The notes under the pieces: model-generated
Told to the model about the DNA's origin: nothing
Database searches by the model: none
Seen by the model: the letters and a program-made list of their open reading frames with translations, nothing else
Made by a program: the position numbers and the translations under genes
Shown here: in pieces, positions 1 through 64,000 of the stretch
How positions within the stretch are numbered: the first letter of the stretch is position 1
How the letters are laid out: every line of letters starts with the position of its first letter
Source of the DNA: Coptis chinensis
Lineage: Eukaryota; Streptophyta; Magnoliopsida; Ranunculales; Ranunculaceae
Assembly (NCBI GenBank): GCA_015680905.1
Contig: CM027384.1
Location: 71,891,501-71,955,500, forward strand
DNA: 64,000 nucleotides
Reading direction: 5' to 3'

Positions 1-720
1 TCGAATGCATGCTTCAGGTGGGAGAGATAATCTCCTCGTCTTAGGCTTTTGATCAAAAGATCATCTACATATACCTCCACAATATCAGTTATCAATTCTT
101 TGAACATCTTGTTTACCAATCGCTGGTATATAGCCCCTGCATTTTTCAGTTCGAATGGCATGACCTGATCGCAGTACATGCCATCCTTGGTTGTGAAACT
201 GGCATGTTTGTGGTCCTTTTCATGCAAGGGGATCTGGTTGTAACCAGACGACCCATCTGTGAAAGACAATAGTTAATGTCCGGCCGTTGCATCCACCAAT
301 TTATCAATTCATGGCAAAAGGTAATTGTCCTTTGGACATGCACGGTTCAGATCCGTGAAGTCGATACAGATTCTCTATGACCCATTTTTCTTTCTTACTG
401 GGACAATATTAGAAATCCAAGTGGAAAAATTGATTTCTCTGACAAATTTAGCTGCCTTCAGCTTTTCAACTTTAACTTTTACAACTTTGGATCTGTTAGC
501 ACCTATTTTCCTTGGTTTCTGCTTGACTACTATTGCATCATTGCGAACATTAAGTCGGTGGCATGCCACATGGGGATCAATTCCTGGCGTTTCTTCAAAC
601 GACCAAGCAAACACGTCCTTGTGCTCTCAGAGGAACTGTATCAAAGCCATACGCTCTTCAGAACTCAACATGGTGCCGATGAAAGTGGTTTTTGGCAAGC
701 TGCCTCCCCAAATATCCACT
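1..720 (-). pseudogene. Reverse transcriptase of the partial gypsy element (truncated by window)
   Basis: Minus-strand translation gives the RT N-terminal part (FAWSFEETPGIDPHVACH near 614-560), then CIDFTDLNRACPKDNYLLP, then FTDGSSGYNQIPL, and near the left edge the catalytic YVDD box (EVYVDDLLIKS). The pieces lie in different frames and stop codons interrupt them. RNase H and integrase are presumably left of the window. Confidence 0.85.
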
Positions 721-800
721 TCCTCTAACATCTCCAGTGAGGCGGGATCCTCCCTCTCTCTTGGGACCAGGTCTGGGAGAGGGGGATCCAACTGTAATTG

Positions 801-1690
801 CTATTTGGAGGGTAGTCCCACCTCCATTGGTTCAAAAGAGAGTGGGGACTGTTTTGTTGCCAAAGCATAGTACGTCTTGGAAGCCACCTGATCTCCTTTG
901 ATTGTCTCAATTTTTCCATGATGTGGGAATTTTAGATATTGGTGATAGGTGATGGGAACGGCTATGAGTATGTGTAGCCAAGTCCTGCCTAAAATCATGT
1001 GATATGATGTGTTAGCTTTTACCACAACAAAATTTATGATAAGGGTTACTGAACCAGTGGTTATAGGTAACTGGATTTCCCCAACTGTGAGAGCATTGTC
1101 CCCACTGAATCCATACAGGTTGGAGCTGGTGGCAACCATCTCCGCATCTGGGATCTGCAACTTTTTAAATGCATCATAGTAGAGTACATCTAATGAACTG
1201 CTTGGGTCCACCAATATACGATGCAAATCATAATCTCTAAAAGGGAGTGTGAGAACCAGCGCATCCTCATGTGGGCTTTGGTTGTTAAGGAAGTCAACTT
1301 CAGTGAAAAGAATGAGCAGATCTCTTTGGGGTATCGCATTCACATGAGCTCCTGTAGTCAGCTTGTTGTTCATGATCCTCATCTGCTTGGCGATGCGCAT
1401 GCATTTGATATCGCGCACCCTTGTTAGTGACCTGTCCACTTCGTTTACTTGCTTTACCAGAAATCATATTTATCTGGAGTCGGTCATTAAGCGGTCCAGT
1501 ACCTTGGGGGTCCTGAATTGTCGTGCTGATCTCCTCAGGCAGTACTACATTTGCTTGTTCGTTTGCCACAAATTGCTTCAAATACCCATTTTCAATCAGA
1601 TCATGCAGTTCATTTTTCAGGGTCCTGCAGGCTCTGGTGTTGTGACCCTTACTCTTATGGAACTTGCAATAGGTTCTTTGGCCTCTGGTA
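801..1690 (-). pseudogene. CCHC-like knuckle and protease of the partial gypsy element
   Basis: Near 1690-1580 the minus strand encodes a knuckle of the form CKFHKSKGHNTRAC, typical of plant gypsy gag-pol junctions. The 1439-801 ORF matches a retropepsin-like domain (RILVDPSSSLDVLYYDAF, later MILGRTWL). The catalytic triad, usually D-[TNS]-G, reads D-P-S here, so the active site is changed. Frames between the two parts differ. Function is assigned by family similarity only. Confidence 0.72.
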
Positions 1691-1923
1691 CCCAGGGAAC
1701 TTGGCTTAAGCGGAGCTGGCTATTTGAGGTAACTCTGATTTTTAATCGAGTCCAGAACCTTATCTGGCATTTTGTTCAGAGGGGCGAAGTTTTTGTCCAT
1801 TGAGGGAAGAGCTTCTTCAGTTCTTTCCACACGTGGCTTCTTCTGTTGCTTTCCATCTGCACTACTGGCTATATTTTGGTATTTCCCTCTAGGCATTCGT
1901 CCCTTTTATGGGGATTCGGCCCT

Positions 1924-3126
1924 TTAGCGATCGCGATTACGGTCTCTCTTTGATTTTCGAGGGGAAAAATTTCCATTCCCTTCTTGAGGAACTCCAGGAA
2001 CTGTCTGACTAGCTTTCTTTGCCTCTTGATGTCTGTTTAGGACATCTTCTTCCCACCCCGCATGAGTTTTAACCCTATCAAGGAGTTCATCTAAATTACG
2101 GGGTGGTTTCTTGGAGAGAGATCTAAATAAATAAGGCATTTTTTTCATCCAACCCTTGTTTAAAAGCTATTATAGCTGTCTGTTCATCACAAGACTCTAT
2201 TTGAATGGAAATTTCCATGAACCGTTGCATGTAGGATCTCAGTGCCTCTCCATCCTTTTTCTTGATGTTGAACAATGCATTGATCCGTTTAGGTTGATGT
2301 TTGTTACATGAGTATCTGTCTATGAAGGTCCTAAATAGTTCTTCTGAGGACCTGATCTGACGCTTAGGTAACCTGTGGTACCACTGGAGCATAGATCCAA
2401 ACAAGGAGGCTTTGAATTTTTTGACATATGACATGGTCATATCTCTCATATTATCCCCATAGTGGCATGATACCTGAATACGTGATCCACCGGATCTGAC
2501 TTGCCACTGAAGACACTGAACTTCAGTTGTCTGTAACCACGGGGATATGGTTTCTTCATCACCCGTGATGCGAAAGGAGATCTGCCTACCCCCATTATGG
2601 CGGATTGAACAAAAAAGTCTTGCATTTTTCTCCCCTTGCCCGTCATCCGATGCATCTGATGGATCAGGTCATTCTTCTCAGTTTCCCATGCAGCTTCTTT
2701 GGTAGAATGCTTCTTGGTCTGAGCTCTTTTTCTATGTTGAGGGTCAACATCACGATCCTGGTCTGTTGACTCTGGTTCGGATGCTATATCCGAGTCCTCA
2801 TCTGAGTTGCTGTATTCTGACTCAGATGTCTCGCGTCGAGCTGGATCCCCACGCCTTGGGTTCTTTGCACGACCACCTTCTGGAAGGTCGTCATCATCGA
2901 GATCGATGAGTGGCTCCTTTCCTGTGTCAGATTGATACAAATGCCTCAGGATATGTACTTCTTGTTCAAGATTGCTCCTTTGTCGCTGTTTTAGAGCCTC
3001 TACTGCCTGGTTTGTCTGAACAGACTCTGGGTTGGTGAGGACAGCATTCTCACCATCTTGACGCTCTTCTTGAACGTTATTCCTTGGGCCTGCACCGGGA
3101 ATTACTGGTGTGTCGGTGCTGGTCAT
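1924..3126 (-). pseudogene. gag of the partial gypsy element, frameshifted
   Basis: The first ORF (3126-2446) is an acidic, serine-rich N-terminal region that leads into a retrotransposon gag domain. The same domain continues in another frame at 2449-2123 (motif LFGSMLQWYHRLP, then ALRSYMQRF) and a third frame at 2148-1924 (PPRNLDELLDRV). The break near 2145 coincides with a run of seven adenines, as expected of a homopolymer slip. Capsid function is known for the family; this copy cannot make an intact protein. Confidence 0.82.
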
Positions 3127-3320
3127 GGGTCTCTAGAGGGGGTTGTTCGCATCGTGGTGACCAACGTTGTCCCTTCCTTCAGGAATCTCATGCTCTTCTT
3201 CTCTCACAGTAACACTGCATATGGTAGCGCCACCCTTTATTTTCTTTGCTCCTGCCATCACAACAGAAAGAGTTTTTAGGCTAAATCAATCGTCTAAAAT
3301 GAATATTTACCTGTTTTTGT

Positions 3321-3337
3321 CCCCACAGACAGCGCCA
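3321..3337 (-). other. Primer-binding site of the partial gypsy element
   Basis: On the minus strand the sequence TGGCGCTGTCTGTGGGG begins five bases inside the LTR end. It is almost the same as the PBS of the second gypsy element at 45036 (TGGCGCCGTCTGTGG). The leading TGGCGCC matches the 3' end of plant tRNA-Asp; the rest of the match is weak. Confidence 0.7.
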
Positions 3338-3342
3338 CTAGA

Positions 3343-4024
3343 TGTAGGAGATTTTTCTAGCTTTCCCTAATTTTCCTCTATGTTGTGTGATCTTGGAACC
3401 TTTAAATGAATGGAGAAGGGATGAGATAATTGTGAGTTTAGGGTTGAACCGTCTGATGGCTTCCTACGTATCTCCTTGTTTATTATGGAGAATCAAACCC
3501 TATTTTGTGTAGTTCCTAAGAGCGAATCCCTTTGGTTTATATAGGAAGAGCTACGAGAGTCCTAGGGTTTAGGGTTGTCCTTACCGCTTGTGAGGTCCCT
3601 TCTATCTTTGGACTCTACCTTCCTATTAGGATTCCTTTTCTTATGGAAGTCTGAATCTAGACCATATCTTACGAGAGGTAAGTTTCCTTGTTGATAATAA
3701 TGTCCCATCATGTATGGGAAGATCATATCTCAGAAGGAGACTCTTAAGATATGCCATCACGATTCCTTATCATCAAAGATCGCCATCTTTAGTTTCCTTC
3801 TGTTCAGGAACTGTCTATATCAATTCCTAACGACTGGATAACTGTTATGCTTGAAGGCGGTCAGTCATGTGCTTGGCACATGTCTACTAAACACTCGTGC
3901 TGAACACGAGATCACTTATTCACAAGATTGATCCGATGGTCTTCATCTCATTCTGGACATCTATAGTCTTAGGTTACTTCCCATACATGTGTCATTTGTT
4001 TAGTGACGGGAAATTCCCCCTACA
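3343..4024 (-). repeat. 5' LTR of the partial gypsy element
   Basis: 682 bp bounded on the + strand by TGTAGG and CCTACA, the TG...CA inverted ends expected of an LTR. The PBS lies directly inside it. The partner LTR is outside the window, so LTR age cannot be estimated. Confidence 0.82.
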
Positions 4025-4031
4025 AGATGGA

Positions 4032-5636
4032 TGATATACTGTGAATTATATACTAATAATCTAAACAGTTAGAGATCTTTATAGAAAAACATATGAAAAC
4101 ATAAACCCCCAAATAGAATGAAATGATGTATTTGGAGTGTAAGATGCAGAATGATAAAAGAATGCTTATGTAATCCATCATGGAACTTATGCAATAACCT
4201 GTCATGTTTGAATTGTCTAAAAGAGTAAGAGGTTGGTAGTATATGTCCTTCATGAGGTTCAATTGATGGGGAATAGGACATACCATATTTCTTAACTACT
4301 GAAATGATGGACTCTTGTGTTTGTATTGATAACTAGGTTTTGATAGTATAAAAATAGTGTTTCTATAGTACTAAATCATGCATATCAATAATAATAATAC
4401 TCTCTAAACAATTGTTATATAGGAGTAATCGTGTTCTCCACTCTTGCTTATACGTACTTGACACGAATTTAGACTAAACTAACTATTGCACTAATGAGAG
4501 ATTAATAATATGCTATGAAAACAGTAAATTAAGATACTAAAATAGTGATTTAAACTATGAGAGAAGGATATAGAGAAGACTAATCCACCACGCAATTTGA
4601 TTGACTATTAGTTAGTCATCAAATCGCTTGTTGATCCCTAGTAGACAACCTACATCTCTATAGTCATTGTCTAACTAGCATGAGAGATTAGCACCCTCAT
4701 AAATCTCTTTGATGGAGTTTCTAATCTCTAGCCCTTTGTTATGAGTTCTATCTCCATCTAGAAACTCACAACAAAGGACTTGAAACTCTAATGCAAAAAC
4801 AATAACAACAAAGAACTAATCATCCTCACATGACTTCATAAACCCCCTCTAATGGAGGTTTAGCCTTGTGTCATCGGATTCATATTAACTAAATAATAAT
4901 AAGAAGATATTAAAGTAAAAGAACTAAGCTTTTATTGATGGTTTTAATGGTGGCTACAAACCCTAATTATAAATTATACTAAACTAAACTATTCTAAAGA
5001 AAGGGGGAAAGAGAGAGACCTAATTAAAACTAAACTATATTAATGAGGGAGTAGCCAAATTTTATTTAGCCTTAACCCTTTTTATATAGGAGATTAAGGT
5101 TAAATTTTCGTGCACGGACCAAAAAGAGAGACTTTGGGTCTCTAATGTGAGCCCAAAGTCCAATAGGTTAAGTCTAAAGAGGTCACAACTGTTAGAAATT
5201 ACTTCAATACCCTTTTTATCCACTTTTATAGCTCTGATTGTAGCAAAACTAGGTCCATTGGAACGCTTATTTCGAGCTGGTCGTTTTGACATAAAGTAGG
5301 TCCAATTCTGAGGCCCGACTCCAAAGCTACGCTCATTTGAAGTTCTATTAATTTTTCTGTTCTTTTTCTATCCGAATTGACTTCGACTTTTTTAGCTTTG
5401 ACTGGGCTTGAAAAATGCTTTTTCTTCTTGATTCTTGGGCTTTAAATATAAAACTCTTCTAGCAATCATCTTGACTCGTTTTCCATATAAAATAGCGTCT
5501 TTAAGCACATAAACATGTTCAAGACCTGAAATACATAAAAACACATAAACATTACTAACTCTTATTTATTATAAACATAATTTGTATAAATACAATACTA
5601 TTAAGGGGTTTAAACTACACTTTTGGGTGTTTATCA
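4032..5636 (-). repeat. Athila-like LTR, copy 1
   Basis: About 1.6 kb, minus orientation, starting TGATAAACACCCAAAAGTG when read from 5636. It is homologous in order to the split LTR at 43778-56773: shared blocks include CCCCTCTAATGGAGGTTTAG, GAGCCCAAAGTCCA and GGTCGTTTTGACATAA, and both share the terminal TGATAA. The left end is placed at TGATAT (4032), seven bases from the neighbouring gypsy LTR; this end is tentative and may be cut by that insertion. No target duplication could be matched. Short ORFs inside it are not credible genes. Confidence 0.7.
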
Positions 5637-5668
5637 TGTATATTGGGCAAAGTTTCTTTATTGGGAAG

Positions 5669-6144
5669 TGTTTCGACCCCCACCTACGTGGCAAACGTCC
5701 ATTAGTAGGAGTCTCCACTTTATTCGTTTAATTGACAGGGCTAAAGCCCAATTCACAATATCATGGATCAAAATGGTTTATTAACTCATGTGTCTAAGGC
5801 TGAACCTTAGCCACATGGCTTTTAATGTACATTGATTTATGTTGATTCATTTCTTATCAAAGAGATAATTATCGGTTGAAAGTTATAGTCTATCACAATT
5901 GCTTTCAAGTTACAAGATTACTTGATCCGCAAGGACTCTCTACTCTACCTATATAAATACAAAACTATTTTTCATTCAAACTACGTTCTTGAGACTTGAT
6001 CCCACCGATAATTTGGGTAATGTGAGGCAACCGCAAGGTACAAATCTCATCATTCCCCAATCACCATCATTTTTCTAATTACTTTTCTACGTTCTTCGTC
6101 TTTTTCATCAACACTTGGTGTTTTGATCATATTTGGTCGAAACA
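5669..6144 (+). repeat. 5' LTR of the Tat-like element
   Basis: 476 bp, TG...CA with 10 bp inverted ends. It contains a TATA box (CTATATAAATAC near 5949-5960), the likely Pol II promoter of the element. Differences from the 3' LTR are clustered rather than spread evenly. Confidence 0.93.
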
Positions 6145-6148
6145 TAAT

Positions 6149-6168
6149 TGGCCGTCTCGCGGTTCTTA
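6149..6168 (+). other. Degenerate primer-binding site of the Tat-like element
   Basis: TAAT, then TGGCCGTCTCGCGG, follows the 5' LTR. It aligns to TGGCGCCGTCTGTGG at the same place in the relative at 45036, but GC is missing after TGGC and TGT is altered. Minus-strand priming from this copy would be poor. Confidence 0.6.
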
Positions 6169-6200
6169 TAATACACCCTCGATCACGCTAGCGAAAAGTT

Positions 6201-8015
6201 ATGACGATTCGAAGAGCTCAAGGTCCCGATGTGATTATTGACGATCATCACGAACATGATGGTCAAGGACAACTTATACCGACAAAGATAATACCTTCTA
6301 ATACCGCGTTGCTCCACCAATGCGCCAAATTATTCAGCGGAGGTTATTGCCCTCGACGATTCTCCGAAGATCGATGCGGATAATGTAAGTCATATGTCTC
6401 GAGAAGCACTTCTTCAAAAGTTAAAGACTGTCCGCAAAACAAAATAATTACTACAGCGCCATCTTAAACGACGCTTCCACTCATAGATGATGTTGTATCT
6501 CACACCACAACGCCACACATTAACGACATAATAGTGTGTAGGATCGTTTTAAGTGGTGAGGATGAGATTCGCGATATTCGCAACAGCCATCAACGAAGTT
6601 AAGAGTAATGGGCTTAATTTAATTCCCGACCTCCGCCGAAATCTCCACCCACTTGGTCACGTTTTGTAGGCAAGGTATTGCTAATAATCGTCCGACCGCA
6701 CCCCACGATCCTACAAATTATCGGCAAGTCCCGAGGAATTCGAGTGGCAATTTTAATAATGATCGCGACTCATGATCGGAACCATTAGGTATGGTGAAAC
6801 ACTTCACAACGGCGTTCTTATCATTTCAACATTATCGTATTGAAAAGCCCAACGCGTACCATCCACAATCATCTCGACACGAAACGATGAATCTTATTGT
6901 TTTTCTCGCTTCGGCCCCATAGCGTCATCGCGGACTATGATCACGATCCAACAGATATCTGGATCTAATGACTCCTCAACGGTCGGAGAAATGATTAAAA
7001 AGCTCTTTTGGACAGCGATCCTTTTGAATCAACACTAGAAAATCTGGCAGTTGAAGATGGTATTTTGGACAAATTTTTCTCGCCCCAAAGGGCTACTCAT
7101 AACAAAGACTTCAAACAACCGTGAGTTTGATCAATATGATGATGTCGAGGGTTGCCCTATGCTTCATGTGATTAATTTCACAAACAAACTGGTTTTATCG
7201 AGGAGGTGATGACGCTTTAAAATGCAAACGTTTCCCTTCTACATTAAAAGGGGAAGCGTTGGTATGGTTTAGCTTAATTACCTCCGCTTCTATTCGTCGA
7301 TTCAAGGACTTAACCGAAAAGTTTTCAAGACGTTTTCATCATAATCTCAAACGTCCAAATGGAGTCCGAAGTTCTTTTCAACATCAAGCAACAACGTGAG
7401 GAAACTCTCCGTAGTTTTTATCGCGTTTCATGAAAGCCGGTGAGATTTCGAGCAATCCGATCTAATCGGTGGTTTACGCTTTTAAAGAAGCTATCTTGTT
7501 TGATAAAGATGGGTTATATAACTCTCTTGTTCGGGATATTCCATCTTCCCCGACGTATGCGTTATACCAATGAAGTTCAACAATTTATCAATGTTGAAGA
7601 CGACACTTTTTCGAACTTTCGTGACAAAGATAATAAAGGAAATGATTTCAATGATCAATAAATAAACGAAGAATCCGACTTTTGATCACAGCAAAGAACC
7701 CGAAGCCTCCGTGATATAAGAAAGAAGACTCCACGAAAGCAGACCGAAAGCCTTTTACTGATTTTGAATTAACTCCGCTTTAATACCAAATATCGCGGTA
7801 GTTTACGACAAAATCAAGGATAAGAGTCCGCTTCACTCCGCCGTTTCCTTTAGTGCGACGACACTAAATCAACTCGCGATAAATCATTATGGTGCAAATT
7901 TCATAATGATTATGGTCATGAGACGGAGAATTGTCGGTCTTTATGGGAAGAATTGAAAAGCTTGTGCAGAATGGGAAGCTTGATCAATATGTGCGTAAGA
8001 AAGTAACAACTCAAG
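6201..8015 (+). pseudogene. gag of the Tat-like element, heavily frameshifted
   Basis: An initiating Met at 6201 opens only 60 codons. Fragments of the retrotransposon gag domain are recognisable near 7235-7360 (TLKGEALVWFSL, then RFKDLTEKFSRRFHHNLKRP). A CCHC-like knuckle lies near 7889-7945 (WCKFHNDYGHETENCRSLW). These match, in order, the gag of the second gypsy element (LKGEALRWLSS, WCHFHNDFGHETEKC). Indels every 50-150 bases break the frame. Confidence 0.8.
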
Positions 8016-8169
8016 CTTTAACTATCATCGATCACAATGTCATTAAGGTTGGACATGCCATCATTGATTCATTGTCCAATACTCATTGAAAAAACCGCTT
8101 CGTCGTTCTAAAGTCAAATATCCGTCTAATTGGTACGGTTAACGGGATCAATTTCGCGGAAAGGTTTTC

Positions 8170-8610
8170 GCGACGGAGACTATTGAAGATGAACCATTAT
8201 GTTTCATCGACCAAGATCTAATGGGCGTGCATGTTCCTCATTATGATGCTGTCGTGATAACTGCGTATATCAGTTGTATGCGTGTACAACGTATAATGAT
8301 CGACACTGGTAGTTCAGCTAGCGTCATGTTTTCTGGGTGTTATCGCAGTATTCATTTTATTGATAACTTGGTCACCCCTGAAAATGCGCCTATCGTTGGT
8401 TTTGATGGTACCGCTACTCATTGCGTTGGAAAGGTGTCTCTCTCGGTCACTCTTATGCGAAGGAAGTCAATATTGATTTCTTATTGATGGATTGTAAATC
8501 CCCTTTACAATGTCATCCTTGGTCGAGATTGATTCATTATATGGAAGCCGTTGTCTCAACATATCATCAAGCCATCAAGTTCCCATTCAATAAAAAGTCC
8601 GTATGTTGCA
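8170..8610 (+). pseudogene. Protease of the Tat-like element
   Basis: The best preserved stretch of pol. Codons from 8221 read PHYDAVVITAYISC, then the retropepsin active site MIDTGSSASVMF, then PIVGFDGTATH. It aligns residue by residue to the protease at 47250-47620 of the other gypsy element. The frame is lost near 8460, before the conserved ILGRDW segment (seen in another frame near 8515 as VILGRD). Confidence 0.8.
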
Positions 8611-8849
8611 ATGATCAATGGCATCTCTAATTTGCCACGACAATGTTCTCGATGATTATAAGAATGAAGTTGTTGGATCTAACTATTCGAAGTTCCAACG
8701 CCGTCAAATAGCAATTAAAGATCCGGGACCTTCGGTTTACTCGGCCAATAGAAATGTTGAAGGACCCCCGACGGTTGATCCACTTTTAGAAGTTCAAATT
8801 GGCCAACTCCCCTCAAGAGACTACTTTTATTTCAAAGCCGAACTTCCGT

Positions 8850-10720
8850 AAGAGGAGAGACAAGAGCTTATTTTGTTATCAAGGAAAAATAATCATGTGT
8901 TTGCTTGGCTTAATAGAGTAAATGCCTCGGTATAGATCCTTCGGTAGCTTGTCATAAACTTCGACATTGATCCTAATGCAAAACCCGGTTCGACAAAAGC
9001 CCCGGAAGGATGGCCCCCGATAGAAAGATGAAAGTGAAAGATTAAATCGACCGTCTCTTTGTCCGTTAACTTTATAAGGCTCGTGACTTATCCAACATGG
9101 ATGTCAAATGTTGTCGCAGATTTGCCTAAAAAAGAACGGCAAATTATGTGTTTGTATCGATTTCACAAATCTCAATAAGGCTTGTCCGATTCATCCGTAT
9201 CCATTGCCTCGTGATATATCTGAAATGGTCGATGCAACATCCGGTTTTCAGCGTTTGTCTTTTTGGATGCTTATTCCGTTATCATCGATTCCGTTATTCA
9301 TCGAGGACCAAGAGTTCATCAGATTCATTACGGACCAAGGCATTTTATTACCTGTGTAATGCCTTTCGGTCCGAAAAACGCCGGAGCCACATATCAAAAG
9401 CTAGTCAACACTATTTTTCTCGACCTACTTGGAAAGACAAATGAAGCATACATCGATGACATGGTTGTCAAATCTACAAAAGCACCGATCATCTTACCGA
9501 TTTGCAAGTCTGTTTTCGATGTGACTCTCCAATGTCAACATGCGTTTGAATCCGCTAAGTGTTCTTTTCGGTTTATCATCCGTAAATTCTTAGGATACAT
9601 GATGACTAGACGCTGAATTGAAGCAAATCCGATCAGATTCGAATTGTCCTTGAAATGCCTTCTCCGACGCCAAAGAAAGAAATTCAACGACTTTACGGGA
9701 CGCTTTGGCTGCCCTAAATCGCTTTATCTCTGGTATTCGATCGATGCCGCCCTTTTTCCAAACATTGAAAATCAATTTGACGGAAGATCGCGGAAGTTGC
9801 ATTTCGCCATTTGAAAGCATACTTAGTCCAACCTCCGTTCTTGCCACCCAAAGAACGGGCATTCTATAGGTCTCAGATTTAGCCACCACCGATCATGCCG
9901 TAAGTGCCGCCTTTATTTGTCAATTGATGATCGCCCTATATTCTTTGTTAGCAAGACTCTTACAACCATCTTGAAACAAGATATTCTCGAGTGGAGAAAA
10001 TTGCATTGGCTTTGGTTCATGCCGCCCGACGCCTTAAACCTTATTTCCGTGGACGAAGTCGCCAAAGTTTATAATGAATATCCATGCGAAAGCTTTTTCA
10101 GAATGCCGTGAATCAAGTCGCCTTTGCAGAATGGGAAAGTTACCTTTAGCGCTTTATAGCATTGTGTTTGAAACTCGCACAGCTGAGAAAGGACAAGTTT
10201 TGGCTTCGCTAATGGCTGATTTTCCAATTGAGGATATTCTTATGTCCGACGATTACTAGACGAAGAGAATGTCGCCGACAACACGCCATTACCTCTCGGG
10301 GACGATGATTTGCCAAACTTATCGATGTATCTGGCGATTGTTGGATTGTTTACACCGATGGTTCGTGATAATAAGTATGGCTTCGTATTGGGTGTGTAAT
10401 CTTGCAACCGAATGGAGAAAAATTGAGAAGTCGGTCGTTTGGGTTTTGACGCTTCAAATAATGAGGCCGAAAACGAAGTCGTCATTTGCGGTTTCGCGAT
10501 CGCTTCTTCACTTGGGGCTTGACTAAACTACAATTATTCACAGATTCTAAGTTAGTCGCTAGCCAATTTGGTGGATCGTGATGCAGCTCGTGACGATAGA
10601 ATGTCACCTTATGTGGACTTAATTCATCGATTGCTTTCGACATTTTGATTCTATCAAGATGGGTGCGGCCCGGCGCCATGACGCGGCGACATCGCGAATT
10701 TCTCGCTTATTTATCCGCGG
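8850..10720 (+). pseudogene. Reverse transcriptase and RNase H of the Tat-like element
   Basis: RT blocks are visible in shifting frames: TYPTWMSNVV near 9085, VCIDFTNLNKACPIHPYPLP near 9150, FITDQGI near 9325, VMPFGPKNAGATYQKLVN near 9360, and the catalytic AYIDDMVVKS at 9445-9475. RNase H follows (WIVYTDGS-like near 10340, GCVILQPNGE near 10390). Every block has its counterpart in the element at 47804-49436, so homology is certain and function is lost. Confidence 0.85.
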
Positions 10721-11279
10721 CGCTTAAGTCGATAAGCCCCGGCAGATTACAATTGAATTTCAAAAGGAACCGAAAGTATCGACCGTCCATCGAGGATGTG
10801 CGCGATATGTACATCACTCGAGTTGTTTTTCATCAAGACATTTTTCGAGGAATCACGTTATGCCAATTTGATATCTCCCCGTGGCCGATTTCGAAAAGCT
10901 TGATCTTGATAATCAAGCTATCATTGCAGAGAAAACGCTTTGATCCACAACTTATGCTATCGATGACCACAATGATCCTATCAATGATATTGTCTCGGTC
11001 CATACCGACGACGCATCATGAATTTCGACAATGCTCCGAGGTTCCCGATATAGAGCTAAGTTTTCCACTTACACCTTGTGACGAAGATGATTGGCGTCTT
11101 CCTTATATCACATATTTACATGATCACATCTTGTCTCCCGATCATAAAGTTGGTGATCGTGGTAAACGCGATGCTTGGAAATATTGTCTCATATCGACTT
11201 CGAACGGTCTCAAATGAACTTTATCGCAAAGGCACAAGTCTTAACCCTATGCTTTCGTTTCTCGCCAGAGTTGAAGGTT

Positions 11280-12315
11280 TGCTCGTCCTGGCGGAAATTC
11301 ATTCAGCTTATGTGGGAACCACTCCTGGCTTAAGTCTCGCCATAGAGCAATGACACAAGGATACCGGTGGAACATGCAAAAGGATGCTAAGTGTTTGTCT
11401 GAGAAGTGTGTTCCTTGTCAGAAATATGCTAACATGGGAAATCTTCCAGCAACGGCACTTCATCCAATCTTGAGCCCTTGGCCGTTTGCAAAGTGGGGTC
11501 TTGACATCGTCGGTCCTCTTCCGAAAGCTCCTGGCAGTGTTCGTTTCTTACTCGTCACAACTGATTATTTTACCAAGTGGGCCGAAGCTATGCCCTTAGC
11601 CCAGATCCATGCTTCAGATGTTAAAAAATTCTTATGGCGAGACATTGTTTGTCGTTTCGGTATTCTAACATCATTGACTTCCGACAATGGCAAACAATTT
11701 GATGTCAAGAAATTCGACAATTTTGTTTCGACTTGAAGATTAATCACAATTTCGGCACCATACCATCCAAAGCTAATGGACAAGCCGGGCTACTAACAAA
11801 TCCATTTTTGCAATGCCTTCGGCCGGCGACTTCAACAGGCCAAAGGAAATTGGGTTAAGGAACTTCCCGCGGTTATGTGGGCTTATCGAACCACACCTAA
11901 GCATTCAACTGGATTTTTCTCCGTTTAATCTTGCTTTACGGCACGGGCGGTTTTGCCTACAGAGTTGATGACACCAACCAATTATAACTTCTAACGTGGA
12001 ATTGGAGTCGAATGATCAAGCACTTTGCAAGCCAAAGCCTTGATAGATGAGACAAGAGATGTTGGTCTTTTAATTCGATTATCGGTGATATGAAACGAAA
12101 ATATGATAAGAAAGTTCGATTTAAAGTATTTGAGAAAGATGATCGGGTACTCTGTCGAAAAGACGAGGTTGATAGATTCCGTAAATTTGAGAAAACTGGA
12201 TGTGTCCATACATCATAGATCGCCACCAAATGATCTTATTTTCTCCGAGATTTAGATGTGAATGTTCTCGATAAGCCCGGAATGCGTTTCATCCGCTATA
12301 ATAAGTTCTATAAGT
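11280..12315 (+). pseudogene. Integrase of the Tat-like element
   Basis: An open stretch at 11350-11736 carries the zinc-binding cysteines (CLSEKCVPCQK) and the integrase core (KWGLDIVGPLPKAPGS, LVTTDYFTKWAEA, SDNGKQF), including the first two catalytic Asp residues. Beyond it, in other frames, are AYRTTPKHSTG near 11882 and the C-terminal end to about 12315. Integrase lying after RNase H is the Ty3/gypsy order. Confidence 0.87.
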
Positions 12316-12489
12316 AGATTTTAGTTGTGTTTTTCCGTTATCCTGGAGAAATAAAATAATACAATATTTAGTTTGTTTCAGTTCAGGCATGTATTTTCCG
12401 TTGTTATCTTTGCATTTTTTAAGACTCGGTAATCAATAAAGAAGCAGTTATTTCACTTCAGTTCCAATGGTATGATTTTGGTTTTAGCG

Positions 12490-13060
12490 AACCTTATAAT
12501 CACTATAACAAAATCTGGCGAAATTACCACGTTTAATTTCGTCAGCCTAAGTTGAACGCTTTTACGCCGCTTTTAGTAATTTTTATCGCTATAACAAAAT
12601 CTGGCGAAATTACCACGCGTTTAATTTAAATTTTTATCTAAGTTGAACAAATTTTTACGCCGCTTAGTCGTTACTATCACTACAACATAATCCGGCGAAA
12701 TTACCACGTTTAATTTCAAATGGGTCCTAAGTTGAACGCTTTTACGCCAGCTTAGTCGTTACTATCACTACAATAAAACTCGCTAAATTACCGTTTAATT
12801 TAATTGGGTCCTAGTCGAACGCTTTTACGCTCGCTTAGTCGTATTATCGCTACAACAAACTCTGGCGAAATTACCACGTTTAATTTCGTCAGTCTAAGTC
12901 GAACGCTTTTACGCTCGCTTGGTCGTTAATATCGCTCTGACAAAATATGGCGAAGTTACCACGTTTAATTTCGTCAATCTAACTTGAACAATTTTACGCT
13001 CGCTTAAGTCAGTTACTCACGCTATGTCATCATCTGATGACGTTACCCCGTTTCGTTCCG
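12490..13060 (+). repeat. ~87 bp tandem array in the 3' region of the Tat-like element
   Basis: About six and a half diverged units of 82-91 bp. Each has the core TCTGGCGAAATTACCACG, TTTAATTTCGTC, GAACGCTTTTACGC and CGCTTAGTCGTTA. Equivalent points fall at 12503, 12589, 12680, 12768, 12850, 12935 and 13021. No ORF. It lies between integrase and the LTR, where Tat elements commonly carry such arrays. Confidence 0.88.
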
Positions 13061-13416
13061 TCAGTTCTGCGTCGGAGCATTTTTTAGCTCAATCTAATTT
13101 TGCAAGCTTAAAGTTAGCATTGGGGGCGTTTCATTCTATTTCGTGTCATTTATATAATTCAACAACATTGTCAGTTTTCCACAGGTATGTTATTTGACAA
13201 CACAATGATATTTAATTGCCAACACATACTTTATTTTATTCAAAAAGAATTTTTAGCTCTATGGTATTACCAACGCAAAATCACATGTTCATTGGTTTGG
13301 GCAAATCCAATGGTTCCTTACAAACTTTTCGCATATACAACTCGTATAAATCTTTGTAATTCATCTTCTTAACGTTCTAGTTCATCTCCGTTTCTATTAA
13401 AGTCTCATCAATTGTC

Positions 13417-14084
13417 TTACGGACGATTCACAATGTGCCATTTGCACGTGATCTTGGCCAAGCCGCTTCGTTTAAATCGGTCATTCTTGTTATTTTCTCC
13501 GCCTCTTTTCTGACGTTTAAGTTTCTGATCTTTGGTCGCCACGAGTGCCTTTAATTCTATCACATCTGCTTTTAAGTGTTTGTGTTCTTCCATTATCTCA
13601 CAGGCTTTCCCAAAGTCTTCGTATGATCTCTGCTCGGCTTCTTCCGTCCGCTCGGTTAAGTTTTTGTTTTCGTCTTCTAACTCTCTGTTGGTTCCGCTTA
13701 ACGCTTTGTTTGCCTCTTCCAGTTTTCGGTTGAGTATTTTCACTTTCTCTATTTCTTCTACGACATTGACTTCATTCGGAAGGATACTTTTCTTCGCAAC
13801 TTTTTCATGAATTTCTTTGGCTCGTACTACCGCCGTTTTAACCTGCGGCGAAAAATATTTGTTTTCATCAATTTTTCAGACTTAAACATAAGTTTGCAAT
13901 AACTGATAAAAAAATACTATCATACCTGGTTCATAGTATCGAAAATCATTGACACTGCTCTCTCATATTCTCCGATGTTCTCCGTATTCTGGTCACAGTT
14001 TTGATATTTTTCGAGCCCCTCCATTGGCGTGGTCTCTGGTGATACCTTCGCTTCGTCGTCTAGACTTGAACATCTTTGCTTCAT
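13417..14084 (-). CDS. Antisense spliced coiled-coil ORF inside the Tat-like element
   Basis: On the strand opposite to gag-pol, two exons join in frame: 14084-13926 (Met MKQRCSSLDDEAKV...; an inner Met is at 14024) and 13842-13417. The 83 bp intron has consensus ends (CAG|GTATGA, CGCCGCAG|G). The predicted product is about 194 aa. The second exon is strongly charged and heptad-rich (KLEEANKALSGTNRELEDENK), a clear coiled coil. No catalytic domain was recognised. A TAG lies just before the first Met and the sequence TTGGTAG|ATG could also be a splice acceptor, so further upstream exons are possible. Antisense ORFs at this position are known for Tat elements such as Grande. Unlike gag-pol in the same element, this ORF has stayed open. 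Confidence 0.55.
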
Positions 14085-15185
14085 CTACCAATTTCAGACT
14101 GCCACTACAACTCCACTAACTACCCCGAAATTCCAAAGGCACAACAACGGAAAAGACTCGAAGTCTACAGAGGTTCATCCGGCTGCCAAACTCCAAAGGA
14201 TAAGGCATACATGCGTGACTTGGATCTATCTGCTCAGAGTGCCTCTTTTTGACCTTTATTAGAAAAGGCAACGATTTCATGCCTAGAAGTCACGACCGAC
14301 TTTGCATGGTCATGCCAAGACCAAACTTCATAACTCTATGGCAAAGGCTACAGCGAAGGCAGTCACTGAACGAGCTGGACTACTCTATGGCTATAGGACG
14401 GTTGTCTGCCTTCTCAGATGAGGTCCTCTTCTTCTCTGTCAGTGTTTCTATCAAGGCCTTGTTGCTTTGTCGGCCAGCCCTGCGCCTTCCCGGAAACTGA
14501 TACAACTTTATTTATGAGAAGAGCTTGATGGTAAGGAAACGTACCTACTAGTCTAAGTTGCAAAGACGGCACACAACGTTTAAGATTGCGGAAGAGGACG
14601 AGTATTTTGTGATTTCAAACCTTTTTCTTAACCACATTTGTTTTGATAAGCATAACACTTATATAAGGTCGAGCTGTTTTTCAGTTCCGATAGGATTCTT
14701 TACTAATCCAACTCCATCTCTAATCTCAATTCTTATCTCCTCCACATTCTTATCTCATCCGCACACTTTGAGTCCAATTAGTATTTAACTTCCTTTTATT
14801 ACTATTATTACTAAACTGCCCCTACATTTAATTTTTAACGATATAAGTCGAGTATCGCTATTCAATCAAGTGGCACGATCGTCAATTCAAATTTCGTATT
14901 TTTACGTAATGCGTTCGGTACAGTTTTCGGAAATCAATTTCTTTTGACATTTATTTCTGTGCATATTTTATTTTTTATTTTTATGTTTTTTTCTATGCAT
15001 TTTCGGCCATCTTTTATTTAATTACATTGCGTTCCGTATACGTTAGTTTGACATTTTTTCGTTCCCGATAATTCACGTTTTTTTCTCGACAGTCAATTTT
15101 CCTATCATTTCCTTTCGCACGACACTTGGTTATAATTCCGTTCATTTTTCTTTCTTCTTTGCCATATGAACTTTGTTCGCATGCC
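14085..15185. other. 3' non-coding region of the Tat-like element
   Basis: About 1.1 kb between the antisense ORF and the polypurine tract. It is T-rich towards the right. No ORF over 85 codons, no protein similarity recognised. It may hold the promoter and first exons of the antisense gene. Confidence 0.5.
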
Positions 15186-15198
15186 AAAGAGGGGGCGG
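15186..15198 (+). other. Polypurine tract of the Tat-like element
   Basis: AAAGAGGGGGCGG immediately precedes the 3' LTR. The identical tract is found at 50537-50549 before the 3' LTR of the second gypsy element, which marks the two as relatives. Confidence 0.88.
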
Positions 15199-15677
15199 TG
15201 TTTCGACCCCCACCTACGTGGCAAACGTCCATTAGTAGGAGTCTCTACTTTATTCGTTTAATTGACAGGGCTAAAGCCCAATTCGCAATATCATGGATCA
15301 AAGTACAGGCCCATTAACTCATGTGTCTAAGGCTGAACCTTAGCCACATGGCTTGCCACTAATGTACATTGATTTATGTCCAGATTCATTTCTTATCAAA
15401 GAGATAATTATCAGTTGAAAGTTATAGTCTATCACAATTGCTCAAGCTACAAGATTACTTGAGCTGCAAGGACTCTCTACTCTACCTATATAAATACAAA
15501 ACTATTTTTCATTCAGAACTACGTTCTTGAGACTTGATCTCACTGATAATTTAGATGCGAGGGCAACCGAAGGTAATCTCATCATTCCCCCAATCACCAT
15601 CATTTTTCTAATTACTTTTCTACGTTCTTCGTCTTTTTCATCAACACTTGGTGTTTTGATCATATTTGGTCGAAACA
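15199..15677 (+). repeat. 3' LTR of the Tat-like element
   Basis: 479 bp, same ends and TATA region as the 5' LTR. Directly followed by the GGAAG target duplication (15678-15682). Confidence 0.93.
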
Positions 15678-15682
15678 GGAAG

Positions 15683-16816
15683 GTTTAGAAAATTATGAAT
15701 GATCTCAAAGGCAATTGGCTTAAGTCCGAATTTGAGGTTTCTTTGAAATGGTTTAGTGGTGCAGTCCTTAAAAATTGGTGGATTTTTTATGAATGGAGGT
15801 TGGATTTCGAGAGGTGTTAATTTGGGATGGTGATGGTTGGGTGGTGGTTCTTCACATGATCTCAAGGACTCAGAGAATTCTTCATCCAGTTTTAGCGTTT
15901 CTACAAGATTTTGGTTCACATCTACAATAGTAAGGATGTCACAAATTTGTTCTATCGATAAGTCTTTATCGGCCAAACTAAATTGGAATCCACTTTCCAC
16001 CATATATTTTATTCCCTCGTTTTCAAGCACTTCATTTTTTTGCTCCTCTCTACCTAGATCTTCATAAATAATCTTCTTAATGTCATTGCCCAAATGTGTC
16101 GAGTCCAATACATGCTCTTGAGTTTCTTCTGTCAGAGTTTTCTCATTTATGGGTGATGATGCATTAAGATATGCGAGAGAAACTGTGACATCAGACATAT
16201 AGTCATTATCATAAGATTTGGAATTCTCACGATAGTCAGGTGGAGGTTGATGAGGATTTAATTGGTCAGCAGTATCAGGATGGGCTTTAGCAATTGGCTT
16301 TGTTATAGTAACACCTTGTTTCTCGTTTCGGTTGGGTTTTGAACTAGTGTGAAGAATATTAGTATCAGATGTGGCATCATTTCAATCGGATTGGAAAAAA
16401 CTTAAGGTAATTGTTATTTGCTGAGTTAGTATTGTTTTATTGGCCATTTCCTGGTAAAGTTGGTCTGTGATAGATGGTGGAGTGGAATATAAATTTGATA
16501 TAGATGGTGATGTGAATGGTAATGGGCTTTGGGTGAAATCGTACTCTAACTGACCAGGTGGATATATGAATGGTGGTTGACTATTTGTGGTAGAACTCCA
16601 TGAATTGTCGACATGACTGGAAAACTCTTGAGTGTATGGGCTATTAGGGAAGTTTGAATATTGAAGTTTGTAATCGTAAGGATTTCCCGTAGTAGACTCG
16701 AATTCAGTATATGATGGACACTGAGATGACCAGTGATAAGGACTACCGTAAAAGGAACAAGATTCTGGGTTTGCATTGTAATTCCATGACGGTTGCGATG
16801 CATATTGATAAGACAT
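15683..16816 (-). pseudogene. Athila-like gag/linker fragment
   Basis: One minus-strand reading frame runs from a Met at 16816 to the edge of the inserted element, broken only by a TGA at 16384-16382. Near the N-terminus is a zinc-knuckle-like CSFYGSPYHWSSQC. The C-terminal end resembles the Athila gag-pol linker, and with the inserted element removed it continues at 5663 as PNKETLPNI. Host-domain similarity was not seen. The rest of pol is missing, because an LTR follows at 5636. Confidence 0.6.
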
Positions 16817-18203
16817 GAATGCTTAATCAATTCATTTTTTTTGGATTTTTCAAAATATTTGCATGGTCTATAGATTACTATGCCCTGTTCAAATGAACAA
16901 TTGGGCTCGAGACTAGGATGGCTCTACTACACGATTTAGAAGAATAGGCAGTCACTTCACCAAGTGGTGTGCTACCAAGAATCTCATTCATGGTGAATAT
17001 GGGGGAGGGAAGTGAGGAAGGTAGTTGGTCCACCGGAATCTGGTAACTAATTACTCTAAATCCTCATGGCTATATTTTTGTCATTTTCTGGAGGAGCGTG
17101 ACTACTTTGGGCTCTAGTTGATTAATTTTAATTCATTTATTTTTTTGTCTAGGGCTCTAAGTATCAAGCAACGTCCGATTTATCTACATTGGGGAATGAC
17201 TTCCCAATGGTTGTTATGTGGCTCAGGTTCAGCCTTATGCATGGATGTAAATTGCAGTGTGGAAATTAAATTTCAAACAATCATGTAAGCATGCTTGAAC
17301 ACACAAGGTATCCTCTTATATGGGCTTCGAGGAGGTTTAGAAATGACCTCTCAAGCCGTGCTTACACGCTGCTTGAAGAGAAGGTGTCGTTGGTCGTCGC
17401 ATGATCTGAGAATCAAGCCCAACCATTCGAGCTTTTTCCTGTTTTATGTTACAAAAATGGTCCACTTAAAAAGCGTCAGGATTGTGGATTTTTTAATAAT
17501 TAAATAACTTTGCCTTCAAGGGCCCAAAACATAAAAGTAAACTAACAATAAAACTAATCTAATAGATTACTAGTTTAGATAGATTATCTAGATTAACTAG
17601 AGCTAAACTTAGTTAGAGTGTTGATTACCAAATTGATTCAAAGTGTGCGAGCGTATGATTCACGACTCACCTCGCACACTTGAACTTCTCAAGGCAATGA
17701 AAACTTTAATCTTTTGGTAAGTTTAGAACTTCAACCAAGTGTTCACTCATGTTCATCCACGTACATAATCAATCAAAAACTCATTTTTCATTTTTTTTAT
17801 TATTTATTATTTATTATTTTATTTTTCGTTTTTTTTATCTCTATATATTACAAACAAGTTCCACTGATTTATACTACTCTATTACAAAATCTGAGTTTCA
17901 CAGTACAACCACACACAGAAAACAATTGAACTATGAAAAAATCAAGTATCACAAATTGGACTACGACAAAGGGGTGGTTGAGAAGACGCCGGATGTTTGG
18001 TGGCAGCCTTCAGCTCCTCTCTAGCATCTTGATCTCGAACCTGGATTTGCAAAAAAGTAAGTTGGTAATGAAAAACAAAGAAATAAATCAACGAAAATTA
18101 GAAAAAAAAAAAAAAAAAAGTGAAAAGGTGAGAGTGATGCTTCCCTCCTTAGATGCTCAACCAAGCATTCTTACTCCTTCAATCCATGACGGCGGTGCCA
18201 TTT
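16817..18203 (-). other. Probable 5' leader of the Athila-like remnant, with PBS-like site
   Basis: No credible ORF. On the minus strand, TGGCACCGCCGTC starts at 18200; it resembles the Athila primer site TGGCGCCGTTGCC. An 18 bp A-run (18101-18118 region) and T-rich blocks fill the leader. A near-palindromic pair, GTGTGCGAGCG at 17642 and CGCACACTTG at 17673, flanks a short loop. The identification is inference from position and the partial PBS match. Confidence 0.4.
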
Positions 18204-18975
18204 GAAATTGTAGTAGTGATGTACTTCAAAAGATATTGAATGAATTTCACCATAAATTGTTTAGAGCTTGAATATTTGGGAGTTTTAGAAGGAAGGAAGG
18301 TAGATTCTTTTAGTTTAGTATTTGTATAGTTTAAATATATTGTATTGAAGAAGTTTGAAGAGACTAAGTTGTTTAAATGATTGGAAACATAACTTGAAAG
18401 AAATGAATGATTGATTGAAAGAAGAACATTAAAGAAAATAAAAGATTGATTGATTGGAGAATAAAAAGTAAATTACTTGAATGAAAATGAAGAACAAAAA
18501 GTAAATAACTTAAATGAAAATTACTAGAAAATAAATCCTACATGACACTAGAATAAGTCTAGGTACAATCTCTCTCCCTAACTTTTAGTTCTTATTCCCC
18601 CTGCTTTATGCAAATGACTGATTTGCCCTTCTCCGTTACATTTGAGAGACCTCACCCTTTACTTTATGCTTTTGCTTTTTCATTTTGCTTTTTTACTTCT
18701 TCTTGATCAAGATAGGTTTTAGAGAAAGCATTCTTTTGTGTTAAGGACATCTATCTCTGGTCTTCTGAGTTGAAGACTTGACTTTCAACTCTTTGGTTAT
18801 GAGTCATTGACCTTTGACTTTGACTTTTTCTGCACTTTTTCATAGCAGCTTTGAGTCTTCATAATAAGCGTAATTAAGGCTCTTTTTGGTGCTAAGGCGC
18901 ATCTTTTATAATAAGTGGTATAAATTTCTCTGTAACCTGAAAAAAATAATAAAAGCTATGAGTTGTCTTTTCATT
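18204..18975. other. AT-rich region, possibly the 5' LTR of the Athila-like remnant
   Basis: Non-coding, with repeated GATTGATTG and AAAAAGTAAAT words. It sits where the 5' LTR of the gag remnant should be, but shows no clear homology to the LTR at 4032-5636, so either it is a different family or the LTR is replaced. I see no gene. Confidence 0.3.
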
Positions 18976-19029
18976 ATGCGTAAGAAGACCTGTAATGCAG
19001 TAATATAAGGGTAATAAAATGCACATTTG

Positions 19030-19405
19030 AAAGCTGATCAGTAGGTCTAGTATGATCAGCAAAACCTTTTGGCTGAGTCATGAACACATCCTCCTTGAGA
19101 TGACCATGCAAAATGGCATTTGAGACATCTAATTGCTTAATATCCCAATTATAGTAAACTGCTAGAGATATGATAAGTCTGATAGTTAATGGTTTTGCAA
19201 TTGGGCTAAAAGTTTCATCATAATCAAAACCATGTTTTTTATGAAAGCCTTTAGCTACCAGCCTAGCCTTATGCTTATCAAGGGAACCATCTGCTTTATG
19301 TTTCAGTCGAAATACCCACTTGTTATCAACAAGATTTTGTGAAGGAGAATAAGGTACAAGAATCCAAGTACCATTTTTTATTAGAGCATTAAATTCACTG
19401 ACCAT
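19030..19405 (-). pseudogene. Ty1/copia reverse transcriptase fragment
   Basis: Minus-strand translation is a classic copia RT start: LIKNGTWILVPYSPSQN, NKWVFRLKHKADGS, KARLVAKGFHKKHGFDYDETF, then LDVSNAILHGHL and MTQPKGFADHTRP. Similarity stops near 19035, before the YVDD box, so the fragment is truncated. Frame is open across 125 codons. Neighbouring fragment 19738-20175 belongs to the same element. Confidence 0.88.
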
Positions 19406-19737
19406 TGCTGCTTTCCAGTTTGGATCTTTGCAAGCTTGAGTGAAAGAAGTAGGTGTAATAGGAAGAGAAGAAAGAGTAGTTTGAAGAGCATGAGGAATAG
19501 GATGTTTAGTGGTGATGAGAGATTTTGGTTTGAAAATGTCATTTTTGGCTTTGTGGTCATAGAATGAGTTGAAGAAGAAGGGTCAACAGGTAATGCAGTA
19601 GCAGTAACATAAGACTTGTGATTGTGAGAATGAGTAGGTGATAAGGAAGTGAGAACTTCAAGAGAATCAGAAGATAGTGGAGTGGAAGTATGAGAAGAAG
19701 AGAAAATGATATCATCGCAAAAGGATGAAAGAAGAAA

Positions 19738-20175
19738 TTATGTAGGAGATAATGAATTTGAATGTAGAGTTGTGTTTTTGAATGGAAATTCAGACTCATT
19801 GAATACAACATGCCTAGATATGTAGATTCGACCAGTTTGTATATCCATGCATTTGTAACCTTTGTGATTTAAACTATAACCAAGAAAAACGCAAGGTTTA
19901 TACTTTAAATCAAGCTTATTAGTGGTATAAGGTCTTAACCATGGGAAACATGTGCATCCATAAGCTTTGAGATTGGAATAATTAGGTTGGACATGAAACA
20001 ACTTTTCAAGAGGAGAAATATTTTGAAGTGAAGCTGAAGGAAATCGATTAATGAGATAAACTGAGCTAGAGAAAATGTCACACCAGTATTTAGGTGGCTC
20101 ATCAAAACTATCTTTGATGAGTTGGCTCTTTGTCTGTCGATGCTTGCCTTCTGTTTTCTTCATTCTTTTGCTCAA
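19738..20175 (-). pseudogene. Ty1/copia integrase C-terminal fragment
   Basis: Contains the copia integrase tail: YLINRFPSASLQNISPLEKL, LKAYGCTCFPWLRPY, KYKPCVFLGYSLNHKGYKC, then ISRHVVFNESEFPF. Integrase lying upstream of RT (on the minus strand) is the Ty1/copia order. Between it and RT (19406-19737) is the usual low-complexity Ser/Thr/Leu linker, frameshifted. Upstream catalytic core, gag and both LTRs are missing. Confidence 0.87.
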
Positions 20176-21549
20176 TTATTTAGACTATGCTCTTATTCTT
20201 AGAAATTATATTTAACTCTCTACTAGCTCTCCGTAAGTAAGTTACAATAAGACTGCTCTTATTCTCATTCAATAAGTTTCAACAACTAAGCATTTTTAAA
20301 GGATGTAGGGTTCACGTACAATTAAGTGTCATTATAGTTTGGTGAGCCTTGAGCGTTGATATGCTATCGGTGCCAATGTACATTAACTCCGATCCAATAT
20401 GGTTGTGAACAAATAAATATTAGCTGCCAACTTAATTTGAAGTCCAACTTCCACAAGGCAAAAGATCAGAAACGCACAATTTATTTTGGCCGTTTGTGTT
20501 ACAAATTGAGAACTGAAGAGTTTTGAGAAATTTCCTGTGTCATGCACTTATGCTAGACGATAGACCTCAAGATAGAGAACTCTGGCGACAAAAATTGGAA
20601 GCAAATGAGTGAAGGTGAATGTGTCCATATAACTTTCCTAAAGATCTATATAATGCTGAAGAAAATCATATTTTGGAAGAAAAATTCAATTAGACATTTC
20701 AACAGAAATATATAACGTAACCTAACTGAGTAACTGACCTTGAAGTTGCTTGGAAATTTCATTTAGTTGAAAGTTTTATCGCAAGCATTTGATCATTTTA
20801 GTTGGAATTTGAGAGTAGAATCTGAATCACACAATTTCTATCGTTCGAACTTCGTAGTCGTTCCCATTGTCAATTTGCGTTGTCAAAGCATACCTTTCAC
20901 GTGAATGAAAAGAATAATAATCTAGTAATTGTGGATGTAACGAGGTAGAATCCTCTCAATCCGCAACGGGTCGACGAGAAAAAAGGTGAATGAGATTGGC
21001 ATTTTAAAAGTGGGGCATATTATACACTTTGGTTAGAAAACTTTACCCCAAAAAAATCACACCCATACAGGTGACACAGTTGCGTTTAGTTTGTTCCTTA
21101 TTCCAAAATCCATTTAGCTTGGGTATATGTTGATTTTTCACTTTTGTAGTTTGCACTTTGCACAAAAATCGCTAAATTGGACATACATGCAAGTATGAAA
21201 CATAAAAGTCAATAATTTTGATGAAATTTCCAACTTGACATCAATCAAAATCTGAGTGAAGTTTGAGGGGCCAACAGGACACGTGGATGTCCAGTCACTA
21301 TTGCTACACCGAGCACAAAAAAATCTCTATCATTATCATTATTATAATAGTGACGAGGGTGTGCACTTACACAGAGTGACTCACTCACTAACTCTGACTG
21401 CCATGTCCCCACCATCGTCTCACGCCCACTCGTTCAATCTTCCACAAAAAAAAAAAAAAAAAAAAAAAAATCACAGTTCCAGCCTTGAATCATTGATTAT
21501 AAAAGTCAAAGAAATTTTTATTTTTTGCATTAACAATATTAATTTTAGC
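20176..21549. other. Intergenic region upstream of the IQM gene
   Basis: No coding potential or repeat homology recognised up to about 21.2 kb. The right part is the IQM promoter, including a run of 23 adenines near 21448-21470. Confidence 0.6.
21280..21285 (+). promoter_or_regulatory. G-box / ABRE in the IQM promoter
   Basis: GGACACGTGGATGTCC contains CACGTG with an ACACGTGG flank, the core recognised by bZIP (ABF/AREB) and bHLH factors. It lies about 270 bp upstream of the TATA box. Function is inferred from the motif only. Confidence 0.4.
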
Positions 21550-21557
21550 TATAAATA
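21550..21557 (+). promoter_or_regulatory. TATA box of the IQM gene
   Basis: TATAAATA, 88 bases before the start codon, followed by a CT-rich leader (TTCTCTCTTTCTTT) typical of plant 5' UTRs. Confidence 0.7.
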
Positions 21558-21637
21558 AACCAATATAGTATAGTCCATTCATTTTATCCCAAGAAGAAGA
21601 CCACTTCTTCATCCTCATTTCTCTCTTTCTTTAAAGC

Positions 21638-24600
21638 ATGGAAGTTGAAACACAAACATTCCCATTCCCTCTCGACTCATCATCTCGTGAATGCATGGTC
21701 AGTAACGACTACTCTCTAAGTTTTAATCACGACTCAAACTTCACCATGATCAACGGACAAGAAAGTGACAGCTGTGGATCATCATCAACGACGTCTGCTG
21801 CAGTGAAGGTGCAGAAAGTATACAGGAGTTACCGGACTCGACGTAGGTTAGCTGACTCTGCTGTTGTTGCTGAAGAGCTCTGGTAATAATAATAATAATG
21901 TTTCTTTAAACTAAAAATGTTGTTTTGTTTATAACTAATTTGGCAGTGATATATGCTTAGGTGGCAAGTTCTGGATTCGGTTAGATTGAACCACAGTACA
22001 ATTTCCTTCTTCAGTTTTCAGAAGGCAGAGACGCCTGCTTCACGCTGGAATCGAATCAGCTTGAATGCTTCTAAAGTAATTATTTTATGTATATATTAAA
22101 TAAGTTTTATTTATTCAATCTTTTTAAGATCTAATGTGTGGATTTTTTTTTTTATTGTTTTTTCTGTTTTTAATGAATTGTTATTTTTGTGTGTGTGTGG
22201 GTGTTATCCGACAGGTTGGTAAAGGGTTGTCGAAAGATGCCAAAGCTAAGAAACTAGCTTTTCAGCACTGGATTGAAGCTGTAATTACTAATCCCCTGTC
22301 CTTTCACTAATTACTGGTTATCAGCTTTTTAATTTCTTTGAAAATTTTGGTATAGATTGATCCACGACATCGGTATGGACATAGCTTGCACTTGTATTAT
22401 GAGCAATGGTGTACTGCAGATGCGGGCCAGCCTTTTTTCTACTGGTTTGTACCTTAGCTCTCTGCATTTGAGAATTTTTAACTTTTTATTGTAGAGTTCA
22501 AAATTGGACTAAAACCGGTTGGAATGAGATTGAGAAACTTGTTAGAGTTGGATTAAATTTGGTGTAAAGATGTCAATTCCGACATCAAAATGAACATGGG
22601 CTTGGTACTTAGTTAGGGTGTTATGTTCAGCAGGAAGTACATGATCAAATTTACAAAGTGAAGTTTGGTTGACATTCTTAAAGGATTACATAAGAGGCTT
22701 TTATAACTGTTTGATTAATTACCGAGATGAAGTACACAATGGGCTATTTGTCTGTTTTGCTGCCCAACTTTGAAACCTTTCCATGACGTTGATGCATTTG
22801 CTAGAAAATATTTCCAGTGTTAAATCTATTTCTTTGTCCACATTGCACAGGCTGGACATTGGAGATGGAAGAGACGTTGACCTCGAGAAGTGCCCAAGAT
22901 CAAAACTTCGGCAACAGTGCATCAAGTATCTAGGACCTGTATGTTTCTAATTTTCCATAGGAGCAGAACTTTAACTTCTCAAGTAGATTGTATTTTCATT
23001 GTGTTGACGCCTGTTTATCAGTGCTAATTCTGAGGTTATTCTTGATCATTCTTGACTGAAATCAGCAAGAGAGGGACCACTACGAATACATAGTTGTTGA
23101 AGGGAAAGTTGTTCACAAACAGAGTGGCGAGCTATTGGATACAACTAAAAGATCGAAAGAGGCGAAATGGATATTTGTGATGAGCACCTTTAAGAAAATC
23201 TATGCTGGCGAGGTAAGAGCAAATGGACAAAGATTAATTATTAGTTAGGCCTTGTCTTTTATCTTGCGCTGTATTTTTGGCTGACTAGGAACCTTATATC
23301 ATGTTAACCTGTCCAGAAAAAGAAAGGGATATTTCATCATTCTAGCTTTCTTGCGGGAGGGGCTACATTAGCAGCCGGAAGACTTGTTGCAGTAGATGGA
23401 GTGCTCAAGGTAAGGGTATTATTACTTTGGCCTTGTTGTTCATAAGTCTTGTGAGTAGCAAGTTAACTGAGGTTCAAATGGATTTCAATTTGGGTTTGAG
23501 ACTGTAAAGCCTAAATGACAGATGAAAGGAGACGGGATACTCCAACATGAGCTGCCAAAACCTATATTCTCCAACATGGTTTTGGCCATTTTTGGTATGG
23601 TGTGGCCATCTTGTCCTTGCAAAGTGGGGTTCTCGGACTTTAATATTTTGGCTAGATCCAATTAGTAACTTCATAATGGTTTGTTGACCTACTTGCACAT
23701 AACAAATAAATGAATTTGCGTTTGAGTAGGACCTTTCTAACGAAGTTGCCTAAGATCAAACGAGCTTTTGTAGGATGTGGTTTTTAAGGCAACTCGTGCT
23801 TCCCTCTCCCTTCCTGCCGTATAGAAACACTAACACTGATATGATGCTGTGAAGAATTTGTGTTTGATGGGTATCTGCATTCATTAAAACATTGCAATAA
23901 CACAACCACCATGTGGTCCTTGCCTCATTATGATCTTTGTTCTTATGAATTTTTTGTAGTCAAAAGATATTTAAAGCATACTTTGTAATTTGGTTAAAGA
24001 ACCAGATTTCTAGCGAGTAGATTGCCACTCTTGCCCCATGTGGTCCTTGCCTCATTATGATCTTTGTTCTTATGAATTTTTTGTAGTCAAAAGACGTTTA
24101 AAACATACTTCATAATTTGGTTAAAGAAACAGATTTCTAATGAGTAGATCGCCACTCTTGCCTACATCTTTTATCTAATAGTAATAATGGTGTGGGAGAA
24201 CAGGGAGGGAGTGGTTTGGGTGTGTATGTGCAGACTTCCAAACATGATCAAATGTGTTCTTCCTTTGCAGGCTATCTGGGCATACAGTGGACATTATCGT
24301 CCAACTGATGAAAACCTTAACAATCTTTTAGACGTCCTCAGGGAAAATGGAGTCAATACTGATGAAGTTGAGGTATGCAATTAATCCACATATTTCCTCA
24401 TATAATCTATTAAATAGTTTGTGAACAGTAAAAGAATTAACTAAATAAGTGCAACGTTACCTCCTTCCCTTGCTTCAGTGTTCTTATTCCTGAATACTTT
24501 GGCCATGCCATACTGAGTTTTTTGCCGTTTTCAGATACGCGCATCAACTGAAGATTACGAGAACAATGGAGATAGCAAATCAATCGCAGGAGAGATTGCA

Positions 24601-25047
24601 AATGGAGTTCCTTCTAATCCCATAGCTCCTTCAGATACTAAGCCTTCACCAATTGAAGTTCCTATTAAAGTGCAGAAAGACCAATCCTCCAAATCAGATG
24701 AAACTGTCCAAAATGGAAGCAGAGCCAATTACAAGAGAACCTTATCTGGTGGTCTTCAGAGCCCAAAAGCAGAGGTTCCAAGGAAAGAATTACTGCAGAG
24801 ACTCAATTCCAAGAAGATAGTGAGTTCATACCAACTCGGGCATCAACTATCATTAAAATGGTCTACTGGAGCTGGTCCAAGAATTGGCTGTGTTGCTGAT
24901 TACCCTTTGGAACTGAGGTTACAAGCCCTGGAGTTTGTGAATCTCTCACCAAGAACCCCCCCTACACCATCTTCTCGACAGCTTGCTAGCCTCATTTCGC
25001 CCACTCGCTCCACATCTGAACACTGCAAAGCGGAGGCTTTTGTATAG
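21638..25047 (+). CDS. IQM: IQ-motif calmodulin-binding protein, IQM family
   Basis: Nine exons join in frame: 21638-21882, 21961-22075, 22215-22280, 22356-22444, 22851-22938, 23066-23212, 23317-23409, 24271-24372, 24535-25047; all introns are GT-AG. The product is 485 aa, about the size of Arabidopsis IQM proteins. An IQ motif lies at residues ~52-66 ([14 protein letters not shown]), followed by EELWWQVLD and [14 protein letters not shown]. The central part carries the family-specific blocks [43 protein letters not shown] and [13 protein letters not shown], and the C-terminal part has [14 protein letters not shown] and a Ser/Pro-rich tail. IQM proteins bind calmodulin without needing calcium and have been linked to light, stomatal and stress responses in Arabidopsis; which member this is I cannot say. 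No defects seen. Confidence 0.93.
23911..24162 (+). repeat. 127 bp tandem duplication in IQM intron 7
   Basis: Two copies (23911-24037 and 24038-24162) start ATGTGGTCCTTGCCTCATTA and end CCACTCTTGCC, with about a dozen differences. The duplication makes intron 7 the longest of the gene (861 bp) and does not affect coding. Confidence 0.9.
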
Positions 25048-25269
25048 ATAATAAATGTACCAAGCATCTTCCCTTCTCCTGGATGCTTTCCTTCCATCTA
25101 TTTCATGTGTTTCAGAATGGTGAAGTTTTGTCGACATCTCATTGAACTTACGAGAATGGAGTATTGTTCACACCACCTTCCCATCCTTCTATTTTTGTCA
25201 TCTTTTATATTGATCATAGATGTGAGAGCCTCGAAGGTATGGATAGTGTTGAGATAGTGAAGAAGTGAT

Positions 25270-25480
25270 CAGCCATCAGGTGCCGACTAGCAAAGTCGGT
25301 AAAACTTTTGGGTGATGATACCAGAGGTCTGGGGCTCGAACCCCATCAGCATTAAACAGCTAACTAACATGCTACGTTACTGATCCATATTAGAGTATTT
25401 GCTTAGGACTGAACTCAAACTGTCAAGTCAGAACTACCTTCGCATGCATGTCCTAGGCTGATGTAAACGAATCAATGTGT
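25270..25480 (+). repeat. tRNA-derived SINE candidate
   Basis: A Pol III A box (TAGCAAAGTCGG at 25289) and B box (GGCTCGAACCCC at 25333) are spaced 44 bp, as in tRNA-headed SINEs. The sequence between them does not fold as a tRNA cloverleaf and no CCA-adjacent acceptor stem is seen. A tRNA-unrelated body follows. The 3' end is uncertain. It lies 220 bp past the IQM stop codon. Confidence 0.55.
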
Positions 25481-26466
25481 GTATTGTGCTGGTGATTGAA
25501 ACTTATCCATTAACTTCCTTTTGCATATCTGCATTCTGAATTTCTGATACTAGCATGTTTCCAGCAGCCAAAACAACATCCACCTATTTGTAGCAAGCTA
25601 CCACAATCCAATATATTTGGTAAAAACAACACCACATCGGCAAACATGAGAATCTGACCAAAAACTTTCAGCCAAACAGAATAGTTTTGTAGTAGTGGTA
25701 AAGAAAAAGTTCCAAGGCAATATGAACTCAGCATTGCAATGGACATTCCGAAACACGACGAATGAGCTGGGTGACATAGCGGACTGAAACGTATGATGCT
25801 CTCAGACCGTATACGAACATAGAAAACAGTTACTCATAGAACATGTAAAAGTACTAGCGGAATAGACTGCCAAAATACGAATCCCATGACATATTTCGAA
25901 TTCTCGATTCCATATAATCTCACTTGATAGTAGCCGAAGAAGCATAAACAACGTTTAACTTCATTTGCAAAACTTACACGGCTCATGATATTTAGAACTT
26001 CACGACACCAAGAAAGGCTCTCAATTATGAAGTTATTATAGATTTATAGATATACGACAACAGCTACCTAACATCTTCATTGCAGACCACGGGAGAAAAT
26101 CATCCCAACTTACAGGCTACAGCTATGTTCTTTACCAACTTATGAAAAGTTGCATAACCTATTCGAAGCCATCTTGAAATTAACATCTGAACGTTTCTAT
26201 TAGAAACAATTCACTAAGCATGGACAACAACAAAATAAGGAAAGATAAATAAGTACCACATTAAGTAAACCCAGATAATCAGTACGGTCTGATTATAAAA
26301 CACTGATAGCAATAGTCATTTTGGTACCCTAAAGAACATCTGTTACATGAGTACTGGACTTTTAGCTCCCACATGAACTTCTAAGCAAAAAGACCAAAAA
26401 ATAGCTAATATGATGCTACCCATTGACACACGCCTGTAAGCAGTTGCTGACAGGATTAGAATCTCA
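25481..26466. other. Intergenic / 3' UTR region between IQM and AHP gene 1
   Basis: No gene recognised. The right end is the 3' UTR of the minus-strand AHP gene; 26400-26466 still aligns with the last coding exon of the second AHP gene, showing that the duplication included this part. Confidence 0.6.
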
Positions 26467-29400
26467 TCAGTGTAGTTTGGCGTTATGAGTAAGAATCCTC
26501 CGCCCAATCTGCAACCAAATGGCGGAAGAACAAGAACATAGATAAGTGCAGCATTTCTACATAAATCTTATATTGAAATTCACAAATGGCGTAACTGCAC
26601 ATTATCTATTACCTTAACCAAGTCCTCGAACATTGCACTTACGCGACTGAATTCATGATTGATCATCTCCAAGAAATGGATGCACCTTAAAAGAGGAAAT
26701 CTTAAATCAGAGAAGCACATAATATGAGTTAAAAAAAGTAGATTTAGAGAATAGGGACTGCGTGTAGAGAAAGTAAAAGTAACGTGCAGCTAATTAAAAA
26801 GACCATAGCAAATTCAAAAACAGAAGGATCATATGACACCTTTTGATAGAGAAACAACAATGACATGCTAAGATTGTTGAAATATTGTGACAACAATATT
26901 ACGTTGAAGAATCTAACTTATGCTATTACAAATTGCTGAGGATTGGAGAGGCGACCAGGGTTATAACTTATTTCTACCTAAGACCCAGTTGCGCTAGTAT
27001 TTACATTGCTGCTTTGGCAGCTATGTTAGATGGTTTTACAGGAAAACCCACCACATGCGAGTTTCAAATCTTATGCAAATTATATACAGGCTAAACATGA
27101 GGTTGATGAATTTTTTGTTGATGGAAGAATCTTGTTTAAGAAGACTATCCTTCTGTGATATCTTATCCTCATGAGGTCACTAGATCCTAACCTTTTCTTT
27201 GAAAACAAATTTGATCATGAGGTTCTCAGTAGGAACACCCTGTATCAGAATTTTGATAACTGTTTCTAAGAAGGTCATGACCAATTAATCTTCTAGCGAG
27301 AAGTTGGACCCAAAACTTGTGATCAATAAGTATAAAAAAGTGTCTCCAAAGAATTTACCAGGTGGTACAGCAAAACCGAACTTAAGTAAACAATGGCTGT
27401 ACACAACTAGTATGGAGAAAGGAGAAAGGAGAAAAGAGAACAGTAATGAAGATAACTAGTGAATGCTCATGGGGCTGGTAGTTATGACTTCTGACATCAA
27501 GATGAACATGGATGTAGAAGCTTTCAAGAGCAGAAAAGCAAAGCGGAGGTGGTGGACCAAATGCCTTTCCACTGTGAACTGTACTAATAATGCTTACCAA
27601 CACATAAGGAGGTTCAAGTGCCGAAGACAGCTATACCAACGACTTCTAAAGCTACTGAAATTGGGTGTGGTTGACACATCCTATACTTAAGGCATTAATG
27701 ATTAAAGAAAAAATTAACACTGGACATGCCAGAACTGAAAAGAAAAGAATAAATGGTATCATTGAGAATTTGAGATGACTGAATTTTATTTCTTAGATAG
27801 GAATGGATCTCATAGGACAAGTTCTATCATGGTACAATTAGGAGCCATCAAAATGCTTTCAAAGTACAAAAAAAATGAAGATATGCTTCAAAATCGTTTC
27901 AAACTTACAAATGGCAATAACAATGTTATTGCAGAATACTATTTTTGGAGGGAACATTTATATTTTATAAAAAAACCAATTTGCTACTACCATCATTTTT
28001 ATACTGGTGTGGTGGATTTCTAGTCCGTATACTGGTAATAAGAAATACTAGCGTGCTTAATGACCAATTTTTTAACAAAAAAAGGGCGACGATTCTTATT
28101 ATGGCAAATAGTTCCTCAACATTCAAGCAATATACTTCAGTAAAGCAGAGACTGAAAATACTAAAGAGTCTGAAGGTAAAAAACCACAAGTAAATTATGT
28201 AACATTACTAACTTCGTTCTTTTGTATGTCAATTGCAAGGTGTGCAAGCACAAATGAAACTTAAATTTGACTCCATAGGCAAGCATAGTAATATGAAAAT
28301 GTGACCGAAGACACTTCCGAATATCCCTTCTCACCTTTCCTTATCCTTCTCGTCTAAAGCTTGGCGAAAGCCAACACAAGCAAGTATCACTCGCCGAGCA
28401 CCAATACTGCAACACCAAATAGAGAAAAGAAATAAGCTTCAATTCAGAAGTGATTTAACAATTGGACCGTAAGAAGCATGCATTGCGTTCCCTTACATGC
28501 TTTTAAAAATTTACAGAAGAGCCCTTGTGAATATGCTCATTGTTTGGAAGACAAATCCTATTATCAAAGCATTCCTCTCTACTGAGCCGTCTGTGTTTAC
28601 TTTCAATGTTCCTTCAGCATAGAGAAGAAGTAGCACTTGTATAGGTGCATACTTGCATGCACAGGAAGCAACTCAAGCAGGTCAATTATAGCCAAGAATT
28701 GGAAGCCATCAGAGGTGGATACAATGCTGCAGCCAGATTGACTTTAAGTGAATCATATTGGCTTCAAATTTACTGAATACCATAAATTGCATCACTAAGA
28801 GGGAGGGTCCACCTTGGTATTGTCTGAACTCAATCAGACTAAAACAGGGCATTAGTAAACAGTTTATTGATTTTATTTCCTTTCTTCATGTTTATAGGGA
28901 AACTAGTAGTGTTGCTGATCATTCAGCATCACTATGTAATTCTTTTGAAGAGAATGTAGTGTGCTTTGTTCCTTCTCAAGGCACACAAATGGGAAGAATT
29001 GTAACAGAGGAGAAAACTAATAGGTTGTTCTCAAGGAAATATTATTGCGGATTCCTCGTACGTGATGACAGATGTCATAAATAATACCCATATAGGATAA
29101 TTAAAATACTAATTTTAGTTATTAAAAACCGTCCAACCTATACACTTACAGTAAATGCTGATGATATATATATATTTAAAGATAACGAGTGAGACCCATA
29201 ATAAAAAGTTGCGAAACTTCTTGCAGGCAAGGATACAGCAAGTGCTTTAGTACTCAGAATTTTTTTCCTTTTAAACTAATAATCAAATGCATTTCAGCGA
29301 GTTCGATTAGTTTATCCAATCCCAAGACACTGTTTTGGCAGAATTGATGACTTTCGACAGAAATGATTTTAGGAACAACACAAAATTGTGCACGACGTCG

Positions 29401-29975
29401 AGTTTAAGATTGTTAACTTACTATAAGCAAGGTCCTTTGATTTTGTGAACACAAACATCAACCTTACAGAAATCCACAACAGGTTGGTACCTATAAACAA
29501 ATTAGAAGTAAACCAAACATTAAGTGCTTAATAAATTTCTTTAAAGAATGATAAATAAGGAACATTACTATTAGCTTAAAAAAATTGTAGAGAGTATGAA
29601 ACTAACAGATAATTGTTCATTTCTTGGATAGTCTTGCAACACTCTATGCAGGACTCTTCAATAATATCAACCAGAAAAGCCGGATCATCTTCTAATGAAG
29701 TTTGAAGATTTTTAAATTCAGTGGCATCCAATATCCCCTATAACAACAACCACAAAAAAAAGGGTGTAACCATCAGACCTCCTCACTACATGGATACATT
29801 TTGATTATTGTAATAAATTTGAATTTCCAACTACATTTCCTAAATCAACTTCAAATCAATCAATCAGGAAAAAAAACACAAGTACTGAAATGAAGAAATG
29901 TTGATTATATACCTCAGCAGTCATATTGTTGAGGAGCTTGTTAAAAAGTTCTTGATAATATTTCACATGCACCAT
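26467..29975 (-). CDS. AHP: Histidine-containing phosphotransfer protein (AHP type), phospho-acceptor His present
   Basis: Six exons on the minus strand: 29975-29913, 29737-29607, 29490-29422, 28406-28335, 26685-26613, 26508-26467; all GT-AG. The product is 149 aa, the usual AHP length. Family blocks are GILDATEF...LQ (exon 2), VVDFCKVDVCVHKIKG with the phospho-acceptor His80 and the conserved K83-G84 (exon 3), and YIGARRVILACVGFRQ (exon 4). AHPs relay phosphate from cytokinin receptor kinases to nuclear response regulators. The loop after His is atypical: PCLY replaces the usual serine-rich run, with length kept. The first exon has no defects. The gene is the downstream member of a tandem pair; exon boundaries match its neighbour exactly. 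A TATA box lies at 30035-30042. Whether it transfers phosphate efficiently is unknown. Confidence 0.9.
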
Positions 29976-31630
29976 TCTTGCTTGCTTGCACTAAAACCCT
30001 ACACAAGACTAGAATTGTAGGATTTGGAGTCTCGTATTTATAGGAGCTTTCTGTCTTTTGTCTGTAGTAGCCGTTTTTCTGGCTCTAAAGGTTGGCTGGC
30101 ATTTCAAAGTAAAATGTATACTTAATTAGATTCATTTTTCCTTTGGCAACTTACTTGATTAATTAGATTCTTTTATATTGGCAAAATCCGAATCTCCCTC
30201 GGCCTCCTTTTGAGTAGAGCTAATGAAGTCCACACCCAGTTCCAAACCATATGAAAGATCAATCTTTGGAACATGAAAGATTGAAAGGTCATCTCAACAT
30301 AAGAGAATTACGTGCGTATGGCTTGAATGGAATACGTAGGCAACTAAGTGCAGTCAAATGGCCTTTGCACTTATTCAAGGAAATCCAAATGCCCTTCACT
30401 TACTACTCTGTTTGTGATTATAATGTTCTTGGGTTCGATGGGTGTTTAGCAGTTGTTTGCTTGGTAGATATGAATTCGATATTGGGATTTATGCAATGGA
30501 ATTTTCTGTCTTTGTGATATTTTCCCCGGATATGGATCATTTGAGAAAATAGTTTTAATATGACAGGAGTGGTTAGGGACATGTTTTTGCTTGGGTTAAT
30601 CTGAAAACAACTGAATTCAGATGAATCAGGTTTATCAGAAAAAGCAGAAAAAAGGTTCTGATAAATCAGTGAACCAGCTGACAGTAAAAAGCTAAGTATA
30701 TGTACGGGCTTCTGATTTTTTCCAGTGGGAGCCAAATGAATTGGTTATGTACGGATTGACAGAGTTAACAGAGAGCTCTCTCTCCTTCTAGAGCAGCTGA
30801 TTACGCAACTTCGATTATTTTGTTAACTCTCACATATTTAGCAGCCCCCTTCAATTATGTCAAGTTGGATGACAATGGGGAGGTTGGTTAATGCTAGTAG
30901 AGTCGGCCTAAAACCCCATGTTATTTTCCAAAGGAGTTTGAACTTTGAAGTACAAAACAGAAAGTAGCATACCAACTGCAACTAGTGCGGCACATCTTAT
31001 TACGACTCCCCAGGAACAAAAAATTTATTGTTATAACTAGAATCCAATTAAAACAGAACAAATATGAGAACCCCCAGTTCAAATTACCAAACCAAATGTC
31101 AATCCATCTTCATCCGTAGGTCCTTAATTTTTATTAAGTTAACAAACTATCCTGGACGCCGTATCTAAAAAGGATAAGAAGTTATTGGGATAACTGTAGA
31201 GATAGGGAGTTGAGGGGGGAAGGGAGACATTCTGCAGACAATAATTAGGGACAGTTTTAGTCTCCTAGCACTTAGCATTAAGAGAACTATGTTGGACTGA
31301 TCATCCCAGGTTATAGTTATTTTTACTTACCATTCCAGGTGGAATATGCAAGTAAGTAATCAACTTCTGAAGTTCAACATGAATGGCCTGTTTAAAAGAT
31401 CTTTTAAGCATATCTGCACTTATTAAATTGAAACACTCAAGTAGGCAAGGATAAAGACAAAATAAAGAAACATAAACAAGTTCAACATTTATAAAAACCC
31501 AAATAGTCTTGACGATATTAAAATATGGATACCAACAGTCAATTTTGGTTCTCCAAAGAACAAAAACATTTCTGTTGTTATTACGTAACCACTGAACTTC
31601 AACTTCTAAGCAAAATGACGAGAAACTAGC
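29976..31630. other. Intergenic region between the two AHP genes
   Basis: Promoter and 5' UTR of AHP gene 1 on the left, 3' UTR of AHP gene 2 on the right. ORFs at 30251-30735 have no similarity. A 57 bp open segment with exon-like borders lies at 31331-31387 on the minus strand. Confidence 0.6.
30035..30042 (-). promoter_or_regulatory. TATA box of AHP gene 1
   Basis: TATAAATA on the minus strand, 60 bases before the start codon, in the same context (CTCCTATA) as the TATA box of AHP gene 2. Confidence 0.6.
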
Positions 31631-34600
31631 TTATTTGACACTACTCATGACACTCCCGTCTGTAGGCAGCTGCAGACAGGCGAACAGATCTCCCATCACT
31701 ATTGCTTTTTCTTTATAAGCTATGATTTTCCGTCCAATCTGCAACCAAATTGCCTCAAAGCAAGAACATAAGGACACTAACTGAAAAGACAATGTCTTAC
31801 AACTTACAAAACAGTTTCAAATATTGGTAGTATTGGAAAGCTCTCACCAAGATCTTCTAGATCACGTTATCTTAAATACTTTACTGGTAATATGTAAACC
31901 TAAGACTTTCAAAAGAAACGTCATGGACTAAACAGCATGGAGTTCTTTGAACAAGGAGACGTGTAATGAAGTAGTCCTACGTGCATATGAAGCAGTACAC
32001 CTAAAAGCTTTATATGTGATACTAACTTAAAGTCGTTTGTACGAGTTGGTTTGGTTTTAATGAAGTGAAGAGTGTATATTGTTGTGCTCATTGTGAAAAT
32101 TTTCGAGTTTGAATAACATTTTATTCACAAATGATCGGAGAACATAAGTCTTTAATTCCTAGTTTTCATAGTTGACATTAAATGAATCCTCTAAACTAAA
32201 TTGTCACAAGGCATTGACACCAATAACTTACTACAAATTTCATGGACACAAAGTATACAAACTCTTGACAAAGTAAATAAGAGTAAGTAGGTATGTTCAA
32301 CATAGCTGCATAAATATTCTGTTTAAATTTAAAAAAAACTGCACATTATCAGTTACCTTAACCAAGTCCTTGAACATGGCACTTACGCGATTGAACTCAT
32401 GACTGATCTTTTCCAGGGTACGAATACACCTAAAACAAGGAAATATTTAAATCAGAGAAGCACAAACCAATGTAAGTGAAAAAAGACTCACTGCACATAA
32501 CAGGGATCAATGGATCATAAAGAGAAAGTAAATGCAATTGTGCAGCTAAAAAGGAAAACAAACAAATTGGGAAACACAATGGCACATGCTCATTCAAAAA
32601 TAACAAGGAATTGCTAAAATTGCTGGAAACACAATGGCCATAATTAGAATGTTGAAGATTCTAAGTTATCCCATTAAACAGCGAGGGTTGGAGAGGTGAC
32701 TAGGGTCTTAACTTGTTTCTACAATTCTACTTAGATGCAACTGTGATCCTATATATTGTTTATTTGATGGCTGTCATAAGCGAACCTGTGTTTACAGGAA
32801 CCATCCACTGTGAGTTTCAACTTTCAAATTTTATGCAGATTTTGTACTAGCTAGCTAAACACGAGGTTGATGTATTTTCAGAAGAATCTTGTTGAAAAAA
32901 AAACTATCCCGCTCTGAACTCTTATCCTCAGGCTGTCACAACAAACTTGATGATGTTCTCAGAATGTAAACCTTTGCTTGCTCGTATTAGAATGGTTCTT
33001 ATTCTTTAAAGGGAGTATTATTTAGGGAGAGCCCGAGTATTATTTAGGGAGAGCCTATTATGCTGAAACAGTCAACAGAGGAGGATGTGTGATGGCATTA
33101 AGCAGATAACTCCTTGAAATCAACAATTACTGGTTTCAGTTGTTTACACGGTCTTTATCTTTCTCACCAGTGGCGGACGCCGATATGGGTGACATTACTT
33201 GGTTTTAAATTAAGTTACTTCTAGCCTAGCAAGGTCAGGAAGATTGGGAATGTGTTAGGGTATCTTTAGGAGTTGATCAACCTATGTTGACAATAGCGAA
33301 ACCAGCTGTTCTAGAATCTGTCTGCAGATGGATTTTTGAAATACCTTGGATTGCTAGTAAAGATAAAGAAACCTTTTTGGCAAGTGGCTGCTGATATATG
33401 ACAGTTGTAAATAATGTGATAACTGTTCCTTGCAAGCTCAAGACTGATCTTGCAGAAATTTGTACCAAATACTTGTGATCGATGACATAGAGAACCACGT
33501 GGTACAGAAAACAGGAACTTTAGTAAAAGTCTAAAAGATGGCTGCGTGAAACTAAAGAGGAGAAAGGAGGAAACAGAGCACTTGTAAAGATGACTAAGTG
33601 AATGATCAGCTGCTGGTAGTTCTGACATCATCTTTATACTGGCGTGTTGGATTTTATGTCCAAAGAATTGGTAATCCGAAACACTAAAGTTTCCTAAACA
33701 ATGACCCCTTTAAAGAAAAGGCTGACAAATGTTATTAAGGAAAATAACCCCACATTTAACCACTTGGCAAACTCAAGCAATATACCTCTGTCAAATCAGA
33801 TTGAAAAATATTGAAAGCAAAAGGAAAAGACAATGAAACTCATAACATTTAGTATTTATTTAGTCTGTTTGACGCAAGAAGTTGCGCAATGAAAACTTAA
33901 AATTGACTCCATAGGTAAGCATAAATTAACTGAAAGAACTTAAGAATATCCTTTCTCACCTTTCCTTGTCAGCTATATCTTGCCTGAATTCAATGCAGGC
34001 AAGGGTCACTTGCTGAGTACCCATACTGCAACACCAAATAAAGAAAAACAATAAGCTTCACTGTAGAACTGGTTAACAATTGGACCATAAGAAGCATGTA
34101 TTATGTTCCCTGACATGCAAAAGGACAGCTTAGAGAAGAGCTTTGTTAAAAGTTAAAACCATGGCTCATTGGTTGGAAGCCAATCCTATTTATCCACAAA
34201 CATCCCTTGGGACAAGAAACTAGCGAAGAGTAGTTCTGGACAGGGAAAGTTCATACACAGGATTAGAGAATTCACAAACATGAGTAGTTGAAGTTTAATA
34301 AATTCCACCCTATAAAAGGGTTTGTAACCATAAGGGATCTTCTTGGGCATTGAGTAGCTCCTTGCTACTTAACCTATTATTTGTAACACTATATCTTTAT
34401 GCTATTAATGAATTGAATTTTACCGATCAAAAAAAAAAATCTACCCTATGCTGCTCAGACTGCAGCTAAAGGGCATGCTCCTTTCAACATGGAGTTTCTA
34501 TAAGCCCCTAGGATATCTTCCCTGCTTTCCTCGAGTATATCCTTTTCATAGGGACTACTTACTTTACATATGAAGTCAAGCCAATTCTATAGATGGATGA

Positions 34601-36464
34601 CCAAGAAATGGTAGGAAAATCAATTACGGCGCAATCATAAGGGGTTAATAGCTTGAAGTGGGTACACCATAAAAAGAAAGCTGGATAAAATCCCTTGCTT
34701 TATTTGCAACATCTAAGGAATTTGGCACCATCAGATGTCTAGATGGCTAGAGGCGACTATACATCCTTAACTAAGTTACATTGACACGGATAGGTGTATT
34801 CGTATCCAACACGGATTTGAAGCATCTGACACGGTGAAATATAAAATATTGAGGTATATCACATACAATATGTGTCCGAGATGTGTCCGACACGGACAAG
34901 AGGATACGTATCCAACATGTAACATAGGTTCTTAAAGATAAAATTGAGCTAACAAAGGAATGATTCCTTGTATTTTTAGTACTGGATATCTACTTCGAAG
35001 ACTGCCTCATCACACCATATTTAAATAAACCAAGATCAGACCTCCACACAGAAAGTTAATGATGATAATAACTACTGCTAGTAGAAGCAGAATACAATTA
35101 ATTGTGAAAAGGAGACATTTATTATCGGTGGAAAAAATAGATAAACAACTAGTGCAATAACTTATTATCCGTGGTACTTAGATCAGTACATGTCAAAATA
35201 AGCAAAAGATCATAATGGATTCCTCGTATTTGATCACATATGTCGTAAATTAAAACCAACAGGATCATCAAACCATTTGTTTAATGGTTTCAAACCCTCT
35301 AACTTATACACATTCACTACATGTCGATGTTATCCTGTACAAAACTGAATAAGTTTAACACTTACTTTTGACCGACAGTTTTGATCCAACACAAGATTAT
35401 TCTATCTAAAGCCACTGAAAAACTTCTAGCATGCAAGGGTATAAGTGTATAACGGATTCCTCGTACTTGATCACATATGTCATACATAAAACCAATAGGA
35501 TCATCACACCATTTAGTTACTGGTTTGAAACGTCTAACCTATACACATTCGTTTGGTGCTGATGATATGTCCTGTACAAAAACGAGTAAGTTTAACACTT
35601 GTTTTTTTACCGAAAGTTCTGATCTGACACAAGATCCTTCTAAGTTGGCTAAAAGCTTCTAGCATGTGGTGTAGGATACTGCAAATACATATATAAGTAC
35701 GTGATACACAGAAGAAAATATTTCACTAAGCAAAATTGGCGATTTTGAGTCATTTAGCCAATTCCAAGTCACAGTAAAGATACAATCAATTTAGAAACAA
35801 GCAAAACTAATAGGGCACTATGTTGAGTTTAATATTGCCAACTTACTATAAGCTAGTTCCTTTGATTTTTATAACATAAAGATCAACCTCACCGAAATCG
35901 ACAACAGGTTCCTCCCTACAAACAGTTAAACAATGAATGAAACGTTAAGCCTGCTAAATTTTTTTGAAAAATAATTCACTAAGGAACATAATTAGCTTCA
36001 AAAAAATGTCGAAGAGTATGAAACTAACATATAATGGGTCATAGCTTGGATAGTCTTGAGACCCTCTTTGCAGTACAATTCAATCATGTCAATCGTAAAA
36101 GACAACTCCTCCTCAGAATCTTGAAGCTTTTGAATTTCAGCGAATTGTGCATCCAACATTCCCTACAACCAAAAAAACAGAAAAACATTACCACTCTCTT
36201 AACTGCATGGTCTCATTTCATTAAATCAAACTATGGAAACAGTTATTCACAAGTTATCTATAACAAAAAATTTAACACAAACTGAAACAATTTTCAAGAA
36301 ATGAATCAAGTAAAAGATAAATCTACAACAATCAAAAGGAAAAAAACTTAATCCGCTTGAAATGAATCAAAGTACTGAAATGAAGAGATGTATGGTTATA
36401 CCTCAGCAGTCATCTGGCTGACCATTTCGTTAAGACGTTTTAGATTTTGTTTAACAATCGCCAT
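31631..36464 (-). CDS. AHP: Pseudo histidine-phosphotransfer protein (AHP type), acceptor His replaced by Ile
   Basis: Six minus-strand exons at positions equivalent to AHP gene 1: 36464-36402, 36162-36029, 35915-35847, 34025-33960, 32429-32357, 31738-31631; all GT-AG. The product is 170 aa. Exon 2 (GMLDAQFAEIQKLQD) is closer to canonical AHPs than that of gene 1. In exon 3 the block reads VVDFGEVDLYVIKIKGTSLY: residue 81, where His accepts phosphate, is Ile (codon ATA). Lys84-Gly85 remain. Exon 4 is two codons shorter than in gene 1, and the last exon extends 22 codons further to a TAA. No stops or frameshifts, so the ORF is under no obvious decay. In Arabidopsis AHP6, Asn replaces the His and the protein inhibits cytokinin signalling; by analogy this may be a negative regulator. 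Confidence 0.88.
34300..34434 (+). repeat. LINE-like 3' end with poly(A), in AHP gene 2 intron 3
   Basis: A unit ends TTGAATTTTACCGATC followed by 11 A, the form of a plant L1 LINE 3' terminus, and is preceded by TGTAACACTATATC. It is absent from the equivalent intron of AHP gene 1. No coding remnant; too short to be sure. Confidence 0.3.
35218..35665 (+). repeat. 236 bp tandem duplication in AHP gene 2 intron 3
   Basis: Copies at 35218 and 35454 both start GGATTCCTCGTA and end CTTCTAGCATG. A single diverged copy is in intron 3 of AHP gene 1 (from about 29050), so the second copy arose after the genes split. Confidence 0.85.
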
Positions 36465-37548
36465 TCTTGCTTTATTTCTTCTCTAAAAGCCTACCACAGA
36501 CACCACACACACATGCAAAGTAGAGAGAGGATCGGAGAGAAAGCAATAGTAACGAAGATGGACAAGACTAGAGATTGGAGTGTTGTATATATAGGAGACT
36601 AGAAACTGTACTATCATTTTTCAAGCTGTAGCTGGCTGCTCGGCTGTATCCAAACTCAATTAATAAGATTCTTTTATATTTAATGAGGACTCTTTAATGA
36701 GTATTTATGTAGTAACCAAAATTACAGATACTTGCTTGTTTTGGTTCTTCTGCATTGAGGTTCACCAACCCCAACAAATTGTGCCACGTTTTGAAATTCT
36801 CTTTCCCTCCTTTTATGTTATGGAAGGAGAGAATTGGGCTTCTTTCCTAATTTTTATTCTGTTTCTTGGAGAGGAGTTCTCAGTCCCTGGTTTTAGAATA
36901 TCTTACATCACTAGTTAAATGGATATGGAGCAAAACAAAGAGACGAAGCAGATAAAACAGTTCTATGACTTCTATCTTTCTTTCTTTTTCGCTATCATCC
37001 TATGACTTCTATCAAACAAACACAGTTTTTTTTTTTATCAAATTTGGCCCTGTCTATTCTGAAATGAGATTATACCCCAATATTATTATAAGAGCTTGCC
37101 CAAGCTTTCTCGCGGAGCACCTACATATTTTAGATGTCGTTTGACTGGCTCCACCGGAACCACACTCGGGCTAAACTTGTTAATCGTTCCTTCCATGCTT
37201 CGACTCATTTATCTAACTATATCAGTGAGGCACCATATTTTATAGCTCGTTTAGTATTGAACAAATCTAATCAATAATATCTTACAGTATTCTTCAAATC
37301 CAGTGCAGCCACAACTTCAAAAATACAGATCCACAACTCCACAAGGTGTGGAAAACCATATTTTTTCCTCTAAAATGTCTGACAAAGATAAGATCAATAG
37401 AGTACATGAATTATGGTACCTTACAAACATAATACCTCCCCTGCGTTCTCTTTTAATAGAACAATAAAAAAAAATACAGATAGTACGCAAACCAAACTAT
37501 TCCAATAGCACACTTATTTGTTTACCAGAGACATCCAAGAGTACCAAC
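36465..37548. other. Intergenic region between AHP gene 2 and the copper chaperone
   Basis: Promoter and leader of AHP gene 2 on the left, 3' UTR of the chaperone gene on the right. No other gene or repeat recognised. Confidence 0.6.
36585..36592 (-). promoter_or_regulatory. TATA box of AHP gene 2
   Basis: TATATATA on the minus strand about 120 bases before the start codon, in the context CTCCTATATATAC. Confidence 0.6.
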
Positions 37549-38916
37549 TTAAACAACAGCAACAGCTTCTGCTGGTGCTTTAGTTTCAACTTCTGCAGCT
37601 TTCGGTTCAGCTTCTGCAGGTTTTGATTCGGCTTCACCAGGCGCTTCAGCTTCCCAGAAAGCAGTCTTCTTTCCTGTTTTGGACACGGTCTGAAAAACTG
37701 CATCGGGCTGCACATTACCTATCACTGTCACTTTCTGCTCCTCTATATTCACGTCATATGAGTCAATGCCTAAAAAACAATTATACACCAAAGAAAGGTA
37801 TCGGTCCCTTGCATTCAATAGATATACGAAAAATCACAACTAAAAGATAGGTTGTACTTATAAGCATGCCCTGAAGATCATAACATACAGCTTCATTGAA
37901 TTGAAATTGCAGAAACGAAGAAGAAGAAGAACCAATCACTCTAGAAAGCTCACAGGACAGCGGCTTAGTTAGAACTTAGGTTCAAACAGAAATTACATAG
38001 GATGATTCAGAATTCGTGTTTAGATACTACTAATAACAGTCCAGTATTATTGCGATATAGCATTTTAGTTAGAGACGAAATGAATGAGAGTATTTTTTAG
38101 GAAATAGTACAGATCTCGTAGTCATACTTCAACTGTTTGTCATTATTATATAATAAACCAAAACAGTAAAATATTCACAGAACGCTATATACAAGCTAAA
38201 ACTCTAACAATCCCTGTAAAATCATTAAGCCGTGTAGTATAGATAGATGACATGGCTTTAAATATCAAGAAGTTGGATATGAATGCAAAACACTTGATTA
38301 TTTGAATAAACACATGCATCTAAAGTCTAAAAGTGGGTTTGCATTAGAATGAATGCAAAACACTTGATGAAAGAAGCAATGACGAGCCGAGAGCTTTGTT
38401 GTCAGGAGGGAAAATGTGGTATAAGGGGTCATTAACTGTACTATCTACATACAGAATTTGATAAAACAGAAACAGTCCCTAAGCCACAAACCCACAAAGA
38501 CCCATGGCCATGTCCGTCGTCGACAAATACCATCACTTGGGCAAATGCTAATTTCTATAAATGTTAGTCCATTGACTTACTTTGCAGATCTAAATTTTGG
38601 CCATCAACGGTTGCCAATTCTCAAAAGATAGTATAAATTTCTGAGAATGATTCATATGAATACACTATAATAAATGGTCATGTACTCAACTAAATAAAAC
38701 ATGTGTATATTGAGTAGAGGTAAAACGGTATCAAATATATTACTACCTTCCATTTTGTTGAGCACCCTCTTTACTGCCCCAACACAGCCTTGACATGACA
38801 TACCAACCTTGAGTACCACTGTCTGCAAATTAAATATTAATCCCTGAATAAATCTAGTCAAATAGTCAATGAAAAAATTGATAAATCCAAGAGATGAAAA
38901 TTTGTACCTGAGCCAT
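37549..38916 (-). CDS. CCH: Copper chaperone, CCH/ATX1 type (HMA domain)
   Basis: Three exons: 38916-38908 (only Met-Ala-Gln), 38822-38747 and 37769-37549; GT-AG introns. The 101 aa product has the heavy-metal-associated fold with the Cu(I)-binding MSCQGC at residues 11-16, then [12 protein letters not shown] and the conserved [15 protein letters not shown] Glu/Ala/Lys/Pro-rich tail of about 30 residues follows, the plant-specific extension that separates CCH from ATX1. Such proteins carry copper in the cytosol to P-type ATPases (RAN1/HMA5). The tiny first coding exon is normal for the family. A TATA box is at 38989-38996. Gene appears intact. Confidence 0.93.
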
Positions 38917-38988
38917 TTGCAAATGAAGAAAATAAGGGGAGAGAGAGAGAGTTTTGGAGTTTGAGAATTGGGTTGGGGTACTTGGGGC

Positions 38989-38996
38989 TTTATATA
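38989..38996 (-). promoter_or_regulatory. TATA box of the copper chaperone gene
   Basis: TATATAAA on the minus strand, about 75 bases before the start codon. A GA-rich (on the + strand) leader lies between. Confidence 0.7.
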
Positions 38997-41142
38997 GGCG
39001 TGTAAGCAATTACCACCCTATCTTTTTTCTATCAAAACACATCTGGTTTCATTCGTCTACACTCTAGGACTATCGTCATAAGTTACAACGTCTCAGTTTT
39101 TAACTTTTATCACCGTCGTATTTTTCGGTAACCATCTATTGAATGATGTTTACAAACACGAAACATGTCCCAAAATACCCAAATTATGATTACATATGTT
39201 CGTTTTATATTATCATTTGTTATGTTGTCATATACAAGGTCAACGATGAATCCCAAGTTTTGTTTTGAATGTACACACCAACAAGATCGTGATTAATTTG
39301 GTCTCCGAAAATTGAAGACCACATGTATAATATGTTAATATATGATGACTAAGAACTACATGCTTCCGCCGCAACCAGCTTATCAGGTCTCACACTATAT
39401 CAACTTTAACTTTTGCTTCTTTTTGTTTGGTTGTACTTAAATTTGCCTTGTAGGTTGTAGTACAAAAGAGCAGTACATGACCAGATCCCTTCACCTGACG
39501 GTTGTTTGGTACTTGGTAGGCATGCTTAACCCCACTATATGTCAACTAGTGCCAATATTGTTGCTTGTAAATGGTCTAATATGTGGAAAGTGCAAACATG
39601 GATGAGGTTGGTAGCCAATATATGCAGGGTACTACTGGTCCTTGTACATGAATAAATTCAAAATAAAGTGGACATTATATATTCTTAATTTTGTAAATAG
39701 AGAGGTTATCTCGCTATAGATTTAGGCGGGTGTTACTCGGTGAGCTGCAAACTTAATAACAAGGAACAAACGATTCTAACTTTTAGAGAGGCACGAACGA
39801 AGCATAGAACTGTATATAGCTCTCTGCGCTTCTCTTCTGTTGGACAAGTGCTTAACATTTCTCAATAATGGCTAAAGATTCAGCAATGGATTCTGTCATA
39901 CAAATGGATCCATATGAATCTTGTGCACGCATACAACCTTGGACTTAACCTAACTACATAGTTTAGTGCCTAAACTACAATTTATTTGCTTTCAGCTTCT
40001 TCTTCATTTTAGTTTAATAAGTGTGTAAATTATAATTTGTTACCTTTCAAACGTTCATATAACCAATATTAGGTAATATCGAGAGTGATTGAAAAAGTAT
40101 ACTTTCAGTAAAATTTAAGAACTACATCCAAATCCTTACGATATGGTTGAGGTCTGCAATGAATATAATCTTATCAAAATGTTTGTAATATCAATAGCAG
40201 TAGGAAGTTTGAGAAAGTTTGGTTGAATACTTTGATGTTCGCAACCTATTTCAAATTGATTTGCATAGGGCGTGTCCTGAAAAGTGTATATTCCCAATAT
40301 TTAATTGGGACATATTCAGTTGCAACTATGCATGGTTCCATATTGGACTAATACTCAGGGCCATATTCATCACTAATAATGTAGAGAACTCAAACTTTTA
40401 CACTATTAGTGACATATGAGCATATCTCATCACCAAGATTGTTCCATTACGACACTTCTAGGTAATATATCAGTTAAGCTAGATATTGTTACTGTCCTAA
40501 ATACCTATGGCGTACCTTAAAAAATGCCAATCATATCTTGCAAGCCGTGGTTTAACTATTCCGGTCCACGTCCTGGATTCATAAACTTTATTTAATCATC
40601 ATCTATCAGGTGACAACCTGAACACCAGAGCGTCTACTTACCAGCATATATGAAAATCGAATATGAATACAGTCCTTAGAGCGTGGTGAGCAATCCACTT
40701 ATGGATTGTTGTTTAGAATCTTGTGTGGTTGGATTGGAACTTCTTTTTCGATGAATTGTTCGAAAGCTTCATCTTCAATTGATTTACACAATACTAGTAG
40801 GTGCCCAAGGCCATCCGGCCCTGTCGAGCCATAACATAGTACTAAGTAGTAAGAATACTGAGATCAAAATGTCAACTCCTTAGCAAGCAGTCCATAAAAT
40901 CACAAATATAAGCAAGACTAATAGATCATATAACAAGGCAAAAGTCCCAAATTTCACAAGTAAGAGTAAAAGTTGAACAAAAGATCAGAACTAATACAGA
41001 GTACCTAAATCAGAACTTGGAATACTTTACAAAGAAATTATCAGATAATGTAGAATAATTCATAATTCCTAATCAAAACATAAATTCAACTTCATAATCA
41101 TTCCCATGTTCACGAAAGAACAACACTCTAATCTATTAATAA
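38997..41142. other. Intergenic region left of the copia remnant
   Basis: Promoter of the chaperone gene, then AT-rich sequence. An imperfect inverted pair (CACTAATAATG at 40370 and CTATTAGTG at 40402) is present. No gene recognised; short ORFs have no similarity. Confidence 0.55.
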
Positions 41143-41149
41143 TAACAAG

Positions 41150-41246
41150 CTAACCTTGGTAGCACAACTGGTCCGGTCTTGGGTTTGCTCCCCAATGGTC
41201 ACTAGTTCAATTCCCCTCAAGACCACTGGCGAGGCAGTACCGATCG
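41150..41246 (+). repeat. tRNA-derived SINE head, truncated
   Basis: A box TAGCACAACTGG (about 41160) and B box TAGTTCAATTCC (about 41204) fit Pol III consensus with tRNA-like spacing. It is cut at 41246 by the adjoining copia LTR, so only the head remains. Confidence 0.5.
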
Positions 41247-41653
41247 TGACCCACATTATGGCATGTGACACGGGCCAAGTAATTAACAATACTTAGGTTT
41301 TACGTTTTACTAAAATATGGGCTAATAAACAGATTAAAATATGCATCCAGTCCATCTAGAGTATATTGGCAATTAAAAGCATTCCTATTTAATAAATAAT
41401 CTGATTATTATAGGTGATTAGAAACCATAGTTAAAATGGGAAACCGTCCTCTCTCCCTACTCTATAAATACACAATATCTCATAAGTGTGTATAAAGAGT
41501 TTTAAGTTACAACACATTGAGAATAGAGAAGGTTTAGAAAGAGAAACAAGTTTCCTCAATTCGTGAGCATAAAGCTATGGATCGAGGTATATATTTTAAT
41601 TCATATTACGTTGTGAGCATATTCGTGATTCAAGATCTAAATAATGTTTTACA
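41247..41653 (+). repeat. Ty1/copia LTR with 5' LTR context
   Basis: 407 bp from TGACCCACAT to GTTTTACA, with a TATA box (CTCTATAAATACAC near 41459). It is roughly 88% identical by eye to 56916-57284 along its whole overlap. It is directly followed by a primer site, so it is a 5' LTR. Confidence 0.72.
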
Positions 41654-41654
41654 T

Positions 41655-41664
41655 TTGGTATCAG
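41655..41664 (+). other. Copia primer-binding site (initiator Met tRNA)
   Basis: TTGGTATCAG next to the LTR end matches TGGTATCAGAGC, the standard primer site of plant Ty1/copia elements. Confidence 0.7.
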
Positions 41665-42070
41665 TTCTCAATTATCATGTTTATGTTATTTCTGTTTTAT
41701 TAGCGTGGGAGTAAGTACTTATTATGAATGAAACATAATATTATTGTTGGACAAGAATGAAAATTTTGCCTAACTTCTTACTTATGGATCATATTAAGTA
41801 AGTTGTTAGTGACGTGGTGCATAGAAGAAAAGGTGTCACACACGTGCATTATCGACATAATACCGTCATGACTCACATTGGTAATTTGTTTAATAATGAT
41901 ATTATGATGGCCAAATTAATGGAAATAGTTGGTTTGGGTGCAATTTTAAAATTTGTGATCGTATATATGTCTGTTTTATGTCGAGCCCTTGAAGAGTCAT
42001 TTTCAAAGAATATTATGTATTAATTAAATTATTTTCAAAAACTTGTCATGTGGGCCAAGTGGGAGAATCA
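41665..42070 (+). other. Internally deleted copia remnant ending in a PPT-like motif
   Basis: Only about 400 bp of internal sequence lies between the PBS and CCAAGTGGGAGAATC (42057), a motif that copia elements carry before the 3' LTR. No coding domain remains and no LTR follows it here. The ORF at 41814-42023 has no similarity. Confidence 0.5.
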
Positions 42071-42335
42071 GAAATTGGGCTACAGAGCTGCTTCAAAAAT
42101 AAAATTACTTTTAAAGACCCGAAAGTATTATTTTTGGGTTTTAATACCATTTTGGTTATTTTCATTGCTAAAAGTCGTTATTTTTTAAAATGTTTTCGAA
42201 TTTGGGGATATGACTCGAGACCGCCAGCGAAGCCTTTTTTTTCAAAAAAATTCTTCTTCTCTTTTTGCCCTTAACCGTTTTCCATATAAAAAAAAAATTA
42301 ACAGTTTCTTTGATTCATATTCTTCACCTGCTTCA

Positions 42336-42962
42336 ATGGGTCAGTCAGTAATATCCGCAAAACAACCTACCCAAGTTGTGAAAACTGTTGACACTCAATA
42401 TGTTCTTAAAAGGTATATTTAACTTTTCAATGTGGACAAACTGTTTGTATAAATTACTCTTTTGGGGTTTCTTTAATTATCTGTTTCGAGGCTTTCTTTG
42501 GGGTTGTATAGTTTCTTGAGTTTGATTCATTGTCACTCATTTCTAGTTGTTTGGTATAAAATTTTGGTCAGAATCAGCGCAAAATTTAAGTTTGAGTCTT
42601 GATTGTAATTGTGATGTTTTTTGCTATTTGGAACAGGTTGTAATCTGAACTCATGTCTTTAATGGTAAGAATGGATTACTTTTTTTTGCCCATTTTTAAG
42701 AATTTTCTTTTGGTACTAGTGGTGATTTAATGATCTTTATTGGATACCATTTTCTTGGTTTATTACAGATGAGTGGCGATCCTTGCATATGGCTTTTTCG
42801 GAAGAGGACAACATATTTTGATGGAAGGGAACAATCACTGGTAGCAAAGAAACCGTGTTCGAAGGAACTGAGTACAAGCTCTCGCTAACCTTTCCAACAG
42901 ATTATCCATTCAAGTCTCCGAAAGTTAAATTTGACACTACCTGTTTTTATCTGAATGTGGAC
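42336..42962 (+). pseudogene. E2 ubiquitin-conjugating enzyme pseudogene, UBC19/20 (E2-C) type, truncated
   Basis: Exon 1 (42336-42412) encodes VVKTVDTQYVLKR; exon 2 (42637-42664) reads L-stop-SELMSLM, where family members have Gln at the stop (CAA to TAA); exon 3 starts at 42769 with MSGDPCI, shifts frame, then AFSEEDNIF, a TGA, WKGTITGSKETVFEGTEYK, LSLTFPTDYPFKSPKVKF and ends at FYLNVD near 42962. Introns are kept, so it is not a processed copy. It is broken before the catalytic cysteine by a tandem repeat. Two stops, one frameshift and the missing C-terminal half make it non-functional. Family members act in cell-cycle ubiquitination. Confidence 0.85.
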
Positions 42963-43080
42963 GTTATAAACTTATACATTTTAAAATGCAGATGCACCAT
43001 GTTATAAACTTATATATTTTAAAATGCAGATGCACCACGTTATAAACTTATACATTTTAAAATGCATACACACCCCGCAT
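42963..43080 (+). repeat. 38 bp tandem repeat at the UBC break point
   Basis: Units start GTTATAAACTTATACATTTT at 42963, 43001 and 43039, the last partial and leading into further TTTTAAAATGCA words. The array starts exactly where UBC similarity ends. Confidence 0.88.
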
Positions 43081-43117
43081 TTTAAAATGCAAATACAAAA
43101 TGCATTTGATTATTTAT

Positions 43118-43405
43118 TTTGTGGGTTGATTATTTATTTTGTGGGTAATTAACTACTATTAAATGAAATGGGTTGGTTTAGGGTTTAATATTAAATGAAA
43201 TGGGTTGGTTTAGGGTTTAATGTTTAGAAATTTAGGATATAGGGGTTAGGGTTTAGTGTCTTAAGGTTTAGGGTTTAGGCTTAGGGTCTAGTTTATAGGG
43301 GTTAGGGTTTAGTGTCTTAAGGTTTAGGGTTTAGGCTTAAGGTCTAGTTTATAAAGATTTTGGGTCTAGTGGTCTACTGGTTTGGGGTTTAGACTTAACG
43401 ACTAG
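43118..43405 (+). repeat. Degenerate telomere-like (TTTAGGG) and short tandem repeats
   Basis: A 20 bp duplicate (TGATTATTTATTTTGTGGGT) and a 35 bp duplicate (AATGGGTTGGTTTAGGGTTT core) lead into many TTTAGGG, TTAGGGTTTAG and GGTTTAGGGTTTAGGC words to about 43400. A longer unit, TTTATAGGGGTTAGGGTTTAG...TTAAGG, is itself duplicated. This is an interstitial telomere-like tract. Confidence 0.7.
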
Positions 43406-43777
43406 TGTCAAATGCCTCCATAAAATATTGGAGGCATAATATTTTTAGTTTTTTCATTACCGAAAAGCTAGTGTGCACAGTGTGTACTCAGCGTATAGCA
43501 TCTGGGCCACTCATATAGGCACAAGTACTGGTGTATTGTAACAAAGAAGTACTGTCCAAGGGTCCTCATTCATGCGCACTCATACACTCTGATGCACCCT
43601 AGATGCCCTCTTTTTATTATATGCATTTTTAAATGTAAAGGCAGGTAGTTATAAGTGAAATTTTTATGTGAAATTCAAAATTTTGTTTTGCATCCCACTA
43701 CGTTACTGGGTAGATAGTTGGTTATGCTTGTTTCCAAGTGAGGATATTTTCGTCTATTCCTGGTAAAGTTGGGTAAC
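43406..43777. other. Non-coding spacer with a hairpin
   Basis: Contains the perfect arms TGCCTCCA and TGGAGGCA around a 7-8 base loop at 43410-43434. Otherwise no gene or repeat recognised. Confidence 0.45.
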
Positions 43778-44556
43778 TGATAACCAGATAAAATGAATAG
43801 TTTTACATACGCATAAGAAACGAAATTAAACTCAACGCAAGTAAAACTAAAACTAAACTTTACTAGATTGTTTATCAAAGTTTTCTACTCCCGAATGCTA
43901 TCGCAATAGAGTTGGAATAGAAGATTCATTCTACTCCTAGTTCTTTAGCATTCAAATTTTCTACGACTATCAATCCTACCAAAGTCAATGAGAGTTTTAC
44001 GAATTATACTACGATGCAATTTATACTAACAAGATAATGGGATTATAATGATTCAACTACGAAATGCTACTGAATACTAAAAGTTTGAATCTAGAATAAG
44101 AATTAGGGGGGAATTGAATCCACTTTGAATCCAACTTAATAAACTAGCATAGATTGTTGTAATCCAATTCTTACGTTCTTACGATAAAAATTGGTCGTTC
44201 TAATCCCTAATTATACATGGCATCTCTACCAATTCATAACTAGCATGTGAGGAAGTCCAACACATTCTCATGGCGAATCAAAGACCTTCTAGAGTGGAAT
44301 ATACTCTCTACAACGATTCTACACTACACAATCAAGTTTTCATCAAACCCCTCTAATGGAGGTTTAGCCTTGATTCATCAAACTATCATTTCCATATGAA
44401 TTAAAACTAGACATGATAAAAAGATTGGAACTTTGCTTATTTAAACTCAAATGGAAACTACTCATGCAATAATTGATTTAAACTAATAATGACAAATAAG
44501 TAAATCTAAGAATTGAAGCTAATAATTAATGGAAAACGAAATTAGAATATCAAGAA
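43778..44556 (-). repeat. Athila-like solo LTR, left part
   Basis: Starts TGATAACCAG on the + strand; the other end at 56773 is CTCTTATCA, giving TGATAA/TTATCA inverted ends. Flanks are GTAAC (43773-43777) and GTAAT (56774-56778), a target duplication with one mismatch, and no PBS or PPT adjoins, hence a solo LTR. The gypsy element 44557-56103 is inserted in it at AAGAA. Joined length is about 1.44 kb. Confidence 0.75.
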
Positions 44557-45031
44557 TGTATGTGCCACCATATCTGCACCCTTATAAACAACCATCGTTG
44601 GGTACCATTATAGTACCACTCACTACTAGGCACGATGCCCAAGATTATGGCATGCCAGTGCTGCCCAAAATTATGGCGTGCCTGCCCTGCCCAAAATTAT
44701 GGCGTGCCTGCCCTGCCCAAAATTATAGCGCCATAAGCTAGATATAGCAAGTTTAGATTTAGAAAACATATTTGTCAAGATATGCTTCCATATTAAGACT
44801 TTACATAATTACATAAGATTTTCTAGCAATTAAGGAAATGATATTTCTCATTATTATCCTATAAATACCCCATTCCTTTGAAACAAAGAACAACGTTCAT
44901 TTGAGAGACTTGATTCCAGAGAACGATTTGGATACGTAGGCAGCCATTGAAGGTACAAATCTCAACAATTCGTTACAACAACCTCCCCTTACGAAACCAT
45001 TGGTGTGTTTGGGCAAGTTCTTACCCAAACA
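44557..45031 (+). repeat. 5' LTR of the second gypsy element
   Basis: 475 bp, TGTATGTGCC to CTTACCCAAACA. TATA box CCTATAAATACC near 44865. Short direct repeats of GCCCAAAATTATGGCGTGCC lie at 44665-44730. Confidence 0.88.
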
Positions 45032-45035
45032 TAAT

Positions 45036-45050
45036 TGGCGCCGTCTGTGG
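45036..45050 (+). other. Primer-binding site of the second gypsy element
   Basis: TGGCGCCGTCTGTGG, four bases after the LTR end. Its first eight bases match the 3' end of plant tRNA-Asp. Confidence 0.75.
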
Positions 45051-45098
45051 TTCTTACCAACGAACCTTCATCCACGATCTTTCTTCCAAGATTCGGTA

Positions 45099-47060
45099 AT
45101 GGCAAAAACAACAAGATCTCAAGTGAGCAAGAACTTACCCAATCCCGAAGTTCCGACTAGTCAGACCTTGATGAATCAACCAGTCGCTCCAGATCTACAA
45201 GCTCAGCCTTCAAACCTCCAGGTGCCACGACAACGCAGATCTAGACGTACACGACTTCAGGCTCCAATAACTCATTCTCAAGATCTAGAGGCAAACAAAG
45301 CGGATTCAGAGAATATGGAGATAGGAGATGAAGATGTGCCTTTAGAAGTGTTGCGTCAGAGATTCAGAAGAGAGAAAGAACATAACAACTACTTACAGAA
45401 GCAACTGGATAAAGGGAAGCAAGTACAAAGGGATGATGCCGATGCTGCATCTTCCACACCGGCAAGAGCCCCCAGATTTGGTGAAAATTGGAATGTATTC
45501 AACCGACTACAATTTAATTACGGTACATCCCATCCATTGGAGCCTGTCCCTGAGCATCATCAGAATCACTCAAGGTCAAGCAGACATACATCCCATTCAA
45601 GAAGGCGATCCAGATCTCGAAATACTAACAACACTAGGCGTAGTAGTGGTCATAACATGACAAGATCATTGAAGGTTGATTATAGCGCATCAGAAAGGTG
45701 GACAACATCCACCATAAGGTGCAATGTTGGACGCCAAGATCAGGACCTCAGAGACGAATTGCAACATGACCTTAGACATGGCTTGAATGCAGCAAACCGA
45801 TACAGACAGGTTAACAAAGGTCAGCCTAGAGTACAACGACACCAAAGAAGCGCCTCCCTAGTTCGACAGCTTAGCCCTTTTTATCGGCATAGGTTTCGCA
45901 GCCCAAGGAACCAGCCAAATATTGAAGCAAGAAATATTTGGGGGCGACAACACCGTGAGATGCAACGTGGTGAAATTACTCCTCAAATCGGAAATCTAGA
46001 AGTCACAGGCGCACCATTCATGGAACAACAAATCAAAGACATTGTCAAGAAAACAATAACCAATGTGGGTGTCGCTGATGCACGATGGAAATACCTTGCA
46101 GTGAACGAAGATGTTGTCAGGAGATTTTCCCTAAAGATACAAAATGCAGAGCATCAGGAAAGATTCAAACAACCAGAACTTCCTACGTTCAAAGAAGCAG
46201 GAGGTGACCCGAACGATCATATTATGGAGTTTAAAAGTAGGCTAATTCTCTGGCGCAGAGATGATCCCCTCTTATGCAAACTTTTTCCATCTACGTTAAA
46301 AGGAGAAGCTCTACGTTGGCTTTCCAGCTTGCCAGCTCAATCTATCGCGTCATTCCAGGAATTAGCAAACCAATTCACAGATCGGTTTAAGCATAATTGG
46401 ACACGTCCTAAGGATGTCAACATCTTGCTTAACACCAAGCAACAAAAGGATGAAGCACTGGCAAAGTTCGTATTCGTTTCCGCCAAGTACAAGCAGAGGT
46501 CACCGATGTCCCTGACATAATGATCATTCATGCATTCAAGGAAGGAGTTCATTTTGATAAAAACAGAATCTACAACTCCCTTGTACGGGACCCCCCACAA
46601 TCAAAGTTCGATTTGTTTGCACGAACACAACAGTTCATTAATGTGGAGGAAGATGTTAGATCAAAAGCTTCAAGAGATAAAGACTTTCGGAGTAAAGACT
46701 CAAACGAAGGTCAAGGAAAACATAAGCAAAACATATCGGAAAGGCAACAATAGAAATCTGAAAATGTTAACACAGTTGGTGAGGAAATGAAGCTCACTCT
46801 ATTAAATGCCAAGTATGATGCGATATATGAGAAGATCAAGGGACGCAACTTACTTTTTCCTCCGATGCCCTTATCTGAACACACTAAGTCTAAACGTGAC
46901 AAAAATCTTTGGTGTCACTTCCACAATGATTTCGGCCATGAAACAGAAAAGTGCAGATCCCTTAAGGGAAAAATACAGAGACTAGTCGACAAGAGACAAT
47001 TAGACGAGTTTTTGCTTTCAAAAACTGTGAAGCAAAATTTAGCAATGACTAGCCACAATG
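45099..47060 (+). pseudogene. gag of the second gypsy element (one frameshift, one stop)
   Basis: The start is set at Met 45099 (MAKTTRSQVSKNLPNPEVP); the earlier Met at 45000 lies inside the LTR. The first ORF runs to 46520 and holds a basic, Arg/Ser-rich central part and the retrotransposon gag domain (PELPTFKEAGGDPNDHIMEF, LKGEALRWLSSLPAQS). Near 46470 the frame shifts, and the domain continues at 46520-46753 (FKEGVHFDKNRIYNSLVRDP). A TAG at 46751 precedes the last part (46787 on) with the knuckle WCHFHNDFGHETEKC. Only two lesions over 650 codons, so it is far better kept than the copy at 6201. Confidence 0.88.
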
Positions 47061-47625
47061 TCATACTAGCTGGTCATGCCAAAATCAATGACATTTCGCG
47101 AGCAAGGCAAAAGTGTGAACAACGAGCTAAGTTCGGTTTCTTGCGTGAATTTTATCATGTCAATAACATTGATTTTGTTGAAGGAATTCGTTCAGAAACT
47201 ACAGAGCCTGGTCCCCTATGTTTTAGTGATAGAGATCTAATTGGCGTCCATCATCCTCATTATGATGCTGTCGTCATCTCAGCTTTCGTTGGATTATGGC
47301 AAGTTCAGCGTATCATGATAGATACTGGAAGTTCTGTCAGCGTTGTTTTTGCAGGTTGCTACAAGAACATGTAGCTGTCAGAAAATTTAATTATTGCAGA
47401 AAATCATCCAATTATTGGGTTTGATGGAACAACAACAACCCCAGTAGGAAGAGTCTCTTTACCAGTCACGTTAATGGACAAGTCAATCGACATTAAATTC
47501 CTTCTGATAAATTGCAAATCCCCTTACAATGCAATCCTAGGAAGGGACTGGCTCCACAACATGGGCCTAGTAGTCTCTACATTTCACCAGGTAATAAAGT
47601 TCCCATCTATTGACAAAATTTGTTA
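47061..47625 (+). pseudogene. Protease of the second gypsy element
   Basis: Same frame as the end of gag. PHYDAVVISAFVG leads to the active site MIDTGSSVSVVF. A TAG at 47372-47374 interrupts, then the same frame goes on through PIIGFDGTTT, FLLINCKSPYNAILGRDWL and VVSTFHQVIKFPS. The catalytic D-T-G is intact. Confidence 0.87.
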
Positions 47626-47803
47626 GGTGCGCGGTGACCAGATGGCTTCCCACAGCTGTCACGAAAAGGTCTTGGGGGAATATCGTTAGTCGGATATGTG
47701 GGGAAATACAATTCTCAGTAATTCACAACAGGTATCTAAATCAGAATCAGTCCCACACAATATTTACACTGCTAGTTCAAGAAATGAAGGACCGCCAACC
47801 ATA

Positions 47804-49436
47804 GACCGCCTCTTAGAGTTCAGATTGGGAATTTAGGCGGAGAAACAACTTTCATATCGGCAGAACTGACGGAAAATGAACAAAAGGAAATGGTAGCACT
47901 CCTCAGAAAGAACAAAAAGATTTTTGCTTGGTCAGTCAAGCAGATGCCAGGAATTAGCTCAGAAGTTGCATGCCACACACTTGACATTGATCCTACCATC
48001 AAGCCAGTTCGGCAGAAGCCTAAGCACATGGCCCTAGAAAGAAAACTCAAAGTCAGAGAGGAAATTGATCGTTTACTCTCAACTAAGTTTATACAACCAA
48101 TTTCATATCCGCAGTGGTTGTCTAATGTGGTTGCAGTACCCAAGAAAGAGGGTAAAATGAGAGTGTACATTGATTTCACGAACCTTAACAAAGCTTGCCC
48201 GATTCATCCCTACCCTCTCCCACGAATATCAGAATTGGTGGATGTTACGTCTAGCTACACACGATTATCATTTATGGATGCGTATTTGGGTTACCACCAG
48301 ATCCCACTAGTTGTGAAGGACCAAGAAGCAACTGCATTCATAACTGACCAAGGGATTTTTTGTTACCAAGTTATGCATTTCGGTTTATAAAACGTAGGGG
48401 CTATGTACCAAAGGATGATCGACACCATATTCAGAGATATATTAGGCAAGACAATGAATACTTATATTGATGACATGGTTGTAAAATCCAAACACAATGG
48501 AGATCATATCTCTGACTTACAATCAGTTTTTGACAGAATTGATAAATTCAACATGCGGCTAAATCTTTTGAAATGTGCTTTCGGACTGATATCAGGGAAA
48601 TTTCTAAGGTATTTGATGACTCATCGAGGCATCGAAGCTAACCCAGAACAGATCCGATCCATTCAAGCCATGCCCTCTCCAAAAACAAAAAAAGAGATTC
48701 AACAGCTCACAGGGCGCTTAGCAGCACTAAATCATTTCATCTCTAAGTACTCGGACCAGTGTCGTCCTTTCTTTAAGACGTTAAAAGACTCAGCAAGGTG
48801 GAATGACGATTGTGAAAATGCCTTTCAATCAATCAAGAACTACCTAGTCTCGCCACCAATCTTGGCCATCCCAGCTACAGGGTAACCTGTTGGAGCTTAC
48901 TTGGCCGCTACATATACTGCAGTAAGTGCAGTCCTGTTCATCGATGGAGAAGACGGTTGTCCGATCTTCTTCATTAGTAAAACACTAATGAGGCGGAAAG
49001 CAGATATTCGAGAATTGAAAAAATTGCTCTAGCATTGGTTCATGCTGCCAGACGCCTCAAGCCGTATTTCCAAGGGAGACTGGTCAAAGTATACACGGAA
49101 TATCCTCTATGCAAAGTTTTCCGAAGTGCCCAGGAATAAAGTAGACTCGCGGAATGGGACATTTACTTAAGTGCTTATAGCATAAATTTTGAACCTCGCA
49201 TTTCAGAAAAGGGTCATGCACTTGCATCCCAAATGGCAGATTTCCCTATCGACGATTTCATCCCTGAAGTCAACCAAGACGAAGGCATCTCTAGTGAAGC
49301 GCCAGCAGTTGGAGGTGAGGAAGGCCCAACAAATCTTACGGCCCCATCACCCGATTCATGGATGGTTTACACGGACGGCTCACACAACAAATCTGGCTCT
49401 GGATTAGGATGTGTTTTTATCAAGCCAGACAATTAG
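47804..49436 (+). pseudogene. RT and truncated RNase H of the second gypsy element
   Basis: RT starts in a new frame (FISAELTENEQKE), with IFAWSVKQMPGISSEVACH, VYIDFTNLNKACPIHPYPLP and SFMDAYLGYHQIPL. A TAA at 48388 breaks it in HFGL-stop-NVGAMYQRM; the same frame resumes with the catalytic NTYIDDMVVKS and runs to 48885. After more frame changes come VHAARRLKPYFQGRL and the RNase H start WMVYTDGSHNKSGSGLGCV. A stop at 49434 ends RNase H after one third, and nothing of integrase follows. Confidence 0.88.
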
Positions 49437-49654
49437 TAGTTTCGGTCGATAGTTCTTTAGAACTAGTCCTTGAAGTAATCTTCTTTTGTTTTTCAGATTA
49501 TCAATCATTAATAAAATGTATTATTCCATAGTTCTTTACTTTCATTCAGTTAGTTAGTCAAAAATAATATATATCAATTACTCAGTTACCATTCTTAAAG
49601 ACAAACAGTTGATATGAAGGCTCAACTATACAAAACATATACAAATTCAAAAGT

Positions 49655-50100
49655 CATGGAGTTTGCGTTTGCAACACCTCTCTCCATGCACCAAAAAGTC
49701 ATGGAGTTTGGGTTTTCAATACCTCTCTCCATGCACCAAAAAGTCATGGAGTTTACGTTTTCAATACCTCTCTCCATGCACCAAAAAGTCATGGAGTTTG
49801 CATTTTCAACACCTCTCTCCATGCACCAAAAAGTCGTGGAGTTTGCGTTTTCAACACCTCTCTCCATGCACCAAAAAGTCATGGAGTTTGCGTTTGCAAC
49901 ACCTTACTCCGTGCATCACCAAGCCATGGAGTTTGTATTTTCAACATCTCTCTCCATGCACCAAAAAGTCCGTGCATCACCAAGTCATGGAGTTTGCGTT
50001 TACAACATCTCTCTCAATGTACAAAAAAGTCATGGAGTTTGCGTTTGCAACACCTCTCTCCATGCGCCACAAAGTCGTGGAGTTTGCATTTGCAATCCAT
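49655..50100 (+). repeat. 45 bp tandem array in the 3' region of the second gypsy element
   Basis: About ten units of GTCATGGAGTTTGCGTTTTC + AACACCTCTCTCCATGCACC + AAAAA, exactly 45 bp in the left part, irregular after 49900. Because 45 is a multiple of three, several frames stay open and give repeat ORFs on both strands. It replaces integrase in position. Confidence 0.9.
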
Positions 50101-50536
50101 GCACGACAAAAGCTCAAATTTTACAACAAAGCTCAAGTTTCACCAATATTTTATACACAACTTAAAACTGGGGGTAAGCATTGGTTGACATTGAATAGTT
50201 GGAATATCTATCCAACTGTCGTAGAATATGGTTGTTTCTCCAGTGAAATGCCAACAATTGGGGGCAACAGCGATACATTTAACGCCCAAAAAATTTCTCC
50301 ATCTCATTAGTATTGAGTGTTTTCATACTACTGGTGTTGCCTGAACCAAGCAGTGAACAAAAACAACAATCAATTTCATGGTCGTACAAACAGCCTTAGA
50401 CATTCATGCCAAGCAAACAACCTTTGGTTGCTTTCTTTTCACAATCTTCACCTTTGTTTATAACTTCCACTGTTGCATCCTTTTTGAATCAATTTTTGTT
50501 ATTATTCTTCACCACAAAGAACTAGTTCCATCCGGC
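50101..50536. other. 3' UTR of the second gypsy element
   Basis: Non-coding to the PPT; contains two GGGGG(T/C)AA-type runs (AACTGGGGGTAAGC, AATTGGGGGCAAC). No gene. Confidence 0.5.
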
Positions 50537-50549
50537 AAAGAGGGGGCGG
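50537..50549 (+). other. Polypurine tract of the second gypsy element
   Basis: AAAGAGGGGGCGG, identical to that at 15186-15198, directly before the 3' LTR. Confidence 0.88.
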
Positions 50550-51032
50550 TGTATGTGCCACCATATATGCACCCTTATAAACAACCATCGTTGGGTACCA
50601 TTATAGTGCCACTCACTACTAGGCACGATGCTCAAGATTATGGCATGCCGGTACGCCCCAAAATTATGGTGTGCTTTGCCCAAAATTTATGGCGTGCACC
50701 AAAAAAATTATGGCGTGCCGCCTCGCCCAAAATTATATGGCGTGCCTACCCCAAAATTATTATGCCATCATAAGCTAGATATAGCAGGTTTAGATTTAGA
50801 AAACATATTTGTCAAGATATGCTTCCATATTAAGACTTTACATAATTACATAAGATTTTCTAGCAATTAAGGAAATGATATTTCTCATTATTATCCTATA
50901 AATACCCCATTCCTTTGAAACAAAGAATGACGTTCATTTGAGAGACTTGATTCCAGAGAACGATTTGGATACGTAGGCAGCCATTGAAGGTACAGTCTCA
51001 ACAATTCATTACAACAACCTCCCTTACGAAAC
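50550..51032 (+). repeat. 3' LTR of the second gypsy element, left part
   Basis: Aligns with 44557-44997 of the 5' LTR, with a few indels in the GCGTGCC repeat region. It stops at TTACGAAAC where the nested element begins; the missing end is at 56071-56103. Confidence 0.88.
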
Positions 51033-51568
51033 TGTTTCGACAAGATTTGCCAAAACACACCAGTTGGGTCAAAAGTGATCTTGTTCGGATGAGATTGCGA
51101 AGGATATATGTGTTGGGGAGAGTTGAGATTGGACTTCGGTTTTGAAGTTGCCTACGTACCCAAAGATATTGCTTGGGATCAAGTCTCGATTGTATAGTTC
51201 TGGAAAAATGACGAAGGTTAGATTTTATAGGTAGGATTGGTGATAGTTACTTTCTCGTTCTCCAATATTCCAATCGTGGGATGAAGTTGGAGAACTGGTG
51301 GGAGAACAGTCACACGATATGAAGTTGATGGAAGTGAATCTTGAATATGGACGAAGTTGTGGAAGTTGTTTGACTTGCATAATATGCGCAATTGATATTG
51401 ATTTTACGTGTAGGTATGTAGGCTTTGAGCATAGGCTTTGAACATGGGCTTTGAGCGTGGGCTTTTTGGGCTTTGAGCATGGGCTTTTTGGACTTTGAGC
51501 ATAGGCTTTGAGTGTGAGTTTGTATTGATTTGGACTTTTATTGGGTCACATTTATGGGGGCTGGAACA
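51033..51568 (-). repeat. 3' LTR of the nested element
   Basis: 536 bp. On the minus strand TGTTCCAGCCCCCATAAATG to CTTGTCGAAACA. R/U5-like GAGACTTGATCC...TACGTAGGCA resembles the other gypsy LTRs in this window. At 51417-51510 it holds six to seven short GGGCTTTGAGCAT repeats. Confidence 0.75.
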
Positions 51569-51584
51569 TCGCCCTCTCTTTGTT
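51569..51584 (-). other. Polypurine tract of the nested element
   Basis: AACAAAGAGAGGGCGA on the minus strand, directly before the LTR; one short variation from the PPT of the other two elements. Confidence 0.7.
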
Positions 51585-52695
<1,111 letters not shown>

Positions 52696-52699
52696 ACAG

Positions 52700-53035
52700 C
52701 GACAATTCAATTTTACTACAGCCAGTGGCAAATCAAGTAGCGGCAATTCAAGCAAATTTGAAGTTGGTAATTCAAGCAGTGGAAATTCAAATTTACTACA
52801 GCCAGCGGCAAATCAATAGCGGCAATTCAAGCAAATCTAAAGCTGGTAATTCAAGCAGCGGCAATTCAAATTTACTACAACTAGTGGCAAATCAATAGAA
52901 GCAATTCACAACAAATCTAAAGCTGGTAATTCAAGCAGCGACAATTCAAATTTACTACAGCCAGCGGCAATCCAAGTTTACTACAGCCAGCGACAAATCA
53001 AATAGCAACAAATCAAGTTTACAACAGCTAGCGGC
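52700..53035. repeat. ~80 bp tandem array
   Basis: Four units with GGCAATTCAAATTTACTACA, GCCAGCGGCAAATCAA and GCTGGTAATTCAAGCAGCG; equivalent points at 52701, 52781, 52860 and 52940. It decays to the right into scattered GGCAATTCAA and GATCGGCA words up to about 53300. Confidence 0.85.
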
Positions 53036-54395
53036 AAACTTTCTTCCTAAATATTGATCAGCAACGTGTCCAGAAAACACACATCCAACGACATTTCAAT
53101 TCAAAGGGATCGGCCGTAACAGCAGAAATTCAATCGAAGGGATAGGCAGCTCAACGGGATCAGCAAAAAAAGATCGGCAGTCCAGGGATCGGCAATTATT
53201 TAAATGGATTGGCAGTTCTTTGATTGGCAAAAAGGATGGGCAATTCAAATGGATCAGCACTCATTCAGCGGCAATTAAATGCACAACGGTTCAAAGGGAT
53301 TGGCAGTTCAAAGTTTTGGAATCCAGCTTGTATTAAAGCCAAGTTTCAAACTGATTTGCAACATTATCGAGCAGCAAGTTGATCAGAAATATAATTGATC
53401 GATAATTAAAAATTGTATTTAGTCGAGTTAGTGCCTTTGATTGGTAAGTGAAATTGGGTTGATAGACAATTTATACAAACTAGCTTGGTTTATCGAAAGT
53501 AGTTGGTTTTTCGGTCAGCAAGTAGTTGAATTTGGTTTCACAGAAGGTAGGATCGGCTTGGGAGTGGCGACAAAATTAGGATCGGTTTCGGGACCGTTTT
53601 CTCATATTGGACAAAATGGGTGGGTCGGTTAGGCCAAAAGAAATTAAAGGGTCGAAAAAAAAAAAAAAAAAAACTGTTGATCGATATAGATTGGCAAAAA
53701 AGGTAAGCTTCTCAGGTGGGCTAGAGCTATACAAACTGATAAGTCTGAAAAAGAAATTTTTGGTTTAATTTAGATAGGGTATTAATTCCATCAGGCGGAC
53801 AAAGGGTAGGCAAATTTAAAAATTGGTGTTTGGCAGTACCCAAAATTAGCATGGATCAATAGATAGAGGAAAATGGTTCAACAAATGATCTGCTCAATTC
53901 CATATATATTGCTTTAAAAAAAACAAAAAAGAGTACGATTTACAAAATTGGAGGGGTCAACAGAAGAGTAATTATTCACAAAAAGATTGATCTGGTCATC
54001 TCAATATTCTTTTGAAAAATTGACCGGTTGGGATCTGGAGAACGAATTGATCAATTACAGCCAGCAAGATGTAATTGGATTGATTGATCGGCTATTTGAG
54101 TGGATGATTAAGTGTGTAGTGATTGATTGACAAGTTGAGTTTGATAGGCAAGATGAATTTGATTTGTTGGATTTGAATTTGATTGGCAAGTAATCAAATT
54201 GATCAATTGTATATTATTGATAGGCTAAAATTTTCTAGCTACCAATTGGAATAGGAAGTTGAGTTACCAAAATTGAATTCATCGGTCAATAGTGATTAGT
54301 TGGCAAATTATTTGATCGGCAAGTAATTTGATTGGGCATGTAATTGTATTGATGGGCCATTAATTTTGTTCGGCTAGTCTGATGTATTGATAACG
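53036..54395. other. Non-coding part rich in GATTGGCA / GATCGGCA words
   Basis: The words GGCAATTCAA, GGATTGGCAGTTC and TTGATTGGCAAG recur irregularly, suggesting an old, scrambled array. An 18-19 base A-run is at 53656. No gene. Confidence 0.5.
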
Positions 54396-54399
54396 TAAT

Positions 54400-55510
54400 T
54401 AAGTCTATGGTGTCGCCGCCCCCATAATATAATGATAACGTAATGAAATATGGTGTGTTGCCGCTCCCAAAGTGTAATGATAATATAATGAAATTTGGGG
54501 TGTCGCTGCCCTCATAGTGTAGTGATAACATAATGAAATTTGGGGTGTTGCCGCCCCCATAATATAGTGATAACGTAATGAAATTTGGGGTGTCGTCGCC
54601 CCCATAGTGTAGTGATAACATAATGAAATTTAGGGTGTCGCCGCCCCCATAATATAATGATAACGTAATTAAATTTGGGGTGTCGCTGCCCCCAAAGTAT
54701 AATGATAATATAATGAAATTTGGAGTGTCGCCGCTCCCATAGTGTAGTGATAATATGCATAATGAAATTTGGGGTGTCGCCGCCCCCATAATATGATGAT
54801 AACGTAATTAAATTTGGTGTGTTGCCGCCCCCATAGTGTAATAATAACATAATGAAATTTGGGGTGTCGCCGCCCCCAAAGTGTAATGATAACGTAATGA
54901 AATTTGGGGTGTCACCACCCCCATCGTATAATGATAACATAATAAAATTTGGAGTGTCGCCACCCCCAAAGTGTAATGATAACGTAATGAAATTTAGGGT
55001 ATCGGCGCCCCCATAGTGTAATGATAACGTAATTAAATTTGGGGTGTCGCCGCCCCCAAAGTGTAATGATAACATAATGAAATTTGGGGTGTCTCCGCCC
55101 CTATATTGTAATGATAATGAAATTTGAGGTGACGCCCCCAGATTGTAACGATTATATATTGAAAGTTGGGGTGACGTTGCCTCCATAGTGTAACAATAAC
55201 ATAATGGAATTTGGGGAGTCGTCGCCTCCATAGCATTGTAATGATAACGTAATGGAATTTGGGGTGTCACCACCCCCATAATGTATCGATAACGGAATTA
55301 AATTTGGGGTGTCTCCGCCCCCATGATATAATGATAACGTAATAAAATTTGGGGTGTCGCCGCCCCCAAAGTGTAATGATAACGTAATAGAATTTGGGGT
55401 GTCACCGTCTCCATAATGTATTGATAACGTAATTAATTTAAGATACGCTGCCCCCAAAGTGTAATGATAACGTAATGAAATTTGGGGTGTCGCCTCCCCT
55501 ATAGTACAAT
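54400..55510. repeat. 45 bp minisatellite array, about 24 copies
   Basis: Unit: ATAATGATAACGTAATGAAA + TTTGGGGTGTCGCCGCCCCC + AAAGT-type ends; the period is 45 bp (54541, 54586, 54631) with a few indels. Copies are 85-95% alike by eye. On the minus strand all three frames are open over several units, giving 66-255 codon repeat ORFs; this follows from unit length and lack of stop triplets, not from coding. Confidence 0.93.
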
Positions 55511-55781
55511 GATTAAAATACTTTGAATGAAATGCTATATATGAATGCTAATTTGAATGTATGCATGTATGAATAATAGATAAATTATAAATGTAAAATG
55601 ATATTTAAGATGCCCCTATGTATATATGGTCTTTCATTTTGATTATGTGAGACTCAGTCCAACTTTTGTAATAAAGTGAATGTCGTCATTCCTTATAAAT
55701 TGCAATATTTTTTGCAGTGAATCAATATGATTTTGAGGCAGAAGAATTTTAAGTATCATCATTCTTTGAGCAGTGGTAAAA

Positions 55782-56069
55782 CACTTCTTGTTGTATGGCT
55801 GATCCATTATTTATTTAGGCTATAAACAGAAGAATATCGATACCATCATATTAGACTGATCAGCATGTTGATGAGCCATAAGCTTGGCATGTTATCAATT
55901 GTGCGAGTTCCTTGACGAGATCAATCACTTCCTGTTGTATACCAATCCATTATTCGGTGAGGCAACAAATAGAAGGCTTTTGACATCATCATATATATGG
56001 ACGGATCAGCATGTCGATGAGCCCTAAGGTTTGGGCTACTATCCACTGTGCGGTTCCATGACGAGGTCA
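55782..56069. repeat. 144 bp diverged tandem duplication
   Basis: Copies start CACTTCTTGTTGTAT (55782) and CACTTCCTGTTGTAT (55926); both contain GATCAGCATGT(T/C)GATGAGCC and end TGACGAG(A/G)TCA. The second copy abuts the interrupted LTR. Confidence 0.82.
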
Positions 56070-56103
56070 TATTGGTGTGTTTGGGCGAGTTCTTACCCAA
56101 ACA

Positions 56104-56773
56104 AAGAACTAAGTATTTTATTGATCTAACAACTAAATAACAATCATTCAATACTTAAATTAAAACAAGAATAACAACTAATTAATTAAATGAAAAACTA
56201 GATCTAGAACTAAGCTTTAATGGCTATTTTCTATCCTAACCTAATTGATACTTAAGAGCTAAGTCTTGTGTGTGGAAATGGAGGAGACCAGATCCACATT
56301 TTCGTGCATAGGCTGAGGGCCTATGTTTTTGGCCGGAAAATCGAGCCCAAAGTCCAATTTCTTCAGTCCATAGGGCCCTTTTCAGCTGGCTTTAATTTCA
56401 ACAGACTTTTTGTCCACTTTTGCTCCTCTGATTGGGTCAAGATTTGAACCATTGGAAAGCTCTTTCCGAGCCGGTCGTTTTGACATAAGGTACGCTCAAT
56501 TCCAAGTCCTGAGTCCAAAGATACGGTCTTCGAAAGTTCTGCTGACTTTTGTGTGCTGTTTCTGCCCGTCTTGGCCTTTAATCACATAATTTATTAACAA
56601 CCAACTCTTGCTCCTTTATACTGCCAAAGTGGCACATTTCTGTACATAATTAACTTCAATGCCTGAAATACATAAAAGCACGTAATTAACATTAACTCTT
56701 ATTTATTACTCGCATAATTGGTCTAAAAATATTATTGTTAAGGGGTTAAAACTACAGTTTTGGGCTCTTATCA
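56104..56773 (-). repeat. Athila-like solo LTR, right part
   Basis: Starts with the AAGAA target duplication of the gypsy element and ends CTCTTATCA at 56773. It aligns with 4900-5636 of the other copy through ATTTTCGTGCA, GAGCCCAAAGTCCA, GGTCGTTTTGACATAA and AGGGGTTAAAACTACA. Confidence 0.78.
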
Positions 56774-56778
56774 GTAAT

Positions 56779-57284
56779 AGGTGGTCAGTTCTATATTCTG
56801 GTCAAATTGGTGGGTATTAAATTCTAAAAAAATTTAAGAGGAGTCTTAGGACTACTAAATATTTATAACTAACTCCTCTAGACTAATTTTCTGGTGGGAG
56901 AATGCAAGAATTTTATGACCCACATCTTGGTATGTGACACGGGCCAATTAATTAACAATACTTAGGCTTTACATTTTACTAAAATATGGGCTTATTATTA
57001 ATATGCATCCAGTCATCCATCTAGAGTATATTGGCAATTAGAAGCATTTATATTTAATAAATAATTTAATTATTATGGGTAATTAGAAATCATGGTTAAA
57101 ATGGGAAACTGCCCTCTCTCTCCCTACAATATCCCATTTCTCTCTCTACACTATCCCATGAATGTGTATGAAGAGTTTTAAGTTACAACACATTAAAAAT
57201 AAAGAAGGTTTAAAGAGAGAAACAAGTTTCCTCAATTCGTGAGCATAAAGTTATGGATCGAGGTATGTATTTTAATTCATATTA
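56779..57284 (+). repeat. Ty1/copia 3' end: PPT and truncated LTR
   Basis: CTGGTGGGAGAATGCAAG (56891) is a copia-type PPT. The LTR starts TGACCCACAT at 56916 and aligns with 41247-41590 up to AATTCATATTA at 57284, where similarity stops. With the 5' LTR at 41247 it could form the two ends of one old copia element that received the other insertions. Confidence 0.68.
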
Positions 57285-57621
57285 GAGCATCATCAACGCG
57301 CTGCTAAAATAAATTGTGACACATCAGCTTTTTTCATCGATCAATATTGCTATAATCGATCGTGTCATGTACCAACACATTTTCACAAAATTCGATGTTT
57401 CTATTTCGGACGAGAATACTTGTCTCGTTCCAATTTAATTTTTCTTTAAACGGCAAAAATTATCCCGTCCCAATTGAAACATTTTTTTTTAAACGCGCGC
57501 ATTCAAGCTTCCAGTAACCATTTCACATACGAACAGGCGACTTGAGATAAACTCAAGCCCCGTTACTTCAATCACCTAATCAAATATTGTTTTCCTACCA
57601 AATTTCATTCTATTTTTTGCA
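57285..57621. other. Region upstream of the PMD pseudogene, possible DNA transposon end
   Basis: Begins GAGCATCATCAACGCGCTGC exactly at the LTR truncation point. The form resembles the GAGCATC(T/A)-type ends of plant MITEs and Mutator-like elements. No matching inverted copy was found, so this is tentative. Confidence 0.3.
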
Positions 57622-59232
57622 ATGGATCACCATCGTCGAGCTGGACGTAAGAGGAGTCTTTTGCGTGGGTCGGGGAGTTCAAATTCTCGAAAAAACGAGG
57701 GTGAACTTATACCGAAAAATGATTTTCAATTTCCACCGAGAATGAGTTTGCTAGGTATTTTCTATTATATATTTAAGGCCAAGTGGGATTCACAACTGAA
57801 AAATCTGGGGTTCAGGCTGGTTGGTTAGCGTCTTTGGTAGACCTTGATAACTTGAATGATTTTGACTGGGGTGGTGCTTTCATGACACATCTGTATACTA
57901 CTCTTGATTTGTTTGTCCAGGCAAATGAAATGAGAAAGCAATGCGACGGGATTATATGGATACTACAGGTAAGAGGATTTAAGTTTTAAGATATAAGATT
58001 TTATTTTGTTAGTTAAATATTATATAATTTAAGTTACAATATACTTTCATTTGATTATTTCAGTACTAGTGGTATGAGTATTTCGCTTGTTTAAATCCTA
58101 TACTGAGAAGTGATTGGGATAAGGACTTATGGCATCGCCTACAGGGATGGGCTGTTGAGGGTTACGCTAGAGTCAAAGAAGAGGTCTATAATGATCTCCA
58201 AACTGCTAGGAGCCAATTAGAAACTAGAAGTGTGAGATCTATTGTTTGGAGTCCGTGGCAAGGTTCTCGATATGAGCATATACATATCTTTTAGCAGAGT
58301 TCGATCATGTCGTTAACAAGGTTCATACTAAAAGCCCCTGATATGTGTGATTGGTTCCTTGGAGATAGGGTGACCATGTAGACCGTTGGATTTAGATATG
58401 TTCCTACTCCCCCACCTACAGACATGCGTGCTATGATTGTGCCCACCTTTTTGATTGAACGGTATCGCGTTGCGAACGCATGGGTGAGTTTTACTGATTA
58501 TGTTGATGTGAACTCCACTCTTGAATATGAAACTTATTGGCGAAAAGTTTCTAGGGGAAGCCTATCTACGAGTACACTTTATAGAGGTGCAAACATGGAT
58601 GTGGCAACTAGTCAGAGTTTTAGACGAGACGTCGAATTCCCAGAATCTGTAAGTTCCAGCAGAACATCCGGAGTATATCATGCACCCCTACTTAGTGATC
58701 CATATGACTCATGGCCATACCGCGTTGTTAGTTCTCAGGGAATGGAGACCATGCACCATCTCTTTTGAGCGTCCGGATGACAACATCTTGCCTGGGCTTA
58801 TACCTGACTTCCAAAAGCTAGCTTAATGAGGTATATTTATATTTCATTATGTTAATTTCAAGCGACTATATAGATTTAATTAACTTAGATAAAATATTGG
58901 CACAATGCAGGAAACATTGCGTGGTCACTTAGCAAATGAAATCTTACTCAACCAGAGGCTTCGAGTTGGTTTAATTGACCAAACTCAACAGTACTATTGG
59001 TATTTAGAGCATGAATGAGCTAAAAGAGCACACGTTGAGCAACAACTTCATGAACGTGACCAAACGATGGCAAATTTAACAAACCAAGTGGAAGCCTTGG
59101 TAATTTGATCAATTATATGTTTTACATTTTCAAATATTTATTTTATTACTCAAATTTTAGATTTTAATTAAATTACATACATTGCGTTGATGTTTCAGAG
59201 AGTAGCTACCGAGATCATGCAATGCTCCTAAG
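57622..59232 (+). pseudogene. Plant mobile domain (PMD) protein pseudogene
   Basis: A Met at 57622 opens a basic N-terminus. In a shifted frame come GWLASLVDLDNLNDFDWGGA, FMTHLYTTLDLFVQANEM and a donor site at 57967. The next exon (from 58063) has TAG in its second codon, then WYEYFACLNPILR, VWSPWQGSRYEH, a stop, APDMCDWFLGDRV, a stop and VGFRYVPTPPPTDM, with RYRVANAWVSFTDYV after it. A coiled-coil end is near 58911-59230, again with a stop. Order and wording match the PMD-like family (also found in MAIN/MAIL genes and in transposons). At least four stops make it dead; a transposon origin is more likely than a host gene. Confidence 0.68.
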
Positions 59233-59330
59233 AGAGGGAGAGAGAGAGGACGGAGAGGGAATTACCATAACAGTCAGGGCAGTGCTCCATAGTATTAATG
59301 ATACGTAGATATTTTGTAATAATTATATTG

Positions 59331-59332
59331 GT

Positions 59333-59364
<32 letters not shown>

Positions 59365-59545
59365 GAGGATTTTAACAGGTCTAGGTATATGAATTATGTC
59401 GATTAAACAAAGGAGGCTATGTCCAAAAAAAATTATGCATTATACGCCATTATATTATTACATTATTATACGTCATTGTATTATGTCATTGTATTATTAT
59501 ACGTCATTGTATTTTTATATGTCATTATATTATTACGTTTATTAT
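59331..59545. repeat. (TTG)n microsatellite and ATTATACGTCATTGT repeats
   Basis: About eleven TTG/GTT units at 59331-59366, then five to six imperfect ATTATACGTCATTGTATT words to 59545. No gene. Confidence 0.8.
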
Positions 59546-59639
59546 ACAAAAACTTCTAAAGTGTGATGTTGATGATTGTCTCTCAAATACATCATCTATC
59601 ATACAAAAACATACACTTAAGGGTGTGTTTGTTAACTGG

Positions 59640-61478
59640 CAAATGGGGGTGGCTAATTGTATTTTCCCACTAGAAGCACCATTTGCCAGTGTTTGGGTGT
59701 ATTTAAGGGCCCTGGCAAACACTATTTGGAATTAGCCGGCAAATCAAATTATCCCACTAGAAGTGGGAAAATAGAAAACACCTCCCCCCAAAGTTGAATT
59801 AGTCACCCGTATTTTCCCACTATGATAGGAAAATAGAAACAACTCTCCCTCTCGATCTCTCCTCTCTTTCTCACTGCAAATAGAAACAACTTTCCCACTC
59901 GATCTCTCTTCTCTCTCTCTCACTGCCGCCTCTCATCAACTCGCTCTCTTTTCAGGTATACTCTCTCGCTCTTATCTCTCTTCTCTCTTATCTCAATCTT
60001 TTTTTTCACTATTACTGTCAAATCTCTCTGCTTTAGGTAAATTTTCTACATAAGGCACGCGTTACCGTTATCGAGATGATTTTATCTGCCTTGTATTTTT
60101 AGAAAATTCAATCATGATTACTGTCTTTTACAATGTGATTGATTGAATTTTCTCTCATAAAAAATTAGAAACTAGCAAAGGTGATTTCGTCCTTCTTCAG
60201 ACTTCAGAGGTCGGTTTGATGCCTTGAGATTTGAATACTGGTTCTGCTATATTATTTTTCTTCTATGTATACTAATCTGTGAATATTAAAACTTGACGTG
60301 TGGGCATAAGTCCGTAACTACAACTTAATCATCTACTGTCTATTTCTCTCAAAGCTTAATTTAAATTGGAATGCCCTCATTTCCTGATATAGGACTGATC
60401 TCTCCTCCCTTTTGACTGTAAGCCAAGAAGACCTCTCCTTCATTTGTTTGAATGATTCCACCAATACTATTGCATATGGAGAAGCCGATTATGACACAAA
60501 GAAAGCTAAATGCAAATAGATATCCTAAAACACGACATGTCCCATGCTATATAAGCATTAGCTATAGCACCTATGCCATCATTTGCGACGCGGAGAAAAT
60601 CGCACCCATCTAGTGCCATCATCTAAAGAAACATCGTCATAACAAAAAGAAGCCACACATTTAATAGAAGCTCATAAGTAATGCGTTAATGCTTTGCTAA
60701 GCAATAAGCTTCCCACATTGGTTAAGGACAACGGAATACTTCCTCTTACTCTAAAGATTAAGCCAACCCAAAACAGGTAGTAATCAACTTCGCTCAATCA
60801 ACTTATATTCTCTACTGTAGAGTCAATCCATGTAAGCTTTTCGATATCATTTGATCAGCAATCGTGTCAACTAACTTTGTGAGGAATAATACCCCTATAA
60901 AAAGAGGCAAATAGGTTCGACCAAATTTAATCGCTAGACGACATCCCATACAAAGAAACTACATACCCAACCAATCAGTCTCTTACAATAGGAAACTAAA
61001 TCTTGCTAAAACCATCCGAGTTAAACACGAAGTTCCCATATTGAGTAGGTTTACCTAATGCAATTTGACTTCTAACAAATTGCAAGAATGGAAACTTCAC
61101 ACGTCATAAAAAAGCAAGGAAATTTTCTACAGATCCAATAATATGAACCTTTTGTTGTGGTGGTCTAATTCTTGTAGGAGTTTAGGGAATGCCCTTTTAA
61201 ATATTGTCTGTGTAGAACCTGGTGAACCATAGCCTTTGTTTCGAATCTTCTCTTATTATATGGTTTTAGCTACTTTGCTTATTTTTGGACTGGGTATGGT
61301 TTGGTGTACGTAGTATGTCTTTGTCTTTGTTTTTGTTATTTTGTCATTTTTTCTGTTTGGTGAGCTTCCTCTACATTGTTCATGCATGTATGTTTGTATC
61401 AATTTGTATGTTTCGTTAATTGAGTACATGAATTTGTATACTTTATTAATTTTTTTTTTCTTTTTGAAATATTGTAGA
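59640..61478. other. 5' non-coding region of the Harbinger element
   Basis: Subterminal part has repeated TATTTTCCCACTA and TTTGCCAG words in both orientations, possible transposase-binding sites. The rest, including CT-rich tracts near 59840-60000, has no recognisable gene. Confidence 0.5.
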
Positions 61479-62760
61479 ATGATTACCGAACGTCAGCGTA
61501 GGTTAGTGGCATTTCTACTTATAGTTATAAGTGCATATATAATGATGACATGGTGGTATAGGAGAATGTATATTGGGAGGTATAGGCCTAGGCGTAGGGC
61601 TCCCCCCGCTCTTATTAGAGGTCCTCGTAGGAATTGGGATCAAGTCGCGAGAATCAGATTGGGTAGGATGTATACAAGCATCGATGATTTTTAGCAATTA
61701 AGGATGAAACGATCAATATTTCGTCGCTTGTGCACTTGTTTGCATGGTCATGGTCTACGCGAAAGCAGACATGTTGCATTGGAAGAGCAAGTTGTCCTAT
61801 TTCTCAACACTATTAAGCACGACATGCGTAATCGGAATGAAACATTTCAATTCTTCCGTTAAGGAGAAACAGTTCACCGTTATTTCCATCTTGTGTTGGA
61901 TGCAATCCTTCATTTATTAAGAGAGTTAGTAACAAATGCTACCGGCTGATAACTCCCTCGCGAAAGTGTACCAACACACATCATTGGCATTGTTATTTCA
62001 AGGTCACCAACTTTTGGAAAATGGATAGGATCATTTCGATTTCAATGTTTAATAGTTCAATAAATATTTATGAAGTTTTTATGTTAGGATGATGTGGGTG
62101 CGGTTGATGGTACACACTTTCCAATCAATTTACCACCACTAGCAACAGGCTAGGTATCGTGAACAGAAAGGTGTCGTGACCCAAAATGTGTTAGTAGCTT
62201 GCACATTTGACATGAGGTTCACATAATGCTAGCAGGGTGGGAGGGATCGGCACACGATGGGCGGTTGTTGAGGAGTCCGCGGGCTTCCCCGGCATAAGCT
62301 TATCTTGTTCCAAATGGCAAGTACTATCTTGCGGATCTTTGGATTTGCTTTAGTGCGGGGTTCCTTTTACCGTGGTGTACGGTACCATCTTAGAGAGATC
62401 GGTGAAGTTCAACCTCAAAATCATAAAGAACAATATAATTTTCGCCATTCATCTTTATGCATTGTTGTTGAAAGGACAATCGGTCTCTTGAAGAAGCGAT
62501 TTGCCTATCTAAAAGGCATGCAGTTTTCCACGATGTCAAAACACACACAAAGGTTATCCTTGCATGTTGGCATTGCACAACTTCTTGCGAAGAAGAAGAT
62601 CCCGATAATACATTGAGTGATGAGGAGCTCGATGATGAGGAAGAGGTCGACAACTCTCTGAATGCTCCAAATATGAATATTGATATGCAAGCATTGGGTG
62701 GACTAATTTTAGGGATGAGTTGTCAATTGCAATGGGCGATAACGAAAGTGATGTAATAGA
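61479..62760 (+). pseudogene. PIF/Harbinger transposase (DDE_Tnp_4), broken
   Basis: The first exon-like ORF starts at Met 61479 (MITERQRRLVAFLLIVISAY) and stops at 61694. In shifting frames follow HVALEEQVVLFLNTIKHD near 61780, HRYFHLVLDAILHL near 61875, the catalytic-region signature GAVDGTHFPINLP near 62098, YREQKGVVTQNVLVACTFDM, then ERTIGLLKKRFAYLKGM at 62473-62520. An acidic tail (SDEELDDEEEVD) closes it near 62760. An AP-box of stops and frameshifts shows loss of function. It is the HARBI1/ALP1-like family. Confidence 0.85.
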
Positions 62761-62940
62761 TATTATGATTTTATGAGTGATGTTTTTGTAGTAGACTTAT
62801 GATTTTATTAGATTGTTTTGTAATAGACACTATTATGTTTCAACTACTTATAATGTTTTATTCACATGCAATCTTTCTTATTTGTTACCTTGATATGTTA
62901 CTATGCTATGTTCTTTGTTGGTCATTGCTTCAAACTAGGT

Positions 62941-64000
62941 ATGGCTGGAAAACAGAAAAAAGTTTTGAAAACAAGATCGCCCCAAATTAGATGGTATCCC
63001 AACATGGAAGCCATCTTGGTAGAGGTGTTGTTAGAGGAGTTAGCATCGGGGGCAAGAGGCGATAATGGGTGGAGGAAAGAGAGCTTGAAGCCGCATGCTG
63101 ATGAGATCAATACGCGACTTGGAATGAATTGTGTTTCGCACAATGTCAGTCGAGGTTGAAAACAATGAGACTTGCTTGGCAATTAAACATGCGATTGATG
63201 CTAGTGGGTTTGGTTTGTCTTTCAACAAAGAGACCAAAAGAATTGATCAGATGAGAATGCATGGGGAGAGTTATGTAAAGGTAATAAAATAATCTCATTT
63301 TTTTATAGGATTTGGTTTTGGATGCCATATTAATTGGTATATTTGGGATTTAGGCTCATCCGTTGGCAAACACTCAAGGCAGAAATCATTTCCTTACTAT
63401 GACTTAATGTTGTCTCATTTTTGGGAATGATTATGCAAACCGAGAAGCGGGGCAATAGTGGGTTCGATGATGACATGGTGGATGGAGGTAAGTTGATTAG
63501 ATGTAAATAGAGTTGAATTTTGTGTGTCTAACTAGTTTTGAAATTAACTTTTGTTTCAACTTCTTGTTTAGATGATTCTAGGCAAACCCAAGGAGATGGG
63601 GTGACGATTCGATGCTAGTGATTCCTCGACTTTTGGTGCTCCCTCGGATACTAGTGGGGATACTTCTCAAACTGAGAGTGGTCCTAGAAGCACTACACCT
63701 ACTTCTAAGAAGACTAGGAAGTCTCGATTCTTTGAGGATATACCGAACCCCCTTCGTTTTAAGGTGTTAACGAAGTGGTGGCAAAATTGCCGAGGCCCCT
63801 CAAACCAACCACAAGAAGAAGAAGTAGACCAAATAGATTTGTTGAAGGATGCTTTGAGTCTCTTCCCGATATGAATCCCGAGCTTTTCTTAAGGTCGCTT
63901 TGACTTCTTTGGTCGAGAATGATAGGCTTATTAAGGTCTTCTTTGGGCCTTAAAGAGGATATCAAGGCTTCATGGTTGTTTAGGAGGCTAGAACAAAATT
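62941..64000 (+). pseudogene. Harbinger Myb/SANT-like DNA-binding ORF, broken and cut by window
   Basis: Met at 62941; RWYPNMEAILVEVLLEELA, GWRKESLKPHADEINTRLGM match the Myb_DNA-bind_3 pattern. After a frameshift near 63150 come ASGFGLSFNKETKRIDQM and, past an intron-like gap at 63280-63354, AHPLANTQGRNHFPYYDLM. A Ser/Thr-rich part (63610-63740) and a helical end (MNPELFLRSL) reach the window edge. Such proteins help Harbinger transposases bind DNA and enter the nucleus. Confidence 0.7.

Follow-up and report, generated by a model that had tools for sequence, protein, structure and literature searches.

Results

A tandem HPt pair with different residues at the acceptor site

Pseudo-HPts are known as non-phosphorylatable brakes on cytokinin signalling. 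In the 64,000-nucleotide stretch of Coptis chinensis DNA analysed here (the window, located at G000:C8:71891501-71955500 of the searched 936-Mb genome), one of two neighbouring HPt genes carries Ile in place of the phospho-acceptor His, which raises the question of whether it is a maintained gene of the pseudo-HPt kind or a gene in decay. This gene, referred to as gene A, is a plant HPt (AHP) homologue that runs on the minus strand from 36464 to 31631 and comprises six exons and 170 codons, with no internal stops and with GT-AG dinucleotides at all five introns. Gene B (minus strand, 29975 to 26467, 149 amino acids) is arranged head to tail with it. The features of the two genes are:

Gene A exon 1, 36402..36464, minus strand, ATG at 36464
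Gene A exon 2, 36029..36162, minus strand, flanked on both sides by GT-AG introns
Gene A exon 3, 35847..35915, minus strand, acceptor site VDLYVIKIKG
Gene A acceptor-position codon, 35870..35872, minus strand, ATA (Ile81) in place of the phospho-acceptor His
Gene A exon 4, 33960..34025, minus strand
Gene A exon 5, 32357..32429, minus strand
Gene A exon 6 with lengthened tail, 31631..31738, minus strand, stop moved by a one-base gap relative to B at 31705
Gene B exon 1, 29913..29975, minus strand
Gene B exon 2, 29607..29737, minus strand
Gene B exon 3, 29422..29490, minus strand, VDVCVHKIKG, His codon CAC at 29445-29447
Gene B exon 4, 28335..28406, minus strand
Gene B exon 5, 26613..26685, minus strand
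Gene B exon 6 through the stop, 26467..26508, minus strand

Exon 3 of gene A, whose boundaries lie exactly at 35847-35915 (minus strand), reads ...EEPVVDFGEVDLYVIKIKGTSLY. Its ATA codon appears as TAT at 35870-35872 on the plus strand and is matched by the CAC of gene B, which confirms the starting claim of the first-pass annotation, namely, that Ile stands against His at the acceptor site of a tandem AHP pair and that all three bases of the codon differ. The residues around the site are V-I-K-I-K-G in A, V-H-K-I-K-G in B and V-H-Q-L-K-G in ZmHP2, with no gaps nearby. The position is unambiguous, since no gap interrupts the alignment of the surrounding stretch with six HPts of solved structure.

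The six exons of each gene match in position and phase, with GT-AG at all introns. The proteins are 54% identical, and about a quarter of the coding bases differ. Since the alignment of A with B extends over blocks of exon and intron (ca. 64-71% identity), the whole gene was duplicated in tandem. When the genome was searched at the DNA level with 801 bases of gene A, using a program that skipped very common words, A and B were the sole matches at E 0.001. Within exons 1-5, the two genes are separated by gaps of 6, 3 and 6 bases only and read in a common frame. Exon 6 has a one-base gap, which deletes the short stop, and a two-base gap; beyond the final lysine that both proteins share in exon 5, the tail is 35 residues long in A and 13 in B. 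Thus, the description of A as a six-exon gene with consensus splice sites and no internal stop is correct, but the absence of frameshifts relative to B applies to exons 1-5 and not to exon 6.

Inspection by eye revealed several further elements around the pair. A TATATATA stretch at 36586-36593, about 120 bases upstream of the gene A ATG, is a possible TATA box. Immediately upstream of A, a gene at 37550-38920 on the minus strand encodes a small heavy-metal-binding (copper-chaperone-like) protein with an Ala/Pro/Glu-rich tail. Downstream of the HPt pair and on the opposite (plus) strand, a multi-exon gene at 21640-25050 carries, close to its start, a calmodulin-binding motif of the IQ type.

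HPt relatives in the genome and their phylogeny

The HPt family was surveyed by exon-wise searches and local modelling; only the best candidates were scored, and the following list is, therefore, a lower bound:

L052, C5:81.2 Mb, AHP1-like, named from the AHP1 query
L055, C2:73.5 Mb, HPt gene with decayed copies
L053 and L054, C3:92.3 Mb, two presumed AHP4-like genes
L051, C3:58.9 Mb, presumed AHP6-like gene with Asn at the acceptor site
L058, C1:81687 kb, divergent HPt gene with decayed copies
X63, C5, 8.400 Mb, in tandem with XP, among the genes closest to A and B
XP, C5, 8.406 Mb, in tandem with X63, among the genes closest to A and B
X50 (L050), C3:33158613-33159038, intronless copy of XP with an intact frame
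L056, L057, L061 and L062, C9:79525, C5:93192, C2:13622 and C2:13920 kb, copies of L055, ca. 89-92% identical
L059 and L060, C1:82227 and C1:81828 kb, copies of L058, ca. 90-92% identical in long blocks

On sequence and motif, we presume L053 and L054 to be AHP4-like and L051 to be AHP6-like. For L051-L055 and L058, the protein used is a manually assembled core spanning exons 2-5, and the models of A, B, X63 and XP (the last covering exons 1-5) were guided by homology. Intron positions and phases are common to A, B, X63 and exons 1-5 of XP. X50 differs from XP by ca. 0.09 substitutions per codon over 131 aligned codons and is a processed retrocopy of XP with an open frame. Three loci, C2:16917286, C2:10132457 and C4:35298282, each match exon 5 of the XP/X50 type with a single exon and may be further relics of this clade. 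Searching the genome exon by exon for the Pfam family retrieved no matches; an NCBIfam search gave no relevant match, and a plasmid search gave none.

The copies of L055 constitute a burst of decayed HPt copies. In-frame stops are present in exon 2 of L056 and L057; within the stretches examined, exon 2 is absent from L061 and L062, and exon 5 from all four. Likewise, the reading frame of L059 meets a stop codon late in exon 2, and L060 has no exons 4-5 within the stretch examined.

An unrooted maximum likelihood tree was built for 16 sequences, six of them HPts from the PDB and the others the window pair and its same-genome relatives, so that all AHP4- and AHP6-like members were from this genome. 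A and B were sisters (94.6/98), X63 paired with X50 (99.3/100), and A, B, X63 and X50 were split from all other sequences with a bootstrap of 98, the nodes among the canonical genes being weak. When XP was added, both the A+B and the clade splits were kept (94.8/97). The clade formed by A, B, the two C5 genes and the C3 retrocopy thus stands apart from the AHP1-, AHP4- and AHP6-like genes found.

A tree in which A was forced together with the Asn-bearing L051 was rejected (delta logL 48.9, AU p 3.7e-5), and gene A is, therefore, not an AHP6 orthologue. Since the genome holds a separate Asn-bearing AHP6-like gene, the change in A is an independent loss of the His, and the analogy with AHP6 drawn in the first-pass annotation extends to function at most. 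The acceptor codon is CAC (His) in B, X63, X50 and XP. Because B and the other clade members carry His, the sequences place the origin of the Ile on the A branch, later than the A-B duplication. The suggestion that Asn was an intermediate had only codon distance behind it and does not follow from the sequences, which speak neither for nor against it: a His-Leu-Ile path is equally short, Leu variants exist in legumes, and the relatives whose codon was read have His.

Motif and fold

In phmmer searches against seven plant HPt sequences of the PDB, the best matches were at 1.7e-20 for A (first-draft model) and 8.2e-22 for B. Scores against the Pfam Hpt family (PF01627) were 18.1 bits for A and 22.9 bits for B, both under the gathering cut-off of 24.6 bits, which X63 (31.0 bits) and X50 (25.4 bits) passed.

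The HQxKGSSxS-type motif was scored at 15 positions taken from Table 1 of PMC12785465, with XP left out. Mismatches numbered 8 in A (Ile counted), 6 in B, 6 in X63 and 7 in X50. The corresponding counts were 3 in the AHP6-like gene, 0 in the AHP1-like gene, 0 and 1 in the AHP4-like genes, 1 in L055 and 2 in L058, where Asn follows the His and Ile replaces a Ser. Five of the six PDB chains had no mismatches and MtHPt2 had 3. According to a rule given in one section of PMC12785465, a protein with more than one motif deviation is not a functional HPt. The rule is strict: it fails B, but it also fails L058 and MtHPt2, whose structure is solved.

Gene B is a non-canonical HPt, with neither the SS behind KG nor the Q behind the His, and is unfit as a canonical reference; to describe the pair as an active HPt plus a dead copy would be too simple. 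If an authentic (active) HPt is defined by the acceptor His together with the motif, A has neither and B has the His with 6 of 15 motif positions off. Under a broad definition of pseudo-HPts (HPt genes that are intact apart from replacement of the acceptor His), A belongs among them. Hydrophobic residues fill 33 alignment columns in 10 or more of the 11 canonical HPts compared; 29 of these columns remain hydrophobic in A and 30 in B, which argues for a preserved fold.

Selection on gene A

To what extent A has been maintained was assessed by simulating neutral decay, with 'intact' defined as a start codon, an open frame through exons 1-5, ten splice dinucleotides and freedom from frameshifts. 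The probability of finding A intact was 2.8e-4 at the lowest rate and at most 3e-5 at the other rates; a second run at the middle rate gave 1e-4. The possibility that A has been a pseudogene ever since the duplication was thus rejected. All three A-B gaps in exons 1-5 are multiples of three, compared to 7/43 or 11/54 gaps in the non-coding DNA that could be aligned, depending on which of two settings was used. Low-penalty intron alignments gave 30 of 120, but these inflate the number of gaps, and the stricter settings were used. The decayed copies of L055 and L058 provide an internal control: at ca. 89-92% identity to their sources they already have stops or missing exons, while A is intact though further from B than these copies are from their sources.

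Divergence between A and B amounts to a dN of 0.29 and a dS of 0.47-0.50 (two counting methods). Pairwise dN/dS was 0.63, or 0.73 for exons 1-5 only, and neither value differs from 1 (2dL 2.6 and 1.0). On the A branch, dN/dS was 0.99 in the set with X50 and 1.39 in the set with XP, with a likelihood interval from ca. 0.47 to above 10; with all branches free, the values were 1.35 and 1.99, indistinguishable from 1. It follows that strong purifying selection on this branch (dN/dS below ca. 0.45) is excluded. On the B branch, dN/dS was 0.43-0.45, with 2dL values against 1 of 3.5 and 2.8 that lie under the 3.84 threshold. A single ratio for four genes gave 0.78 and 0.84, with no difference from 1. 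For the pair B-X63, dN/dS was 0.28 and below 1 (2dL 12.3), over a divergence that nearly saturates the silent sites. Tests for a dN/dS on the A or the B branch that differs from the rest were not significant (2dL 0.2 and 2.1 in the X50 set, 0.8 and 2.1 in the XP set). Of 35 sites that the three His-bearing relatives of A have conserved, 9 are altered in A, which by our estimate is about the neutral expectation. A Fisher test on clade-conserved sites (p 0.009) is confounded, B being both reference and member, and was not used as support.

The first-pass annotation had named a dN/dS near 1, combined with a lack of expression, as an argument against a pseudo-HPt. The dN/dS found on the A branch (0.99-1.39) is of this order; nonetheless, the simulation makes neutral decay since the duplication unlikely. 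Taken together, the intact frame and splice sites and the dN/dS of about 1 fit a gene that was maintained through most of its history under weak or altered protein constraint.

Discussion

Losses of the acceptor His are known from several HPt lineages, and gene A is a further case. PMC6518804 describes a clade, HPT-X, that includes one grape HPT with Ile at the acceptor site and two Medicago HPTs with Arg, the latter lying in a cluster on chromosome 2 and showing weak expression; the same source mentions Leu variants in soybean and Lotus and Arg, too, among other legumes. The Ile of A is, therefore, unusual, as had been claimed, but not without precedent. HPT-X as described resembles A in several respects: the acceptor His is replaced, Ile included, the genes form a clade of their own, and those of Medicago are clustered on one chromosome. 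Unlike HPT-X as described, A has a paired neighbour that keeps the His, so the Ile is later than the tandem duplication; the comparison with HPT-X is by description only. Text searches of a grape cytokinin paper retrieved no passage on the variant.

Like A, AHP6/HPT-N is an HPt homologue without the acceptor His. A differs from it in having Ile rather than Asn, in having lost the motif around the site and in its position in the tree apart from L051, AHP6 itself being outside that tree. The pseudo-HPts that PMC3866579 and PMC12785465 assign to the AHP4 branch, rice OsPHP1-3 among them, are also HPt homologues that lost the His, whereas A lies apart from the AHP4-like genes found here. HP-like genes of Populus and Prunus, whose role is given as unknown in a section of PMC3866579, resemble A in their non-canonical motif and lack of His, a likeness by description only. 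The best known-structure matches of both A and B are maize ZmHP2 and rice OsHP1 (PDB 1wn0, 1yvi), which have the canonical motif with His and from which both genes are far diverged. At least two independent origins of pseudo-HPts were inferred in a passage of PMC5975490, and dicot members of the clade of rice OsAHP1/2 are described in PMC12785465 as having long branches and a tendency to loss.

We favour, at a probability of about 0.5, the reading that A is a tandem member of a fast-evolving non-canonical HPt branch that is dead in phosphotransfer and acts at most by binding partners. In the proposed sequence of events, duplication would have been followed by replacement of the phospho-acceptor His with Ile in A, a loss separate from that in AHP6. 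Judging from the chemistry of the site, A would be unable to carry phosphate in the His-Asp relay, and the statistics show that it stayed coding for most of the time since the duplication. If A is still active, its non-phosphorylatable HPt fold may bind the receiver domains of histidine kinases or response regulators; alternatively, it may dimerise with active HPts. By analogy with AHP6 and rice PHPs, the most likely activity of such a protein would be to dampen the relay, through partner binding, in the cells that produce it. The motif is changed at 8 of 15 positions in A, versus 3 of 15 in the better-preserved AHP6-like gene, so binding of the usual partners may be lost too. As summarised in a section of PMC12115143, binding of AHP6 to receptors is not directly shown and its partners are still open, and PHPs in monocots and dicots do not act quite alike.

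A close rival, to which we assign a lower but substantial likelihood, is that A is a dying gene, functional after the duplication and later released from constraint, in which the loss of the His and the altered tail are early decay and a stop has yet to land. The dN/dS of about 1 on the A branch, the lost short stop of exon 6 and the Pfam score under the cut-off are all as expected for such a gene. Expression of comparable genes points the same way: the Medicago HPT-R genes are weakly expressed in the account of PMC6518804, and among TM-HPts without the site or motif, two of three annotated transcripts are virtually not expressed according to a part of PMC12785465. The age of the decay is what limits this explanation, since the simulated probability of finding A this intact falls from 0.35 when 10% of the branch is neutral to 0.04 at 30% and 0.006 at 50%. 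Thus, late decay alone fits, and decay limited to the last 10-30% of the A branch is possible.

It is rather unlikely that the clade as a whole left the phosphorelay, with A, B and the C5 genes taking up a different role in protein binding under rapid, possibly adaptive change that made the His optional and its loss of little effect. All four members scored break the motif (6-8 of 15 positions, versus 0-2 in five other His-bearing genes of this genome), four genes with intact frames have a one-ratio dN/dS that does not differ from 1, and tandem duplication was repeated and accompanied by an intact retrocopy. Against this, the His is kept as CAC in all four relatives of A within the clade; the B branch looks constrained, short of significance; B-X63 dN/dS is below 1, though with silent sites near saturation; and the motif rule is strict enough to fail MtHPt2. 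Slightly less probable still is the idea that the clade consists of binding decoys with an HPt fold, for which phosphotransfer is dispensable, evolving under positive selection in the cytokinin or another relay, and that an idle His simply went in A.

That the Ile is an artefact of assembly, base calling or exon placement is very improbable, given that three bases differ inside a clean exon with boundaries as in B and relatives, and that A and B are only 74-75% identical in matched stretches, which makes mis-merging unlikely. That the phosphate goes to a different residue of A, or that Ile is harmless for the relay, deserves even less credence: the acceptor His is essential in HPts, and by eye there is no His in the stretch of A aligned to the acceptor helix.

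The value of the locus is limited by the fact that like losses are already described, with the same residue in grape, and that the neighbour B is itself non-canonical. Should the clade indeed consist of decoys, the A/B pair would capture the loss of the His within a single tandem step. More generally, two tandem copies with unlike acceptor residues, together with relatives in the same genome, would allow one to test whether loss of the His alone alters function.
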